A stretch of DNA of 64,000 nucleotides from Rhodothermia bacterium (GTDB lineage Bacteria; Bacteroidota; Rhodothermia; Balneolales; Balneolaceae). The translations under genes were made by a program, and so were the position numbers. The stretch lies in contig JAUICM010000002.1 of the NCBI GenBank assembly GCA_030427885.1, positions 434,001-498,000 on the forward strand, read 5' to 3'. The notes beneath the pieces are model-generated. The model was not told where the DNA came from. It did not search any database and worked only from the letters and a program-made list of their open reading frames with translations. Positions 1 through 64,000 of the stretch are shown here, piece after piece. The number at the start of each line of letters is the position of its first letter. Positions within the stretch are counted from its first letter, which is position 1.

Positions 1-489
1 ACTACTATTGGGCCTGTCTGTAAAGTTGGTGGCGAGGTGATGAACAGTATCTTCCATTCCTTTTCGAATAAAGCGCACGATGGTTTTGTAGGTAACTCTC
101 TGATTGGTCAGTGGTGTAATTTCGGTGCAGATAGTAATACTTCCAATCTTAAAAATAATTATAGCTTGGTTCACCCCATCAATTGGTCAACCAAAAAGCC
201 ACATGAACAAGGTACTCAGTTCTTTGGAACAGTATTATCTGACCACTCCAAAACCTCAATAAACTCTATGTTAAATACCGGAACTATATGTGGTATAAGC
301 TCCAATATTTTGATTTCTGGTTTTACACCAAAGTTAATTGAGTCCTTTAGCTGGCTTACTGATTTAGGCTCCGAAATCTATGATCTCTCTAAAGCATTAG
401 AAGCAATGCGTGCTATGATGAAGCGAAGAAATATTGAGATGTCTGGAGAATATGAAGAAATGATCCGGTATCTGTTTGATAACCGCTAA
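1..489 (+). CDS. GlmU-like sugar nucleotidyltransferase, C-terminal part (partial)
   Basis: The reading frame is open from base 1, so the gene begins before the window; about 162 residues are visible. The visible part resembles the left-handed beta-helix end of the GlmU-like nucleotidyltransferases of Bacteroidota: TIGPVCKVGGEV, then NSIFHSFSNKAHDGFVGNS and LIGQWCNFGADSNTSNLK, whose hexapeptide-like spacing is typical of acyltransferase-type folds. The expected role is activation of a sugar phosphate for envelope polysaccharide; the true substrate cannot be judged without the N-terminal domain. The C-terminus is a short helical tail. It converges with the NlpC/P60 gene and the two stops overlap by 4 bases. 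Confidence 0.7.
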   Translation, partial: TTIGPVCKVGGEVMNSIFHSFSNKAHDGFVGNSLIGQWCNFGADSNTSNLKNNYSLVHPINWSTKKPHEQGTQFFGTVLSDHSKTSINSMLNTGTICGISSNILISGFTPKLIESFSWLTDLGSEIYDLSKALEAMRAMMKRRNIEMSGEYEEMIRYLFDNR

Positions 490-1019
490 AGAATTCTTCT
501 GGTTGTCAGATATACATTTTCCCAGTACTGACTTCTCAATGCCGAGATCGTAACTCCTTTACTCGTTGATGCATGCAAAAACTGTTCTTTGTTGATCATC
601 ACACCAACATGATATGTATCCCTTCCTGTTTTAAAGAATACCATATCTCCGGTTTTGATACGATTCTTTCGAACGGAACTACCCACTTTCATTTGTTCTC
701 TGGTAGTTCTCGGAAGCTTCAACTCAAAATAATCTTCAAAAACAACCTGCATGAATGCTGAACAATCAATTCCTTTATAGCTTGCCCCACCCAAGATGTA
801 AGGAACCCCTTTCCAATCCTTATAGGCTATATCTAAAGCACCCTGAATTTTCTTTTCATCTGCTGATAAGTTTGCAGTATTCGGCGACCTGGTAACCGCC
901 ATAGCAGATTCAGTTTCTTTTTTTGCTCTTATTTCCCATGGTGATGTACCTCGTTTCAACATACCACAAGAGCTGAGCGTCAGACCAGCCAGTATTAATA
1001 TCAGTACCCGATTTAGCAT
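486..1019 (-). CDS. NlpC/P60 family lipoprotein (cell-wall peptidase)
   Basis: A 177-residue protein that starts with a lipoprotein signal; the lipobox LSSC places the lipidated Cys at residue 18. The NlpC/P60 (C40) papain-like domain fills the C-terminal 110 residues. The predicted nucleophile is Cys86 in GIDCSAF, the catalytic His is His137 in YHVGV, and the third polar residue is His149 in FLHAS. Enzymes of this family cut D-Glu/diaminopimelate bonds in peptidoglycan stem peptides, here probably from a membrane-anchored periplasmic position. The length is normal for a single-domain Spr/NlpC-like hydrolase. It diverges from pdxJ. Confidence 0.9.
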   Translation of the reverse strand: MLNRVLILILAGLTLSSCGMLKRGTSPWEIRAKKETESAMAVTRSPNTANLSADEKKIQGALDIAYKDWKGVPYILGGASYKGIDCSAFMQVVFEDYFELKLPRTTREQMKVGSSVRKNRIKTGDMVFFKTGRDTYHVGVMINKEQFLHASTSKGVTISALRSQYWENVYLTTRRIL

Positions 1020-1109
1020 CTGTCGAATTTATTGGTAATAAATATAACAGCTATTGTTTATTTTCAAAGTACGTGTTTTTCATTAAAAATCGAATCACCT
1101 TACTACATT

Positions 1110-1844
1110 ATGAACCTTCTCGTCAATATTGACCATGTAGCAACCCTTAGAAATGCCCGTGGTGAAGGATATCCTGTCCCTGTTGAAGCAGCCACTGTTT
1201 GTGAAAAAGCAGGTGCAAAAGGAATCGTATTTCACTTACGTGGCGACCGCAGACATATTAAAGACGAAGATGTAAACGGGCTCAAAGAATCCGTGAAAGG
1301 AACACTGGATTTTGAAATGGCAGCCACGGATGAGATGCTCAATATTTTAAAAAAAACAGATCCTGATCTCTGCACCCTAGTACCTGAAGGCAGGGAAGAA
1401 CTCACAACCGAGGGGGGGTTGAATATGAAGGTGGTTTTCTCCGACTTTGAAAAACGAGTATTTCCTTTTATACGCAAAACAGATATTGAGATCAGCCTTT
1501 TTGTAGATCCTAATACTGATGATATCGAACTTGCCCACAAACTAGGCAGTGATGCCATTGAACTCCATACCGGAACTTTTGCAAATGCTGTTTCGAAGGA
1601 AGCCCGGTTTGCTGAGTTAAAAAGATTGCGTGAAGCCGCATTCCTTGCCAATGAACTTGGAATGAAAGTGAATGCCGGGCATGGACTTAATCTCGAAAAC
1701 CTACCTATCCTTCTTGAGGCAGTTCCATATCTGCATGACATAAGTATTGGCCACGCTTTGATCAGTAAAGCCGTATTCTGGGGTTTACCCAAAACTGTAC
1801 AGGCTTATCTGGAGATCATGAGTATTTATGAGGATGTTAAATGA
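1110..1844 (+). CDS. pdxJ: Pyridoxine 5'-phosphate synthase
   Basis: PdxJ condenses 3-amino-1-hydroxyacetone 1-phosphate with 1-deoxyxylulose 5-phosphate to form pyridoxine 5'-phosphate, the last ring-forming step of DXP-dependent vitamin B6 synthesis. The protein opens with MNLLVNIDHVATLRNARG, the hallmark start of the family, and has HLRGDRRHI and the glycine-rich NAGHGLNLEN segment expected of the TIM barrel. I chose ATG 1110, giving 244 residues, because the 26 extra upstream codons do not look like family sequence. The stop overlaps the era start (ATGA), so the two genes are probably translationally coupled. The product's coenzyme is used by MetY encoded downstream, but the genes are separately controlled. 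Confidence 0.95.
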   Translation: MNLLVNIDHVATLRNARGEGYPVPVEAATVCEKAGAKGIVFHLRGDRRHIKDEDVNGLKESVKGTLDFEMAATDEMLNILKKTDPDLCTLVPEGREELTTEGGLNMKVVFSDFEKRVFPFIRKTDIEISLFVDPNTDDIELAHKLGSDAIELHTGTFANAVSKEARFAELKRLREAAFLANELGMKVNAGHGLNLENLPILLEAVPYLHDISIGHALISKAVFWGLPKTVQAYLEIMSIYEDVK

Positions 1845-2734
1845 GTGAATCTGAATCCATTCCACATCGTTCTGGGTATGTAGCTATTGTTGGTAAACCT
1901 AATGCAGGTAAGTCAACCCTGATGAATAAGATCCTTGGCGCTAAATTATCTATCACTACGCATAAAGCTCAAACCACTCGTCACCAAATAGTTGGTATTC
2001 ATTCTGAGGAAAACGCGCAGGTTATATTCCTTGATACTCCCGGGATAATTAATCCCAAGTATGAGCTTCAGAAAGCAATGATGCGCTTTGTGGAAAAAGC
2101 TGAGAAAGATGCAGATATCATTCTTTTCATTGTTGAAGCCAACGAAAATAATATTCCGGATTATGCCTTTGATGAGTTACGAAGATTTCGGAAATCGGTA
2201 GTACTGGTAATTAACAAAATTGATACCGAGAACCAGGAAAAAGTAGAAGCTTTATCAGCCGAACTGAATGAAAAATTTGAATTCAAAAGAACCGTCTTTG
2301 TCTCTGCTTTGGAAGGCGCGGGGGTCCCGGGACTACTGGAATCCATCGTAGAATTAATGCCTGCGGGACCACCATTTTATCCCAAAGACGAACTTAGCGA
2401 ACACCCTCTTCGATTCTTCGCTTCTGAACTGATCAGAGAGCAAATATATCTGCAATATCATGAAGAGATTCCCTACTCTGCTACGGTTGAAGTTATTCAG
2501 TATGAAGAACGGGAAGATCTGGATTATATCAATGCTGAAATTATTGTAAATCGTATGTCTCAAAAAGGGATGATCATTGGTAAAGGTGGACGTGCTATAA
2601 AACAACTTGGAACTGAAGCAAGAAAGTCGATCGAGGACTTTGTCGAGCGCAAGGTGTTTCTTGATCTGCATGTGAAGGTGCGTGATAAATGGAGGGAAAA
2701 TGAAAATATGGTGCGAAATTTAGGATATCGTTAA
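1841..2734 (+). CDS. era: GTPase Era
   Basis: A 297-residue Ras-like GTPase that binds the 3' end of 16S rRNA and acts in late maturation of the 30S subunit. The GTPase motifs are all present: G1 GKPNAGKST (18-26), G3 DTPG (65-68), G4 NKID (125-128) and a G5-like SALEG. The C-terminal third is a type II KH RNA-binding domain with the GxxG loop in IIGKGGRAIK. The length is typical. It overlaps pdxJ by 4 bases. No terminator follows directly; the first strong one is 218 bases on and seems to belong to the methionine leader. Confidence 0.97.
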   Translation: MSESESIPHRSGYVAIVGKPNAGKSTLMNKILGAKLSITTHKAQTTRHQIVGIHSEENAQVIFLDTPGIINPKYELQKAMMRFVEKAEKDADIILFIVEANENNIPDYAFDELRRFRKSVVLVINKIDTENQEKVEALSAELNEKFEFKRTVFVSALEGAGVPGLLESIVELMPAGPPFYPKDELSEHPLRFFASELIREQIYLQYHEEIPYSATVEVIQYEEREDLDYINAEIIVNRMSQKGMIIGKGGRAIKQLGTEARKSIEDFVERKVFLDLHVKVRDKWRENENMVRNLGYR

Positions 2735-2844
2735 TTATTGTATTAAATAGACTTAAGTATCATTTTGCATTGTGCAAAAAATGGTTATAAAAAAATTCTA
2801 TAAACGTATTGCATCATAAATTTTCAACACGTAAGCTTTGTGTA

Positions 2845-2919
2845 ATGAAATTTTCAAAACCAAATACCGCTTGTAAGCCCGCATGTACTTGTATGTGTAT
2901 GTGCATGATGTGCACCTGA
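2845..2919 (+). CDS. Cys/Met-rich leader peptide of a transcription attenuator (24 aa)
   Basis: A short ORF from ATG 2845 to TGA 2917-2919. Its 24 residues contain six Cys and five Met, and residues 14-23 read CTCMCMCMMC. I do not read it as a functional protein but as a sensor: ribosomes would stall in this run when Cys-tRNA or Met-tRNA is poorly charged. The stop codon abuts GAAGGGCTT (2918-2926), which can pair with the ascending arm of the terminator downstream. Lys11-Pro12 (AAGCCC, 2875-2880) can pair with the same segment, as in classic leaders. No Shine-Dalgarno sequence precedes the ATG, which is usual in this window. The sensing function is inference from sequence. Confidence 0.8.
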   Translation: MKFSKPNTACKPACTCMCMCMMCT

Positions 2920-2991
2920 AGGGCTTAGGTATATAGTTTTTAAGTAAACATAAAAAAGCCCTTTTGAATGCAATATCAGAAGGGCTTTTTT
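2875..2991 (+). promoter_or_regulatory. Transcription attenuator with mutually exclusive RNA hairpins
   Basis: Four segments are visible. Segment 1 is TAAGCCC (2874-2880) inside the leader ORF. Segment 2 is GAAGGGCTT(A) (2918-2927), overlapping the leader stop codon. Segment 3 is the A6-GCCCTTTTG stretch (2952-2966). Segment 4 is CAGAAGGGC followed by six T (2977-2991). Segments 1:2 give 7 pairs, 2:3 give 9 (one wobble) and 3:4 give about 15 pairs with a U-tract. A stalled ribosome over the Cys/Met codons would mask segment 1 and free 2 to pair with 3 (antiterminator). A ribosome finishing at the stop would cover segment 2 and allow the 3:4 terminator. This is the trp/his leader logic applied here to Cys/Met. 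Confidence 0.75.
2952..2991 (+). terminator. Intrinsic terminator of the Cys/Met attenuator
   Basis: Arms 2952-2966 and 2977-2991 form a stem of about 15 pairs around a 10-base loop (2967-2976); the descending arm ends in six T. The A-rich ascending arm also makes it usable by transcripts from the other strand. It may serve era read-through as well, although it lies 218 bases beyond era. Confidence 0.85.
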
Positions 2992-3037
2992 ATTGGGATT
3001 GATAATCTCAGACGTTCTTTAAAAATCATATTGCATT

Positions 3038-3156
3038 CTCATTAAGAAAGGTGGAGGGATCAGGTCCTGTGAAGCCTTGGCAACCGTTTCGGGTTAAACC
3101 GAAGAAAGGTGCTACATCCTGCTCAGTGTAAGTAAAGCCACACTGGGAAAGATGAG
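3038..3156 (+). ncRNA. SAM-I (S-box) riboswitch aptamer
   Basis: The segment shows the SAM-I core: P1 CTCAT (3038-3042) with ATGAG (3152-3156), then AGGTGGAGGGA, a kink-turn/P2 region ending in GCCTTGGCAACC, the conserved AAGGTGCTACATCC, a variable P4 hairpin and the closing GGGAAAGATGAG. The class binds S-adenosylmethionine and normally turns off methionine genes. The 3' P1 strand can alternatively pair with the terminator region: 3150-3166 against 3182-3198 gives 13 Watson-Crick and 2 wobble pairs with a 2-base internal mismatch. This is the antiterminator expected when SAM is absent. Confidence 0.95.
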
Positions 3157-3178
3157 TTCGACAAAGTGTTAGTGAAAC

Positions 3179-4661
<1,483 letters not shown>

Positions 4662-4676
4662 GAACTTATAAACCAC

Positions 4677-4693
4677 TTGCAGAAATTCTGCAA
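4677..4693. promoter_or_regulatory. 17-bp perfect palindrome upstream of the OsmC-like gene
   Basis: TTGCAGAA-A-TTCTGCAA is a perfect inverted repeat with 8-base arms, 30 bases before ATG 4724. It could be an operator for a dimeric repressor or a small hairpin. No matching regulator is encoded nearby, and no second copy was seen at the met locus. Confidence 0.35.
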
Positions 4694-4723
4694 ACGATTA
4701 TACAACACATAAATATACACACA

Positions 4724-5260
4724 ATGAGTACTATAACAACAGAAATCAACCAAATTGACCAACGGCTGAACGAGACGATCTCGAATGTGATATCGCATGT
4801 CAGAGAAAATCCGGTTGACAAAGATGTCACATTTTCCGTGGATTCTACACTGGAACGCGGCTTTCGGTCAGAGATCAATGTCAGGAATTTTCAATTCATT
4901 GCTGATGAACCCGAAAGTCTTGGCGGGGAAAATGAGGCTCCAAATCCGGTGGAATATGTATTGGGAGCTCTCGCCTCTTGCCAGGAAATCGTGATCAAAG
5001 CATATGCTGGTCAACTCGGTATCAATTTGAATTCCATCAAAGTTGAGGCCTCCGGTGATCTGGATCTGCAGGGATTTTTTAATCTTTCGGATGAGCGCCC
5101 CGGATTCAACAATGTGCGATATAAAACCGTAATTTCCACAGACGAAACCGATCCGGTTAAGCTCCAGCTTTTGAAAAATTTTTCAATTGAACGATGCCCT
5201 GTGTTAGACATAATCTCGAATCCCGTTCCAGTAAATGGCGAAGTCGTGTATGTCAGCTAG
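4724..5260 (+). CDS. OsmC-like peroxiredoxin family protein
   Basis: A 178-residue OsmC/Ohr-family protein. The two family cysteines are present, Cys86 in ALASCQE and Cys158 in ERCPVLD, at the spacing used for thiol reduction of organic hydroperoxides. The PNPVEYVLGALASC helix is the family hallmark. About 30 N-terminal residues precede the domain and are predicted helical. Lying between metY and metX, it may protect or handle a reactive sulfur intermediate (persulfide or hydroperoxide) made during sulfide assimilation; this is an inference from position. Hairpins flank it on both sides, so its mRNA level may differ from its neighbours. Confidence 0.88.
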   Translation: MSTITTEINQIDQRLNETISNVISHVRENPVDKDVTFSVDSTLERGFRSEINVRNFQFIADEPESLGGENEAPNPVEYVLGALASCQEIVIKAYAGQLGINLNSIKVEASGDLDLQGFFNLSDERPGFNNVRYKTVISTDETDPVKLQLLKNFSIERCPVLDIISNPVPVNGEVVYVS

Positions 5261-5270
5261 AAACTCACTC

Positions 5271-5346
5271 GCTCATTGAAGTAACAATGAGCAATTCGGC
5301 AGTGCGGTGGAACCTTGACCAGGTTCTGCCGTTCTGTTTTTTAATT
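5271..5346 (+). terminator. Hairpin pair and probable terminator/attenuator between the OsmC-like gene and metX
   Basis: The first hairpin is perfect: GCTCATTG (5271-5278) with CAATGAGC (5285-5292). The second has CGGCAG (5297-5302) pairing with CTGCCG (5326-5331), an inner GAACCT/AGGTT stem, and then TTCTGTTTTTTAATTTT, so it resembles an intrinsic terminator. It would reduce read-through into metX unless metX has its own promoter or antitermination; metX starts only 12 bases after the T-rich tract. Confidence 0.6.
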
Positions 5347-5357
5347 TTATCATAACT

Positions 5358-6413
5358 ATGAGCGATCCTAAGAAACTCTCATTACATACTACATTCATCA
5401 CAGAATCAGGACATGAACTTCATGATCCTGAATTTGCCTATCATACCTGGGGGAAACTAAATCAGGATAAAGATAATGTGATCCTGATCTGCCATGCCCT
5501 TACCGGAAACTCTGATGCAAAAGATTGGTTTTCCGGTTTTTTTGCTGATAACAGTTATGTTGATCTAAGTAAACACTTTGTGATCTGCATCAATGTTCCG
5601 GGTAGTGATTATGGCTCCACCGGGCCATGGTCCGTAAACCCTCGTACCGGAAACCCATATCAAAATGACTTCCCGGTATTAACGATTCGTGACATCGTAC
5701 GATTTCAACAACTTCTCCTTGATGTACTTGAAATCAAAGGAATTGAACTGGTGATCGGGGGATCAATGGGTGGTATGATAGCCCTGGAATTCTCAATCAT
5801 GGATAACAGAATACAAAAAGCATGTCTGATCGCAATGGGTAAGTCACATTCCGCATGGGCCATTGGAATCAGTAATACACAGCGACAGGCTATTTATGCA
5901 GATAAAAACTGGAATGATGGTTGGTACTCAAAAGACAAGCCTCCTGTTCAGGGACTTTCTGCTGCGCGTGCTATTGCAATGATCAGCTATCGCACCCCTC
6001 AAAATTATGAGAATAAATTCGGACGTGACTTCAACAATGAAAAGCAGATCTTTCAGGTTGAGTCCTATCTGGAGTATCAGGGGAAAAAGTTAACCGATCG
6101 CTTCGATGCGCTCTCGTATGACCGCCTCACCAAATCGATGGATACCCATGATATTTCCCGGAGCAGAAGTTCTTTTAAAGAAGTTCTGGGATCTCTTGAA
6201 ATCCCCCTGCTCGTTATTGGTATAGATACTGATATTTTGTATCCACCCTACGAACAGAAGGAACTGGCTGAACTGGCACCTAATGCTGAATACAGGGAGA
6301 TCAGCTCAGAATACGGGCATGATGCTTTTTTGATTGAGTTCGATCAGATAAACAACTTTCTGAGAGAGTTTAATGAACTAAGCAATGCCGGTATTATCGC
6401 AAAAGAAAATTAA
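5358..6413 (+). CDS. metX: Homoserine O-acetyltransferase
   Basis: MetX transfers acetyl from acetyl-CoA to L-homoserine, making the substrate of MetY. The 351-residue protein is an alpha/beta hydrolase. The nucleophile is Ser136 in IGGSMGGM, the acid is in IDTDILYPP, and the base is the His of EYGHDAFL. LICHALTGNSDA and GSDYGSTGPWSVNP are family landmarks forming the substrate tunnel. ATG 5358 follows a T-rich terminator-like element. Together with MetY it forms the direct-sulfhydrylation route to homocysteine, so the operon bypasses cystathionine. Succinyl-CoA use cannot be fully excluded from the sequence. Confidence 0.94.
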   Translation: MSDPKKLSLHTTFITESGHELHDPEFAYHTWGKLNQDKDNVILICHALTGNSDAKDWFSGFFADNSYVDLSKHFVICINVPGSDYGSTGPWSVNPRTGNPYQNDFPVLTIRDIVRFQQLLLDVLEIKGIELVIGGSMGGMIALEFSIMDNRIQKACLIAMGKSHSAWAIGISNTQRQAIYADKNWNDGWYSKDKPPVQGLSAARAIAMISYRTPQNYENKFGRDFNNEKQIFQVESYLEYQGKKLTDRFDALSYDRLTKSMDTHDISRSRSSFKEVLGSLEIPLLVIGIDTDILYPPYEQKELAELAPNAEYREISSEYGHDAFLIEFDQINNFLREFNELSNAGIIAKEN

Positions 6414-6415
6414 TC

Positions 6416-7705
6416 TTAATACCAGGATAAAATGGCATAACCACTAAAGCCACCGCCATCTTCCAGAGTAAGCTCAGGTAATGTTGAGCTTAGCGCTGAG
6501 GAAAACTCAACTCGAGCTGCCCCACTAGCTGAAAATCGTTCCGCAACAATGGCCCCCCGGATACTACCCGAGCCCGTTACATTAACATGTGCATTCGGGG
6601 CATATAGAATTCGGGTATTAGCAACTGCGGCACCTGAAACCAAAACTTCATCCCCACCGGTAATAACATGCCCTTGTATTCCTCCTGAACCTCCAATGGT
6701 AATGTTTGCCGTTTCAGCATATACACTACCATTGAAATTAGTAGCACCAGCAAAATTAAGGCGGTCTTCCCCTCCATAATAAGTAAACAGATTCTCCTGA
6801 CTACCGCTGGAATTCATTCTGCTGCTACCCTGAACTAAAAGGTCATCTTCGACAATTAAAGTAAGTTTACCAGATCCGGTTATATTCACAGTTCCTTGAG
6901 TAAGATTGAAGCTACCTACGTGCATCACTCTATCTTCCGTACCTGTATTTATATTCAGAGTATAGCCACTTTGAACCGTGACAGATGGAATATAAGAGCC
7001 ATCATAATCTGCCGGATTCAATGTAATATTTGTAAAAGGCCATACAGTTGTTACAGGAAGCTTAACACTAGACTTGGCTGGATATTCGATAAATTCCGGT
7101 AACTCATATTCTCCCGGTGATGGTAGATTACCTATCCCTAAACCCACACTGGTTCCTGAGGGTTGGATTACTGTAGTTGAAGGGTCTCCACCAGGTCCGA
7201 TCAACAGTGAACTGTCAATCTTTGTTGACCACTCAAGATTAACATCCCCTGCACCTGTAGCATTGGTTCCCATGTGGCCAATAACCCTGGCACTCCCATC
7301 CAAATTAACATTAGTACCTGAAAATACTGCATATGGAAGATCCGGATTCCATATTGGGCTTGTCATCATAGACATAAGTTTTAGCTCCTGCTTATACTCC
7401 AATCCATTTACTTTACCCCAGCTTTCAACGGTAATGGTATCACCTACTTCAGTGACCGAATATTTATAACTTCCCCCCATACCTTCCCAATCGGTATAGT
7501 CATTTACACTGGTAACCTCTTCCTCATCATTGAGTTTATTGGCAATTGCCAGAATTACAGCCTGTGAGATATTCTTAGCCTGGTTTGAATTGTATGTCTG
7601 AATCGCTTCTAATTCAGCCTGATACAAATTCCTTCTGGTCATATTTCCAAAAATGGAAAGAGCAAAAGTCATCGTAAGTACGATCCATAATGCATATTGT
7701 CCCAT
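6416..7705 (-). CDS. Membrane-anchored pilin-like protein with beta-helix-like repeats
   Basis: A 429-residue protein; function not known. Residues about 4-20 form a hydrophobic anchor (ALWIVLTMTFALSIFG), followed by an amphipathic helix of the kind seen in PilX/pilin-like proteins. The rest is Gly/Ser/Asn-rich with short repeated beta-strand units such as VNLDGSARVIG, INLNTG-type turns, VNITGSGKL, ITIGGSGGIQGHV and VNVTGSGSIRGAI. This suggests a beta-solenoid like polymer-forming (bactofilin-like) or PilX-tip domains. It is the last gene of a three-gene unit, 1 base after its upstream neighbour. A role in a surface fibre or secretion pseudopilus is plausible but unproven. Confidence 0.6.
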   Translation of the reverse strand: MGQYALWIVLTMTFALSIFGNMTRRNLYQAELEAIQTYNSNQAKNISQAVILAIANKLNDEEEVTSVNDYTDWEGMGGSYKYSVTEVGDTITVESWGKVNGLEYKQELKLMSMMTSPIWNPDLPYAVFSGTNVNLDGSARVIGHMGTNATGAGDVNLEWSTKIDSSLLIGPGGDPSTTVIQPSGTSVGLGIGNLPSPGEYELPEFIEYPAKSSVKLPVTTVWPFTNITLNPADYDGSYIPSVTVQSGYTLNINTGTEDRVMHVGSFNLTQGTVNITGSGKLTLIVEDDLLVQGSSRMNSSGSQENLFTYYGGEDRLNFAGATNFNGSVYAETANITIGGSGGIQGHVITGGDEVLVSGAAVANTRILYAPNAHVNVTGSGSIRGAIVAERFSASGAARVEFSSALSSTLPELTLEDGGGFSGYAILSWY

Positions 7706-7706
7706 T

Positions 7707-8240
7707 TCAGCTCCCTATACTGTTAAAGATCTCAGTTGCATGCAGATTCTTCAGATAAATATTGCGCTGTGCAGTTGCTCTGTATCTTTTATCATCATCA
7801 GTTTGCTCGGCAAGCGAACTGATCGTTATAGCCGTCACCTTTAAGAATGGAGCCGAAGCTGTTCCATGAACCGTCTCTTCGAAATCAATCGATTCCAGCT
7901 TCAAATAATAACTCTGTGTTGTTGACGCTCCGCCACTCTGGGGTGTTCTCACAACTTTCAGATAATCATCTTGTTTATAAATCTGTACATCCACAGAATC
8001 CGACGTACTGGACATTTTTTCAACAAATTCCAGAAATGAACCATTAGCGCTTTCCAGCCTCTTTAAGTATTTAACCTCTTCCTGAACGATACTTACAGCA
8101 TTATTTGCCGTTGTTTGAAGATGATGAGTAGCACGGTTCTCAATATTAGATTCCATCATAAGCAAGTTAGCGGAGGCTATCATTGTAATCAGGATTCCAA
8201 GAATTACAGGTGGTATGAGCAGATCAAGTGTCGCGTTCAT
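7707..8240 (-). CDS. Membrane-anchored TadE/pilin-like protein (unknown function)
   Basis: A 177-residue protein with one N-terminal transmembrane helix (PPVILGILITMIASANLLMM), then about 140 exported residues of mixed alpha/beta character. There is no recognisable prepilin-peptidase site (no charged leader with Gly-Phe). The arrangement of anchor, helical spine and small globular domain resembles TadE-type minor pilins. It is the middle gene of the unit, 12 bases after its upstream neighbour and 1 base before the beta-repeat protein, so co-transcription is likely. Confidence 0.5.
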   Translation of the reverse strand: MNATLDLLIPPVILGILITMIASANLLMMESNIENRATHHLQTTANNAVSIVQEEVKYLKRLESANGSFLEFVEKMSSTSDSVDVQIYKQDDYLKVVRTPQSGGASTTQSYYLKLESIDFEETVHGTASAPFLKVTAITISSLAEQTDDDKRYRATAQRNIYLKNLHATEIFNSIGS

Positions 8241-8252
8241 TTTATCCTTCCG

Positions 8253-8669
8253 TTAATTTGCATTGAATGGAACAATTGAAACGATCTGTTCAGACATCCA
8301 CTTTGCCTGACCTTTTTCAATACGGTATACATTAATAGTAGCCAGCCGACCTGTTGCTCCTATTATTATTTCCTCTTCTTCAGATAGTTCGACTGTTGCA
8401 GCCAACGTATCGTTCGATGGAGTTACAAAGTTCTTTCTCTGACTTTGATTATTCAGATTATTCAAATCTCCATAATAAGTATCCAGCGAATCGTAATTAA
8501 ATGACTGCGAGTACAATTCATCGGATAATGTTAACCCGTAATTAATGGCATCCATTTCCTCTTGATGACCTACTGTCTGGCGTGCTGCCTGTACATAGCT
8601 TTTGTGAATATTTACAGACAGATACATAAAAATGGCTACTGCCCCTAACGCTAAAAAAGTTTGATTCAT
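8253..8669 (-). CDS. Small membrane-anchored protein, first gene of pilin-like unit
   Basis: A 138-residue protein of unknown function. An N-terminal hydrophobic helix (LALGAVAIFMYLSVNI) is followed by a helical and then a strand-rich exported domain (TVELSEEEEIIIGATGRLATINVYRI). The start is supported by a GAGG motif 9-10 bases upstream, one of the few Shine-Dalgarno-like sites here. It leads a minus-strand trio whose products share an N-terminal-anchor design, suggesting parts of a fibre or secretion apparatus encoded without its ATPase in this window. Confidence 0.5.
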   Translation of the reverse strand: MNQTFLALGAVAIFMYLSVNIHKSYVQAARQTVGHQEEMDAINYGLTLSDELYSQSFNYDSLDTYYGDLNNLNNQSQRKNFVTPSNDTLAATVELSEEEEIIIGATGRLATINVYRIEKGQAKWMSEQIVSIVPFNAN

Positions 8670-8959
8670 AACATAACCCTCTAAACTTTCGGGAAAAGCT
8701 TATTACTTGTGTTCGCTTATCCATGCCGATTTTAATAAAACTGAAAGACTTTAAATTGTATGTGAAGAAATCTTAACCCTGATAAGTATTTTTTAATGCT
8801 ATCAGCTGTTAAGAATCCATAAACAACCGAGATTTTTTCTTCCAAAAACCTCCAAATTGATTCTTTACTGATCTCAAAAAAAGTATCATATGATCATTCA
8901 ATAATATTTTGGACTTTTGGGAGCTAATTCTACCTTCTGTTTAAACGAACTCCCCGGAT
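8670..8959. other. Divergent intergenic region (290 bp)
   Basis: An A/T-rich spacer between the pilin-like unit and the P1 peptidase. It must hold two divergent promoters, but I see no convincing -35/-10 pair, riboswitch core or repeat. No ORF of note was found. Confidence 0.6.
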
Positions 8960-10090
8960 ATGAAAAAGATCTTTTTACTTCTACTGCTAACCCTTTTTAC
9001 CATTCATGCTTCTGCTCAGGAACGAGGAAGAGTTCGTGACTTTGGCATTACACCGGGCATCCTTACCCCTGGAAAACTGAACGCCATTACTGATGTAGCC
9101 GGCATACAGGTAGGCCATAAAACTATTATCGAATCAGATAGTATTCGAACCGGAGTAACGATGATCCTACCCCACTCCGGGAATGTATATCAGAGTCGGG
9201 TCCCCGCAGCTGTTTTTGTAGGTAATGGTTTTGGAAAAGCAGTTGGCTTTACCCAGATCCAGGAATTGGGCGAGATCGAGACCCCGATTGGACTCACCAA
9301 CACACTTAGTATCCATACGGTCGCCAATGGTATTTCTGATTATATGCTTGGCCTGGAAGAGAACCAGAATGTACGGTCAATTAACCCGGTGGTTGGAGAA
9401 ACTAATGACGGATACCTTAATGACATCAGGGGCAGGCACATCACCGTGAATGATGTCTTTGATGCAATTAATGCAGCCGAATCAGGAGAAGTTCAGGAAG
9501 GTTCTGTGGGAGCAGGTACCGGAACAAGTGCACTGGGTTTTAAAGGCGGCATCGGAACTTCATCACGCAAACTCCCCAAAAGATTTAATTCCTATACCGT
9601 GGGTGTTCTGGTTCAATCTAACTTTGGAGGGATACTTACCATTGACGGAGCACCGGTGGGTGAGGAACTTAAAAATCATTACTTGTCCAGTATCATACCC
9701 TACGATGTAGATGGTTCCTGTATGATCATAGTTGCAACAGATGCACCCATCACTTCAAGAAACCTGGAGCGACTTGCAAAAAGAGCATTCCTTGGGATTG
9801 CCCGTGTTGGTGGATTTGCTTCAAACGGGAGCGGTGATTATGTGATCGCGTTCTCCACAAATGAAGAGGTTCGTAATAATCTTAATGCCAGAACTCCTGT
9901 GCATACTATTTCTGAACTTGATAATAATGCGATGACCCCGCTTTTCCTTGCAGCTGTTGAGGCTACAGAGGAAGCGATCCTGAATTCATTGTTCATGGCA
10001 ACTACCACAGAGGGGCATCATGGTACTCAGCGGGCTCTGCCAATTGAACAGGTTCTTGAAATACTCAGGAAGTATAAAACCATTGATTAA
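8960..10090 (+). CDS. Secreted P1-family (DmpA/BapA-type) aminopeptidase
   Basis: A 376-residue N-terminal-nucleophile hydrolase with a signal peptide (about residues 1-19, cleavage after ASA). DmpA-family enzymes self-cleave between a Gly and a Ser, and the new N-terminal Ser attacks substrate; here Gly252-Ser253 in DGSCMIIVATDAP fits the position known for DmpA (249/250). Other family segments are ITDVAGIQVGH, TPIGLTNTLS, the oxyanion/glycine-rich GTGTSALGFKGGIGTSSR and GVLVQSNFGG. Relatives remove N-terminal amino acids, often D- or beta-amino acids; the specificity is not readable here. It is periplasmic or secreted and stands alone, followed by two lipoprotein genes. Confidence 0.92.
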   Translation: MKKIFLLLLLTLFTIHASAQERGRVRDFGITPGILTPGKLNAITDVAGIQVGHKTIIESDSIRTGVTMILPHSGNVYQSRVPAAVFVGNGFGKAVGFTQIQELGEIETPIGLTNTLSIHTVANGISDYMLGLEENQNVRSINPVVGETNDGYLNDIRGRHITVNDVFDAINAAESGEVQEGSVGAGTGTSALGFKGGIGTSSRKLPKRFNSYTVGVLVQSNFGGILTIDGAPVGEELKNHYLSSIIPYDVDGSCMIIVATDAPITSRNLERLAKRAFLGIARVGGFASNGSGDYVIAFSTNEEVRNNLNARTPVHTISELDNNAMTPLFLAAVEATEEAILNSLFMATTTEGHHGTQRALPIEQVLEILRKYKTID

Positions 10091-10174
10091 CAATAAACTT
10101 ATAGCAACTAAACATCTTCACTTTCGTTTCAATAATTTGTAATATCAAAAAAATCTAAGTTGGAATATAAGGTC

Positions 10175-10855
10175 ATGAAAGTCAGTACTTTGATCCGGGT
10201 TTATTTGGTCATTTTAACCGCAACACTTATCTCATGTAAACCCGTGGATTCTGATGATGTCAATCAGCAGAAAATACGAACTTCATATTATCTCCAATAT
10301 GATGCTGATAAAGACGAAACACTAGCTTATGCTACTTTTCAGTTTGGTTCTTCTTATGTAAGGTTAAAAGATCCGGCTTATGTTAGTTTTCAAAGTGACA
10401 GGTTGATCAAAAATGATGCTCTGGGAATTATTTCGTACGACCTTACATACAGAGGCTTCAAAAATGCAGGATCTTTCTATTACAGAGACGGTAACGGAGA
10501 TGAGTATCATAATAATGCCGTTCTGGTTGAGCCACTTTCATTTAATTCTGAATCTTCAACGCTATCCGCATCTCAGGGTGGAGAATTATTCTGGGATGGT
10601 GTAGTACTCACCGCAGGACAAACCGTTGGTGCCAGTATTTATACTTCTTCAGCAACCATCAGCTTTTCTACTGAGGCTATTGGAGCCAATTCCATTCGCA
10701 TTTCTGCCGATCAGATCACTGATGAATCAAAAGGCGATATAAAGATCAAATTATGTCGTGGCAAATCGTTTGGTCTTTCAGAAGCTACTCAGGAAGGCGG
10801 GTCGATACATACTGAATTTTGTTCTGAAAAAGTTGATTTTATCATAACAGACTAA
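10175..10855 (+). CDS. Hypothetical lipoprotein, paralogue of the next gene
   Basis: A 226-residue protein starting at ATG 10175; an upstream in-frame TTG (10160) is less likely because the signal sequence starts at MKVSTLIRVYL. The lipobox LISC gives a lipidated Cys near residue 22. The mature part is strand-rich: SYYLQYDADKDETLAYATF, FGSSYVRL and LTAGQTVGASIY resemble segments of the neighbouring lipoprotein. The family is not recognised. The beta-rich pattern suggests an immunoglobulin- or lipocalin-like fold at the envelope. Confidence 0.6.
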   Translation: MKVSTLIRVYLVILTATLISCKPVDSDDVNQQKIRTSYYLQYDADKDETLAYATFQFGSSYVRLKDPAYVSFQSDRLIKNDALGIISYDLTYRGFKNAGSFYYRDGNGDEYHNNAVLVEPLSFNSESSTLSASQGGELFWDGVVLTAGQTVGASIYTSSATISFSTEAIGANSIRISADQITDESKGDIKIKLCRGKSFGLSEATQEGGSIHTEFCSEKVDFIITD

Positions 10856-10963
10856 ATTCTGTTTTCCTACAACACTTCTTTTTGTTGTAATACGTTCATG
10901 ATTCACTTTTAAGAAGTCCGTATCTTCAACAGTTCTGAACCTTAGTACGAATTTAACATCTGT

Positions 10964-11653
10964 ATGAAATATCCGTTTTCAATAGCAGCACTTTTAGTAT
11001 TAATACTCTCTTTACCCATTCTCAGTTCCTGTGGTTCTGATATTGACGTTAAGATCGATCCGGATAAAGTCCAGGCGTTCTACTTTATGGAATACAGTTA
11101 TGAAACTGACTCAACAACTGTCAGTGCATATTTTGTTTATGACAATTCTTACTACGCATTGGATTCTGATGAGCAGATCACGTTTAATGGGGCCGAACTA
11201 AAAAAGTTCTCCGACCGGGGATTGACCTCCTACTACAATGAATACCCCGGGCTAATTGATACCGGCACCTTTGAATTCAATAATTTTGCCGGAAAAACCT
11301 TTACGAACACCGTTGAACAAACGAGTGACATCTCCCCAAAATTTCCGCTCGATATAACTATTACTAATGGAGGCACTGTTCAATGGATCGGCGATCCTGT
11401 TAAGGAAGGTCAAACTATTACACTATATATTAGGAGTATTGATAACGGATCCGTCTTTAAAGAAGAACTTACCACCAAAGGGGCTACCAAATTTACTTTT
11501 GGTAAAAGTAAACTACCGGAATACATTTCCGGTGATGTTGAAGTTGCCATGTTCCGAACCCAACCTTATGATCTGGATGAACAAACCGTTGCAGGAGGAG
11601 TTATATCTGCAATCTACGTTTCCAATCTGTTTACAGTAAATATCAAACTGTAA
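10964..11653 (+). CDS. Hypothetical lipoprotein, paralogue of the preceding gene
   Basis: A 229-residue predicted lipoprotein (lipobox LSSC, Cys at about residue 23). Its layout matches the previous gene: AFYFMEYSYETDSTTVSAYFVYDNSYYAL against the same-position segment upstream, then a strand-rich centre with VKEGQTITLYIRS, and a C-terminal block with DVEVAMFRTQPYDLDEQTVAGG. The pair looks like an old tandem duplication. No catalytic or metal motif is visible. The 230 bases after it hold the mraZ promoter, so it is not part of the dcw transcription unit. Confidence 0.6.
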   Translation: MKYPFSIAALLVLILSLPILSSCGSDIDVKIDPDKVQAFYFMEYSYETDSTTVSAYFVYDNSYYALDSDEQITFNGAELKKFSDRGLTSYYNEYPGLIDTGTFEFNNFAGKTFTNTVEQTSDISPKFPLDITITNGGTVQWIGDPVKEGQTITLYIRSIDNGSVFKEELTTKGATKFTFGKSKLPEYISGDVEVAMFRTQPYDLDEQTVAGGVISAIYVSNLFTVNIKL

Positions 11654-11773
11654 CCCGAGACCCACTTAATATTTCGTTCAAGGTTTAATGATCTGAAACC
11701 TCAGGCTCCCTATATCCTTTAAACGGCAAAAACAGCCCTTCAGAAATATTTTTTAGATGTAAGTGGAAAGTTC

Positions 11774-11803
11774 TTGACACATTGTGGCAAATTAGGGTAC
11801 ATT
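11774..11803 (+). promoter_or_regulatory. Sigma-70-like promoter of mraZ / dcw cluster
   Basis: TTGACA at 11774-11779 and TACATT at 11798-11803, 18 bases apart, form the best promoter-like pair in the window. Transcription would start near 11810, about 75 bases before the mraZ GTG. The MraZ-box array overlaps the -10 and the start region. Confidence 0.6.
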
Positions 11804-11829
11804 GTGGGGTGAAGTGGGAGATAGTGGGG
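11785..11829 (+). promoter_or_regulatory. MraZ operator: 10-bp phased TGGGN repeats
   Basis: Three exact TGGGN units stand at 11805, 11815 and 11825, each separated by five bases, as described for MraZ operators in other bacteria. Two degenerate units (TGGCA at 11785 and GGGTA at 11795) extend the same 10-base phase upstream. Binding would cover the -10 and transcription start, so MraZ very likely represses its own cluster. Confidence 0.85.
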
Positions 11830-11883
11830 ACTATTCTCTTTTCTGAGCATTAGCAATCAACAACCATCCACACGGCGGGAATC

Positions 11884-12351
11884 GTGTATAGTTTTAAAGG
11901 CCAATACGAGCATAGTATAGATGAGAAAGGACGCATTTCCTTTCCAGCTAAGATGCGCAAGCTTCTCAGCCCTTCCGCACAGGATCGCTTTGTCGTGGTT
12001 CGCGGACTTGAGGGATGTTTGTACCTATACCCCGAAAATGAATGGAATAACGTTGAGCAAGCCCTATCTCAGGCCAATAATTTTACCCGCTCTGGCCGCA
12101 TAGCTAAACGAAATTTCCTCAGATATGCTGAAGATGTTTCCCTGGATAAGCAAAACAGAATCGCTATCCCAACAGACCACATAACCTTTGCAGCAATAGA
12201 CTCAAAAGCGGTTTTCATCGGAATGGGCCAGTATATAGAGATCTGGTCACCTGAAAAACTAAAAGAGGCTGATGACAATCTTGATCCGGATGCATTTGAA
12301 GAGATCTTTGAACAAGTGATGGGAGGCGGCTCACAAACCGATGTTGATTGA
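11884..12351 (+). CDS. mraZ: Transcriptional regulator MraZ
   Basis: A 155-residue double AbrB-like protein. Each half carries the MraZ signature: YEHSIDEKGRISFPAKMR near the start and VSLDKQNRIAIPTDH around residues 84-98. MraZ forms ring oligomers that bind tandem TGGGN boxes; such boxes lie 55-80 bases upstream. The start is GTG 11884, giving the usual MYSFKGQY-like beginning. It overlaps rsmH if rsmH starts at 12341, or ends 1 base before it if 12353 is used. It is the first gene of the dcw cluster, as in most bacteria. Confidence 0.95.
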   Translation: MYSFKGQYEHSIDEKGRISFPAKMRKLLSPSAQDRFVVVRGLEGCLYLYPENEWNNVEQALSQANNFTRSGRIAKRNFLRYAEDVSLDKQNRIAIPTDHITFAAIDSKAVFIGMGQYIEIWSPEKLKEADDNLDPDAFEEIFEQVMGGGSQTDVD

Positions 12352-12352
12352 G

Positions 12353-13279
12353 ATGACCACATATCATGAGCATATCCCGGTAATGCTTAACGAGTGCATG
12401 GAATACCTCATCACTGACGAAGATGGTATTTATATAGATGGTACCCTTGGTGGTGGCGGGCACTCAAAAAAAATTCTTTCTCTGCTTGGAGAATCAGGGC
12501 GGCTTTATGCTGTTGATCAGGATGATGAAGCTATTGCTGCTGCAACAAAACGTATCGGCAATGATTCACGTTTTACGACTTTAAAAGGAAATTTCGGATA
12601 CCTGGCCACACTTCTACCTCCCCAAATTCACGGTCAGGTAACCGGAATCCTTTTAGATCTTGGTGTTTCAACGCATCAGATCAAAGAAGCTGAAAGAGGT
12701 TTCAGCTTTCAGGAAGATGGCCCTCTTGATATGAGAATGGGAAATCTCACTGGTGTATCTGCTTATCAGGTTGTTAATAACTACGAGTACGAGGCATTAC
12801 GGGATGTGATCTTCCATTATGGTGAAGAAAGAGCGAGCCGACAGATCGCTAAAGCTATTATTGAATCCCGCCCAATCGAAACTACCGGAGAACTCCGAAA
12901 AGTGATCTCCGAAGTAGTTAACAAGAAATTTGAGATTAAATCGCTGGCCAGAGTATTTCAGGGAATCCGGATTGAAGTAAACCGGGAGCTTGAAATGCTG
13001 AAGAACGTGCTCGAGCAATCCCTGGAAGTTCTCAAGCCTGGTGGCAGGTTAGTTGTCATGTCTTATCATTCACTCGAGGACAGAATTGTTAAACGCTTTT
13101 TTAAGGCCGGTAATTTTGACGGTAAACAGGAAAAAGATTTTTACGGAAACGTACTCTCACCACTTCAACCTGTCACCCGACAGATCATCACCCCGTCTGA
13201 TGAAGAGATATCCGTAAATCCTGCTTCCCGGAGCGCCAAACTCCGGGTTGCTGAAAAAACAGAAGGAGGCGGCTCATGA
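12353..13279 (+). CDS. rsmH: 16S rRNA (cytosine-1402 N4) methyltransferase
   Basis: RsmH (MraW) uses SAM to methylate N4 of C1402 in the 30S decoding centre. The SAM-binding loop is YIDGTLGGGGHSKKIL; FQEDGPLDMRM and VMSYHSLEDRIVKRFF are family blocks. About 308 residues from ATG 12353, the usual size; ATG 12341 would add MLIE. GGAGG at 12321 is too far from either start to decide. The stop overlaps the next start by 4 bases, so translation is coupled to ftsL. Confidence 0.95.
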   Translation: MTTYHEHIPVMLNECMEYLITDEDGIYIDGTLGGGGHSKKILSLLGESGRLYAVDQDDEAIAAATKRIGNDSRFTTLKGNFGYLATLLPPQIHGQVTGILLDLGVSTHQIKEAERGFSFQEDGPLDMRMGNLTGVSAYQVVNNYEYEALRDVIFHYGEERASRQIAKAIIESRPIETTGELRKVISEVVNKKFEIKSLARVFQGIRIEVNRELEMLKNVLEQSLEVLKPGGRLVVMSYHSLEDRIVKRFFKAGNFDGKQEKDFYGNVLSPLQPVTRQIITPSDEEISVNPASRSAKLRVAEKTEGGGS

Positions 13280-13695
13280 TGGTGCAATCCCCACTTAAGC
13301 GTCATGAAGTGAAGCCGAACCTCCGAAGAGTACCTAAACCTGACATAGCATCCCCATCTCCAAAAGCCAATAAGGCTAAGAGCAAAAAATCCAGCAGGAT
13401 GAGTCAATCGGGCACCGTATTTCCAAAGGTTAAGCCTGGGAAAGTTATCCTTATAACCATTCTTATCGGGATACTCGGATTTGCATACCTGACCCATGTT
13501 TTTGCCACACAGAGATTGCTGCGTGAGGTACAACAACTTGAAGCTGAGTACAACAAGACCCGCCAGAAGTACGACGAGCTGAAACTAAGGTACGACCGAA
13601 TGGTAGGCCCAGCTGAGATCTACCAAAAAGCAAAGGAACAAGGGTTCATCAATGGCGGCCCGGCCAACAAAGTGATCATCATAAAAAATGACTGA
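13276..13695 (+). CDS. ftsL: FtsL-like cell-division protein
   Basis: A 139-residue bitopic protein identified mainly by position between rsmH and ftsI and by architecture. A basic, Pro/Ser/Lys-rich cytoplasmic segment (1-54) precedes one transmembrane helix (about 56-76, VILITILIGILGFAYLTHVF), then a coiled coil (about 80-110, LLREVQQLEAEYNKTRQKYDEL) and a short tail. In E. coli FtsL pairs with FtsB through this coiled coil and activates FtsWI. Sequence similarity within the family is low, so the name rests on context. It overlaps both neighbours (4 and 8 bases). Confidence 0.82.
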   Translation: MMVQSPLKRHEVKPNLRRVPKPDIASPSPKANKAKSKKSSRMSQSGTVFPKVKPGKVILITILIGILGFAYLTHVFATQRLLREVQQLEAEYNKTRQKYDELKLRYDRMVGPAEIYQKAKEQGFINGGPANKVIIIKND

Positions 13696-15844
13696 GCACA
13701 GAACCGCCATATTAAGCCGCATGTTCATTGTACTGGGATTACTATTTCTGATCCCTTGTGCATTAGCTTTTCAGCTCATTCGCATCAATTACATTGAAGG
13801 TGAGGGGCTCAGAGCACTTTGGAACAAACAGGCTGTCGAGATGATGCCAATTCCTGCTCAACGTGGAAATATATATGACCACAATGGCACTCTCTTAGCC
13901 ACAAACTCAGTGGATTACCAGATAGCATTAGATCCTAAGGTTCAGGGCCTTACCCGCCAGCAAATCATTGAACTGACCGGAAAATTAGGTGAACTGACAT
14001 CAAGACCCGGCTCTTATTATCTCGATAAAGTTGACAAAGCTCCTGCAAAATCCAGATATGTGGTGTTAGCTAAAAATCTAAGCGGTATTGATAAAGACGA
14101 AATCAGTAACCTCGGTATTAAAGGGGTAATCGTTGAAGAGAATTTCCGCCGAAAATATACTTTTGGCTCACTTGCTGCTCATTCACTGGGTTTTGTAAAT
14201 CATAATATGGAAGGCCGAACAGGTATTGAATCATTCTATAATAATGAGCTCAAAGGCTCTGATGGTGTTCAGCAAGTTCGAAAAGACCCCTTCAACCGTA
14301 TTTTTGAATACGTAGGTGCTCCTAAAAAACTCCCGGTTAACGGATACTCCCTGTATACCACCATAGATGCTTACATCCAGGCGATTCTGGAAGACGAACT
14401 TAAAACCGGTGTTGAAAAGTTTCGTGCCAATTATGGTACCGGAATTATAATGGATCCCAAAACCGGAGCTATCAAAGCACTGGCAAATTATCCAACTTAT
14501 GACCCAAATTTTCCGGGTTCAGGCGAAAATGAGAATCGACGGAATTTTGCAATTTCTGATATGGTAGAGCCCGGTTCCACCTATAAACTCATTACTGCCA
14601 TTGCCGCACTAGAGCAGAAGAAAGTAAATTTTGAAGAGGTTTTTCACACTGGTGATGGCGAAAAGGTAATTCACGGCCTTACCCTACGCGACCATGAACC
14701 CCTTGGGGACATTACTTTTGAAGAGGTGATACGTCAGTCATCCAATGTTGGAACTGCTGAGATCGCAATGCGACTCGACAATGATCATTTCTACCAATAT
14801 TCCAGAAATATGGGCTTTGGAACTCCCACTTATGTTGATATTGCCGGTGAAGAAAGTGGTCGCATGGCTAAGCCATACGACTGGAGTTTGGTTAGCCTTC
14901 CCTGGATGTCTCATGGTTATGAATTACTGGCAACTCCCATGCAGGTAGCACAGGCTTACTCTGCTTTTGCCAATCATGGCTTACTTATGAAACCATACAT
15001 TGTTGAAAGAATTGAAGACGAAAATGGAAATATTATAAGTGAACATGAGCCTGAATCCATTCGAAGAGTAGCAAAGAAAAAAACTCTGGATCAACTCCTG
15101 CCCATTTTTGAAAGTGTTGTTTCAGATTCAGGAACCGGAGAGTATGCTCAGGTTGACGGCCTCCGGATCGCCGGAAAAACCGGGACAGCGAAAAAAGTGG
15201 TTAATGGCAGATATGCCAATATCTACCGCGGTTCATTTGTAGGCTTCTTCCCTGTTGAGGATCCCAAATATGTTTGCTTCATCATGCTTGATGAACCAAA
15301 ACCTGTAGGTTACGGAGGCTATACAGCTGGTCCGATCTTCCAGAAAGTCACCAACCGCATTGCCGGACTTGATAATGACTTGCAGAGGAATATGGAATCC
15401 GGACTCAACGAAGATGATTTTATAACACAGGCACCACTGTTGGAAGGTCTTACTGTTAAAAATGCAGAGCAGATTCTGGCTGAGTTCGATATTGAATATA
15501 AATTAAATGGCAAAGAAGGCTATATAATTGAGCAACACCCCGAACCCGGTGACACGCTAACCCCGGGCGATGAAATTATTCTCACTCTATCGGAAACCTA
15601 TTCTCCGATCGATAGTGCAAGCGTAAAAGAAGGTTATGCAGAAATTCCTGATCTGGACGGCATGAATATGCGGAATGCCTCCGCACTTCTCTCCTCTCTG
15701 GGGCTTAAAGCCAATATGATCGGATCCGGAACTATTTTTGCGCAATTCCCAAAAGCAGGGCAGGTAATGCGAAAAGGTGGCGAAGTCACCATTCGTGGTA
15801 AAGCCCGATCGCTGGAAGCAGTAACAGAAACACGGAAGAAGTAA
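13688..15844 (+). CDS. ftsI: Penicillin-binding transpeptidase FtsI with two PASTA domains
   Basis: A septal class B transpeptidase of 718 residues. One N-terminal transmembrane helix (about 13-31) is followed by the dimerisation domain (AQRGNIYDHNGTLLA), then the transpeptidase domain with the acyl-enzyme SxxK as Ser297-TYK, SxN as Ser351-Ser-Asn353 and KTG at 497-499. Two PASTA-like modules follow (about 583-635 and 655-705), which may bind peptidoglycan or regulate turnover. E. coli FtsI lacks PASTA; this tail is common in Bacteroidota-type FtsI. It works with FtsW and lies in the overlapping rsmH-ftsL-ftsI run. Confidence 0.95.
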   Translation: MTEHRTAILSRMFIVLGLLFLIPCALAFQLIRINYIEGEGLRALWNKQAVEMMPIPAQRGNIYDHNGTLLATNSVDYQIALDPKVQGLTRQQIIELTGKLGELTSRPGSYYLDKVDKAPAKSRYVVLAKNLSGIDKDEISNLGIKGVIVEENFRRKYTFGSLAAHSLGFVNHNMEGRTGIESFYNNELKGSDGVQQVRKDPFNRIFEYVGAPKKLPVNGYSLYTTIDAYIQAILEDELKTGVEKFRANYGTGIIMDPKTGAIKALANYPTYDPNFPGSGENENRRNFAISDMVEPGSTYKLITAIAALEQKKVNFEEVFHTGDGEKVIHGLTLRDHEPLGDITFEEVIRQSSNVGTAEIAMRLDNDHFYQYSRNMGFGTPTYVDIAGEESGRMAKPYDWSLVSLPWMSHGYELLATPMQVAQAYSAFANHGLLMKPYIVERIEDENGNIISEHEPESIRRVAKKKTLDQLLPIFESVVSDSGTGEYAQVDGLRIAGKTGTAKKVVNGRYANIYRGSFVGFFPVEDPKYVCFIMLDEPKPVGYGGYTAGPIFQKVTNRIAGLDNDLQRNMESGLNEDDFITQAPLLEGLTVKNAEQILAEFDIEYKLNGKEGYIIEQHPEPGDTLTPGDEIILTLSETYSPIDSASVKEGYAEIPDLDGMNMRNASALLSSLGLKANMIGSGTIFAQFPKAGQVMRKGGEVTIRGKARSLEAVTETRKK

Positions 15845-15848
15845 TAGA

Positions 15849-17312
15849 TTGAATATCCAGAAACTCATAGAACTGGTTAATCCGCTTGATGTATCACGCA
15901 CCAAGCCTGAAGGTGATATTCTGAATATCGTTCAGGATTCGCGTCAGGTTAATGAAGGATCTGCATTTATTGCAGTCCGTGGCGAAGAAGTGGATGGGCA
16001 TATGTTTTTGGAAGACGCGATCCATCGGGGCGCAAAGGTTCTGATATGTGAGGAATCCTACTATACAGAAGCTCCCGGAGTTTGTGTGATGGAAGTTGAG
16101 AATACACGAGCTTTGATCGGTAAACTGGCACATGCTTTTGCCGGAAATCCTGCTGAAAATTTAAAAGTAGTTGGAATCACCGGAACTAACGGCAAAACAA
16201 CCACTGCTACTCTTGTGTATCAGATCCTGAGTACCTGTGGTTATAAAGCTTCGTTACTGGGAACTGTTGCAAAACGGATTTTAGGGGAAGAAATCTCCAG
16301 CTCTTTAACTACTTCTGACCCCATTGAACTCGCCAATGATATGAGAAAGATGGTTGATGCCGGATCAGAATATCTGGTGATGGAAGTATCCTCCCATGCA
16401 TTGGTGCAGTCAAGAGTGTCTGGATTTGATTTTGAAGTGGCCGCTTTTACAAACCTGAGCCATGATCATCTCGATTACCATCATACCGTAAAAGAATACG
16501 CCAGAGCCAAGAAATTGCTGTTTGACGATCTTTCTGATGAAGCCACTGCCATCACTAATATTGATGATGAATATGGTGAGTATATGGTCTCTGATTGTAA
16601 GGGCAAAAAAATTCTATTTGGCTTCAATGATGAAGTAAATCATATCATCACCAATGCGCCCGAAGGACTAACCCTGGTTATCGACGGCGTTCATATTGAC
16701 AGCCCATTGGTTGGAAAATTCAATGCATACAACATTGGGCAGGCTTTTGAAATTTGTAAAGCTCTTGGAGTGCCGGAGAACAAGATCTCTGAAGCCCTTA
16801 AAACCTGTGCTGGTGCTCCAGGCAGGATGGAATCGGTACAAATTGATACTGATGGTCTGCCTTTGGTTGTAGTTGATTATGCGCACACTCCGGATGCACT
16901 TGAGAATGCACTGTCCACGCTAAAAGAACTTAAACAAGAGGATCAGAATCTTATTGTTGTATTTGGAGCTGGTGGTGACAGAGACTCAACCAAGCGTCCT
17001 GAAATGGCCAAGGCTGCAGCTGAATATGCTGATTGGATCTATGTAACAAGTGATAATCCAAGATTTGAGAATCCTGATCTCATCATTGCAGACATTTTAA
17101 ATGGCTTTGAGGCCCTGGATAATGTAACCAGTATCACTAACCGGAAAGAAGCTATCCATAAAGCGATCGCTGATGCCGGAAGCAATGATATTATTCTTAT
17201 TGCTGGTAAAGGCCATGAAGATTACCAGGACGTAAAAGGCACCAAACATCCGTTCGATGACAGATTGATCGCTGCCGAAGCTCTTAAACTAAAAGCCGGG
17301 GAGGTCAGCTAA
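15849..17312 (+). CDS. murE: UDP-MurNAc-tripeptide synthetase (meso-DAP adding)
   Basis: MurE adds the third residue to UDP-MurNAc-L-Ala-D-Glu. The 487-residue protein has the Mur ligase P-loop GTNGKTTTATL, the central-domain block VMEVSSHALVQ, and DNPRFENP. DNPR is the motif that selects meso-diaminopimelate rather than lysine, so DAP-type peptidoglycan is predicted. The start is TTG 15849, 4 bases after the ftsI stop; no better ATG exists. The stop shares a base with mraY. murF, the next enzyme in the pathway, is not in the cluster. Confidence 0.95.
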   Translation: MNIQKLIELVNPLDVSRTKPEGDILNIVQDSRQVNEGSAFIAVRGEEVDGHMFLEDAIHRGAKVLICEESYYTEAPGVCVMEVENTRALIGKLAHAFAGNPAENLKVVGITGTNGKTTTATLVYQILSTCGYKASLLGTVAKRILGEEISSSLTTSDPIELANDMRKMVDAGSEYLVMEVSSHALVQSRVSGFDFEVAAFTNLSHDHLDYHHTVKEYARAKKLLFDDLSDEATAITNIDDEYGEYMVSDCKGKKILFGFNDEVNHIITNAPEGLTLVIDGVHIDSPLVGKFNAYNIGQAFEICKALGVPENKISEALKTCAGAPGRMESVQIDTDGLPLVVVDYAHTPDALENALSTLKELKQEDQNLIVVFGAGGDRDSTKRPEMAKAAAEYADWIYVTSDNPRFENPDLIIADILNGFEALDNVTSITNRKEAIHKAIADAGSNDIILIAGKGHEDYQDVKGTKHPFDDRLIAAEALKLKAGEVS

Positions 17313-18445
17313 TGCTATACGAACTCTTTGACTGGCTCGAAAAGACCTACCAATTCCCGGGCGCTTCTGCAATGGCTTTCATTTCCACCAGAACGGGTCT
17401 TGCAGCTGTAACATCACTTTTAATCAGCCTGTTCATCGGGAAAAAGATCATCCGCTGGCTGAGTAACATGCAGCTTAAAGAAGTGGTGCGCGAAGACATT
17501 GGCCTCGATCACCAGACAAAGCAGGGAACTCCAACCATGGGCGGGGTGATCATACTCCTCGCCACCTTAATACCCACCCTTTTGTTTGTAAGGATGGATA
17601 GCATTTATGGCTGGCTGATCTTCTTTGTGATGCTGGCACTGGGTCTGGTTGGCTTTATTGATGACTATATTAAAGTGGTAAAAAAGGACAAAAGCGGACT
17701 GGCCGGCCGATTTAAGATCGCTGGTCAGGTTTCCGTTGGTCTGATTCTGGGTGCGGTACTTTATTTCCATCCCGACTTCGAGTTGGTTAATACACTTTCT
17801 ACCGTTCCTTTTGCCAAAGACCTTAACATCGATTATGCATTCTTTGGAGAGCAATGGGCCTGGGTGATTTACCTACCCGTAGCCGTCTTTATAATTACTG
17901 CTGTGAGTAATGCTACTAATCTGACTGACGGTCTTGATGGTCTTGCCGCTGGTATATCCGGTATTTGCGGACTTGTTTTTGCGATCTTCGCCTATGTTTC
18001 AGGACGTGTCGATTTTACCGGCTTCCTAGACATCATTTACCTTCCTGGAGCCGGAGAACTAACCATTTTCTGTGCTGCTTTAGTTGGTGGATGTATGGGT
18101 TTCCTGTGGTATAACACCAACCCGGCTTCTGTTTTTATGGGAGACACCGGTTCTCTTGCTCTTGGCGGAGCATTCGGAGCATTGGGCCTTATGCTTCACA
18201 AAGAACTTCTTCTGCCATTTGTCTGCGGAGTGTTCTTCTTCGAAACAGTTTCTGTGATCATGCAAACCACCTATTTCCGCTATACAAAAAAGAAATACGG
18301 TGAAGGCAGAAGGATCTTCCTGATGGCACCGATCCATCATCATTTTGAAAAGAAAGGCTGGTCGGAACAAAAGATAGTAGTCCGTTTCTGGATCATCACT
18401 GTTCTTATGGCTCTAATTAGTCTCTTAACGCTCAAATTCCGATGA
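17312..18445 (+). CDS. mraY: Phospho-MurNAc-pentapeptide transferase
   Basis: MraY transfers phospho-MurNAc-pentapeptide to undecaprenyl phosphate, forming lipid I. It is a 377-residue, roughly ten-helix membrane protein. The catalytic and cofactor motifs are GFIDDYIKVVKK, NATNLTDGLDGLAAG, MGDTGSLALGG and the MAPIHHHFEKKGW histidine loop. The longer first periplasmic region resembles Bacteroidota versions. It overlaps murE by one base and murD by four, so murE-mraY-murD form a tight unit. Confidence 0.96.
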   Translation: MLYELFDWLEKTYQFPGASAMAFISTRTGLAAVTSLLISLFIGKKIIRWLSNMQLKEVVREDIGLDHQTKQGTPTMGGVIILLATLIPTLLFVRMDSIYGWLIFFVMLALGLVGFIDDYIKVVKKDKSGLAGRFKIAGQVSVGLILGAVLYFHPDFELVNTLSTVPFAKDLNIDYAFFGEQWAWVIYLPVAVFIITAVSNATNLTDGLDGLAAGISGICGLVFAIFAYVSGRVDFTGFLDIIYLPGAGELTIFCAALVGGCMGFLWYNTNPASVFMGDTGSLALGGAFGALGLMLHKELLLPFVCGVFFFETVSVIMQTTYFRYTKKKYGEGRRIFLMAPIHHHFEKKGWSEQKIVVRFWIITVLMALISLLTLKFR

Positions 18446-19797
18446 AAGAAGTTAAGGGTAAACATATCGTAGTAATTGGGGCTGCCCGGAGCGGTGTTGC
18501 AGCAGCCATCCTTCTCAAACGAAAAGGAGCTGATGTTTTTGTGTCCGATTTCGGAGCAATTTCTGAATCATCCAAAGAAAAACTGGCAGCTGCCTCAATC
18601 AATTTTGAAGAGAATGGACATACTGCACTTGCTGAAGCTGGTGAATTTGCTGCCGTAAGTCCGGGAGTACCTACAGAGTCCCCTATCGTTCAGCACTACC
18701 TGAATTCAGGCAAAGAAGTTTTTTCTGAGATAGAGGTCGCCAGCTGGTATACCAACCATGATATAATTGCGATCACAGGCAGTAATGGAAAAACTACTGT
18801 AACCACCTGGCTTACTCATATTTGGGAAACCGCAGATGCAGATTATTCCCTGGCTGGAAATATTGGCTATGCCTTTTCGGAGCGTGTTGAAGATGCTAAA
18901 GGCACTCATATTCTGGAGGTTAGCAGCTTCCAGCTCGATCATATAAAAGATTTTAAGCCAACTATAAGCGTACTGCTCAATATCACACCAGACCATTTAA
19001 ACCGGTATGGAAATAGTTTTGAAGCATACGCGGCTTCCAAATTCAGAATTACAGAAAACCAGACGGCTAAAAACTGGTTCATCTTCAACTACGACGATCC
19101 TATGATCAAAAAGCATGTTGAAGAGCTACAAATGAAGGAAAGTTTCCCACAACTCTGGGGGTTCTCGAACAAGAACGAGGTACCGGAGGGAGCTTTTATT
19201 CGCAACGAACAAATCATCTTCAGATTCAACAATAAAGAAGAAACCCTGATGCCAGTGTACGAACTAGGACTACGAGGTCAACATAATCTGCAAAACGGTC
19301 TTGCCGCGGCACTTGCTGCCAGAGCAGCAGAGATCAAAAATGAAACGATTCGTGAGAGTCTCAAAACATTTACAGGCGTGGAGCACCGGCTCGAGATAGC
19401 CCGTGTGGTCGATGGTGTGAAATACATCAACGACAGTAAAGCCACCAATGTAAATGCCGTTTGGTTCGCGCTCGATAGTTTCAATGTTCCATTAACCCTG
19501 ATTCTCGGTGGCCGTGATAAAGGGAATGATTATTCGGAACTGATCGGCCAGATCAAAGAAAAAGTACACACCATCATTGCGATAGGAGAATCTAAGGACA
19601 GAGTGCAGGCTCAGCTTGAAAATGTAGCACCCCATTTTGAAACAGCAGAAACCATGCGTGATGCAGTCAGACTGGCTAAAAAAGGTGCAAAACGCGGTGA
19701 AGTGGTTCTGTTGAGCCCGGCGTGTTCTTCTTTTGATATGTTCGATGATTATGAACACCGCGGAAGAGTTTTTAAAGAAGAAGTAAACAAGCTCTGA
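18442..19797 (+). CDS. murD: UDP-MurNAc-L-alanine:D-glutamate ligase
   Basis: MurD adds D-glutamate to UDP-MurNAc-L-Ala. The 451-residue protein has an N-terminal Rossmann UDP-binding domain (VIGAARSGVAAAILL), the P-loop ITGSNGKTTVTTWL, the central block NITPDHLNRYG and the C-terminal KYINDSKATNVNA followed by LILGGRDKG. The size is standard. It overlaps mraY by 4 bases. It is followed not by a gene but by about 150 bases of repeat sequence, the only sizeable interruption before ftsW. Confidence 0.96.
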   Translation: MKEVKGKHIVVIGAARSGVAAAILLKRKGADVFVSDFGAISESSKEKLAAASINFEENGHTALAEAGEFAAVSPGVPTESPIVQHYLNSGKEVFSEIEVASWYTNHDIIAITGSNGKTTVTTWLTHIWETADADYSLAGNIGYAFSERVEDAKGTHILEVSSFQLDHIKDFKPTISVLLNITPDHLNRYGNSFEAYAASKFRITENQTAKNWFIFNYDDPMIKKHVEELQMKESFPQLWGFSNKNEVPEGAFIRNEQIIFRFNNKEETLMPVYELGLRGQHNLQNGLAAALAARAAEIKNETIRESLKTFTGVEHRLEIARVVDGVKYINDSKATNVNAVWFALDSFNVPLTLILGGRDKGNDYSELIGQIKEKVHTIIAIGESKDRVQAQLENVAPHFETAETMRDAVRLAKKGAKRGEVVLLSPACSSFDMFDDYEHRGRVFKEEVNKL

Positions 19798-19818
19798 TCA
19801 AGCTTAAATACCAACATT

Positions 19819-19922
19819 CAAATTCCAAATGACAAACAAACTTCTAATATCAAATTCTAAAACCCCGAAAGGGAGATTGCTTCGTCGCAAGCTCCTCGCA
19901 ATGACGGGTAATATGGAATTTG
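19819..19922. repeat. Nested intergenic repeat between murD and ftsW
   Basis: The outer arms CAAATTCCA (19819-19827) and TGGAATTTG (19914-19922) are inverted. Inside lies AGATTGCTTCGTCGCAAG with GCTCCTCGCAATGACG (about 19874-19905), a type of small palindromic element found in many genomes. It breaks an otherwise overlapping gene series and covers the region just before the ftsW start. Confidence 0.65.
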
Positions 19923-19950
19923 AAATTTGGAGCCTGGAGTTTTTCACGAA

Positions 19951-21141
19951 GTGATCTACACGAGTCCACATAGCAACCTATCCAGCGTTCTGGGAACCAG
20001 TCCTGAGGATATCGATACCCGAAATCAGGGTAGTGACCGTATCCTGCTGATGGCCATTATCATACTTATGATATTTGGGGTACTAGCGGTGTATTCATCT
20101 ATTGCGTTCTTTGCACAATCGAATGAGACCTCTGCATTTGCGCTGGTTGTTCGCCATATGGTTAAGCTGGGCATTGCCTTCTTTGTGATGTTGATCGCCT
20201 CTAAAGTGAATTACCACACCCTGGCTAAATTCAGCCGTATTGGAATGGTTTTAAGTTTGTTCATGCTGGTATTAGTACTCTTATTCGGTACGGAGCAGTT
20301 TGGAGCAAAACGTTGGTTGAATCTGGGTGGATTCAGTTTCCAGCCATCAACGGTGGCAACAGTAGCTCTTCTTCTGCATGTAAGTGTGCTACTTAGTGAG
20401 AAGCAGGAATACATTAAAGATTTCAAAAAAGCTTTTGTCCCTGTCATGTTTTGGGTAACAGTCACCTGCGGCCTCATTGGTATCGAAGATTTCAGTAGTG
20501 CCGGAATTCTAATGAGTATTTGCCTGGTGATGATGTTCATTGGAAGAGTTAGTGTGATCCAGCTTGGCTCGATGGTTGCAATTGCCATTTTAGGAGGAAC
20601 ACTACTTCTCAGCCAGTCTACCAACAGGCAGGACCGTGTTCATCAATACATGGAGCAGATCAAGAATATTGAGACCGGCAAATTTCTGACCGGAAGCGGG
20701 TATCAGGCTCAGCAGGCTCATATCGCTATTGCCAAAGGTGAATTGATGGGTGTTGGTATCGGTAAAAGCTCACAACGTGATTTCCTCCCCGCCCCTTACA
20801 ACGATTTTATTTTTGCCATCATCGCTGAAGAATATGGAATGATGGGGGCAATGGCATTGATTGTACTTTTCAGCCTGATTTTGATACGGGGTGTAGTATA
20901 CATCGCCCGAAAAGCAGAAGACACACTCGGCTCCCTCCTCGCGATCGGATGTACCTTAACGATCGTGCTTTATGGATTTGTGAATGCAAGCGTTGCCAGT
21001 GGATTACTGCCGGTTACCGGATTACCTATGCCATTTGTTAGTTATGGCGGAACAAGTATGATGTTTGCCGGACTGATGGTGGGCATCCTCCTGAATATCT
21101 CGAAACATGACCGTGACAGGAGGCAGTTGTTCTATGGCTAA
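19951..21141 (+). CDS. ftsW: Septal peptidoglycan polymerase FtsW (SEDS family)
   Basis: FtsW polymerises lipid II into septal glycan strands together with FtsI. About ten transmembrane helices are visible; the family motif near the C-terminus is GLLPVTGLPMPFVSYGGTSM, and GTEQFGAKRWLNLGGFSFQPS is the conserved loop that includes the catalytic Asp region of SEDS proteins, here with Gly/Ala-Lys-Arg-Trp. The start is uncertain: GTG 19951 gives 396 residues; TTG 19927 adds eight residues encoded next to an intergenic repeat. I prefer 19951. The 3' end overlaps murG by 8 bases. Confidence 0.92.
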   Translation: MIYTSPHSNLSSVLGTSPEDIDTRNQGSDRILLMAIIILMIFGVLAVYSSIAFFAQSNETSAFALVVRHMVKLGIAFFVMLIASKVNYHTLAKFSRIGMVLSLFMLVLVLLFGTEQFGAKRWLNLGGFSFQPSTVATVALLLHVSVLLSEKQEYIKDFKKAFVPVMFWVTVTCGLIGIEDFSSAGILMSICLVMMFIGRVSVIQLGSMVAIAILGGTLLLSQSTNRQDRVHQYMEQIKNIETGKFLTGSGYQAQQAHIAIAKGELMGVGIGKSSQRDFLPAPYNDFIFAIIAEEYGMMGAMALIVLFSLILIRGVVYIARKAEDTLGSLLAIGCTLTIVLYGFVNASVASGLLPVTGLPMPFVSYGGTSMMFAGLMVGILLNISKHDRDRRQLFYG

Positions 21142-22243
21142 TCCAAAGATCTTAATTGCTGCAGGTGGTACGGGAGGACATGTGTATCCGGCTATAGCCA
21201 TAGCAGACGCTTTAAAAACTGAAAATTCCAGTGCTGAGATCCTTTTTGTGGGAACACGGGATCATATGGAATGGAAGGCCGTTCCTAAAGCAGGATATGA
21301 AATTGTACATGTGTGGATCGATGGTTTTCACCGCCGGCTCACTCTTAAAAACCTGGTATTTCCTTTTAAACTTCTGACCGCTTTGGTTCAAAGTGTAAAC
21401 ATATTAAGCAAATTCAAACCACAAGTAGTGGTTTCATGCGGAGGCTATGTCGCTGGTCCGGTTGGATGGATCGCAGGCAAAAAAGGTATTCCCGTTGTTA
21501 TTCAGGAGCAGAACAGCTTCCCTGGAGTCACTAACCGGTTGCTTGGCAAATTTGCCAGAAAGATATTTACGGCATTCAAAGAAGCAGATCAATATCTGCC
21601 GGCTGATAAAACGATGATCACAGGTAACCCGACCAGGGGAACACTTACAAAAGTTGAGAAAGAAACCGGCCTGAGATCCTTTGGTTTTGATTCCGCTAAA
21701 CCGGTGCTTTTGATCATGGGTGGCAGCGGTGGTGCCCGGAGTATTAATGAAGCCATTCAGGAAAATCTGGATCATCTGCATAACAAAGCAGGCCTTCAGA
21801 TCATATGGCAATGTGGCTCCAGATATTACGAAGACCTGAAAACCTCTGTGAATGAAGAAGAATATAAAAACCTCAGGCTCACAGCTTTTATCGATAGTAT
21901 GCCTGAAGCATATGCTGCCGCTGATCTTATCATCAGCCGGTCCGGTGCCAGTTCCTGCTCAGAATTTATGATTACAGGTAAGCCCAGTGTGTTGATCCCC
22001 TCCCCTAATGTGGCTGGAGACCATCAAACCATGAATGCGATGGCAATGGCTGATGCCGGAGCCTCTGAATTGCTCTTAGACAAAGATGCCAAAAGTGCTC
22101 TTCCTGAACTTGTGAAGAGGTTGATCACGGATCAGGAAAAACTAAAGCAAATGAATATTGCAGCATTGAAGCTCGCCAGACCGGATGCAGCTAAACAGAT
22201 CGCACAGGAAATTTTAGAACTCGCTAAGTCCCGATTGAACTGA
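21134..22243 (+). CDS. murG: UDP-GlcNAc:lipid I GlcNAc transferase
   Basis: MurG adds GlcNAc to lipid I at the inner face of the membrane, forming lipid II. The 369-residue GT-B protein begins MANPKILIAAGGTGGHVYPA, the family's first G-loop. CGGYVAGPVGW, VIQEQNSFPGVTNRLLG, the second glycine-rich loop MGGSGGARSINE and ISRSGASSCSEFM for UDP-GlcNAc binding follow. ATG 21134 is preferred to upstream codons because it matches this start. It overlaps ftsW by 8 bases and touches murC. Confidence 0.96.
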   Translation: MANPKILIAAGGTGGHVYPAIAIADALKTENSSAEILFVGTRDHMEWKAVPKAGYEIVHVWIDGFHRRLTLKNLVFPFKLLTALVQSVNILSKFKPQVVVSCGGYVAGPVGWIAGKKGIPVVIQEQNSFPGVTNRLLGKFARKIFTAFKEADQYLPADKTMITGNPTRGTLTKVEKETGLRSFGFDSAKPVLLIMGGSGGARSINEAIQENLDHLHNKAGLQIIWQCGSRYYEDLKTSVNEEEYKNLRLTAFIDSMPEAYAAADLIISRSGASSCSEFMITGKPSVLIPSPNVAGDHQTMNAMAMADAGASELLLDKDAKSALPELVKRLITDQEKLKQMNIAALKLARPDAAKQIAQEILELAKSRLN

Positions 22244-23670
22244 TGGAGAAAAGAATAGAAACACAACCCGTTTTTGGACGAACCCGACATATTCATATGG
22301 TGGGAATCGGTGGGATAGGAATGAGCGGAATGGCTGAGATCCTAATCCACCGCGGGTATAAAGTTTCTGGTTCTGACGGAGCACTTAGCGACACTACTAA
22401 GCGCCTTCAGGATCTTGGTGCCACTATCTTTGAAGGCCACAAAGCCGAGAACATCACCGGAGCAGATGTGGTAGTGTACACCAGTGCTGTTAAAGCGAAT
22501 GAGAATGTTGAGACCAAAGCCGCGATTGAAAAACGTATTCCAACCATAAAGCGGGCAGAGATGCTGGCCGAACTCATGAAGATGAAGTATGGGATCGGAG
22601 TCGCTGGAACACATGGCAAAACAACAACCACAACCATGGTCGGACTGGTTACCAGGGAAGGAAATTATGATCCGACTATCATTGTAGGTGGTAAGGTTCA
22701 CAGTTTTGATAAAACGAATGCTGTTGTAGGGAAAGGTGATGTTATCGTTGTGGAAGCAGACGAATTCGACCGAACGTTCCTCCGCCTTACTCCATCAATT
22801 GCCATTATTACGAATATTGAAGCAGAACATCTGGATATCTATGATGATCTGGATGACGTGAAGCAGGCCTTTATCGATTACTCGAATAAAGTTCCTTTTT
22901 ATGGAGCCGTTATCGTGTGTCTGGATGATCCGAATGTGAGAAGTGTATTGCCTCAGATAGAACGGAGAGTGATCTCTTATGGATTTACTCCTCAGGCTCA
23001 ATTAAGAGCTACCGATATCAGGCTGGATCAGTTTAACAGCACTTTTACTGTTGTTCACGAAGGGGAGAAACTGGGAGTTATCACACTAAAAGCTCCCGGA
23101 GAGCATAATGTGAAAAACGCTTTAGCTGCCGTAGCCACCGGACTTGAACTGGGCATGGGCTTCAAAGACATCAAATCAGGTCTCGAGAAATTTCAGGGAG
23201 TATACCGCCGGTTCCAGCTTAAATATGAAAACGGAATTATGGTGATCGATGATTATGCTCACCATCCGACTGAAGTGCAGGCAACTCTTAATGCTGCTCA
23301 TAAAGGATGGCCTGACCGTCGTGTGATCGCGGTATTTCAACCCCATTTATATTCGAGAACTCAGGATCTGTATAAAGAATTTGGTCTCTCTTTCTTTGAT
23401 GCGGAGGTACTGCTGGTGACAGACGTATATCCTTCACGGGAAAAACCAATTGAAGGAGTCACTGGTAAACTGATCGCAGACACAGCTGAACAATACGGTC
23501 ACAAAAATGTGATCTATGTGGAAGACAAAAATAATGTGACAGAGAAACTAAAGGAAGTTGCCCGGCCGGGAGATATCATCATCACCATGGGCGCCGGCGA
23601 CATTTACCGTTCCGGAGAAGGTTTCGTGGATGAGATCGAAAATGGAAATTTCAGCATTGCTAAAAACTAA
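22243..23670 (+). CDS. murC: UDP-N-acetylmuramate:L-alanine ligase
   Basis: MurC adds the first amino acid, L-alanine, to UDP-MurNAc. The 475-residue protein shows the N-terminal MVGIGGIGMSGMAEIL nucleotide loop, the P-loop GVAGTHGKTTTTTMVG, the EADEFDRTFLRL block and the C-terminal DDYAHHPTEV. The size is normal. Its ATG overlaps the murG stop by one base, and ftsQ starts at the base after its stop, so murG-murC-ftsQ are very probably co-transcribed. Confidence 0.96.
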   Translation: MEKRIETQPVFGRTRHIHMVGIGGIGMSGMAEILIHRGYKVSGSDGALSDTTKRLQDLGATIFEGHKAENITGADVVVYTSAVKANENVETKAAIEKRIPTIKRAEMLAELMKMKYGIGVAGTHGKTTTTTMVGLVTREGNYDPTIIVGGKVHSFDKTNAVVGKGDVIVVEADEFDRTFLRLTPSIAIITNIEAEHLDIYDDLDDVKQAFIDYSNKVPFYGAVIVCLDDPNVRSVLPQIERRVISYGFTPQAQLRATDIRLDQFNSTFTVVHEGEKLGVITLKAPGEHNVKNALAAVATGLELGMGFKDIKSGLEKFQGVYRRFQLKYENGIMVIDDYAHHPTEVQATLNAAHKGWPDRRVIAVFQPHLYSRTQDLYKEFGLSFFDAEVLLVTDVYPSREKPIEGVTGKLIADTAEQYGHKNVIYVEDKNNVTEKLKEVARPGDIIITMGAGDIYRSGEGFVDEIENGNFSIAKN

Positions 23671-24417
23671 TTGAGTAAAAAAGAACAACATATCGCTGAA
23701 TCTAAAAGCAAACTGATGCCTTGGGTTACTGCCATCCTTATGGTTGTCGGAGTATCTGTAATTGCTGCACTCTACTGGAACCGGAATGTCACCGTAAAAG
23801 AGATTGAAGTAACAGATACCTATTACACACCAGCTGAAGAGATCATAACCGCAGCTGAAATCCCAGTTGGTATCAAACCAGACAGTTTAGATCTGGATGC
23901 AGTCATAGCCAGAGTTGAAGCTCTCACGTATGTGAAATCGGTAGTTCCATACATCGAGCCGAGTGGTGATCTGAGACTTACAATCAGAGAAAGAGTACCT
24001 ATCGCAATGTTAGTTAAAGGTTCAGACAGAATTTACGTGGATGCTGAAGGTGTTCGCCTCCCGATCATCGATGGTAAAACAGAAGACTTACCCCTGGTGT
24101 ATGGTTTCCGGGCCACATTGGGTCGCGATACCCTCAAGAGTAACGAATTTGGACAGATCCGGGATTTTCTAGTGGGAGCCAGAAATAATGAATTTGGATG
24201 GGCCACCATCAGTGAAGTGGCCTACAGTGTTGAAGAAGGAGTTGTAGCCTTAAGCCATGAGAATGGTGTGAAGCTACTTTTCGGAACTGATGATTTCGAA
24301 ATCAAGCTCCGTAATTGGGAAGCATTTTATGCGGAAATAATACGCACAAAAGGTATCCAACACATGCAACAAGTGGATCTGCGATTCACAAACCAGGTGG
24401 TGACCCGGGAATCATGA
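23671..24417 (+). CDS. ftsQ: Cell-division protein FtsQ/DivIB
   Basis: A 248-residue bitopic protein. A short cytoplasmic tail is followed by a transmembrane helix (about 16-33, PWVTAILMVVGVSVIAALYW), a POTRA-type domain (about 38-110, VTVKEIEVTDTYYTPAEEII to LTIRERVPIAML) and the beta domain. FtsQ links early and late divisome parts by binding FtsB/FtsL. The start is TTG 23671, immediately after the murC stop. Similarity within the family is limited, so the call also leans on gene order. Confidence 0.9.
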   Translation: MSKKEQHIAESKSKLMPWVTAILMVVGVSVIAALYWNRNVTVKEIEVTDTYYTPAEEIITAAEIPVGIKPDSLDLDAVIARVEALTYVKSVVPYIEPSGDLRLTIRERVPIAMLVKGSDRIYVDAEGVRLPIIDGKTEDLPLVYGFRATLGRDTLKSNEFGQIRDFLVGARNNEFGWATISEVAYSVEEGVVALSHENGVKLLFGTDDFEIKLRNWEAFYAEIIRTKGIQHMQQVDLRFTNQVVTRES

Positions 24418-24459
24418 AATTGAATTTTTCTCTTAGCAATCAAAAACAGCGGTACTGAC

Positions 24460-25719
24460 ATGTCAGAACAAGAAAACATAATGGTCGGTCTCGATATTGG
24501 GACAACAAAAATCTGTGCGATCGTTGCTTCGATCGATGAACAACAGCGCATTAATATACTTGGAGTTGGAAAGGCCCCCAGTGATGGCTTAAACCGTGGT
24601 GTGGTAGTTAACATCGATAAAACGGTTAGTGCCATCAAAGATGCTATCGCTCAGGCAGAGCTGGCATCGGGTATTCAGGTTAATTCAGTTAATGTTGGTA
24701 TTGCCGGAGACCACATCCGAAGCATGAGAAGTAAGGGTGTGATCACGATCAACAATAAAGACAATGAAATTACAGCTCAGGATGTGGAGCGTCTGCTTGA
24801 AGACTGCCAGCGCATCATGCTGCCAACTGATCAACAGATCCTGCATGTGATACCACAGGAATTTGTGGTTGATGGTCAGGACGGAATTAGTGATCCAGTG
24901 GGTATGAGCGGAATGCGTATGGAAGCTGAAGTTCACATTATTACCGGACTTGTTTCAGCAGCTAAGAATATTTACCGGTGTGTTGAACGCGCCGGATACC
25001 AGGTGGCAGATATCATACTTGAGCCTCTAGCATCCTCCTATTCAGTGTTGGATCAGGAAGAGAAGGAAGCCGGGGTGGTACTGGTGGATATCGGAGGCGG
25101 AACAACAGATGTAGCTATCTTTCAGGATAATACGATCCGCCATACTGCAGTGATAGCAATTGCAGGACAGAAAGTAACAGACGATATCCGACTTGGGCTG
25201 AGTGTTCTTGACGATCAGGCTGAAACACTGAAAAGAAAACATGGCGAAAGCTATGCCGATCTGATACAGGCAGATGAGGTGATCACAGTACCCGGTATTG
25301 CAGGTCGCCCTCCAAAGGAAATTACAAAGAGCATACTGGCTAAAATAATTCAGGCCAGAATGGAAGAGATCCTCGAGATCGTTGGTATAGAGATCAAAAG
25401 AAGCGGTTATTCCGATTCATTAAGCGCCGGGGTAGTTCTTACCGGTGGAGGATCTTTGATCAAGAATATCTGTCCATTAGCCAATGAATTACTTGGAATG
25501 GACGCAAAAGTGGGAATCCCACTTGGTATCACAGGCGGACTTGTTGAAGAAGTTAACAGTCCGATCTACGCAACAGGAGTAGGATTAGTGGTTCATGCCC
25601 TTCAAACCGGCACAAGCACTAATAAAACGATGATCCCTACTTCGTCTAAAGCAACCAGTGTAGAACAGGTGATGGCGAAGATCGCCGATCGCATGAAGAG
25701 CTGGTTCAAAGAACTTTAA
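24460..25719 (+). CDS. ftsA: Cell-division actin homologue FtsA
   Basis: FtsA tethers FtsZ to the membrane and recruits downstream division proteins. The 419-residue actin-fold protein has the phosphate loops GLDIGTTKICAIVA and VLVDIGGGTTDVAIF and the adenosine motif LTGGGSLIKNI; a 1C domain lies between. The C-terminus MAKIADRMKSWFKEL is the amphipathic membrane-targeting helix. It follows ftsQ by 42 bases and precedes ftsZ by 61 bases. Confidence 0.96.
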   Translation: MSEQENIMVGLDIGTTKICAIVASIDEQQRINILGVGKAPSDGLNRGVVVNIDKTVSAIKDAIAQAELASGIQVNSVNVGIAGDHIRSMRSKGVITINNKDNEITAQDVERLLEDCQRIMLPTDQQILHVIPQEFVVDGQDGISDPVGMSGMRMEAEVHIITGLVSAAKNIYRCVERAGYQVADIILEPLASSYSVLDQEEKEAGVVLVDIGGGTTDVAIFQDNTIRHTAVIAIAGQKVTDDIRLGLSVLDDQAETLKRKHGESYADLIQADEVITVPGIAGRPPKEITKSILAKIIQARMEEILEIVGIEIKRSGYSDSLSAGVVLTGGGSLIKNICPLANELLGMDAKVGIPLGITGGLVEEVNSPIYATGVGLVVHALQTGTSTNKTMIPTSSKATSVEQVMAKIADRMKSWFKEL

Positions 25720-25780
25720 TAGTAATCATCTACAAACAGAATAATCAAACATCCAGTAAACAATAAAAACAGGAGTTATC

Positions 25781-27085
25781 ATGGCTAATTTCTTTTTTGA
25801 CGAACAGAGCCAGGAAAACGCCAAGATCAAAGTCATTGGCGTCGGCGGTGGTGGCGGCAACGCTATCAATAATATGATAAATATGGGCCTTGACAGTGTT
25901 GAGTACATCGCACTGAATACAGATGCCCAGGCATTAAAAGCAAGTATGGCTGATCTGAAGGTTCAGGTAGGCTCTGCACTAACCAGCGGGTTAGGAGCAG
26001 GTGCACGCCCTGAGATCGGACGAGAAGCTGTCGAAGAAAACAGACACGACATCGAGGAATCGATCGAAAGTGCTGATATGGTTTTTGTAACAGCCGGAAT
26101 GGGTGGCGGAACCGGAACAGGTGGAGCTCCCGTTGTAGCCGGTATGGCAAAGCGTAAAGGTATCCTTACTGTTGGTATCGTAACCACTCCTTTTGAGTGC
26201 GAAGGTAAGATCCGTAAGAAATATGCCCTTGAAGGTATTAGTGAGCTTAAGAAAAACTGCGACACCGTAATAGTGATCCCAAATGAACGCTTACTCGATA
26301 TCGCTGACGAAAACACTTCCCTCATGGAAGCATTTGCTCTGGCTAATGAAGTGCTTTACAATGCAACACGAGGTATCAGCGATCTGATCCTTATGCCAGG
26401 TCTTATCAACCTTGATTTTGCAGATGTGCGTACAACAATGACGGATGGCGGTGCAGCTATCATGGGTTCTGCAACAGCATCGGGAAGCGACCGAGCTGAA
26501 ATAGCAGCCCGCGAAGCAATAAATTCACCCCTCCTTGATGGTGTAAGCATTCGTGGTGCACGTAATGTACTGGTTAACATCTCAGCAGGTTCAAACCTGG
26601 GTATGAGAGAAACCACAACAGCAACTAGCATCATTCAGCAGGAAGCTGGCGATAACGCTGAGATCATCCTCGGTACCGTTCTCGATGAGAATTTCGGTGA
26701 TGAGATCAGAGTAACAGTTATTGCAACAGGCTTTGACCTTGCTGAAGACAGAACATCCGTTAAAGTGGCTCCTAATAAGCCGCTTAATGCTGCCGCTGAA
26801 AATGCAATGAAGAGTCAGACTCCTGCACGACAGGAGATCCCAACCAGATTCACCCGTACAACCGGTGATTTCTACAAGGGGGAAGGAAATCTCAAGAAAC
26901 TTGATACTCCGTCTTATCTGCGTCGCGATATTAACGTGAAGAAAGACGAAGTAAGAGCTGAAGAAGAAGAACCCACCTCAGAAAACGAACAAAACACCCA
27001 TACTGCACCGTTTCAAAGTAGGACGGAGCGTATACGAAAAGACGATTCCGATCAACCCGCATTTTTGCGCAAGATCATGGATTAA
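25781..27085 (+). CDS. ftsZ: Tubulin-like division GTPase FtsZ
   Basis: FtsZ polymerises into the Z ring. The 434-residue protein has IKVIGVGGGGGNAINNM, the tubulin signature GGGTGTGGAPVVA, the T7-loop region NLDFADVRTTM and a long acidic linker (about 360-415). It ends with the conserved tail peptide DQPAFLRKIMD, which binds FtsA and other partners. It is the last gene of the cluster and is followed by an intrinsic terminator at 27221. Confidence 0.97.
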   Translation: MANFFFDEQSQENAKIKVIGVGGGGGNAINNMINMGLDSVEYIALNTDAQALKASMADLKVQVGSALTSGLGAGARPEIGREAVEENRHDIEESIESADMVFVTAGMGGGTGTGGAPVVAGMAKRKGILTVGIVTTPFECEGKIRKKYALEGISELKKNCDTVIVIPNERLLDIADENTSLMEAFALANEVLYNATRGISDLILMPGLINLDFADVRTTMTDGGAAIMGSATASGSDRAEIAAREAINSPLLDGVSIRGARNVLVNISAGSNLGMRETTTATSIIQQEAGDNAEIILGTVLDENFGDEIRVTVIATGFDLAEDRTSVKVAPNKPLNAAAENAMKSQTPARQEIPTRFTRTTGDFYKGEGNLKKLDTPSYLRRDINVKKDEVRAEEEEPTSENEQNTHTAPFQSRTERIRKDDSDQPAFLRKIMD

Positions 27086-27158
27086 GTCGCACTAAATTCG
27101 GCTTTCCCCAGGGATTCCATGGGAGTGGTGTCTCTTAGCCGGTTTAAGTTTACTGGAT

Positions 27159-27206
27159 TATAGCCATATCCGCCGAAGGCGGATGGCCTACAGACGGCAG
27201 GCTATA
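27159..27206. repeat. Palindromic element after ftsZ
   Basis: The outer arms TATAGCC (27159-27165) and GGCTATA (27200-27206) enclose a second hairpin CCGCCGAAGGCGG and a CCTACAGACGGCAGG segment. The nested symmetry and G/C richness differ from the surroundings and suggest a small mobile or REP-like sequence. Confidence 0.6.
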
Positions 27207-27220
27207 GATTGCTAACAACA

Positions 27221-27252
27221 AAAGAGACCTCCTGGCCGGGGTCTCTTTTTTT
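27221..27252 (+). terminator. Intrinsic terminator of the dcw cluster
   Basis: AAAGAGACC (27221-27229) pairs with GGTCTCTTT (27240-27248); the T-run continues to 27252. It lies 135 bases after ftsZ, beyond the palindromic element. Confidence 0.85.
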
Positions 27253-27335
27253 ATCGAATGAGCCTTTTGTAACATTTTCTCATTTTGGCCCCTTTTACCA
27301 ACTCAATCTCCCCTTTTCGTTTCGACATCTCCTTT

Positions 27336-27588
27336 TGTCATTTCGACCCTGCCTATGCCGGCGGGCAGGCAGAGGGAGAAATCTAAAGAGTTCTGAACCT
27401 ACATCGAGTTCTTTAGATCTCTCACATTCGTTCGATATGACAAACGTAAAACTATCTACTTTCAGAAATACTTAAACTCTGCAATTTCAGTTTTTTGTCA
27501 TTTCGACCAGCGGGATAAATCTAAAGAGTTTTAATCCTGCATCAAGTGCTTTAGATTTCTCAGTCGCATTCGCTCCTTCGAAATGACA
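27336..27588. repeat. Left double-palindrome unit flanking the GIY-YIG gene
   Basis: This holds two imperfect palindromes of one family: 27336-27443 and 27496-27588. Each starts TGTCATTTCGACC, has GAAATCTAAAGAG (or ATAAATCTAAAGAG) and ends near TTTAGAT-CTCTC and GAAATGACA-like sequence. The first also carries an inserted G/C-rich hairpin (about 27350-27372). A 52-base linker containing GCAATTTCAG separates them. The same pair with the same linker recurs right of the nuclease gene. Confidence 0.8.
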
Positions 27589-27598
27589 AAACAGAATT

Positions 27599-27949
27599 AT
27601 GCCCTACTATGTGTACATAACAACAAATTCTTCTAAAAGTACTGTGTATGTTGGAATGACTAATGACATCCCATCCAGAATTCTCGAACATGGATTAAAC
27701 GCCGGCAATAAATACACCTTTGCAGGTAGATACCATTGTTTCAATTTGGTTTACTATGAAGAGTACAAATATGTGAATGACGCCATTTCCAGAGAAAAAG
27801 AAATCAAAAAGTGGCGAAGAGAAAAGAAGAAAGCTCTGATTGAGACAACTAACCCGGATTGGAAGTTTCTTAATCAGGATCTCGGGTTATATCCATTTGG
27901 TGATTATTCCGATGAAAGAAATATCAAAAACCGAAGAGATAATAGTTAG
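27599..27949 (+). CDS. GIY-YIG endonuclease-domain protein
   Basis: A 116-residue single-domain protein. MPYYVYITTN and VYVGMTNDI are the two halves of the GIY-YIG motif; R27 in SRILEH and the Glu in AISREKEIKKW fit the catalytic Arg and metal-binding Glu of the family. Small stand-alone members (UPF0213/COG2827 type) are of unsettled function; relatives act as homing or repair nucleases. The ATG lies 10 bases after one palindrome, and two similar palindromes follow the stop, so it may travel or act with these repeats. The C-terminal 20 residues are charged and may not be part of the fold. Confidence 0.88.
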   Translation: MPYYVYITTNSSKSTVYVGMTNDIPSRILEHGLNAGNKYTFAGRYHCFNLVYYEEYKYVNDAISREKEIKKWRREKKKALIETTNPDWKFLNQDLGLYPFGDYSDERNIKNRRDNS

Positions 27950-27973
27950 CGTTAATAATTTCTAGTTCTGCTC

Positions 27974-28198
27974 TGTCATTTCGACCAGAGGGAGAAATCT
28001 AAAGAGTTCTGAACCTACATCGAGTTCTTTAGATCTCTCACATTCGTTCGAGATGACAAATATGGAATTATTTACCTTTAGTAATACACTTAAGCCTTGC
28101 AATTTCAGTTTTTTGTCACTTCGACCAGAGGGAGAAATCTAAAGAGTGCTGATTCAACACAAGACTCTTTAGATTTCTCGTATTCACTCGAAATGACA
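27974..28198. repeat. Right double-palindrome unit flanking the GIY-YIG gene
   Basis: Two palindromes (27974-28058 and 28114-28198) with a 55-base linker again ending in GCAATTTCAG and a T-run. The first is nearly identical to the left unit's first palindrome, including GTTCTGAACCTACATCGAG, but without the inserted hairpin. The order and linker match the left unit, so the two units look like direct duplicates around the nuclease gene. Confidence 0.8.
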
Positions 28199-28227
28199 AA
28201 GTTTATGCTGTTTTCTAAATAGCAAGA

Positions 28228-29037
28228 TCAGAATACACTCCAGAGTAACCTTGACGCCATAACCACGGCCAGTACCGCAAACCCCCATTGCAGGATCTTA
28301 CGATTTACAATGTGATTGAGATAGGCTCCTCCAAAACCTCCGATCAAACCTCCAATGGTAAGCGGAAGTGCTGCACCAAAATCGACATAACCCAGGGTGT
28401 ATGCTGAGATTCCTGTTTCAGCAACATCAATAAGAGCTAGCTGTATAACTCCCGAAGAGATAAGAATAACCATACCCAGCTGCGACATACTTACGGACTT
28501 TATAAATGGCTGTTTGAATACCAGGTTCATCAGTGGAACCATAATCCCCCCACCTCCAACACCTGCAAGTGATGCTAAAAATCCACCGATCCCTCCGGTA
28601 ATAAACGTCTCCTTGATTCCCATATCATTGAATTCACGCTCAGATTCTTTGGTCTTGTCTCTACCTCTCTTAAACATCATAAAAGAAGCATAAAACAAGA
28701 TGAGGCTGAATAGTATGGCGAACTCTTCTCTGTTATAATATCTGGAAGTAAGAACAAGTTTACCCAGATACACACCTATAACCCCCATCAATCCTAACAT
28801 CGCAGATTCTTTCAGGTAAACATTCTTCTTTAGCAGCTGCTGAAATGCACTGCTGGATGCTGCAACCAGGGTACAGAATAATCCGGTTGCAACCGACCAC
28901 TGAACTGCCGATTCCACCCCAGCATGGCTGAACAAAAAGTAAAGTACCGGTGTAAAGATGATTCCTCCCCCAACACCCATTAACCCTGCGATAAGCCCTG
29001 CAATTAAACCGATCACCAGCAATGTGATGATTTCCAT
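28228..29037 (-). CDS. TauE/SafE-family membrane transporter
   Basis: A 269-residue, roughly eight-helix protein of the sulfite exporter TauE/SafE family. The duplicated half-repeat motif is visible: GLIAGLMGVGGGIIFTPVL near the N-terminus and GFLASLAGVGGGGIMVPLM in the middle. Members export sulfur-containing anions such as sulfite or sulfoacetate, or of unknown substrate. I start at ATG 29037 (MEIITLLVIGL); an upstream ATG (29076) would add 13 hydrophilic residues. It is a single gene on the minus strand, diverging from the PAS protein. Confidence 0.9.
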   Translation of the reverse strand: MEIITLLVIGLIAGLIAGLMGVGGGIIFTPVLYFLFSHAGVESAVQWSVATGLFCTLVAASSSAFQQLLKKNVYLKESAMLGLMGVIGVYLGKLVLTSRYYNREEFAILFSLILFYASFMMFKRGRDKTKESEREFNDMGIKETFITGGIGGFLASLAGVGGGGIMVPLMNLVFKQPFIKSVSMSQLGMVILISSGVIQLALIDVAETGISAYTLGYVDFGAALPLTIGGLIGGFGGAYLNHIVNRKILQWGFAVLAVVMASRLLWSVF

Positions 29038-29199
29038 AGTAGCACCGTCTTTATTCCTTAATTCAATTCCGGCCAATATACTAAGCTACTCTGTAACGAA
29101 CCCGAGGCACATTAATTTAAATTTTAAAACAGGTTTTTATGTATTAAAATCCACTTTCTCAGATCATTAAGATTTCAACACTTTTTAAACAAGGCTTCT

Positions 29200-30051
29200 A
29201 TGGATTGGTTAACATCTCCGTGGGTAGTGGATATTCTTTCCGGATTACTGGTTTCCGGAGTTTTGTTTGTGGTAGGTTTCTTTTTTGGAAAATACCGCGA
29301 AAAAAAACGCTATAAAGGCAATAACCTTGAGTTATATGATTTCTACCCCTTTAATGTGGACCATAACAATCATTCCTTTTTTGATCTTAAAGATTTCAGA
29401 ATTGGAGTCTACTATTTCCTGAAACACAGGGATTATCGTGCTGCACGACAACTCATACTTATTGGGGAACAAAACCAGGTTCGTGAGCAGCTTGGCCCCA
29501 AAGACCTGGAGCAGTATCTCAAGCTTTACTCCAAATACAGCGGAGATACTATCTTCAATGACACCGAGGAATTCCTTACTAACTACAAGAATATAGTTCG
29601 CCTGATCGGAGAATCTTTTCCTGATACAGGAATTGAGATTCTGCTTCATGACCTTTCAAACCCGGCTAAATCGCTGGTGTTGATCGAGAATAACGTAACC
29701 GGAAGAAAGGTGGGCGATGGAGCAACTAACCTGTTACTTGACCTCAAAATGAGGAGAAGGCAAAATCAGGATAAACTCAATTATGAGCTTAATATTGGCA
29801 GCCGACGATTCAAGTGTACAACCATTCCTATCATCAGAGAGGAATTCGGTATCATCGCAGCGATCTGTATCAATATTGATGCCAATTATCTTACCCAGGA
29901 AGTACTTTCAACTAAAGAAAAGATGGAATACTTCATTACTCAGATCTGTAAAATGGATATGAAAATAGATGAGAACATCCTCAGCAAAAATGAATTTGAA
30001 TATGCCAAAGCCGGGAAAAAGCACTGGAGAGATCACTCTCATGAGAGATGA
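29200..30051 (+). CDS. Membrane-anchored YheO-like PAS domain protein
   Basis: A 283-residue protein with an N-terminal transmembrane helix (about 9-29, VDILSGLLVSGVLFVVGFFFG) and a basic stretch. A helical region follows (about 40-125), then a PAS_6/YheO-like domain (about 130-235): IGESFPDTGIEILLHDLS, IENNVTGRKVGDGATNLLLDL, SRRFKCTTIPI and IIAAICINIDANYL. Typical YheO relatives end in a DNA-binding helix-turn-helix; here the C-terminus (about 236-283) is short, helical and charged, without an obvious HTH. It might sense a small ligand at the membrane. It ends one base before the convergent phzF-like gene. Confidence 0.65.
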   Translation: MDWLTSPWVVDILSGLLVSGVLFVVGFFFGKYREKKRYKGNNLELYDFYPFNVDHNNHSFFDLKDFRIGVYYFLKHRDYRAARQLILIGEQNQVREQLGPKDLEQYLKLYSKYSGDTIFNDTEEFLTNYKNIVRLIGESFPDTGIEILLHDLSNPAKSLVLIENNVTGRKVGDGATNLLLDLKMRRRQNQDKLNYELNIGSRRFKCTTIPIIREEFGIIAAICINIDANYLTQEVLSTKEKMEYFITQICKMDMKIDENILSKNEFEYAKAGKKHWRDHSHER

Positions 30052-30834
30052 TCAAACTTCGATCTCCCCTCTCAGTACGGTAACAGCCTTACCAAGTATC
30101 TCTACTCTTTCCCCTTTATATCTCACTGTTAACACACCTGATCGAGAAGAGATCTGACGTGCTTCCATTTCCTTTTTGCCCAGAACATCAGACCAGTAAG
30201 GGGTCAGTTTTGTATGGGCTGATCCGGTAACCGGATCTTCATCAATGCCGGATTGGGGAGCAAAGAATCGCGATACGAAATCAACTTCCTCACCTTTTGC
30301 AGTAACAATCACACCTCTGGCCTTCACCTTCTTCATTAAACTGAAATCCGGCCGCAACCCTGATACCTCCTTCTCACTTTTTAATACTAGCATATAATCA
30401 TCAGTCTTATACACATCTGATGTGGGCTTGATACCCAAAGCCTGAAATAAGATCGGGGGTGCTTCAACCTTTGGCATCAGATCTGAAGGAAAATCCATCA
30501 GGAAACGATCACCCTCCTTCTGTACAATTAATCTTCCGCTACGAGTCTCAAAATTAATGGCTTCTTTTTCGTAACCCAGTTCTTCAAAAAGTACGTGAGC
30601 AGTGGCTAGTGTAGCATGCCCACAAAGATCTACTTCCACTGCAGGAGTAAACCATCGCAGTCCATAAACATCCCCTTCTTTTACAAAAAATGCTGTTTCC
30701 GAGAGATTATTCTCTGCTGCGATTTTCTGCATCAATTCATCACTGATCCACTCATTCAGTGGACACACAGCTGCGGGATTTCCTCCAAAGGGCTTATCAG
30801 TAAAAGCATCCACCTGGTAAATCGGGAATTTCAT
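30052..30834 (-). CDS. PhzF-family isomerase
   Basis: A 260-residue PhzF/diaminopimelate-epimerase-fold protein. The family opening IYQVDAFTDKPFGGNPAAVC, the catalytic Glu in NNLSETAFFV, FTPAVEVDLCGHATLATAHV and the C-terminal DEDPVTGSAHTKLTPYW are present. Family members move double bonds or isomerise cyclic metabolites; outside phenazine clusters the substrate is usually unknown, and no phenazine genes are nearby. It is divergent from mutS2 with 63 bases between. Confidence 0.92.
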   Translation of the reverse strand: MKFPIYQVDAFTDKPFGGNPAAVCPLNEWISDELMQKIAAENNLSETAFFVKEGDVYGLRWFTPAVEVDLCGHATLATAHVLFEELGYEKEAINFETRSGRLIVQKEGDRFLMDFPSDLMPKVEAPPILFQALGIKPTSDVYKTDDYMLVLKSEKEVSGLRPDFSLMKKVKARGVIVTAKGEEVDFVSRFFAPQSGIDEDPVTGSAHTKLTPYWSDVLGKKEMEARQISSRSGVLTVRYKGERVEILGKAVTVLRGEIEV

Positions 30835-30897
30835 AGCGGAGATATTAAGTTTATCTTTACCGCTCTAAACCTAAGGAAATTTTATTCAACATCCCCG

Positions 30898-33306
30898 ATG
30901 CAGCTTTACCCCGAAAATGTATTAGAGAAACTCGGATTTGAACAACTCAGGCAGGCTACTCTTGACCTGGTTCAATCTGAACGTTCCTATGAGTTGATCT
31001 CCGAACTACAGCCAGTAAGCAATACTGAGCGGGTGATGACACTGCTGGATCAAACCCGGGAAATGATGGGTATTCTGCAAGACCCAGATCCGTTTCCATT
31101 GAATGAAGTGCCTGATGTTCGGGATTACATTTCTAATGCTAAAGCTCATGGAAGTATCATTCCACTTCAGGCTTTCGTTGATGTCCTTCACCTTGCCACA
31201 ACTGCTCGATTTACTAAGAAATTTCTGAAACAACGCGCAGAAGAAAAACTCCGGTTGTATACGATCTCGGAAGGTTTGATCCCCCTGAAGGAATTAGAAT
31301 CCTCGATCAAACAGAAAGTAACTGAGAATGGGGAGCTCAAGGATGATGCCAGCCCTGAGCTTAAGGCGATCAGGAAGAAGCTTAATTCCAAGAGAAATGA
31401 ACTGAGAACTACCATCAATAAGTTGATGAGGACCGCTGTTAAGGACGGAATGGCTTCAGAAGAAGGAGCCACGATTCGAAATGGACGAATGGTGATTCCT
31501 GTTCTGGCAGAATACAAACGCAAGATTCAGGGATTTATACATGATGTATCTTCTACCGGACAAACGGTGTATCTGGAACCTGTTGAAGCCCTGCATTTAA
31601 ATAATGAGATCCGTCAGTTTGAGATTGAGGAACAGAAAGAGATTGAGCGTATCCTTCAGGAACTTACCCGGCATGTACGTGAACATTCAAAATTCATCCT
31701 CCAGAATGTGGAGTATCTCGCTGAGCTCGATGCGATCCAGGCAAAGGCTAAGATATCTATAAAACTGGAAGCTGAGATCCCGGTAGCATCCAGGCACAAA
31801 ATCCTGAAATTGAAAAAGGTGTATAACCCGAATCTCCGGCTTAAAAACCTGTCTCTTAAAAAAGATGATCGTCTTGAGATCGTACCATTATTCATGGATC
31901 TCTTTGAGAATGAACACTGTCTGATGATCACAGGTCCAAATGCCGGTGGAAAGTCAGTAGCCATGAAAACAGTTGGTATTTGTGCCTTGATGAACCAGTC
32001 CGGTTTTGCCATCCCTGCCGATCCAACTTCAGAGCTTCCTGTGTTTTCGGGAATTTTTGTTGATCTCGGTGATGACCAATCTATTGAAAATGACCTCAGT
32101 ACTTTTTCATCCCGGTTGAAATGGATGCGTGAAACCCAACAACGACTTAAACCAGGCAGTCTCATTCTTATTGATGAAGCCGCTGCAGGGACTGATCCTG
32201 AAGAAGGCGGTTCACTATTTCAGGCTTTTATTGAATATCTGCTCGATTTCGACTGCAAAGTGATCGTGACCACACACCATGGTTCACTTAAAGTCTTCGC
32301 GCATGAACATCCGCTTGCGGTTAACGGCTCCATGGAGTTTGATCAGGCCAGCCTTTCACCAACCTATCGCTTCAAGAAAGGAATTCCGGGAAGTAGTTAT
32401 GCCTTTGAGATCGCCGAGCGTATGAATCTGAATAAGAAGCTTTTAAACCGTTCAAGAGAGCTACTCGGTGATGCCAAGAATAAAATGGAGTCTCTGATCA
32501 CTGAACTCGAGACCAAAACCCAGCAGGCTGATGATCTGAGAGAGAAATTCGAAGCTCTGAAATCAAAAGCAGAATCAGATCGTAACCGATATCTGAATAA
32601 GCTGGAGAGTATCAACAAGGAAAAAGACAAGATCCGTGAAAAAGCACTGATAGAAGCTAAATCCATCATGGATAAAGCCAATCAAAAGGTAGAGCAGGCC
32701 GTTGAGAAAATAGTCTCTCAAAAAGAAGCAGATAAGAACCAGATCAAGGAGATTCGTAAAGGTATTGATCAGGAGAAAGCTCAAATTGAAGGGAACCTGG
32801 AAAAGGTTAAAGAAAGACGGGAAGCTAAATTCAAAAAAAGTAAACATCCCCCAAAAGTGGGTGATCATGTCCGGTTTCTGGATGGCAACACAACCGGTGA
32901 ACTGGTTGAATTGAAAGGAAAACAAGCGATCGTTCAGGCAGACGGACTCCGCCTTAAAACCAAGTTTCAGAATCTTGTTAAGGTTGAAGCTCCGAAGAAG
33001 AAGAAAAATAACCGGGCGCGCTCAGCCGTGATCGTGGGTGATTCTGATCTGTTGAATGAAAGCGTAAAACCACGGCTTGATCTACGTGGTAAAAGAGCAA
33101 ATGAAGCCCTTAGTGAAGTAACCCATTATTTAGACCGGGCCGTTTTTCGTGGATTGCACAGGGTTGAGATTGTGCATGGTAAAGGTGATGGGATCCTCAA
33201 AGAACAAATTCATAAGTACCTTGCTGACCGCTCAGAAGTTAAGAGCTATGAGCTGGCACATGAGGATTTTGGTGGCGCGGGATGTACTCTGGTTAATTTA
33301 AAATGA
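30898..33306 (+). CDS. mutS2: Endonuclease MutS2
   Basis: An 802-residue MutS-family ATPase without the mismatch-recognition domain. An N-terminal core and clamp (about 1-310) precede the ATPase domain with Walker A GPNAGGKSV and Walker B LILIDEAAAGTDPEEGG. A long coiled coil (about 515-650) and a C-terminal Smr nuclease domain follow: LDLRGKRANEALSEV and VEIVHGKGDGILKEQI. MutS2 proteins act on branched DNA to limit recombination or on stalled ribosomes; which role applies here is unknown. ATG 30898 matches the family start MQLYPENVLEKLGF; upstream codons overlap the divergent gene. Confidence 0.95.
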   Translation: MQLYPENVLEKLGFEQLRQATLDLVQSERSYELISELQPVSNTERVMTLLDQTREMMGILQDPDPFPLNEVPDVRDYISNAKAHGSIIPLQAFVDVLHLATTARFTKKFLKQRAEEKLRLYTISEGLIPLKELESSIKQKVTENGELKDDASPELKAIRKKLNSKRNELRTTINKLMRTAVKDGMASEEGATIRNGRMVIPVLAEYKRKIQGFIHDVSSTGQTVYLEPVEALHLNNEIRQFEIEEQKEIERILQELTRHVREHSKFILQNVEYLAELDAIQAKAKISIKLEAEIPVASRHKILKLKKVYNPNLRLKNLSLKKDDRLEIVPLFMDLFENEHCLMITGPNAGGKSVAMKTVGICALMNQSGFAIPADPTSELPVFSGIFVDLGDDQSIENDLSTFSSRLKWMRETQQRLKPGSLILIDEAAAGTDPEEGGSLFQAFIEYLLDFDCKVIVTTHHGSLKVFAHEHPLAVNGSMEFDQASLSPTYRFKKGIPGSSYAFEIAERMNLNKKLLNRSRELLGDAKNKMESLITELETKTQQADDLREKFEALKSKAESDRNRYLNKLESINKEKDKIREKALIEAKSIMDKANQKVEQAVEKIVSQKEADKNQIKEIRKGIDQEKAQIEGNLEKVKERREAKFKKSKHPPKVGDHVRFLDGNTTGELVELKGKQAIVQADGLRLKTKFQNLVKVEAPKKKKNNRARSAVIVGDSDLLNESVKPRLDLRGKRANEALSEVTHYLDRAVFRGLHRVEIVHGKGDGILKEQIHKYLADRSEVKSYELAHEDFGGAGCTLVNLK

Positions 33307-33362
33307 AAAATTCAAAATGAAGGTTGAGTATCAAGCCTTCTCAATTTTGAATTTTAAATTTT
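33307..33362. terminator. Bidirectional hairpin between mutS2 and the AhpD-like gene
   Basis: AAAATTCAAAAT (33307-33318) pairs with ATTTTGAATTTT (33344-33355) and GAAGG (33319-33323) with CCTTC (33336-33340), with a three-base bulge. A/T runs on both sides fit termination from both converging genes. Confidence 0.7.
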
Positions 33363-33736
33363 TAATTCTCAAGAAGATTCTCTTCTTGAAGCATTTCGAT
33401 CGTATCCACTGCATGACGTAAATGCGGGATCACAATACTTCCACCAACAGTAAGTGCCACATTCAGCGCATCCACGATCTCGGCTTTAGATGAACCTGTT
33501 TTTGCACATTGCTCCAGGTGATAATCGATACAATCGTTACAGCGTAATACAGAAGAAGCAACCAAACCCAGCAGCTCTTTGGTCTTGGTATCCAGCGCTC
33601 CCTCACGGTACGTATTAGTATCCATATTGAAGAACCTTTTGATACCCAGATGACCGAGCTCCATCACTTTTTCATTTTGTTCAGCTCTTTTTTCACGGAA
33701 CAGTTCGAGGCGGTTTTTATCTTCTGAATTTGACAT
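33362..33736 (-). CDS. AhpD-like carboxymuconolactone decarboxylase family protein
   Basis: A 124-residue all-helical protein. The thiol motif CNDCIDYHLEQC has the CxxC plus downstream His of AhpD-like peroxidases/reductants. GALDTKTKELLGLVASSVLRC and ALTVGGSIVIPHLRHA are typical of the CMD family. Small proteins of this group usually form trimers or hexamers and act in thiol-dependent peroxide defence; true decarboxylase activity would need partners not seen here. It is a single gene convergent with mutS2. Confidence 0.88.
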   Translation of the reverse strand: MSNSEDKNRLELFREKRAEQNEKVMELGHLGIKRFFNMDTNTYREGALDTKTKELLGLVASSVLRCNDCIDYHLEQCAKTGSSKAEIVDALNVALTVGGSIVIPHLRHAVDTIEMLQEENLLEN

Positions 33737-33824
33737 ATTTGTGACGTTTTGAATTTTGGAATCACGAAAGGTACGGAGCTACCAGTTATAGATAAAATTG
33801 CTTCAAAAAATGTTATTCTTCGAA

Positions 33825-33894
33825 GTCATCCTGAGCGAAAGCGAAGGAACTTATCGTTGAATCGACCAGATCCTTCGGCAAAACCTCAGGATTA
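33825..33894. repeat. Palindromic intergenic repeat (GTCATCCTGAGC type)
   Basis: GTCATCCTGAGCGAAAGCG and GAAGGAACTT are partly mirrored by AGATCCTTCGGC and CCTCAGGATTAC. The sequence is another short palindromic family, distinct from the GTCATTTCGA type. It sits between the AhpD-like and SGNH genes. Confidence 0.55.
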
Positions 33895-33920
33895 CGGTAC
33901 TGGTTTAACTTAATATAGAA

Positions 33921-35426
33921 ATGTTCGGAAAAAAGCAGCCTAAACATAAACTTGCCGTTATCGGAGACAGTCTCTCACAGGGATTCAATAATGGTGGTAT
34001 TTACAGGACGGATATAAATTTCCCATCCTTTATTCACAGATGTTTTGACCCCCTGCCCGATTTTGATCAGCCTTCATTTACGGCACAAGCCGGAATTCCA
34101 CTCAATCTGGAAGTGCTGCTTCGGGGCTTATCTGATGAATTTGGTGATGAAATAGACTGGACTGAATATACCGGGGCCGCAAGCCATACCTTCAAGACCC
34201 TGAAGCGGATCAAGAAATACTGGGAAGGCGGCATGAAAGACCTCAGTATAAAACAAGATACTCCTTTCCATAATCAGGCTATCTGGGGATTAGCGGTGAA
34301 TGATTCATGGCTGATCAATGAAAAGAACAGCCGGGAATTCATTAATACCCACCATGAACGATATACTGTTTTTGGCTTTCTTCCCGAACATGCAAAATAT
34401 ACGACTGCGCGTTTGGTGTTAAATCCACGGCTGACCCCTGAATATGAGGAAAATACTCAGATCAGAAATATTGAGCTTCTTCAACAAGATGGCGGCATTG
34501 AAAACCTGATTGTCTGCCTTGGTCATAACAATGCGTTGGGTTCTGTGGTGAATCTGCAATTGAAGTGGTCGGAGGAAGAAGATCTTACTGCCTTCATGGC
34601 CGACCGAAAACACTCTATATACCGGCCCGAGCATTTTGAACGAGAATACCGGGAACTGGCGGAACGGATCTCAAAGATTGGTGTGGAACGGGTCTTCGTT
34701 CCAACCATTCCTTACCCCACTATTCCGCCTGTCTGCAGGGGAGTGAATTCTGAGTTTTCCAGTAACCATCTTGGATACTTCGACTACTATACCCGTTTCT
34801 GGATCTGGGATGAGGATTTCGATCCCGAGAAACATCCGCACCTTACCAAAGACGAGGCCATCCAGATCGACTTTGCTGTGGATGATTTCAACTCCATCAT
34901 TCGCAAAGTGGCAAAAGAATATGGCTGGAATGTAGTGCCCATGGCTAAAAATGTAGCCAGTATGGCCCGGAGACGACTGGGGGGTGAATTACTTCGAAGC
35001 TACCCAAGTGATTTTGCCGCAGCACTGAAACGAAATCCAAAAACCGAACACCTGGTTGATGAACAAGGTGATGTTAGGCTTTCCACCGATTTTATCCGGG
35101 TTCATAAAGAAACCGGAAAGTTATACAAGGGTGGGATCTTCAGTCTGGACGGCCTTCACCCCACTACTATTGGTTACGGACTGATGGCTAATGTGTACCG
35201 AGAAACCATGAGACAAGCCGGTGTTAAATTCCAGAAACCGATCGACTGGGATCTGATCATCCGCGAAGATTCTTTGGTTACTGATCCTCCTGCTTTGTTA
35301 GCTGAACTCCGAATGGTACTCAGATATCTGGCCATGGGTAGCCAGGAACGTATGTTTAACATCGGAAAGGGATTATTCACGCAGATCCTTGAGCTCGTTT
35401 CCACCGGTAAAAAAGAATGGGAATAG
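33921..35426 (+). CDS. Large SGNH/GDSL-like hydrolase
   Basis: A 501-residue protein beginning MFGKKQPKHKLAVIGDSLSQGF, which contains block I (GDS, Ser17). LIVCLGHNNALGS may be block III (usual GxND, here GHNN), and FSLDGLHPTTIGYGLMA is block V with the DxxH pair. The family hydrolyses esters of lipids, sugars or peptidoglycan; no signal peptide is seen, so it is probably cytoplasmic. At about twice normal SGNH length, it has a long central insertion and a C-terminal helical tail. Substrate unknown. Confidence 0.8.
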   Translation: MFGKKQPKHKLAVIGDSLSQGFNNGGIYRTDINFPSFIHRCFDPLPDFDQPSFTAQAGIPLNLEVLLRGLSDEFGDEIDWTEYTGAASHTFKTLKRIKKYWEGGMKDLSIKQDTPFHNQAIWGLAVNDSWLINEKNSREFINTHHERYTVFGFLPEHAKYTTARLVLNPRLTPEYEENTQIRNIELLQQDGGIENLIVCLGHNNALGSVVNLQLKWSEEEDLTAFMADRKHSIYRPEHFEREYRELAERISKIGVERVFVPTIPYPTIPPVCRGVNSEFSSNHLGYFDYYTRFWIWDEDFDPEKHPHLTKDEAIQIDFAVDDFNSIIRKVAKEYGWNVVPMAKNVASMARRRLGGELLRSYPSDFAAALKRNPKTEHLVDEQGDVRLSTDFIRVHKETGKLYKGGIFSLDGLHPTTIGYGLMANVYRETMRQAGVKFQKPIDWDLIIREDSLVTDPPALLAELRMVLRYLAMGSQERMFNIGKGLFTQILELVSTGKKEWE

Positions 35427-35430
35427 AAAA

Positions 35431-35457
35431 GCCCCGTACATGATATATGCACGGGGC
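35431..35457. terminator. Hairpin between SGNH and coiled-coil lipoprotein genes
   Basis: GCCCCGT (35431-35437) and ACGGGGC (35451-35457) form a strong stem between two convergent genes. A run of four A precedes it, so it fits termination of the minus-strand gene better than the plus-strand one. Confidence 0.6.
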
Positions 35458-35483
35458 CTGGGTCTTCTAAATATGGGGTTATG

Positions 35484-35915
35484 TCATCCCATTTCTAGAT
35501 CTTCGATAAAGTTGTTAAAGTTCTCTTTGAACTCTTCCATGTTTTCTGAGAATGACTCACGAGCCTCTTCCCAGTTTTCTTCGGTACTGTCTTTCATTTC
35601 ATCTATCGATTTTTCGAGTTCAGAACGTTCATTCACAAGATCTTCCCATTTCTCTTTGGTCTCTTCTTTCATGTCTTGGGTGCCATCTTTGATATCCGCC
35701 TGGATATCATTGATCTCGTCCTCGATCTCATCCAGCTGCTTTTCAGCATTCGCGATGAACTCATCTTTGGTTTGAGCTGCATTATCCTTAGCAGACTCGA
35801 TCTTCTGCTGGGTATTACTTGAGATCTCGTTCAGATTATCTTTTGTTTCTTTGGTGCACGCACTAACTATCAGTGCCAGAGCAAGTGAAAAATGTACTAA
35901 AATTGACTTCTTCAT
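35484..35915 (-). CDS. Coiled-coil lipoprotein (unknown function)
   Basis: A 143-residue protein with a lipoprotein signal; the lipobox VSAC gives a lipidated Cys near residue 20. The mature part is a long acidic amphipathic helix with heptad-like repeats and many Lys/Glu, resembling apolipoprotein-like or YtxH-like stress proteins. No enzymatic motif. It diverges from the outer-membrane protein gene at 35986. Likely an envelope structural or stress protein, an inference from composition. Confidence 0.7.
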   Translation of the reverse strand: MKKSILVHFSLALALIVSACTKETKDNLNEISSNTQQKIESAKDNAAQTKDEFIANAEKQLDEIEDEINDIQADIKDGTQDMKEETKEKWEDLVNERSELEKSIDEMKDSTEENWEEARESFSENMEEFKENFNNFIEDLEMG

Positions 35916-35985
35916 AAGAATATGTTTTGTTCAAATTCAGTACATTGAAGTCTCATATGAATAAATAGTTCCATTTTTTAAGATT

Positions 35986-36669
35986 ATGAAAACTCTGTTC
36001 CAGCTTCTGATTTGTACCCTGCTTTTTATAACTCATTCTCTCAAAGCCCAATCTGAGTTTCTGGATTCTAAGGAGAATGCATTTTCGATAGGTAACGAGC
36101 TGAGCTTCAAGAAAGATCACCTTACTGGTACACTTGGCTTTTTCTATACCATAAATGGAGCTTTTGATATTGGTTTAAGTTATTCAAGATTGAATACCAC
36201 ACTGAATAGATACCGACCCATTATTGGAAACAGTTTCAGTGGATATTTGGCCGCTAAACTATTGAGTGAAGCAAAAGGGGATCTTATAGGGTTCAAGATG
36301 GGTGTAATAGCTGCATATAGCAGCTTTGATTACAAAGACAGCTGGAGCCATGATATAACTGACCATTTCGGGATAAGCTATTTGGGTCTGAGTGCTTCAA
36401 TTTTTAAGAAGTTTAAAGATGATCTGCCTCCACTTTTATTCACCGAGCCCAAATACTTCAAGCTTGGTATAAAAGCATTCCCATACGCAGAAACAACCAT
36501 AAAACATTCCCAATCCGGCCGTTTAAATGCACAATATGTATCCTTTTCTGCAGGACCGGTTCTCCAGGTAAATAACATCCACAGAACTATTATGATAGAA
36601 CCCAGCGTTAGCCATAACTTTATTGACAATATCACTTATTTCCGGTTTTCAGTATCTGCTTTTCTCTGA
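35986..36669 (+). CDS. Outer-membrane beta-barrel-like protein
   Basis: A 227-residue protein with a signal peptide (about 1-21, ending SLKAQ). The mature part has alternating hydrophobic/polar strands (GTLGFFYTINGAFDIGLSYS, LIGFKMGVIAAYSSF) and ends with an aromatic C-terminal strand (ITYFRFSVSAFL), a pattern of small outer-membrane barrels of 8-10 strands. No known domain is recognised. It lies 48 bases before the TolB-like gene, possibly in the same unit. Confidence 0.6.
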   Translation: MKTLFQLLICTLLFITHSLKAQSEFLDSKENAFSIGNELSFKKDHLTGTLGFFYTINGAFDIGLSYSRLNTTLNRYRPIIGNSFSGYLAAKLLSEAKGDLIGFKMGVIAAYSSFDYKDSWSHDITDHFGISYLGLSASIFKKFKDDLPPLLFTEPKYFKLGIKAFPYAETTIKHSQSGRLNAQYVSFSAGPVLQVNNIHRTIMIEPSVSHNFIDNITYFRFSVSAFL

Positions 36670-36750
36670 TTTTCATACAATTCTGGTTTCTTCATAAAAT
36701 CTTCACAATAGAGTGAGATGTTGGCGCCAACTTTGCAAAAAACAGATTTT

Positions 36751-37839
36751 ATGAAATACATTTCCCTCATTCTTGTAGCGATCACACTTATTAACTGCTC
36801 TTCGGAGCCTAAAGAAACTCCTTATGATCCGGCAACGGATACCCTGAAATATGAACAGGAAGTTCATTTCAGAAATGTACAACAGCTTACCTTTGGTGCA
36901 AATAATGCAGAAGCCTATTGGGGCTTCGACGATTCCAAGATCATCTTCCAGTCTGACAACCCTGAATGGGGCGCTGATTGTGACCAGATCTATTATATGG
37001 ACGCAAATGCCAACAAACCTGGCTTCGAACCTAAAATGATCAGTACCGGAATGGGACGTACTACCTGCTCCTTCTTCCTACCGGGTGACACAACCTTTGT
37101 GTATGGTTCAACCCACTTGTCTGATAAAGCATGTCCTGCTGTACCTGAGCGCGGACCTAATGGCGCTTATGTTTGGCCGATCTATGAAGGTTATGATATC
37201 TTCAAAGCAAATCTTGAGGGCGAGATCATTGCCAATCTTACTCCAAACAGTCCCGGTTACGATGCCGAAGCAACCCTTTCTCCAGATGGAACTCAGATCG
37301 TATTTACTTCTACCAGAAGTGGTGATCTTGAGCTTTACATCATGAATACCGATGGCTCTGATGTACGACAGATCACCGATGAACTCGGCTATGATGGCGG
37401 TGCATTTTTCTCGCCTGATGGAAAGCAGCTGATCTTCCGTGCTTCAAGGCCTAAAACAGATGAAGAAGTAGCTAAATACAAATCGTTGCTCTCGCAGGGA
37501 CTTGTTGAGCCGACTGATATGGAACTCTTCATAGTTAACGTGGACGGAACCGATATGAAACAGATCACTCATCTTGGTAATGCCAACTGGGCTCCATATT
37601 TCCATCCATCCGGAGAGAAGATCGTGTTTTCATCTAACCACAAATCTGAACGTGGTTTCCCATTCAATATCTTTATGATCAATAAAGATGGAAGCGGACT
37701 AGAGCAGATCACTTTTGATAATGCCTTCGATTCCTTCCCAATGTTCTCTTATGATGGTAAGAAGATCGTTTTTGCGTCCAACCGGTTTAATGGCGGTGAT
37801 CGTTCTACCAATGTATTCATTGCCGACTGGGTAGACTAG
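36751..37839 (+). CDS. TolB-like WD40/PD40 propeller lipoprotein
   Basis: A 362-residue lipoprotein starting at ATG 36751; the lipobox LINC puts the lipidated Cys at about residue 16. An upstream ATG (36718) would put 11 residues before the signal. At least four PD40 blades are visible: ATLSPDGTQIVFTSTRSG, AFFSPDGKQLIFRASRP, PYFHPSGEKIVFSSN and PMFSYDGKKIVFASNRF. Such propellers bind peptides or proteins in the periplasm. It lacks the TolB N-terminal domain, so it is TolB-like rather than TolB. A palindromic repeat follows. Confidence 0.85.
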   Translation: MKYISLILVAITLINCSSEPKETPYDPATDTLKYEQEVHFRNVQQLTFGANNAEAYWGFDDSKIIFQSDNPEWGADCDQIYYMDANANKPGFEPKMISTGMGRTTCSFFLPGDTTFVYGSTHLSDKACPAVPERGPNGAYVWPIYEGYDIFKANLEGEIIANLTPNSPGYDAEATLSPDGTQIVFTSTRSGDLELYIMNTDGSDVRQITDELGYDGGAFFSPDGKQLIFRASRPKTDEEVAKYKSLLSQGLVEPTDMELFIVNVDGTDMKQITHLGNANWAPYFHPSGEKIVFSSNHKSERGFPFNIFMINKDGSGLEQITFDNAFDSFPMFSYDGKKIVFASNRFNGGDRSTNVFIADWVD

Positions 37840-37861
37840 AGCGGGTCAGCATTACATTCAT

Positions 37862-37944
37862 TGTCATTTCGACTTGAGGGAGAAATCTAACAGGTTTGTT
37901 AACAAATCGAACTTTTTAGATTTCTCGTTTCACTCGAAATGACA
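37862..37944. repeat. GTCATTTCGA-type palindrome before the TlpA cluster
   Basis: TGTCATTTCGAC with GAGAAATCTA at the left is mirrored by TTTAGATTTCTCG and CTCGAAATGACA at the right. It belongs to the same family as the copies around the GIY-YIG gene and upstream of the WbqC-like gene. Confidence 0.8.
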
Positions 37945-38039
37945 AATTTAATTAATTTCTACTCTACAGGATTTTATTCTTTTGTGATAACTATTTGACA
38001 TATAATGAGCATACTTTGGTAAACTAACCCAGTATGCTT

Positions 38040-38519
38040 ATGAAGATCATTCTCAGTTTACTATTCCTGCTGAGCAGCTTTTCTATTTCAGCACAAACAG
38101 TGCCCAATTTCAGGCTAAAGAACCTGGACAATCGGGTTGTCTCTTATAATTCTCTTAAAGGAGACACATTCACCGTCATCGATTTTTGGGCAACCTGGTG
38201 TAAACCTTGTGTGAAGTCCATCCCAAAGCTGGTTGAGATGTCTGAGGAGTTTAAATCCAAAGGTGTCAACTTTGTAGGAATTAGTGTGGATGGTCCACGG
38301 AATCTGGCCAAAGTGAAACCCTTTGCCCGCTCGCTTGGGGTAGAATATCCCGTTCTTCTGGATGTAAACAGCGATATCATGGCACGATTACGTGTTCGTG
38401 CCGTCCCTTCTATGCTTGTTGTTAATAGTGACGATGAGATCGTGTACTACCATGAGGGATACAAATCAGGGGAAGAAAAAATGATCCGGGAAGAGATCCT
38501 GAAACTCCTTGAAGAATGA
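38040..38519 (+). CDS. TlpA-like periplasmic thioredoxin
   Basis: A 159-residue exported thioredoxin-fold protein: signal peptide (about 1-19, ending SISAQ), then NFRLKNLDNRVVSYNSLKG, the redox centre WATWCKPCVKSIP and the cis-Pro region RVRAVPSMLVV. It belongs to the TlpA/ResA group that reduces thiols in the periplasm, for example in cytochrome c or outer-membrane protein maturation. ATG 38034 two codons upstream is also possible. It overlaps the DUF6029 barrel gene by 4 bases, so the barrel may be its partner. Confidence 0.9.
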   Translation: MKIILSLLFLLSSFSISAQTVPNFRLKNLDNRVVSYNSLKGDTFTVIDFWATWCKPCVKSIPKLVEMSEEFKSKGVNFVGISVDGPRNLAKVKPFARSLGVEYPVLLDVNSDIMARLRVRAVPSMLVVNSDDEIVYYHEGYKSGEEKMIREEILKLLEE

Positions 38520-40024
38520 GAATTTTTGTTTTTATATCGTCATTTGTCTTGTTGGTGTTGGCCTCCACTTCTGTGAAGGCCCAGGTCTATGGGTCGAATA
38601 CCTTTGAGCTGCAATATGGTAACCTTCCCTTTGAGGATGACCGGGAACTCACAACTTCTTACGACCAGCTAAATCTCTTCTACGATCATGATAAGATCAG
38701 CTTCTACGGAAGAATAGAGCATTTCCTCACTCCGAAAAATGACCGTAATTACCTGGAACTAACTCAAAAACGATTTCAGTATCAGGATGATAATTTCAGG
38801 GTAAGAGTAGGTAATTTTTATGAAACGCTGGGTCGGGGTTTATTACTTCGAAGTTATGATATCCCCGGTTCGGTTTATGAAGATGCTTATGATCGCACCA
38901 GATATGCCTTCAACAGAGATCTTGAAGGAGCAGCCATCGGATACACCAATAACCGGATTCAAATTAATTTATTAAGAGCCAAACCCCTGCTCAATACTTT
39001 TGCACCCAATACGAAGCCCGATAGTCTTCGCCGGCCAGATCTTATAGATGCCGTACAAACCAATTTCTTTCTTACGGAAGATATAACCCTGGGTGGGATA
39101 TTCATGCGATCTCAAACAGATGGATTCAGTGGGTCCCGTGAATTTGGTTCTTTTCTGTTTGATGCAAACGTCATTGAAGGAGTCAGCGTCTTTGGCGAGT
39201 ACGCCTTCAATACCACTTCGAAATTATTCAGCTTTAATGCAGCCAGTGATTATGCTTTGTACCTTGGTACAAATTTCTACTACAATTCACTTGGTGGCAG
39301 TCTCGAATACAAGAACTATCAGAATTTCAGACTGGGTGCAGGATATAATGATCCACCTTCTCTAATTAAAGAACATACTTATCCCCTGTTGAACCGAAGT
39401 ACGCATGTACTTGAAACTTCAGACGAGACCGGTATCCAGGCCGAAGCTTATTATAATTTTGAAGGCGGCCATAGTATAACGTTGAACTATACCACGGCAA
39501 CCAATGAGGTGTTCAAGAAATTTGAATACCGTGAATATTTTGTTGAAGGATATTATGTGGTTGATAACTTCCTTTCGTTCAAAGGATTTCTGGATTTCGC
39601 CAAAGACGATCTCAAAGGTGAAGAAAACCGCATTACTTTCGGAATAATTACAGACAAGACCTTCGACTATACCTGGGGACTTGCTCTCGATCTACAATAC
39701 CAAACTTTTGATCGTTCGTTCGAACCTGATCGTTCTCAGAATTATTACGCCTCACTGGCATTTTCATATCTTCCGGACCTTACCCTGAGCGTGGTTGTAG
39801 AGGCCTCTTCCGATCCCCAGGAAACAGATGATCCTACTACAACTGTTTCCGAAGTTGATACTCGTTTTTGGCTTGGCGGAAATGTTGCCTATAAATTCAA
39901 TTCCGATATTTCTCTTGATCTGTTTGCAGGTAAACGTCGTGGCGGGCCTGCCTGTACTTCCGGAATTTGTTACGAGATCCTCGATTTTGAGGGTGTTGAA
40001 CTACGATTCAGTACACGATTTTAA
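38516..40024 (+). CDS. DUF6029-like outer-membrane beta-barrel protein
   Basis: A 502-residue protein with a signal peptide (about 1-22, ending VKAQ) and a series of amphipathic strands filling the rest, ending GVELRFSTRF with C-terminal Phe as in outer-membrane proteins. The conserved tail GGPACTSGICYEILDFEGVE holds two Cys six residues apart (CTSGIC), possibly a disulfide that a TlpA protein could form or reduce. It is translationally coupled to the upstream TlpA gene. Function unknown. Confidence 0.75.
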   Translation: MRIFVFISSFVLLVLASTSVKAQVYGSNTFELQYGNLPFEDDRELTTSYDQLNLFYDHDKISFYGRIEHFLTPKNDRNYLELTQKRFQYQDDNFRVRVGNFYETLGRGLLLRSYDIPGSVYEDAYDRTRYAFNRDLEGAAIGYTNNRIQINLLRAKPLLNTFAPNTKPDSLRRPDLIDAVQTNFFLTEDITLGGIFMRSQTDGFSGSREFGSFLFDANVIEGVSVFGEYAFNTTSKLFSFNAASDYALYLGTNFYYNSLGGSLEYKNYQNFRLGAGYNDPPSLIKEHTYPLLNRSTHVLETSDETGIQAEAYYNFEGGHSITLNYTTATNEVFKKFEYREYFVEGYYVVDNFLSFKGFLDFAKDDLKGEENRITFGIITDKTFDYTWGLALDLQYQTFDRSFEPDRSQNYYASLAFSYLPDLTLSVVVEASSDPQETDDPTTTVSEVDTRFWLGGNVAYKFNSDISLDLFAGKRRGGPACTSGICYEILDFEGVELRFSTRF

Positions 40025-40035
40025 CCATACTATTT

Positions 40036-40557
40036 ATGAAAAAATTATTCATCCCTGTTTTATTTTTTCTGTTGATATCTGCTTGTGCAGAAGATTCAAT
40101 CGGTCCCGTTTCGGATAATACGGGAGAACCTGCCCCGAACTTCACGCTTACTTCTCTGGACGGTGAGCAGGTCTCTCTTTCTACTTATTCCGGAAAAGTG
40201 GTTTATCTCTTCTTTTATGGAGCCGATTGCCCGCACTGCCGCTCTAATGGTCCCGTTACAGAAACCCAGATCCATCAAACTTTTAAAAATGATACTAATT
40301 TTGTGGCCTTTGGACTCGACACCTGGAATCTGCCTCAAAGTGCGAATAACTCATTTAAAGTGGCTACGGGTATCACTTATCCTTTATTACTGAGTGCCCG
40401 GTCGGTTTTGATCAGTTATTATGGAAACTCAAATGCATACGACCGTTCTGTGGTTGTGAACGCTGAGGGGAATATTGCTTACCAGGGAAGCGGTTATGTA
40501 AACACTGATACAGATCAGGTTATAGAAATTATAGAAAAAGAATTATCTGAACTATAG
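40036..40557 (+). CDS. TlpA-like thioredoxin lipoprotein
   Basis: A 173-residue lipoprotein (lipobox ISAC, Cys at about 16) with a TlpA/AhpC-type thioredoxin domain: APNFTLTSLDGEQVSLSTY and the redox centre FFYGADCPHCRSNGPVT. It is strongly similar to the next gene, with the same CPHC site, TFKNDTNFVAFGLDTWN and the YDRSVVVNAEG strand. The two look like a duplication in which this copy is membrane anchored. It follows the DUF6029 gene by 11 bases. Confidence 0.88.
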   Translation: MKKLFIPVLFFLLISACAEDSIGPVSDNTGEPAPNFTLTSLDGEQVSLSTYSGKVVYLFFYGADCPHCRSNGPVTETQIHQTFKNDTNFVAFGLDTWNLPQSANNSFKVATGITYPLLLSARSVLISYYGNSNAYDRSVVVNAEGNIAYQGSGYVNTDTDQVIEIIEKELSEL

Positions 40558-40568
40558 AGAGGTCTCTT

Positions 40569-41381
40569 ATGAAAACACTGAAAGTACTTTTACTAATTAT
40601 CCCACTGCTGTCCGTCACTGCATTTGCACAAATTGCTGTTGGAGATACCGCGATAACTTTCAGCTATGATTCTCTTTCAGGCAACAGCACTGGGGAGTCA
40701 GTTTCTTTGGAAGATTATGCCGGGAAAGTCGTTTATATTTTCTTTTATGGAGCATCCTGCCCTCATTGCATTTCTAATGGTCCGGTTACAGAATCTCAGA
40801 TCTACAGTTCTTTTAAAGATGATACAAATTTTGTTGCTCTTGGTATGGATACCTGGAATTATACTCCCAGCGCGAATGCTGCCTTCCGAAATTCGACTGG
40901 CATTACTTATACCTTGTTATTGAACGCACAACAAAGTCTTATCGACTACTATGGTGGCTCCGGATACTACGATCGTTCAGTTGTAATTGGTGCTGACGGT
41001 ATCCTCAAATACAAAGGAACCAGCTATGTTAATTCGGATTATGAGCAAGTGATAGAGGCAATTCAGACTGAATTGGATGCACTGATCATTTCTGCAGAAT
41101 CAGAACCTGATCAACCTGAATCCATGAAACTTCAACAAAATTATCCAAATCCTTTCAACCCCAGCACAGTAATCAGTTATAAATTGGCTGAGAACAGTAG
41201 AATTTCACTTAAAGTATTTGATATGCTTGGAAGAGAAGTTGCTACTCTGGCAAATGGAATAAAGGCAGCCGGTTCTCATTCTGTTACTTTTAATGCTACC
41301 GGCTTAAGCTCCGGGATATATCTATATCAACTTAAAAGTTCTTCCGGGCTGCTGACCAGAAAAATGATGCTCATCAAGTAG
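40569..41381 (+). CDS. Secreted TlpA-like thioredoxin with T9SS C-terminal sorting domain
   Basis: A 270-residue protein: signal peptide (about 1-20), thioredoxin domain with ASCPHCISNGPVT, then from about residue 180 a type A T9SS sorting domain, LQQNYPNPFNPSTVISYKL, with KVFDMLGREVATL and GIYLYQLKSSSGLLTRKMMLIK. Such tails send proteins across the outer membrane by T9SS and may anchor them to the surface. The enzyme may therefore act outside the cell, whereas its paralogue 11 bases upstream stays lipid anchored. It ends the thiol-redox cluster. Confidence 0.92.
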   Translation: MKTLKVLLLIIPLLSVTAFAQIAVGDTAITFSYDSLSGNSTGESVSLEDYAGKVVYIFFYGASCPHCISNGPVTESQIYSSFKDDTNFVALGMDTWNYTPSANAAFRNSTGITYTLLLNAQQSLIDYYGGSGYYDRSVVIGADGILKYKGTSYVNSDYEQVIEAIQTELDALIISAESEPDQPESMKLQQNYPNPFNPSTVISYKLAENSRISLKVFDMLGREVATLANGIKAAGSHSVTFNATGLSSGIYLYQLKSSSGLLTRKMMLIK

Positions 41382-41425
41382 GCTAACCTTTGTAAAAAAG
41401 CTTTCCATTTCATTTAAATTCATGG

Positions 41426-41458
41426 TTGTTTTTAAATTTAGTCTTGGCTAATTTTAAA
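41426..41458 (+). promoter_or_regulatory. feoA promoter region with near-perfect operator palindrome
   Basis: TTTAAATTTAG (41431-41441) and CTAATTTTAAA (41448-41458) are inverted arms, 10 of 11 bases matching, six bases apart. TTG (41426-41428) and TAATTTTA (41449-41456) resemble the Bacteroidota TTG/TAnnTTTG promoter pair. The palindrome overlaps the -7 box and ends 16 bases before the feoA ATG. The DtxR-like protein encoded at 43998-44651 is the obvious candidate ligand, by inference. Confidence 0.55.
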
Positions 41459-41474
41459 TTAAATCAAGAATAAA

Positions 41475-41720
41475 ATGAGAAACCGGATACCACTTACGAA
41501 TTTGAAAAAAGGAGAGACATCAAAAGTCGCTGAGTTGAGTACGTCCTTGAATGGTGCAGAAAGGAGAAGATTACTGGATCTCGGAATTGTTCCAGGGTTT
41601 GATATCACTTATCTGTACCCAAGTCCGCTTGGTGAGCCAAAAGCTTTCCGGATTCTTGATTCTGAAATAGCACTCAGAAAAGAACAAACGGAAAAAATAT
41701 TCATTGAGTCGGAGGGATAG
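41475..41720 (+). CDS. feoA: Ferrous iron transport accessory protein FeoA
   Basis: An 81-residue SH3-like protein. The family core is seen in [34 protein letters not shown], then a strand with [12 protein letters not shown]. FeoA assists FeoB, perhaps by contacting its GTPase domain. It is 2 bases upstream of the FeoB GTPase gene and thus in the same operon. A palindrome overlaps its promoter region, indicating iron-responsive control. Confidence 0.9.
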
Positions 41721-41722
41721 TT

Positions 41723-42583
41723 ATGGATCAGGCTCTATTTATATCACAGAAAGAGGTCGCTAAACCTGAATTTAAAAAAACATTTTTCAGGTCTAAACAT
41801 TTAGAAAAGCTGGGACTAAACCTTGATAAATGGGATTTTGTTGTTGCACTTGCTGGAAATCCAAACACGGGTAAAAGTACTGTATTCAACACATTAACAG
41901 GTCTGAGACAGCATACCGGAAACTGGCCCGGCAAAACGGTAAGCCGTGCTGAAGGCGCTTTCAGATACTCAGATAAAGAATATAAACTAGTTGACCTTCC
42001 GGGCACCTATTCTCTTCTGTCTGCAAGTGAAGATGAAGAGATTGCCCGGAATTTCATTTTATTCGGACAACCGGATGTAACTGTGATCGTGGTAGACGCA
42101 ACCCGGCTGGAACGTAATCTTGCACTAACATTGCAGATCCTGGAGATTACAGGAAACGTTGTGATATGCCTGAACCTGATGGACGAGGCAGAACGAAAAG
42201 GGATTAAAATTAATGTCAAAGCTCTGAGTAAGGAACTTGGAGTTCCGGTTGTTGCAACATCAGCTCGTTATAATGACGGCCTGGATAAACTACTTTCTGC
42301 GATCCGAACTGTTGCTCAAAGTGGTGAGCAAACAACTCGCCCCGTTCTGGCAGCAAAATCTGATGCTGTTGAAAAAGCTATTGATGAATTAGCCACAGAC
42401 CTTAATAAACTTTACCCCGACCTGGTAAACACCCGATGGCTTGCAAAAAGACTGCTTGATGGTGACGAACATATTTCGGAAGCAATCCTTAGTGGTGAAC
42501 TGGAGCAATTAACCAGGGAATATCAACAACAGCCATTTGATCTTAAAAAAGAGCTACAAATCTTGAATGAGGAGGAAAGCTGA
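41723..42583 (+). CDS. feoB: FeoB GTPase (N-terminal) polypeptide of a split FeoB
   Basis: A 286-residue protein corresponding to the cytoplasmic G domain plus the helical guanine-dissociation-inhibitor region of FeoB. G1 is GNPNTGKST (45-53), the switch-1 region is [13 protein letters not shown]3 is DLPG (91-94) and G4 is NLMD (151-154). A 40-residue N-terminal extension precedes the G domain. Normal FeoB continues into a membrane domain of about 450 residues; here TGA (42581-42583) ends the frame and the membrane domain starts again at 42585 in the +1 frame. GAGGAGG stands just before this junction. Confidence 0.93.
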
Positions 42584-42584
42584 T

Positions 42585-43994
42585 ATGGAATCCTCCGCAT
42601 CAAGAAAATTACTGGATAAAGCCGCCTTTTTAAGAAGTACACTCGGAGATAAAATTCATGATCATTATGCAGCCGGTATTTATCATCGGGCATCTCAGAT
42701 CGGTGCCGCTGTTACCTCCAGAGACAAAAAGAGATATTTAAAAGACGAGAAGATCGACAAGATCATTACCAGTAAGGTTTGGGGGTTTCCCATTATGATC
42801 GCTCTTTTCACCCTTGTTATTTGGCTTACTATTATTGGGGCGAATTATCCGTCATCTATGCTTGCCACACTTTTATTGGATGATCTTTATCCTGTATTGA
42901 AAGGTCTTGCTTCTGGTTTACCATGGTGGCTCAGTGGTGTACTAATAGATGGAATGTATCTTGCCACCGCCTGGGTGATCTCTGTGATGCTCCCACCCAT
43001 GGCGATCTTCTTCCCGATGTTCACGTTACTTGAAGACCTTGGATACCTGCCCCGTGTAGCTTTCAACCTGGATGCTCTTTACAAAAAAGCTGGAGCCCAT
43101 GGCAAGCAATCTCTTAGTATGATGATGGGTTTTGGATGCAATGCTGCCGGGGTGATCTCAGCACGCATTATCGATAGTCCAAGAGAACGGTTAATTGCCA
43201 TCATTACCAATAATTTCTCACTTTGTAATGGTCGATGGCCAACCATCATTATTCTTTCCAGTTTATTTATAGGAGCTCTAGCTCCTGCCTGGTTAGGCGG
43301 ATTTGTAACTGCATTGGCGGTAGTCGGCGTTGCCTCTCTTGGCGTGTTACTTACTTTCCTTTCGGCCTGGATGCTTTCAAGAAGTGTACTTAAAGGCGAA
43401 GCATCTGCTTTCAGCCTTGAGCTACCCGCTTACCGGCCTCCAAGTATATGGCAAACTATTTACACCTCACTGATCGATCGTACCATATTTGTATTATGGA
43501 GAGCTATTATATTTGCATTACCAGCCGGGGCTGTGATCTGGTTATCCTCGAATATCCTTATCGATGGAACCTCCATTGCCGTTCATATGATCAATATGCT
43601 GGACCCGATCGGATGGTTTATCGGTCTGAATGGGGTGATCCTGCTGGCTTATATCGTAGCTATTCCAGCCAATGAGATCGTTATTCCTACCATTCTAATG
43701 CTCACTGTTCTCAGTACAGGAATAACTGGTACAGGAGTTGAAGCCGGAGTGATGTTCGAGCCTGACAATATCGGAACACTGAAAGAACTTCTTAATGCTG
43801 GTGGCTGGACCTTACTCACTGCCATAAGCGTGATGTTATTCAGCCTGATGCACAATCCATGCAGTACAACCATTTACACCATCTATAAAGAAACCAAGAG
43901 TGTGAAGTGGACGGTTGTAGCTACATTGATGCCTATTGGCTTTGGAGTGACCATCCTGGTTGTGTTGGCTCAGTTATGGTACTTCTTCAGCTAA
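42585..43994 (+). CDS. feoB: FeoB membrane-permease polypeptide of a split FeoB
   Basis: A 469-residue protein containing the two Gate regions and about eight helices of FeoB. The conserved ion-path segments are MMGFGCNAAGVISARIIDS and FSLCNGRWPTIIIL, where FeoB normally has GCNVPA and a Cys. The C-terminal half has ALPAGAVIWLSSNI and NEIVIPTILML. The ATG 42585 start is supported by AGGAGG 9 bases upstream, a rare strong Shine-Dalgarno site here. It would have to join the separate GTPase polypeptide to transport Fe(II). It is convergent with dtxR; only 3 bases separate the stops. Confidence 0.93.
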   Translation: MESSASRKLLDKAAFLRSTLGDKIHDHYAAGIYHRASQIGAAVTSRDKKRYLKDEKIDKIITSKVWGFPIMIALFTLVIWLTIIGANYPSSMLATLLLDDLYPVLKGLASGLPWWLSGVLIDGMYLATAWVISVMLPPMAIFFPMFTLLEDLGYLPRVAFNLDALYKKAGAHGKQSLSMMMGFGCNAAGVISARIIDSPRERLIAIITNNFSLCNGRWPTIIILSSLFIGALAPAWLGGFVTALAVVGVASLGVLLTFLSAWMLSRSVLKGEASAFSLELPAYRPPSIWQTIYTSLIDRTIFVLWRAIIFALPAGAVIWLSSNILIDGTSIAVHMINMLDPIGWFIGLNGVILLAYIVAIPANEIVIPTILMLTVLSTGITGTGVEAGVMFEPDNIGTLKELLNAGGWTLLTAISVMLFSLMHNPCSTTIYTIYKETKSVKWTVVATLMPIGFGVTILVVLAQLWYFFS

Positions 43995-43997
43995 GGC

Positions 43998-44651
43998 TCA
44001 ATTTACCAGATAAACCTGTCGTGCTATTGAATAGCCAAAAGTAAACTCTTCATTTTCAAGAAGTACTTTTATAGGTCCCTCAAATGGAGCTTTTTCCAGG
44101 ATCTTTATTTTTACACCAGGTATCACTCCTGACTTCTCAAGATATCGGAGCAGCTCTGGATCCTGATCTTTAACTCTGCCTATGAGATAGGATTTTCCTT
44201 CTTCTGCATCACAAACAGACAAAGACGCTATTTCTGGCATAACTCCGTCTTTTGAGGGGATCGGATCTCCATGAGGGTCATGTGTGGGGTGGTCGAGTAG
44301 TTCTGCGATCTTATCTTCGAACTGTTCCGAGATATGATGTTCCAGTTTTTCAGCTTCGTCATGTACCTCATCCCAGGAATATCCCATTATCTCTTTCAGG
44401 TATAATTCCAGTAAGCGGTGATGCCGCAAGATCTCAAGTGCAATTTTAGTACCCGTTTCTGTGAGCTGAGCCCCTTTGTACGATTTATGCTCAATAAAAT
44501 TCATGGTAGCAAGCCGCTTCAGCATATTGGTAACCGAAGCATTAGATACCTGAAGGTTCTCAGCTATATTCGTGGTCGTAGCCCCTTCCCCTTCTGTTTC
44601 AAGGATATAGATGGCTTTTAAATAATCTTCTACCGACTGACTTAAACTCAT
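43998..44651 (-). CDS. DtxR/MntR-family metal-dependent regulator
   Basis: A 217-residue regulator. Winged HTH (about 1-65): SVEDYLKAIYILETEG, ENLQVSNASVTNMLKRL as recognition region. Metal-binding and dimer domain (about 65-140): EILRHHRLLELYLKEIMG, DEVHDEAEKLEHHIS and DPHGDPIP supply the His/Glu/Asp ligands. A FeoA-like SH3 domain completes it. The family represses metal-uptake genes when Fe(II) or Mn(II) is bound; its position facing the feo operon suggests iron. It is the last gene of a minus-strand operon, overlapping the thioredoxin gene by 4 bases. Confidence 0.93.
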   Translation of the reverse strand: MSLSQSVEDYLKAIYILETEGEGATTTNIAENLQVSNASVTNMLKRLATMNFIEHKSYKGAQLTETGTKIALEILRHHRLLELYLKEIMGYSWDEVHDEAEKLEHHISEQFEDKIAELLDHPTHDPHGDPIPSKDGVMPEIASLSVCDAEEGKSYLIGRVKDQDPELLRYLEKSGVIPGVKIKILEKAPFEGPIKVLLENEEFTFGYSIARQVYLVN

Positions 44652-45199
44652 TTCATTTCATCTTCAAACAGCTCTTCGCCGTAATTCTCTTCAACAAAGT
44701 CTTCGAAGCTCATATTACCGTAGGCGTCCGAACCCACAAATTCGAGCAGGGGGGAATATATGAAGGGTTCTATAAACCCGGGCTGGGCTCCCAATATCTC
44801 ACCATCAGAAGAAATAAAATAATGCGTAGGAAATGACGCCAAACGAAGATATCGCGCCAGTTCCACAGCTTTTATTTTCTTTCCGTTAAATTCCACATCT
44901 TCTTCCGATTCTCCATTTAACTGAACCGGGTGGTAGTATTTTTTAATTGCTGCAAGTACAGATGAATCAGGGAATGTTTCCTTTCTTGTTTTTAGGCAGT
45001 AAGTACACCATTCTGCATACCCGAAAAGCAGGATCTTTTTCCCGTCCTCTTTTGCTAACTCCTGTGCTTCAGAAAGCGAGTACCAATCGAATCCGGAATC
45101 GATCTCTGACTGAGACTGGGCAAAGACTGGCATGCTAAGCACAAAGCTGAACAGAAGAGCTACCGATATGTTATTCAAAGAATTTATTTTCATGACCAA
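44648..45199 (-). CDS. Exported thioredoxin-like protein
   Basis: A 183-residue protein with a signal peptide (about 1-27, ending VFAQ) and a DUF255/thioredoxin_7-like domain. ILLFGYAEWCTYCLKTRKETFPD carries the CTYC redox pair, and RLASFPTHYFISSDGEIL holds the cis-Pro. The acidic C-terminal tail is unusual but of no known meaning. It is co-directional with and tightly placed between the SpoIIE-type phosphatase (3-base gap) and the DtxR-like gene (ATGA overlap). Confidence 0.85.
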   Translation of the reverse strand: MVMKINSLNNISVALLFSFVLSMPVFAQSQSEIDSGFDWYSLSEAQELAKEDGKKILLFGYAEWCTYCLKTRKETFPDSSVLAAIKKYYHPVQLNGESEEDVEFNGKKIKAVELARYLRLASFPTHYFISSDGEILGAQPGFIEPFIYSPLLEFVGSDAYGNMSFEDFVEENYGEELFEDEMK

Positions 45200-45202
45200 G
45201 GT

Positions 45203-47755
45203 TTACACTTTAATTACAACGAGGGTCATATCGTCATATTGGAGTGCATCACCTGTAAAGGTACGAACATCTTCGATAATTAAATTGCGTAGTTCCTTTG
45301 CAGAACCTGTTTTTTCTCTTTTTATCAATTTTTTAAGACGTTCTTCCCCATAGAATTCTTCATCCTTATCCTGTGCTTCAGTGATGCCATCAGTATAAAG
45401 CACCAATACATCCCCTTTCGAAAGATTAATGGTCTCTTCCTCAACCACTTTGTTAAAGAAATCTCCCTTCACCATTCCGATGGCCACTCCTTTGGGTTGA
45501 AGCCAGTTAATTTCACCATCAGCCTTTTTGTAAAGCATCGGGTTATGACCTGCACGGATGTATGTAAAGGTATTCTCTTCTGAATTCAACACTCCGTATA
45601 TCATCGAAATGAAGGTTCCACGAGTAGCATTTTCATTAAACAACTTATTTGCTCTGTACAACATCATCTTAGGAGATGGAAAAATGCTACACAAGCTATG
45701 AATAACCCCTTTTGCGAAGGTCATATAAAACGCTGCCTGAATTCCTTTTCCGCTAACATCACCTATTGCTATGGCTGTACGTGCTTCGTCAAGCTTTATG
45801 ATATCGTAGTAATCACCTCCCGTTTCCTGAGCAGGCTCACAAATAGCTGCTGTATCAAAGCCCTTTATCACCGGAGTGGTATTTGGTAAAAAAGTCTTCT
45901 GGACTGTCCTGGCTATATCCAGCTCCTGCAGTACTCTTTGTTCTTTGGCAAGGTCTTCAATGTATTCCGGAACATAATCCGGCAGTTTATCCTTTTCCTC
46001 ACCTACCATCAGGAAGTATAATGCCAGGAGCAGCATACCTACCATAGTGAACATAAAAACATAAAAGACCTGTGCATCCGGTGAGTTCGAAACCACCCAG
46101 CCTTTTGAGGTGGTCAGGAAATTCAAAAAGATAAAAAACCCGAGAGCAACGGTCACAAAATCAAATTGCACATAAAAAACCCCAATCATAAACCCGATTA
46201 TGAAGTTCATCAGCAGAACAGAACTTTCCGGAAACATGCTTTGCAGGAATGGATCAAACAGAGCAAACATTACCCCACTCATAACAGGAATCAGCCATTT
46301 TTTGTTGGAAACCATATATAGCTGTGTTCCAAGGATCAGGAATATCACTGCTACAACCAATACTCCAATCAACAATGTGATGATCAAATTTGCCAGTGGT
46401 GAAAGTACAAAGCTCCCTCCCAAAAACAGAACCTCCCCACCAATAGTCACAGAAGGCATCAGAGACATGAGAATAGTAAACAACCCTGCCAGGATCGCAC
46501 CCATGGAAACAGCGCGGATCATTGCCCATCCAATAGGTTTATTCTTGAACATACCGCGCCGGACAAGATCCCAGGTTCTTAGTTTCTCCGGCCAGTATTG
46601 CCGGGTTACCGAGTCACTGATTGCAGTAACCACAAAGAACATTGTGGCAAAAAGAGCTCCAAAAACACCGGAGCTAAAGATCACTTCCCTCACTATAGTC
46701 AATACGCCGGACTCTATTTCAACTCCATAATCTCGTACTGTCTGTAATGCCATAAGCAAGGGGATCAGGAACCCCCCGACTACTGCTACCACCAGTGCCG
46801 GTCTTGTATCTATCGTTCTGACCTTAATTCTGAGATAAAAGGATACCAACATCCAAACCCCCAGGAAAAACAGAAATCCGAGCATGATGGTATTTCTTAC
46901 CTCCGAACGGCGGGGAATCACCTTTATATTCTTACCAAGAGTCACATTGATACTTCTCAAAGCTCCTGCAGGCAAAACCTGAAACTCCAGCTTTGGCACT
47001 ATTCCCATGATCGTATCCTGAGAAGTATAAAATGCCCTGGCATACCGTACGCTTTCATCATCATTCAGTGAGAGTGAATCTCTTTTGAAATTAAAATGAC
47101 TCCAGTAAGTCTGATTCAGGTAAAAATCTGCCAGCTCCCAGTTATATTTCTGATAAGACGATACAGGTCTGTTTAGAATTTCCCGGAATACATTCATTGA
47201 GGGAGTCCGAAAGTGTTGAAAATCCACTAATGCCGATATCACCGAATCTTCTTTTGCACTTTCTGAAAATGAATCTCCCAAAACTGATCTGATCGCATTT
47301 CGGTTGAACGGGGTCTGTTCATTTATCAGAACATCTCCTGCATCAAAGCTGATGACCTCTCCCTGCTTACTTATTTTGAACGTAGCATAGTTTTTGTTTT
47401 CTCCTTCAATAGTCAGGAACTCCTGTACATCCCAATAATACAACGGGAGTTTTTTATTTGAATCCAGAGAGTTGACCTGCTTCAAAAATTCTTCTCTTCC
47501 ATATTCAGCCTGAAGATTATCAACGAGATCTGAATAGGAATTTATGGATGACTTTTTCTTGAGCCTGAATGGCGTATACTGCCACCCGATCAGCGTGGAA
47601 TCGGCCCTGGATATACTTTCCTCACTCGAAAGTTGAATATCAAGACTGCTAAGGGGGTGATGATTACCGAGATCGAAAAAAAACCAAATGGCACCAAAAA
47701 ACCCGAGTATTAGAAGTAGTATATCCCTAAAGCGTTGATCGTACATTGCAAACAT
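45203..47755 (-). CDS. Membrane SpoIIE/RsbU-type PP2C phosphatase
   Basis: An 850-residue protein. The first helix (about 10-28) and a large extracytoplasmic region (about 30-280) precede eight or so membrane helices (about 285-590). The C-terminal PP2C domain (about 620-845) has ETGGDYYDIIKL, AIGDVSGKGIQAAF, IRAGHNPMLY and VLYTDGITEAQD, with the Asp residues that bind two metals. RsbU-like enzymes dephosphorylate anti-sigma antagonists and so control sigma factors; no such partner is encoded nearby. The first gene of a three-gene unit with thioredoxin and DtxR-like genes. ATG 47746 is an equally likely start. Confidence 0.88.
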   Translation of the reverse strand: MFAMYDQRFRDILLLILGFFGAIWFFFDLGNHHPLSSLDIQLSSEESISRADSTLIGWQYTPFRLKKKSSINSYSDLVDNLQAEYGREEFLKQVNSLDSNKKLPLYYWDVQEFLTIEGENKNYATFKISKQGEVISFDAGDVLINEQTPFNRNAIRSVLGDSFSESAKEDSVISALVDFQHFRTPSMNVFREILNRPVSSYQKYNWELADFYLNQTYWSHFNFKRDSLSLNDDESVRYARAFYTSQDTIMGIVPKLEFQVLPAGALRSINVTLGKNIKVIPRRSEVRNTIMLGFLFFLGVWMLVSFYLRIKVRTIDTRPALVVAVVGGFLIPLLMALQTVRDYGVEIESGVLTIVREVIFSSGVFGALFATMFFVVTAISDSVTRQYWPEKLRTWDLVRRGMFKNKPIGWAMIRAVSMGAILAGLFTILMSLMPSVTIGGEVLFLGGSFVLSPLANLIITLLIGVLVVAVIFLILGTQLYMVSNKKWLIPVMSGVMFALFDPFLQSMFPESSVLLMNFIIGFMIGVFYVQFDFVTVALGFFIFLNFLTTSKGWVVSNSPDAQVFYVFMFTMVGMLLLALYFLMVGEEKDKLPDYVPEYIEDLAKEQRVLQELDIARTVQKTFLPNTTPVIKGFDTAAICEPAQETGGDYYDIIKLDEARTAIAIGDVSGKGIQAAFYMTFAKGVIHSLCSIFPSPKMMLYRANKLFNENATRGTFISMIYGVLNSEENTFTYIRAGHNPMLYKKADGEINWLQPKGVAIGMVKGDFFNKVVEEETINLSKGDVLVLYTDGITEAQDKDEEFYGEERLKKLIKREKTGSAKELRNLIIEDVRTFTGDALQYDDMTLVVIKV

Positions 47756-47845
47756 AAAATGGCTATACGGAAAACCGAAAATTGGTTGCGTTAATATGCT
47801 TAGATTATGCCGTTTTTAAAACCAAATCTTTGAATTTCATCGAAC

Positions 47846-48619
47846 ATGTGCCTGATCGCATTCGCCTATAAAACACATCCTAAATACAAGCTGATATTAG
47901 CAGCAAACAGGGATGAATTTTATAAACGCCCGACCCGTCCTGCCCAGTTCTGGACGAAAGAAGGTCACTCTGATATTCTTGCAGGAAAAGACCTTGAAGC
48001 GGGTGGCACCTGGATGGGAGTTTCTAAAAGAGGAGCATGGTCAGCACTGACAAACTACAGGGATTTCTCGGATATAAAAGAGAATCCTCCTTCACGCGGA
48101 GAGCTGGTTTTAAATTATCTGAAAGACCAAAATACTCCTTCCATATATCTTGATCGAATCAGAGGTAATGCCAAAGACTACAATGGATTCAATATACTTC
48201 TGGGTGACGAAGATTCATTACTACATTACTCTAATCACAGCGATATAATTACTGAAATTCAGCCCGGAATTCATGGGGTAAGTAATGCTTTATTGGATAC
48301 TCCCTGGATGAAACTTGAACAGGCAAAAGCTGATCTCGGAAAAGCTATTCAAAAAGAAACTATTGATATGGAAGACCTGTTTTCTTTATTGAAAAATGAT
48401 ACAACAGCTCCCGACAGCGAGCTTCCTGAAACCGGGCTACCTTACGAGCTTGAGAAAGCTGTTTCATCGGTGTTCATCAAAACTGAGAATTACGGCACCC
48501 GCTGCTCAACAGTGCTACTCATCGACAATAAGGAAAATTGCACTTTTATTGAACGAAGATATAATCCTTCAACTTCAGAGATATTGCAGAAAAGTGAATT
48601 CGAATTCACTTTCAATTAA
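47846..48619 (+). CDS. NRDE/TANGO2-family protein
   Basis: A 257-residue protein starting MCLIAFAYKTHPKYKLILAANRDEFYKRPT; the Cys2 start and NRDE motif define the family. GGTWMGVSKRGAWSALTNYRD and the C-terminal YGTRCSTVLLID are further landmarks. Bacterial members are of uncertain function; the N-terminal Cys and fold recall Ntn hydrolases, and eukaryotic TANGO2 has been linked to heme or lipid handling. It diverges from the phosphatase gene, with 90 bases between. Confidence 0.9.
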   Translation: MCLIAFAYKTHPKYKLILAANRDEFYKRPTRPAQFWTKEGHSDILAGKDLEAGGTWMGVSKRGAWSALTNYRDFSDIKENPPSRGELVLNYLKDQNTPSIYLDRIRGNAKDYNGFNILLGDEDSLLHYSNHSDIITEIQPGIHGVSNALLDTPWMKLEQAKADLGKAIQKETIDMEDLFSLLKNDTTAPDSELPETGLPYELEKAVSSVFIKTENYGTRCSTVLLIDNKENCTFIERRYNPSTSEILQKSEFEFTFN

Positions 48620-48621
48620 CT

Positions 48622-50334
48622 CTAATCCAGCGATGTTTTAACAGGCTCAAGTCCTTCGGGAGCGAATTCAGCCGGATCGGGGATCTTACCAAATTTAAAG
48701 ATGATCCCAACGATGAGTGCTATCCCAATTGGGTAGATCAACCACCAGGGTAAGCCAAGAACCAAAATCCCAATCATTCCAAGAGTACTCAACACGCCTA
48801 CCACCATGGCATATGGCAGCTGTGTGTTCACATGTTCAACATGGTCACATTGTGTGGCAATAGAACTCAGAATGGTCGTATCAGAGATGGGTGAACAGTG
48901 ATCTCCCCAAACTGAACCTGCTAATACTGCACTCACGCTGGCATAGATAAGTTCCAGGGTCAGATCCGTATCCAGTCCGTTTGAAGCGCCAAGTTTCCAG
49001 GCCAGAGGTAAAACCAGCGGCATCAGAATACCCATAGTACTCCAGCTTGAACCGGTAGCAAAAGCGGTCAAGGCGGAAAGTACTAAAACCAATGCCGGCA
49101 TCCAGAATGGATTTAATGAATCTCCAAACACGCTAACCAGAAAATCAGCCGTACCGAGTGCACCGGTCACATCACTGAGTGCCCAGGCCAGAACCAATAC
49201 TAATGTCCCGTCAAACATGATATGCATCCCATTCATCATGGATTTCAGTGATTCCTCCACATTCAGAAGATCTTTCCATAGCGAAATGATGATTGCGACA
49301 GTAACACTGGAAATAGACCCCCATAGCAACGCCTTATACGAATCTGCTGTTTCGATTATCGCAGCAATGGAATCACCAGAGCCTGTGTAAAACAGACCCG
49401 CAACAGTTCCCAATACCAGCACCAGAATAGGAATCACTGCATTTGACCAGTGAGATTCTTTCTTCTCTTCTTCATCAGCTTCAATTTTATCTCGCCACAG
49501 ATTGTACTTGTCAAATGATGGATCATGCTTTGCTTTATACAGGTTGATCCGTGATTTAAGCATCGGACCAAAATCCCTTCCTGACCATGCAATCAGGATC
49601 ACAAACAGGATCGTAAAAAAGGCATAAAAATTATATGGCAGTGAATTCAAAAACACAGAATAGGCAGACTCTGTAAAGCCGGTCATACCAGTTTCACCAT
49701 TAGAAATAAAACCAACCATAGCTCCGATCCAGGTGCTTACCAAGGCAACCGTTGCTACAGGTGCAGCAGTTGCATCTACAAGATATGCAAGCTTTGCTCT
49801 TGAGATCCGAAGCTTATCCGTCAGTGGTCGCATGGTATTACCAACTACCATAGTATTTGCATAATCATCAAAGAACACAATAAAGCCCATTAGCGCTGTA
49901 ACCAACTGTCCCTGGACCTTTGTCCGGACAAAACGTGTGATGGAGCGGATCACGCCTCGGGTACCACCATTATCGGTGATAATACCCACCATTCCCCCAA
50001 TAAAGATGGTAAATACGATCACACTCATACGTCCGTCTGCATTCAGACCTGGAACGATAAAATCACTTAATGAGGTAAAAAATCCACCAAAGAAACTGGA
50101 AAGTGATGCGCCATTCACCAGAAAAGCTCCTGCCCAGATACCAATGAATAAAGCAAATAAAACCTGCCTGAATACCAATGCGATCACGATCGCCATTAAA
50201 GGGGGTAAAATACTGATCCAGGTTCCTACCACTGAAGATGCTTCAGCCTCAGCACCTGATTGAGCAAACCCGGATTGCATGATCAAAAGCAACAAAGCAC
50301 TTACACCGAGCAGCCCGAAAATCTTCTTTTTCAT
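48622..50334 (-). CDS. NhaC-family Na+/H+ antiporter
   Basis: A 570-residue membrane protein with about 12 helices. Characteristic blocks are IGIWAGAFLVNG, VFFDDYANTMVVGNTMRP and GDHCSPISDTTILSSIATQCDHVEHV; charged residues in the membrane fit cation exchange. The N-terminus (MKKKIFGLLGVSALLLLIMQSGFAQ) looks like a cleavable signal peptide before the first transport helix, which is uncommon but seen in relatives. The family exchanges Na+ or amino-acid/amine pairs; sodium export would suit a marine or saline organism. A single gene. Confidence 0.9.
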   Translation of the reverse strand: MKKKIFGLLGVSALLLLIMQSGFAQSGAEAEASSVVGTWISILPPLMAIVIALVFRQVLFALFIGIWAGAFLVNGASLSSFFGGFFTSLSDFIVPGLNADGRMSVIVFTIFIGGMVGIITDNGGTRGVIRSITRFVRTKVQGQLVTALMGFIVFFDDYANTMVVGNTMRPLTDKLRISRAKLAYLVDATAAPVATVALVSTWIGAMVGFISNGETGMTGFTESAYSVFLNSLPYNFYAFFTILFVILIAWSGRDFGPMLKSRINLYKAKHDPSFDKYNLWRDKIEADEEEKKESHWSNAVIPILVLVLGTVAGLFYTGSGDSIAAIIETADSYKALLWGSISSVTVAIIISLWKDLLNVEESLKSMMNGMHIMFDGTLVLVLAWALSDVTGALGTADFLVSVFGDSLNPFWMPALVLVLSALTAFATGSSWSTMGILMPLVLPLAWKLGASNGLDTDLTLELIYASVSAVLAGSVWGDHCSPISDTTILSSIATQCDHVEHVNTQLPYAMVVGVLSTLGMIGILVLGLPWWLIYPIGIALIVGIIFKFGKIPDPAEFAPEGLEPVKTSLD

Positions 50335-50503
50335 TCGATCCTTCTTTTTGATTTTTGACAGGGGAAAATAACACCTAATGAACTAATTACAAGAATTAGC
50401 TTCAATTCAGGGATCCGCTGATTTTTTTACGAATTAAAACTTTGCTTATCTGACAAGGTGTTTTAACATACGCTCTGTATAAACACAACTAACTATTTAC
50501 ATC

Positions 50504-52135
50504 ATGAAAAAGAAATCAGTGGTGCTTTTTCTGGGTGTATTTGTCTTTGGATTCCTGTTACCAGATTTTGTTCAGGCACAAGACAATTACAGTAACCAGG
50601 AAGCTGTTACCAAGCGCCTTCGGCAGTTGAGCCGGAGCTATAAAGATCAGACGAACCTACGTTCTCTGGCAAAATCACCGGACGGAAATGATATTTGGCT
50701 ACTCACTATCGGGACGGGTGACACCAGCACTAAACCTGCTGTTGCAGTTATTGGGGGAACCGACGGAACTCAAATTCTTGGAACTGAACTCGCTCTTAAT
50801 TTTGCAGAAGATCTGCTATCGGGCTCAAACAACGAATTGATTGTATCCACCACCTTTTATGTGCTGCCGGTTACTAATCCTGATGCCGCTCAGCAGTATT
50901 TCAGTTCTCTTAAGTTTGAACGTGGTGGAAACGGCACTTCAACTGATGATGACCGCGATGGCAGTTTCGATGAAGATGGTTTTGAAGATCTTAATGGAGA
51001 TGGCCTGATCACCCTGTTCAGAGTGGAAGACCCAACCGGAAAATGGATGATTTCAAAAGAGGATTCCCGGGTGATGGTGCAAGCTGATCCAAAAAAAGGT
51101 GAAAAGGGAACTTATCTGGTTTACTCCGAAGGACGCGATAACGATGAGGATGGTAAATTCAACGAAGATGGCGTTGGTGGAGTGAACATCAACAAAAATT
51201 TCACTTTTGATTTCCCTTACTTCACACCCGGCTCCGGAGAGAACATGGCTTCACAGCCAGAAACAAGAGCCATACTCGATTTTTTATATGAAGAAGCACG
51301 TAATGTTTACGCTGTAGTTTCTTTTGGTTCTGAAAACAACTTATCAAGCCCTGTTAAATTTAACCGTGGTGCAGTAAGCAAGCGGGTCATCTCAGGATGG
51401 TATGAAGACGACACCGATGTCAACAAACTGGTGTCAGATGCTTACAATGAGATCACTGGTACGAAAGATGCTCCAGCCGGACCAGAACAGCAGGGAGATC
51501 TATTCCAGTGGGCTTATTTTCATTACGGACGTTTTAGTTTCAGTACCCCGGGCTGGTGGACTCCTGCCGTGGAGGATACTTCAGGCAAAGCCAGGAAATT
51601 TGACTCTCCTGAAGCTCAGTATCTTGCCTGGGCCGAATCACAAGGCCTTGATGCTTTTGTAGACTGGACCGAGATCAACCATCCTGATTTCCCCGGTAAG
51701 AAAGTAGAGGTCGGAGGCATCAAACCATTTTCACATGTGCCTCCATATACTTTGGTGAAAGAGATAGCAGAATCTCATACTGCTTTTATTACCAAGCTTG
51801 CCGAAATGAAACCGAATGTTAAGCTGGTCAATTTCAAGGCAGAGAATGCTGGTAAGAACCTGACCCGTATCACCGTTGATGTACTAAATGATGGCGCTTT
51901 ACCAACCGCATCTCACGTGGGTACCAGAACCAGCTGGGTTCGTGATGTAATGGTGGATGTTAAAACAGATGGTAAACTCAACTTAGTGAGTGGACCAAAA
52001 CGCAGCTACCAGGAAAGTATCGGTGCAGATGAATCGGTAAGCTATTCCTGGCTTGTTCGTGGCTCCGGTGATCTCACTATCAAAGCGGGTGCTCCACAAG
52101 CCGGATTCGCCACCATCCAACAATCTATTAAATGA
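50504..52135 (+). CDS. M14-like pseudo-peptidase, probably inactive
   Basis: A 543-residue exported protein (signal about 1-26, ending VQAQ) with the M14 carboxypeptidase fold, but its zinc site is lost. Where its neighbour has GNIHSNEVQGTE, this protein has GGTDGTQILGTE, so His and Glu become Asp87 and Gln90. The third His region reads VVSFGSENN instead of QTYHNRGG. The Arg of NRDW is Lys in NINKNF. Calcium-type loops DDDRDGSFDEDG and DNDEDGKFNEDG are retained. It overlaps the active-looking gene by 4 bases (ATGA), so the pair may form a complex. Binding or regulatory role inferred. Confidence 0.85.
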   Translation: MKKKSVVLFLGVFVFGFLLPDFVQAQDNYSNQEAVTKRLRQLSRSYKDQTNLRSLAKSPDGNDIWLLTIGTGDTSTKPAVAVIGGTDGTQILGTELALNFAEDLLSGSNNELIVSTTFYVLPVTNPDAAQQYFSSLKFERGGNGTSTDDDRDGSFDEDGFEDLNGDGLITLFRVEDPTGKWMISKEDSRVMVQADPKKGEKGTYLVYSEGRDNDEDGKFNEDGVGGVNINKNFTFDFPYFTPGSGENMASQPETRAILDFLYEEARNVYAVVSFGSENNLSSPVKFNRGAVSKRVISGWYEDDTDVNKLVSDAYNEITGTKDAPAGPEQQGDLFQWAYFHYGRFSFSTPGWWTPAVEDTSGKARKFDSPEAQYLAWAESQGLDAFVDWTEINHPDFPGKKVEVGGIKPFSHVPPYTLVKEIAESHTAFITKLAEMKPNVKLVNFKAENAGKNLTRITVDVLNDGALPTASHVGTRTSWVRDVMVDVKTDGKLNLVSGPKRSYQESIGADESVSYSWLVRGSGDLTIKAGAPQAGFATIQQSIK

Positions 52136-53883
52136 CCGAGGCCATGAAGAATATCAAACGACTTTTAGTTATTGCAGTATTTGCAGCAGGTATTTTGAGC
52201 GCGGAGCAAGCTTCGGCTCAATTGACCGATGGAGTCTTCCCCGCAGCTGGAACTCCTAATAATCCCAAAGTGGATGCTACCTGGAATCATTATTACGATT
52301 ATCAGGGAATCACAGAATTGACTGAGCAGATCGCCAAAGCTCACCCTGATCTGGTGAAACGATCTTCTATTGGAAAATCATACGAAGGCCGTGAAATGTG
52401 GATCCTTACTATTTCTAATTTCAAGAAAGGTGATCCCGATAAAAAGCCCGCCATGTACATCGATGGCAATATCCATTCCAATGAAGTTCAGGGTACTGAG
52501 GTGGCTTTATATACAGCCTGGTATCTCACTGAGTCTTTCGGTCAGATCGATTTTATTACCGAACTGCTTAACGACAAAACCTTCTATATTATTCCAACCA
52601 TCAACCCTGATGGCCGTGAAGCATACATGAAGGCCGTTAACTCTCCCAACTCTCCAAGAGCAGGAATGAAGCCAATAGATAATGATGGCGATGGCGAGAT
52701 CGATGAAGATGGCTATGATGATCTTAATGGTGACGGACATCTCACATACATGCGCCGAAAAAATCCGCGTGGTGAGTTCCGGGTTGACCCATCCTATCCC
52801 AACCGAATGATTCGTGTTCCTGAAGGTGAGTTCGGTGATTACGAACTACTTGGCTCAGAAGGTTATGATAACGACGGTGATGGCCGGGTGAATGAAGATG
52901 GACCTGCATTCAGTTACGACCCAAACCGCGATTGGGGCTGGAACTGGCAACCTGATTACATCCAGGGTGGTGCTCATAAATACCCTTTCTCACTACCAGA
53001 GAACAGAAACATCATGGAATTTGTGATGGCACACCCCAATATTGCTGCTGCACAAACCTATCATAACAGAGGCGGTATGATACTCCGGGGTCCTGGTGCA
53101 GCTGAAGATGTTAGTACCTACAACCGTGCCGATGTCCGGGTGTATGACGCCATCGGAGAAAAGGGTGAAAAACTTCTTCCCGGCTACAATTATTTTGTAG
53201 TGTATGATGATCTTTATACCGTGTTTGGTGGCGAGTTAGACTGGTTCTATGGCATCAGAGGTATCTTCACCTACTCCAATGAACTTTTCACAAATTTCGA
53301 TCTTTTCAACAGTAATGAAAATGCAGATACTGATGTGTATGAATTCAACCGTGATCTTCTGTTCGGAGATGGAATTGTTCCCTGGGAGCCATTCAATCAT
53401 CCGCAATACGGCGAGATCGAGATAGGTGGGAATAAGAAGAATTACATGCGCGCCCATCCCGGTTTCCTTATCGAGTCGATGGCACATCGTAATATGGCCT
53501 TCACCATCTTCCACGGATACCACACTCCAAAACTGGTGATCGACGAAATCACCGAAAAAGATCTCGGAGGTGGATTAAAAGAAGTAACGGCCGTGATAAC
53601 GAATGAGCGCCTGATCCCAACCCATGCCAGTATAGATCTGCAATACAACATCACACGACCTGATTACATTACTCTGGATGGAGCAAAAGTGGAAGCCGGT
53701 ATGATCGTTGCTAACAGGGATCTTAATATCACTTATGAGCAAAAGAACTCTCCGGAGAAAATCGCGGTTAATAATATCGCCGGCATGAGTTCCGTAACTG
53801 TTCGGTGGATCATCAGTGGTGGCAGAAACTACAAAGTGATCGTAGACAGCGCTAAAGGAGGTACCGTATCCAAGAGCAAATAA
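52132..53883 (+). CDS. Secreted M14-family zinc carboxypeptidase
   Basis: A 583-residue protein; the signal peptide begins at ATG 52144 or follows four residues from the coupled ATG 52132. The zinc ligands are His115 and Glu118 in DGNIHSNEVQGTE and His311 in QTYHNRGG; the substrate Arg is in DPNRDWGW (about 266). A catalytic Glu may be the one in GFLIESMAHRN. Two calcium-binding-like inserts, DNDGDGEIDEDGYDDLNGDG and DNDGDGRVNEDG, sit in the domain. The C-terminal 130 residues are strand-rich. It probably digests peptides outside the cytoplasm; its upstream neighbour lacks the site. Confidence 0.92.
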   Translation: MTEAMKNIKRLLVIAVFAAGILSAEQASAQLTDGVFPAAGTPNNPKVDATWNHYYDYQGITELTEQIAKAHPDLVKRSSIGKSYEGREMWILTISNFKKGDPDKKPAMYIDGNIHSNEVQGTEVALYTAWYLTESFGQIDFITELLNDKTFYIIPTINPDGREAYMKAVNSPNSPRAGMKPIDNDGDGEIDEDGYDDLNGDGHLTYMRRKNPRGEFRVDPSYPNRMIRVPEGEFGDYELLGSEGYDNDGDGRVNEDGPAFSYDPNRDWGWNWQPDYIQGGAHKYPFSLPENRNIMEFVMAHPNIAAAQTYHNRGGMILRGPGAAEDVSTYNRADVRVYDAIGEKGEKLLPGYNYFVVYDDLYTVFGGELDWFYGIRGIFTYSNELFTNFDLFNSNENADTDVYEFNRDLLFGDGIVPWEPFNHPQYGEIEIGGNKKNYMRAHPGFLIESMAHRNMAFTIFHGYHTPKLVIDEITEKDLGGGLKEVTAVITNERLIPTHASIDLQYNITRPDYITLDGAKVEAGMIVANRDLNITYEQKNSPEKIAVNNIAGMSSVTVRWIISGGRNYKVIVDSAKGGTVSKSK

Positions 53884-53920
53884 TACTCTTCGAAGTTCCA
53901 AAACTCACATGACAAAATTT

Positions 53921-53952
53921 AAAGGCTGGTTTAATTAAATCGGCCTTTTTTA
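53921..53952 (+). terminator. Intrinsic terminator after the M14 pair
   Basis: AAAGGC-type arm at 53921-53928 pairs with CGGCCTTT (53941-53948), with a TTAATTAA-rich loop and a T-run. It ends the two-gene peptidase unit and precedes doxX. Confidence 0.75.
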
Positions 53953-53988
53953 TAATTCTTTTAAGACTAAAAACTTTAGACAATTAAT

Positions 53989-54414
53989 ATGAAATCATTT
54001 CTTACAAATTACCCAACATGGCCAAAAGGACTCGATATTGCAGCCCTGATCTTAAGGATTGGTCTTGGCGGAGCCTTAATGTATGGACATGGTCTTGGTA
54101 AATGGTCCCGATTATTTAGTGGCGAAGAAATTAAATTCGCTGATCCACTTGGCTTCGGACCAGAATTTACTCTGGGGTTTGCAGTATTAGCTGAGGTAGT
54201 ATGTTCCGCTTTTCTTTTGCTGGGATTATTAACACGCTGGTCGTTGATTCCCATGATCATCACCATGCTTACCCTCGTATTTGTGGTACACATCGATGAT
54301 GGCTTCCGGGGTCAGGAAAAAGCTCTTTTATTCCTGGTCGGATTTGTAGCCTTACTTTTTACCGGGCCTGGAAAGTATTCTGTAGATGCTTTTCTTGAGA
54401 AGAGAAAACGATAA
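53989..54414 (+). CDS. DoxX-family membrane protein
   Basis: A 141-residue, four-helix membrane protein. Family features are GLDIAALILRIGLGGALMYGHGLGKW and FAVLAEVVCSAFLLLGLLTRWSLIPMIITM. DoxX was named as a quinol oxidase subunit, but most bacterial members are of unknown role, often in thiol or oxidative stress. It stands alone between two terminators. Confidence 0.88.
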   Translation: MKSFLTNYPTWPKGLDIAALILRIGLGGALMYGHGLGKWSRLFSGEEIKFADPLGFGPEFTLGFAVLAEVVCSAFLLLGLLTRWSLIPMIITMLTLVFVVHIDDGFRGQEKALLFLVGFVALLFTGPGKYSVDAFLEKRKR

Positions 54415-54459
54415 AGAAAACAGACACAATACTCTCAAGTGTAATCAACCACTTATCTC

Positions 54460-54486
54460 AAATGGGACTTTCCGGTCCCATTTTTT
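54460..54486 (+). terminator. Intrinsic terminator of doxX
   Basis: ATGGGAC (54462-54468) pairs with GTCCCAT (54475-54481) around TTTCCG, followed by a T-run. Confidence 0.85.
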
Positions 54487-54528
54487 ATTAGTACTATCTA
54501 CTATGTTAATAGTAACTAACGAGCGGGT

Positions 54529-55776
54529 TTGAAGACCACTTTATTTTTTTTATTGATACTGGTTTATGGTTGCTCGGGTAATCAAGCTGAGAAAGAACCT
54601 GATACCCGAATCCCTGCTCATCTGTCGGATATTGAAAACCTCACTGTTATCCCCTCTGATACGAAACCGAAGTATGAGATTAGTTTTACACCGGTGGCAG
54701 AAATTCAGGATATCCCCGGTGGTATGGACTACATCATTCATGTCACCGACTATATGATAGATGATTCCGGTAATCTTCTGATTGCAGACGGATCGTATGG
54801 TAATTGCCGTATCCACCTTTTTGATGCTGATGGTACTTTTATCAAAACCATAGGAAGGAACGGCCGTGGACCTGGTGAGTTTCTTAACATCGAAAAACTA
54901 ATACTTAAGAATGACTCACTTTACGTATTTGATAACATGCAGAAAAGAATATCAATATTTCAGGATCCCAATTACGTATTGGTAAAGACACTGGATCTTG
55001 AACCCTCTAATTTCAAAGATTTCAAAACCCTCCAAAACACTATCCCCAAAGATATTTTCATCCTTGAGGACAAAAAATTTCTCGTTGGCTTTCTTGATAT
55101 TCCATCCATTGCACGAGAGGATACACAGGTAAATAATAAGTTCTTCACTTTGAATTCTGACTGGAATATTCTGGATAAAAATAATTTTGAACGTATACCA
55201 CCTCAGAATGTATTCATGATGTACAATGGCTCTAAAAATATGACCCGTCATTCATTTATGAATCAATCCTTATTGGATGTATCAAGTGATGGCACCATCT
55301 ATTCCGCATGGTCTGAAGATTTCCTCGTTAAAATTTACCATAAAGACGGAGAATACAAGTCTGCAATATATTATCCCTTCGAGAAAAGTACTTTTAATGA
55401 TGATAGCTTTCTTAACAGGTTCGATGAAGTATGGAAAGAACAACCCGAACAATTACGTAATTGGAAAGCCAGAAATCGCACACTTAACTTCCCCGACACA
55501 TGGCCTGCTTTACACGACCTCATTGTCGATGACGAAAATCGAATCTGGGTTTCGACTATTATTGATAATGACGAAGAGTTCCTGTGGTGGGTGCTGGATA
55601 GTGACGGCACTTTGCTTGCTAAATTTACCTGGGAAGGAGAGCGACTTTTTGGTGCTGTTGGCACCAGGCACTTAAAGCGAATTAAGAATGGATTCTTCTA
55701 TGATGTGGAAATGAACCAAGATGCCTCCCGAAAAATCACCAAGTATAAGATCGTGCTTAGCCCAGTTACAAATTAA
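54529..55776 (+). CDS. 6-bladed beta-propeller lipoprotein
   Basis: A 415-residue lipoprotein from TTG 54529; the lipobox VYGC gives a lipidated Cys near residue 15. The propeller repeats appear as MIDDSGNLLIADG, RIHLFDADGTFIKTIGRNGRGPGEF, LILKNDSLYVFDN and DLIVDDENRIWVST, a pattern of the DUF5128/6-bladed (NHL-like) family of Bacteroidota. Such proteins are cell-surface or periplasmic binding modules; the ligand is unknown. No ATG alternative keeps the signal peptide. Confidence 0.82.
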   Translation: MKTTLFFLLILVYGCSGNQAEKEPDTRIPAHLSDIENLTVIPSDTKPKYEISFTPVAEIQDIPGGMDYIIHVTDYMIDDSGNLLIADGSYGNCRIHLFDADGTFIKTIGRNGRGPGEFLNIEKLILKNDSLYVFDNMQKRISIFQDPNYVLVKTLDLEPSNFKDFKTLQNTIPKDIFILEDKKFLVGFLDIPSIAREDTQVNNKFFTLNSDWNILDKNNFERIPPQNVFMMYNGSKNMTRHSFMNQSLLDVSSDGTIYSAWSEDFLVKIYHKDGEYKSAIYYPFEKSTFNDDSFLNRFDEVWKEQPEQLRNWKARNRTLNFPDTWPALHDLIVDDENRIWVSTIIDNDEEFLWWVLDSDGTLLAKFTWEGERLFGAVGTRHLKRIKNGFFYDVEMNQDASRKITKYKIVLSPVTN

Positions 55777-55882
55777 TGATGATGCTCATTCCTGTGAAGC
55801 GATACAAAGATTGATGGCTGTAGACTTTAGTGCGTACTAGAATGACACCCCTCGGATCTAATCGAGAACGATCGATTTGATC

Positions 55883-55902
55883 GTCTCCCCTCAAGGGGAG
55901 AC
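55883..55902. terminator. Strong hairpin between propeller and gltX genes
   Basis: GTCTCCCC (55883-55890) and GGGGAGAC (55895-55902) pair perfectly with a TCAA loop. There is no clear T-run on either side, so termination efficiency is doubtful. A second palindrome (ACGATC/GATCGT) stands just upstream. Confidence 0.45.
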
Positions 55903-55906
55903 TTAT

Positions 55907-57388
55907 TTATCTCAATCTCTCTAAAGCAGTATCAATACGGCTGAGAACTTCATCCTTTCCCATAAGCTCTAATGCCGGAAACAGATCAGGCCCAAAGCCC
56001 TGCCCTGTCGTTGCAATACGAACGGGCATCATTACTTTACCAAATCCCACTTCGTTTTCAGCCACGGTCTCTTCAAGGGCTGTCTTTAGTGCAGCTGCTT
56101 TAAACTCATCATCAGATAAAACTTCAATTTTAGCTTTGTAAGCAGCAACCATTGCAGGACTGTCTTCTTTCCACTTTTTCAGTGCATTCTCATCATATTC
56201 AGAAGGAGTTTCAAAAAAGAATGAACCCATTGCCACAAATTCATCCACTTTGGATACCCGCTCATGGAGTAGTTCGATCACTGTATTGAGATACTCATCC
56301 GATTTGGTGTCCAGTCCGGCTTCTTCAGCCAATGTTTTTACTCTTGGAGCCAGATCAGCGACTGAAGTCTCCCGGATGTAGTGCTCATTATACCACATCA
56401 GTTTTTTGTGATTGAATACTGCTCCACCCTTGCTCACCCGATCAAGTGTGAACAACTCACAAAGTTCTTGCAGACTATGAATCTCTGAATCATCTCCGGG
56501 ACTCCAACCCAGATAAGCCAGAAAATTAACCAATGCCTCAGGTTCATAGTTACCGGCAATATAATCTTTGGTGTTAACAGGTATTCCTTCACTTTCAGCT
56601 TTTCGTTTTGAAAGCTTTCCTCCGCTCGGACTCATGATCAACGGAAGGTGAGCCATTGTTGGTGGTTCCCAACCAAATGCTTTGTACAATAACATGTGTT
56701 TCGGGGCAGAGCTCAACCATTCTTCTCCACGAATCACATGCGTGATTCCCATGGTATGATCATCTACCACATTGGCCAGGTGATAGGTTGGCATTCCATC
56801 CGATTTCATCAAAACCTGGTCATCCAGTCCGGCTGTTTCAAAAGAAACCACACCGCGGATCAGGTCTTCAAATTTCACTGTTTCCCGACGAGGGACCTTC
56901 AGGCGAACTACATAATCGTCACCAGCTGCCAGTCTTCTTTCAACTTCATCTTTTGGAAGTGTAAGACTATTCTTCATCGACTGACGGGTGATGGAATCAT
57001 AACTCGGGGAAGGATTACCTGAGGCTTTCAGTCGCTCCCGCATCTCATCGATCTCCTCTGGGGTATCAAATGCATAGTAGGCATTACCTGATTCTATCAG
57101 TTGTTTTGCGTAATCCAGATACATTGCCTTACGCTCGCTCTGACGGTATGGACCAACCTCTCCCGGCTTATTCGGACCTTCATCAATGGTCATCCCTGCC
57201 CATTCCAGCGAACGAATGATGTCATCCTCTGCTCCTTCAACATATCTTGTCTGATCAGTATCCTCGATCCTAAGAACAAAAGTCCCACCATGATGGCGGG
57301 CGAACAGGTAATTATATAATGCAGTCCGGAGTCCTCCGATGTGAAGAAATCCTGTTGGTGATGGTGCGAAACGTACGCGAACGCTCAT
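55907..57388 (-). CDS. gltX: Glutamyl-tRNA synthetase
   Basis: A 493-residue class I synthetase that charges tRNA-Glu. The start VRFAPSPTGFLHIGGLRTALYNYLFA carries the HIGH box as HIGG, the KMSKS loop appears as KLSKRKA, and VLRIEDTDQTRYVEG and YHLANVVDDHTMGITHVIRGEEW are active-site blocks. The C-terminal anticodon-binding helices are complete. A/T-rich sequence without Shine-Dalgarno precedes it. The size suits a discriminating or non-discriminating enzyme; which one is not clear. Confidence 0.97.
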   Translation of the reverse strand: MSVRVRFAPSPTGFLHIGGLRTALYNYLFARHHGGTFVLRIEDTDQTRYVEGAEDDIIRSLEWAGMTIDEGPNKPGEVGPYRQSERKAMYLDYAKQLIESGNAYYAFDTPEEIDEMRERLKASGNPSPSYDSITRQSMKNSLTLPKDEVERRLAAGDDYVVRLKVPRRETVKFEDLIRGVVSFETAGLDDQVLMKSDGMPTYHLANVVDDHTMGITHVIRGEEWLSSAPKHMLLYKAFGWEPPTMAHLPLIMSPSGGKLSKRKAESEGIPVNTKDYIAGNYEPEALVNFLAYLGWSPGDDSEIHSLQELCELFTLDRVSKGGAVFNHKKLMWYNEHYIRETSVADLAPRVKTLAEEAGLDTKSDEYLNTVIELLHERVSKVDEFVAMGSFFFETPSEYDENALKKWKEDSPAMVAAYKAKIEVLSDDEFKAAALKTALEETVAENEVGFGKVMMPVRIATTGQGFGPDLFPALELMGKDEVLSRIDTALERLR

Positions 57389-57489
57389 TTAAATTTTTCT
57401 TTGTTTTTTTTGATTTCCAGAGAGCCTCAAAGATACGAATTTTCAGAAACGATATGAGCTGTATTAATTATGGATTTCGACACCAGATT

Positions 57490-57576
57490 TGTCATTTCGA
57501 GCGGATGCGAGAAATCTTACATTTACACTTACGAGTACGTTAGATTTCTCAGTCGGCGAGCTCCTTCGAAATGACA
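57490..57576. repeat. GTCATTTCGA-type palindrome between gltX and the WbqC-like gene
   Basis: TGTCATTTCGAG and GAGAAATCTTA at left mirror GTTAGATTTCTCAG and CTTCGAAATGACA at right. The inner loop differs from the other copies, which fits an old, diverging family. Confidence 0.8.
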
Positions 57577-57598
57577 ACACTATTACTTTAAAATTGAA

Positions 57599-58231
57599 TT
57601 GAGTCTCGCATTAATCCAACCCCAGTTTGCTCCAAATCTCTTCGACCTTGCAGCGATGATCAAAGCGGATAAGATTATTCTTCTGGATACTGATATCTGG
57701 TCCAGGAAAGGAAGAACGCATCGGGCTCAGATCAGAAACGAGGGAGGGACTCAGTGGATCAACATCCCGATAGTTACTGAGGATAAAAGTAAGCCGATCA
57801 ACCAGGTTCGCATAGATCATTCTGAAAACTGGTTTGAGATTTTCTGGAATGGGATCCTGCACAACTACAGCAACGCTGTTTATTTCGATCATTTTGTTGA
57901 TGAACTGTATGCCGACCTGGAGGATGCTTCAAACTCAGAAAAACTGATTGAATTTGATCTGAAACTCCTTAAACGATTACTTACTTATTTAGAAGTAAGT
58001 ATTGAATATCAGCTCCTGAGTCAACTTAAAGCCATAAACTTACCTGAAGATAAGGTGTATCAGGAATACAGATCCCGAAATTACATCCGGCAACTGAAGG
58101 ACAGTGAAATGGCACTTAAGCATCACCCTGAATACCCACAAGCCTGGCCCGGGTTTGAGCCTGAATGTTCTTGTCTGGATCTGCTGTTCAACCTTGGTCC
58201 CGAAAGTTTCAGGATCTTCGATCAACTGTGA
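57599..58231 (+). CDS. WbqC-like family protein
   Basis: A 210-residue protein starting at TTG 57599 (MSLALIQPQFAPNLFDLAAMIKAD). The family features are FAPNLFDLAAM, LLDTDIWSRKGRTHRAQIRNEGGTQWINIPIV and HSENWFEIFWNGI. WbqC proteins occur in polysaccharide clusters and in unlinked sites of Bacteroidota; the catalytic activity is not established. No glycosyltransferases are nearby, so its job here is open. Confidence 0.8.
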   Translation: MSLALIQPQFAPNLFDLAAMIKADKIILLDTDIWSRKGRTHRAQIRNEGGTQWINIPIVTEDKSKPINQVRIDHSENWFEIFWNGILHNYSNAVYFDHFVDELYADLEDASNSEKLIEFDLKLLKRLLTYLEVSIEYQLLSQLKAINLPEDKVYQEYRSRNYIRQLKDSEMALKHHPEYPQAWPGFEPECSCLDLLFNLGPESFRIFDQL

Positions 58232-59701
58232 TTAATTCACCCAATCGGGGAGCACACCAATTTCTATTCCAAATACCCAACTGAATAGGGTCAGTGAAGC
58301 CAAAGAAAGAAGCGTTATGAACATGATGTTCAACCAGAAGCCTGCTTTTGACATCTCCGGAATAGTTAGTCGGTTGCTGCCATAAACTATAGCATTTGGT
58401 GGAGTGGCAACAGGAAGCATAAACGCACAACTTGCCCCGAGTACTGTTGGAATAGCCAGCAGTAAAGGATTTTCTCCAATGCCAATAGCTACGGAAGCTA
58501 TGATGGGCAAAAAAGCAGCAGTAGAAGCCGTGTTGCTCGTCATTTCAGTAAGAAATACAATCAGTGCGATCACAATGATGAGGATCAGTAAGATGGGCCA
58601 GGTATTAAGTGCGCCGATACCTGAGCCTATCCATGCTGCAAGTCCAGTTCTGCTGATTGCTGATGCCATACTCAATCCTCCACCAAAAAGTATCAATACG
58701 CCCCAGGGAAGTCTTTTGGTATCCGACCAAATCAGAATGCCTTCTGACCGCTTCACTCCTCCCGGTATAATAAACAGAGATACTGAAGCTGCGATTGCAA
58801 TTCCGGTATCTGAGATCCCGGGAATGATATCAGCGAACAATGGGCGAAACACCCATAGAAGCGCAGCCGAGACAAATACGACCGCTACTTTCTTTTCCTG
58901 ATCAGAAAGTGATCCCAGCCCCCTCAGTTGACGTTCGATCAATTCTTTTCCACCTGGCAGTACATCCAGCTTTATCGGATAGATCCATTTGGACAGAATC
59001 AAATACATCAAAGGCAATGAGATAAGAACTACCGGAAGACCCACCATCATCCATTCCATGAAACCGATCTCAATTCCATAGTTTTCGTTTACAAAACCCG
59101 CAAAAAGAGCATTGGGTGGCGTTCCGATCAAGGTTGCCATCCCTCCTATATTGCAGGCATAGGCAATACTAAGCATCAGCACGATCTCGAAATTCAGTCT
59201 GGCTTTTTTATCATCGTGCTCAAGCAGGTCGAGTATTGAAACTGCTATTGGAAGCATCATTATAGCAGTGGCAGTATTACTAATCCACATACTCAGAAAT
59301 GCAGATGCAATAATGAAGCCAACGACAATAGAAGACGGCTTCACCCCCACCATACTTACAATTCGTAATGCTATTCTTTTATGTAGAGTCCACTTCTCCA
59401 TTGCAAGAGCAATAATAAATCCTCCCATGAACAGAAAGATAAGTGGATTGGCATACGGAGAACTGGCATCAGAAATTGAACCTACTCCAAGTACAGGAAA
59501 CAACATCATCGGAACTAAAGCAGTAGCAGAAATTGGAATAGCTTCGCTGATCCACCATACTCCCATTAATACAGTAACTGCTGCAGTTCTCCAGGCCTCG
59601 TCTGAAAGCCCATCCGGGACAGGTGTAAAGAGCATCACCAAAAAAATGAGGATACCCCCGATCAATCCTGTCCGTTTTGAATAAGAAATTATATGCTCCA
59701 T
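58232..59701 (-). CDS. DASS/SLC13-family Na+-coupled anion transporter
   Basis: A 489-residue transporter with about 11 helices. The two substrate/sodium SNT motifs are SNTATAIMMLPIAVSI and TSNTASTAAFLPI, as in the dicarboxylate transporters of the family; IGTPPNALFAG and ATPPNAIVYGSNR support it. Substrates in the family are dicarboxylates, citrate or sulfate; specificity is not readable. Its stop touches that of the WbqC-like gene. Confidence 0.92.
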   Translation of the reverse strand: MEHIISYSKRTGLIGGILIFLVMLFTPVPDGLSDEAWRTAAVTVLMGVWWISEAIPISATALVPMMLFPVLGVGSISDASSPYANPLIFLFMGGFIIALAMEKWTLHKRIALRIVSMVGVKPSSIVVGFIIASAFLSMWISNTATAIMMLPIAVSILDLLEHDDKKARLNFEIVLMLSIAYACNIGGMATLIGTPPNALFAGFVNENYGIEIGFMEWMMVGLPVVLISLPLMYLILSKWIYPIKLDVLPGGKELIERQLRGLGSLSDQEKKVAVVFVSAALLWVFRPLFADIIPGISDTGIAIAASVSLFIIPGGVKRSEGILIWSDTKRLPWGVLILFGGGLSMASAISRTGLAAWIGSGIGALNTWPILLILIIVIALIVFLTEMTSNTASTAAFLPIIASVAIGIGENPLLLAIPTVLGASCAFMLPVATPPNAIVYGSNRLTIPEMSKAGFWLNIMFITLLSLASLTLFSWVFGIEIGVLPDWVN

Positions 59702-59825
59702 CAGATCTCTATATCTGCTTTATTAAAAGACTTTATTCCAATGAACATAGTTAATTCTGACTGAATCAAAAATCACACTCTAAACTTCCGTTTTAGGATA
59801 GGAATTACATTGCTATATTTTCGGA

Positions 59826-59942
59826 ATGAATACAACCGACGACAAGCAACACTGGAAAAGGATATACATTTCGGTTTTTATAACCGGAATCGCCTTTATA
59901 ATGATCTTTTGGGCTTTCACATCTGTTTTTAACCTACCCTAG
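59826..59942 (+). CDS. Small single-helix membrane protein (38 aa) upstream of the symporter
   Basis: An ORF of 38 residues from ATG 59826 to TAG. A charged start (MNTTDDKQHWKR) is followed by a transmembrane helix (about 13-32, IYISVFITGIAFIMIFWAF) and a short tail. It ends 3 bases before the sodium:solute symporter ATG, so it is likely co-translated. It resembles in design the tiny accessory subunits known for some SSS symporters, but I recognise no family. Confidence 0.7.
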   Translation: MNTTDDKQHWKRIYISVFITGIAFIMIFWAFTSVFNLP

Positions 59943-59945
59943 AAT

Positions 59946-61673
59946 ATGCATTGGATAGACTGGACGGTTCTCTTTGCATTTCTTGCTTACACGATCTGGG
60001 ATGGAACCCGAAGTGGAAAGGACGCACATAATATCAACGATTATCTTCTTGCCAGCCGAAGTATGCCCTGGTGGGCGGCCGGACTTTCAGTAATGGCCAC
60101 GCAGGCCTCTGCCATTACATTCATTGGAACAACCGGTCTGGCTTATGTGGAAGACATGCGCTTTGTACAGGTTTATCTTGCTATCCCGTTTGCCATGATC
60201 CTGATCTGCATTTTCCTGGTTCCGTTCTTTCATAAAGTGCAGGCATTCACCGCATATGAAACACTGGAAGAACGTTTTGGTCTCAAAACACGCCTGACAA
60301 CAGCTGGTTTATTTTTGATCTCCAGAGGTCTGGCCCTCGGAGCTGTAATTGCAGCTCCATCTTACGTTTTGGCCTTATTGCTTGGTTTACCACTCACTAT
60401 TACCATTCTCATTATTGGTGTGATCGCCACTTTGTATACCATGCTCGGGGGTGTAGCTGGTGTTATTTCAACCGATGTAAAGCAGATGGCAGTGATGATG
60501 TTCGGGCTCATTTTCTGCTTTGGGATCATCATGTTCAATCTACCGGATGAAGTCGGATTTGGAGACGCCCTTTATTTAGCCGGAAGCCTGGATAAACTTA
60601 CCGCTCTGGATTTGAATTTTGACCTCAGTGAGAAATACAATGTATGGAGCGGAGTATTTGCGGCTCTGTTTCTGATGCTCTCCTATTTTGGAACTGACCA
60701 GACCCAGGTACAACGATATCTCACCACTCCCTCTGTTGCTCAGGCCCGGAAATCACTAATGCTTTCCGCTTATGCTAAAGTCCCAATGCAGTTCTTTATT
60801 CTTCTGCTTGGTGTGATGCTATACGTTTTCTTCATTTTCAATGACGCCCCGATCTCGTTCCGTGCCGCTGACCCGGTTGCACAAACAGAACAACAGGCAA
60901 TATTGGAGAAACAGATAGCTCAGGACTATACTTCACTGACCAGTGAACGCCAGCAAACAGCCATAGAAGCAGTAAAAACCCGCAGCAGATCTGCCCAGCA
61001 AGCCTTTGTTCAAACTGATAAAGCATTTAACACCGCGCGTCAACAGGAACTGGATCTCCAGGCAGAAATCACCAACACTGATATCAATGACACTAATTAC
61101 ATTCTCCCGTATTTCATTCTGAAGTATATCCCTATCGGTTTTGTTGGCTTGATCATTGCCGGGATCTTTGCTGCAGCAATGAGTTCCATAGACAGTGAGC
61201 TGAATGCTCTCACGACTGTCTCTATTGTTGACTGGTATAAACGCCTTGATGGCGACAAACACGATGAGGCCCATTACCTGAGTTCATCCAGAAAAGTAAC
61301 ATTCTTATGGGGTGTTATTGCTACGGTTTCTGCTTTGGCTTTAGGTGAAACCAAATCCATTATTGAGTTGATCAATCAGATCGGAAGTTATTTCTACGGT
61401 TCTATATTGGGAGTATTTGTATTACTGCTCTGGGTTAAAAAAGCAAATGGAACCGGAGCACTCACCGGTCTGTTATCAGGTATGTTAGCAGTATTCACTT
61501 TTGACCGTTTCTTTTACAGTGAAACTCTTTCTGACTATTCCTTTTTCCTTCCCTGGCAACAGATCCCTGACGGTTACTCTAAAGCGATTGAATTCCTCTG
61601 GCTGAACCCGCTAGGAGCTTTTGTAGTAGTGATCGTTGGATATATAGTTAGTACAAGCTGGCCGCGAAAATAG
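59946..61673 (+). CDS. Sodium:solute symporter (SSS family)
   Basis: A 575-residue symporter with about 13 helices. Family traits are YLLASRSMPWWAAGLSVMATQASAITFIGTTGLAY, ISRGLALGAVIAAPSY, FGTDQTQVQRYL and IIAGIFAAAMSSIDSELNALTTVSIVDWY. A hydrophilic insertion of about 85 residues (about 300-380), rich in Gln/Glu/Ala and predicted coiled, separates two helices. The solute could be a sugar, monocarboxylate or amino acid. The 38-residue membrane peptide upstream is probably part of the same unit. Confidence 0.92.
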   Translation: MHWIDWTVLFAFLAYTIWDGTRSGKDAHNINDYLLASRSMPWWAAGLSVMATQASAITFIGTTGLAYVEDMRFVQVYLAIPFAMILICIFLVPFFHKVQAFTAYETLEERFGLKTRLTTAGLFLISRGLALGAVIAAPSYVLALLLGLPLTITILIIGVIATLYTMLGGVAGVISTDVKQMAVMMFGLIFCFGIIMFNLPDEVGFGDALYLAGSLDKLTALDLNFDLSEKYNVWSGVFAALFLMLSYFGTDQTQVQRYLTTPSVAQARKSLMLSAYAKVPMQFFILLLGVMLYVFFIFNDAPISFRAADPVAQTEQQAILEKQIAQDYTSLTSERQQTAIEAVKTRSRSAQQAFVQTDKAFNTARQQELDLQAEITNTDINDTNYILPYFILKYIPIGFVGLIIAGIFAAAMSSIDSELNALTTVSIVDWYKRLDGDKHDEAHYLSSSRKVTFLWGVIATVSALALGETKSIIELINQIGSYFYGSILGVFVLLLWVKKANGTGALTGLLSGMLAVFTFDRFFYSETLSDYSFFLPWQQIPDGYSKAIEFLWLNPLGAFVVVIVGYIVSTSWPRK

Positions 61674-61810
61674 TGATCTTACGTTCTACTATCGTTATTT
61701 GAATCGTGAATTTTTAGTAGTTGCACTAGTACAAGACCAGTCATTTAACTTAAATGTTAAAAAACGTTTTCTCTTCATAAGTCTGTAACCATCCTTTCTT
61801 CTCTGCGTGT

Positions 61811-61834
61811 ATTAGGCGAATTAGCCTAACCAAC
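61811..61834. promoter_or_regulatory. Inverted repeat resembling a DtxR-type box
   Basis: TTAGGC (61812-61817) and GCCTAA (61824-61829) are inverted, separated by GAATTA. The right part reads TTAGCCTAACC, similar to the core of the DtxR consensus. It lies about 20 bases before the DUF5916 start. The feoA palindrome has different arms, so a shared regulator is only a possibility. Confidence 0.35.
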
Positions 61835-61847
61835 TATCCATCAGAAC

Positions 61848-64000
61848 ATGATAAAACGATACTATGCTATGCTATTACTCTTTTTAGTAGTAGCACCTTC
61901 TGCCTTTTCACAAACTTCCGGACAACAAAAAATCTATGTTACTCAGAGAGTTAATGGCGAATCCCCCGATATTGACGGGCGTATTGATGAGGAGGTTTGG
62001 AATAATGTTGAATGGTCCGGTGATTTCACCCAGTACCGACCAGACGACGGGGCAGCTCCTTCGCAGGAAACAGCATTTAAAATCCTCTATGATGACAACA
62101 ATCTCTATGTTGCTGTTCGTGCTTTTGATACTAATCCGGAAGAGATCGTTCAACGCCTTTCCCGTCGTGATGGGTTTGAAGGCGATTTCGTTGAAATAAA
62201 CATAGATAGTTATTTCGATAAGCGTACCGCCTATTCTTTCTCAGCAACCGTTTCGGGTGTTAAAGGTGATGAAGCCATAACCGGTGATGGTGATAACTGG
62301 GATTCAAACTGGGACCCTCTTTGGGATTTTGAAACCACCATAGATAATGAAGGCTGGATCGCTGAAATGAGAATTCCATTCACTCAACTCCGGTTCAGCG
62401 CTAATGAAAATCAGGTATGGGGTATCCAGGTCATGCGAAGGTTGTACCGAAAAGATGAACGCTCAACCTGGAAGCATATTCCTCAGGACGAAGCCGGATG
62501 GGTGAGTAACTTTGGAGAACTCCACGGTATAAAAAACATCAGACCTAAAAAGCAGGTCGAGATCGCACCATATACAGTGGCTAAACTAGAGCGCTACGAA
62601 TCTGATCCCAATAACCCTTATCTGGATGGCAGTGATCCTTACCTAAATGCCGGGGTTGATGGCAAGATCGGTATCACAAATGATTTCACAGTCGATTTCA
62701 CGATAAATCCTGATTTCGGACAGGTTGAAGCCGACCCATCTGAAGTAAACCTTACTGCTTTCGAATCATTTTTCGACGAAAAGCGCCCATTCTTTATTGA
62801 GGGAAGTAATATTACAAGTTTTCAGATCACCGGCGGAGGTAACCCGTATTCATCCGACAACCTGTTTTATTCTCGTCGGGTGGGAAGATCACCTCAGAAC
62901 TATCCGAACCTGAACTCATCAAATAACGAATATGCCAAGGTTCCTGAGAACACTACTATCTTAGGGGCGATTAAACTCACCGGAAAAACACAAAACGGAC
63001 TTTCTGTTGGAGTGATGGAAAGTCTTACCGCTGCAGAATTCGCAGATGTAAACCGGAATGGCGTTACAGGGGAAGAAATAATCGAACCAACAACTAACTA
63101 TTTTCTGGCAAGTGCTCAGCAGCAGGCTAACAATAACAACACCATTTTCGGTGGTATGTTTACAGCCACTAACAGAAACCTGAGCAGCCCAACCCTTAAT
63201 AACCTGAATAAAAGCGCCTACACAGGAGGGCTGAATTTCCAGCAATTCTGGAATGATAAAAAATACTATCTCAGCTCTAATATCGTGATGAGTCACATCA
63301 CAGGAACGGCAGAAGCCATTCAATTGCAACAGGAATCATCCCGGCGATATTTTCAACGACCCGACAACGATTATACCGACTACGACCCAACACGTACTTC
63401 CCTGACCGGCCACGGAGGTATTGTTCAGTTTGGAAAGCAAAGCAGCAGTGGCTTCCGGTTTGTAAGCTGGCTTACCTGGCGGTCACCGGAACTTGAGCTC
63501 AACGACATGGGATACCTGCGCCAGAGCGATTCTATCTTTCAGGTGTTCTGGGCAAGTTACCGTTTTGCTAATCCTTTCAGCGTTTTCCGGTTTATGAACA
63601 TTAATTTCAATCAGTGGGCAGGATGGGATTTTGGAGGAACGAACACCTTTAAAGGCACTAATGTTAATTTGAATGCTCAGTTCCTGAATCATTGGTTTTT
63701 CGGAGGAGGTATTAACCTGGAGGGAGATGAGATCTCTAACACCTTCCTTAGAGGTGGTCCATCTATGAAATTACCTGGTGGCTGGAACTACTTCGTAAAT
63801 CTGGAGACCGACAACCGTAAGAAATTACAGTTTGGAGGAAGTCACAGCCAGTTCTGGAACTTTGGTAATATTGGTAATAACAAAGATTTTGGTGTTTTTG
63901 CAAGCTTCCGGCCAACCGATGCCTTGAGAGTTATACTGCGTCCGAATCTGAATCTCCGCAACCACACCCTGCAATACCTGAATACCGAAAATGTGGCTGG
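61848..64000 (+). CDS. DUF5916 outer-membrane protein with CBM9-like N-terminal domain (partial)
   Basis: The frame is open from ATG 61848 to the window end (about 717 residues seen). A signal peptide (about 1-23, ending AFSQ) precedes a CBM9-like domain (about 35-210): DIDGRIDEEVWNNVEWSG, YDDNNLYVAVRAFD and WIAEMRIPFTQLRF. The DUF5916 region follows: TVDFTINPDFGQVEADPSEV, FFDEKRPFFIEGSNI, LFYSRRVGR, then amphipathic beta-barrel strands. The family occurs in Bacteroidota and relatives; the CBM-like part may bind glycans or heme-like ligands, but function is unknown. The C-terminus lies outside the window. Confidence 0.9.
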   Translation, partial: MIKRYYAMLLLFLVVAPSAFSQTSGQQKIYVTQRVNGESPDIDGRIDEEVWNNVEWSGDFTQYRPDDGAAPSQETAFKILYDDNNLYVAVRAFDTNPEEIVQRLSRRDGFEGDFVEINIDSYFDKRTAYSFSATVSGVKGDEAITGDGDNWDSNWDPLWDFETTIDNEGWIAEMRIPFTQLRFSANENQVWGIQVMRRLYRKDERSTWKHIPQDEAGWVSNFGELHGIKNIRPKKQVEIAPYTVAKLERYESDPNNPYLDGSDPYLNAGVDGKIGITNDFTVDFTINPDFGQVEADPSEVNLTAFESFFDEKRPFFIEGSNITSFQITGGGNPYSSDNLFYSRRVGRSPQNYPNLNSSNNEYAKVPENTTILGAIKLTGKTQNGLSVGVMESLTAAEFADVNRNGVTGEEIIEPTTNYFLASAQQQANNNNTIFGGMFTATNRNLSSPTLNNLNKSAYTGGLNFQQFWNDKKYYLSSNIVMSHITGTAEAIQLQQESSRRYFQRPDNDYTDYDPTRTSLTGHGGIVQFGKQSSSGFRFVSWLTWRSPELELNDMGYLRQSDSIFQVFWASYRFANPFSVFRFMNINFNQWAGWDFGGTNTFKGTNVNLNAQFLNHWFFGGGINLEGDEISNTFLRGGPSMKLPGGWNYFVNLETDNRKKLQFGGSHSQFWNFGNIGNNKDFGVFASFRPTDALRVILRPNLNLRNHTLQYLNTENVA

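Follow-up and report, generated by a model that had tools for sequence, protein, structure and literature searches.

We have identified, upstream of metY in a member of the Balneolales, what is very probably a transcription attenuator in which ribosomes respond to the charging of Cys- and Met-tRNA, placed in series before a SAM-I riboswitch. It lies in a 64,000-nucleotide stretch of DNA (the window) from an assembly that groups with Balneolaceae, whose named relatives are Gracilimonas, Fodinibius and Rhodohalobacter; Balneolales are salt-loving bacteria. If this reading is right, a whole bacterial order gates the enzyme that forms homocysteine and cysteine by two successive RNA sensors, the first reading tRNA charging for both sulfur amino acids and the second reading SAM. 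Such an arrangement would constitute a natural two-input circuit whose truth table could be tested, and one in which the ORF that feeds a classical attenuator of the intrinsic-terminator type is leaderless.

Organization of the metY leader region

All features described here lie on the forward (+) strand of the window. The era gene, which precedes metY in many relatives, ends at 2734 and is followed by a predicted promoter (TTGCAT-17-TAAGCT; 2809-2837) and by a 24-codon leader peptide ORF (2845-2919) encoding MKFSKPNTACKPACTCMCMCMMCT, for which 75 non-redundant homologues are available. Downstream of the ORF is an intrinsic terminator, T1 (2956-2991), and then a boxA-like element, CGTTCTTTAAAA (3013-3024). 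Between T1 and metY sit the aptamer of a SAM-I (S-box) riboswitch (3036-3158; Rfam RF00162, 70.6 bits with a gathering threshold of 44.4) and the intrinsic terminator of that riboswitch, T2 (3179-3216). The metY gene (3278-4606; TIGR01326, 685 bits with a cut-off of 495) encodes O-acetylhomoserine aminocarboxypropyltransferase/cysteine synthase, an annotation that covers both homocysteine and cysteine formation. It is followed by a gene for an OsmC-like protein (4724-5260; NF041052, 83 bits, under its cut-off of 95) and by metX, which encodes homoserine O-acetyltransferase (5358-6413; NF001209, over its cut-off).

Comparison across the order Balneolales revealed the same module order, namely promoter, Cys/Met ORF, T1, boxA-like GTTCTTT, S-box, T2 and metY. 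The module occurs throughout Balneolaceae, either 5' of metY or 5' of a small gene and metY, and is also found in other families of the order. In Fodinibius and in L011, metY is separated from the S-box by an additional gene (L011, L028, L030, L031, L032, L034 and L041), the product of which resembles, by eye, a CoA-binding-domain protein.

The promoter has the same spacing in most relatives, and its -10 element ends 7 nt before the leader ATG, from which the transcript should begin at the start codon or 1 nt before it. In most of Balneolaceae a TTGnnn-17-TAnnnT promoter ends 6-8 nt 5' of the start codon, a proximity that makes a leaderless mRNA probable across most of the family. When the regions were scanned without distance bias, the best promoter lay at this distance from the start codon in 45% of leaders versus 3.5% of shuffles. 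The predicted 5' untranslated stretch is ~20 nt in Fodinibius and about 30-50 nt in other families, and in species without the leader a promoter lies immediately 5' of boxA instead. A further promoter candidate 3' of T1 (TTGATA-16-AAAAAT, 2999-3026) was rejected; it was no commoner than in shuffles and was not visible in L004 and other close relatives inspected by eye.

Conservation of the leader ORF and its alternative pairings

The peptide MKFSKPNTACKPACTCMCMCMMCT has Cys at codons 10, 14, 16, 18, 20 and 23 and Met at codons 17, 19, 21 and 22. Cys makes up 18.6% and internal Met 14.3% of the residues in the 75 non-redundant leaders, with Cys present in all 75 and internal Met in 74. The start column is occupied exclusively by ATG, GTG or TTG, with one exception among 74 rows, and the Cys codons are mixed (TGT 199, TGC 101). 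Since the leader ORFs were chosen in part by their Cys/Met content, the same picking rule was rerun on controls. The 55 homologous regions averaged 8.0 Cys and Met codons, compared with 2.0 for dinucleotide shuffles and 2.3 for the opposite strand, and at least 6 such codons were found in 52 of the 55 real regions versus 2 of 550 shuffles. Regions upstream of metH riboswitches, put through the same control, yielded 0-4. The leader ORF and its Cys/Met richness are thus confirmed to be far beyond chance. Elsewhere in the genome, the sole other match to TGYATGTGYATG, sought as a second Cys/Met run, falls within a large ORF.

Across the 75 leaders the Cys/Met codons are kept while the flanking sequence, the codon order and the terminator sequence vary. 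The number of Cys residues ranges from 1 to 7 per leader, and the Cys/Met order drifts (CCMCMCM, ICMMCMCC, MSMSMSMMSC, CSKQLCKQC, CMMLC), which indicates that codon identity rather than a fixed peptide is maintained. The leader of L118, MKKVMSMSMSMMSCLGG, keeps Met and has Ser in place of most Cys, with only Met at the effective stall positions; L121 is the reverse, with a leader containing Cys only. The former represents a natural test of Met versus Cys sensing.

Four RNA segments can form alternative pairings around T1. Region 1 (TAAGCCC, 2874-2880) can pair with region 2 (GAAGGGCTT, 2918-2926), which overlaps the stop codon and can alternatively pair as an antiterminator with region 3 (AAGCCCTTT, 2956-2964), the 5' arm of T1. 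Region 4 repeats GAAGGGCTT (2979-2987) and with the U tract of T1 extends over 2979-2991. An earlier sequence-only reading of this DNA had placed the 24-codon ORF, both copies of GAAGGGCTT, AAGCCCTTT and AAGCCC of codons 11-12 (2875-2880), and every one of these coordinates was right. It had also proposed the 1:2, 2:3 and 3:4 pairings of trp/his-type leaders, among which 2:3 and 3:4 were borne out in nearly all leaders and 1:2 was supported in some clades only. That reading was incomplete: it included neither the SAM riboswitch in tandem nor the boxA-like element, and it overlooked both the leaderless start and the helix that connects the T1 loop with the base of the riboswitch.

In the window, the T1 region (2932-2994) folds at -24.3 kcal/mol (z -7.1). 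The longer segment from 2845 to 2994, whose fold contains both 1:2 and 3:4, reaches -47.7 kcal/mol, compared with -29.0 +/- 3.7 among shuffled sequences (z -5.1). T1 is present in 73 of the 75 leaders, 22-44 nt past the stop codon, with a mean hairpin energy of -16.3 kcal/mol. The 2:3 duplex has a median energy of -15.1 kcal/mol versus a shuffled mean of -8.0, and reached p<0.05 in 67 of 73 leaders. Homologous upstream regions show changes in the 2:3 pairs that keep the pairing: one position occurs as G-C, A-U and U-A in 20, 19 and 1 distinct combinations, respectively, and others switch between A-U and C-G or between C-G and G-C. When region 2 and region 3 were swapped among leaders, own pairs scored 6.88 and foreign pairs 6.45 of 8, a modest gap because the cores are conserved within clades. 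Support for 1:2 is clade-dependent. It reached p<0.05 in 23 of 73 leaders by a codon-shuffle test, being strong in the window and in several clades (for example, -25.4 versus -15.2 in L014), and in one clade the paired segments change together (TCTGCAC/GTGCAGA, TCTGTAC/GTACAGA and CTGTAT/ATACAG in L055, L069 and L062).

The ORF and T1 are both absent from genus g19 (L025, L026 and L029), L115 and L234, all of which retain the promoter, a small hairpin, GTTCTTT and the S-box. No case of T1 kept without a Cys/Met ORF was seen among the Balneolales relatives compared. The sequence-only reading had named a terminator kept after loss of the ORF or its Cys/Met codons as evidence against an attenuator, and the opposite was found, with ORF, codons and T1 lost together. 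Sequence and comparison in this way show which elements make up the module, in what order they stand and how they are conserved, as well as the 2:3/3:4 pairing and the joint loss of ORF and T1, and the presence of a codon-rich ORF, a 3:4 terminator and a 2:3 antiterminator gives the leader the sequence-level features of a trp/his/thr-type attenuator.

Proposed mechanism, rival explanations and known attenuators

The effect of a stalled ribosome was modeled by folding the window RNA with the segment covered by a ribosome masked, its A-site being set at a chosen codon. With the A-site at codons 10-21, the RNA present until region 4 appears is predicted to fold best as the 2:3 hairpin (-20.6 to -10.3 kcal/mol). 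Once the A-site has moved to codons 22-23, or the ribosome to the stop codon, the predicted fold no longer contains 2:3 and T1 is formed. Without a ribosome, 1:2 and T1 coexist in the predicted fold. Among the 73 leaders, a stall at one or more Cys codons would leave region 2 free in 72, and a stall at one or more Met codons in all 73. In this model, ribosome position reproduces a trp/thr-type switch.

We infer that the ORF is translated, that ribosomes stall within it and that its outcome is combined with that of the riboswitch, as follows. Transcription would begin at or beside the ATG of the 24-codon leader. Upon shortage of Cys or Met, the leading ribosome would stall in the CMCMCMM run, and either shortage should count. 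Region 2 would then be free to pair with region 3, blocking T1, and RNA polymerase would read through to the S-box, where it would terminate only at high SAM. When both amino acids are ample, the ribosome would reach the stop codon inside region 2 and T1 would form, and in the absence of translation 1:2 pairing would likewise leave T1 free to form. Expression of metYX would therefore call for a shortage of Cys or Met together with low SAM. The proposal that the leader senses charging of Cys- and/or Met-tRNA, made in the sequence-only reading, is supported by the conservation of Cys/Met codons and T1 together across the order.

Other explanations of the ORF and T1 were weighed against this one. 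Cu(I) is bound by peptides rich in Cys and Met, and regulatory uORFs that contain Cys and act in copper control are known, so the peptide could instead bind copper or another ligand, or arrest its own ribosome, and in that way switch T1; the MK..QNI N-terminus conserved inside Balneolaceae would fit such a role. Against this, the N-terminus is not kept in other families, leaders differ freely in how many Cys/Met residues they have (1-7 Cys) and in what order, and the codons lie at positions from which a ribosome stalled at the A-site would leave region 2 unpaired. The regulated enzymes, moreover, form homocysteine and cysteine and are not metal-handling proteins. We consider nascent-peptide arrest or metal/thiol sensing quite unlikely on these grounds. 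It is highly improbable that T1 is simply the terminator of era and the ORF fortuitous. Although era lies on the same strand, ends at 2734 and is found upstream of metY in many relatives, a promoter separates it from the ORF, T1 follows the leader even where a gene other than era is upstream, the ORF and T1 vanish together, and no such ORF was found in the shuffle and opposite-strand controls. Since T1 accompanies the ORF even at loci away from era, its reading as the era terminator was rejected.

A third possibility is that the leader acts mainly on initiation at the downstream start, on stability, or on Rho/boxA access, with T1 being secondary. Three members of the sister family f2 (L205, L206 and L207) lend this some weight, with a Cys/Met ORF ~25 nt before the S-box, a stop codon 10-11 nt before boxA and no visible intrinsic terminator, as does the boxA itself, which is invariant and persists without the leader or T1. 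Within the window's own clade, however, T1 occurs in 73 of 75 leaders with a matching 2:3 antiterminator, and we regard this explanation as unlikely there. Because they have the Cys/Met ORF without a visible intrinsic terminator, L205-L207 must use a second mechanism, for which control of boxA access by the ribosome is a candidate. The start region of the ORF is complementary to its end over 11 bp in L205 and L207 (ATTATCTCACA with TGTGAGATAAT and TTTAAATCACG with CGTGATTTAAA, respectively), and with one mismatch in L206.

Among known systems, the thrL leader of E. coli thrABC (RF00506) is by analogy nearest in concept to the Cys/Met attenuator. It has alternating Thr and Ile codons and competing antiterminator and terminator hairpins, and thus shares the use of two alternating regulatory codons; it differs in its amino acids and genes and in the lack of a riboswitch in series. 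To our knowledge, no leader combining Cys and Met has been described before. The leader itself has no Rfam match over threshold, the window region scoring 25.2 bits against Thr_leader (RF00506; gathering threshold 55) and 21.2 bits against Bacteroid-trp (RF01692; threshold 49). The latter is an amino-acid leader RNA of the same phylum and differs in being specific to tryptophan. At cysS of Rhodobacterales, the uORFC-8-2 motif combines a conserved tandem pair of Cys codons with two stems and an intrinsic terminator, and tRNA-Cys attenuation has been proposed for it (PMC8632094); unlike the leader described here, it has Cys only, lies upstream of cysteinyl-tRNA synthetase in Alphaproteobacteria and has no S-box. 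Polycysteine leaderless short ORFs are reported to control sulfur genes in mycobacteria (Canestrari 2020). Such ORFs have been predicted without an intrinsic terminator being found (PMC1262725), and have been described as a case of translation attenuation (PMC13236596). They resemble the Balneolales leader in their leaderless start and Cys codons and differ from it in having neither Met alternation nor a riboswitch. The S-box copy (RF00162) found here is complete, but has a distinct Cys/Met attenuator and a boxA-like element ahead of it. A literature search that reached few subscription papers turned up neither a Cys plus Met leader nor an S-box arranged in series with a leader attenuator. What is new relative to known attenuators is that Cys and Met alternate, that an S-box follows in series and that a boxA is embedded.

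The boxA-like element and helix H5

The core of the boxA-like element, GTTCTTT, follows T1 and is invariant in 71 of 73 T1-bearing leaders, within flanks that are near-random. It is also found in most of the rRNA leaders or spacers seen from Balneolaceae; the rRNA leaders of relatives were used because searching the assembly of the window itself for 16S gave no match. A NusB family gene is present in the genome. We read GTTCTTT as a boxA from these sequence matches. Almost all Balneolales have it 5' of the metY S-box, and it also precedes S-boxes without a leader ORF in several other Bacteroidota (L208, L211, L212, L209, L219, L220, L225, L229 and L232). That it is a general part of S-boxes was ruled out, since the metH S-boxes of Balneolaceae do not have it. 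On rRNA, boxA is known to protect against Rho (PMC4807359, PMC5725501), and by analogy a simple role here would be to shield the long untranslated riboswitch leader from Rho. A boxA before an S-box raises the separate question of Nus factors on riboswitch mRNAs in Bacteroidota. Descriptions of boxA together with riboswitches were not found in the literature searched, which likewise covered few subscription papers.

The loop of T1 (GAATGCAATAT, 2966-2976) is complementary over 11 bp to ATATTGCATTC (3028-3038), which abuts helix P1 of the riboswitch, and the two strands covary in relatives. This helix, H5, can form solely after read-through of T1. Its position 8 occurs as U-A, C-G, A-U and G-C across relatives, and the RNA that it encloses folds with z -3.1. 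By the swap test, own pairs scored 8.62 and foreign pairs 8.10 of 9, a gap kept modest by the same conservation of cores within clades as for 2:3, and H5 is lost in one member (L012). We suggest tentatively, as a possibility that falls well short of probable, a three-layer leader of ~430 nt, in which the Cys/Met attenuator, a boxA that recruits NusB/S10 after read-through and the SAM riboswitch would be physically joined via H5, the freed T1 loop pairing with the riboswitch base and passing the outcome of tRNA charging to it. In the read-through RNA, region 4 (GAAGGGC, 2979-2985) can also pair with boxA (GTTCTTT, 3014-3020) in the loop closed by H5, which may be trivial purine/pyrimidine complementarity.
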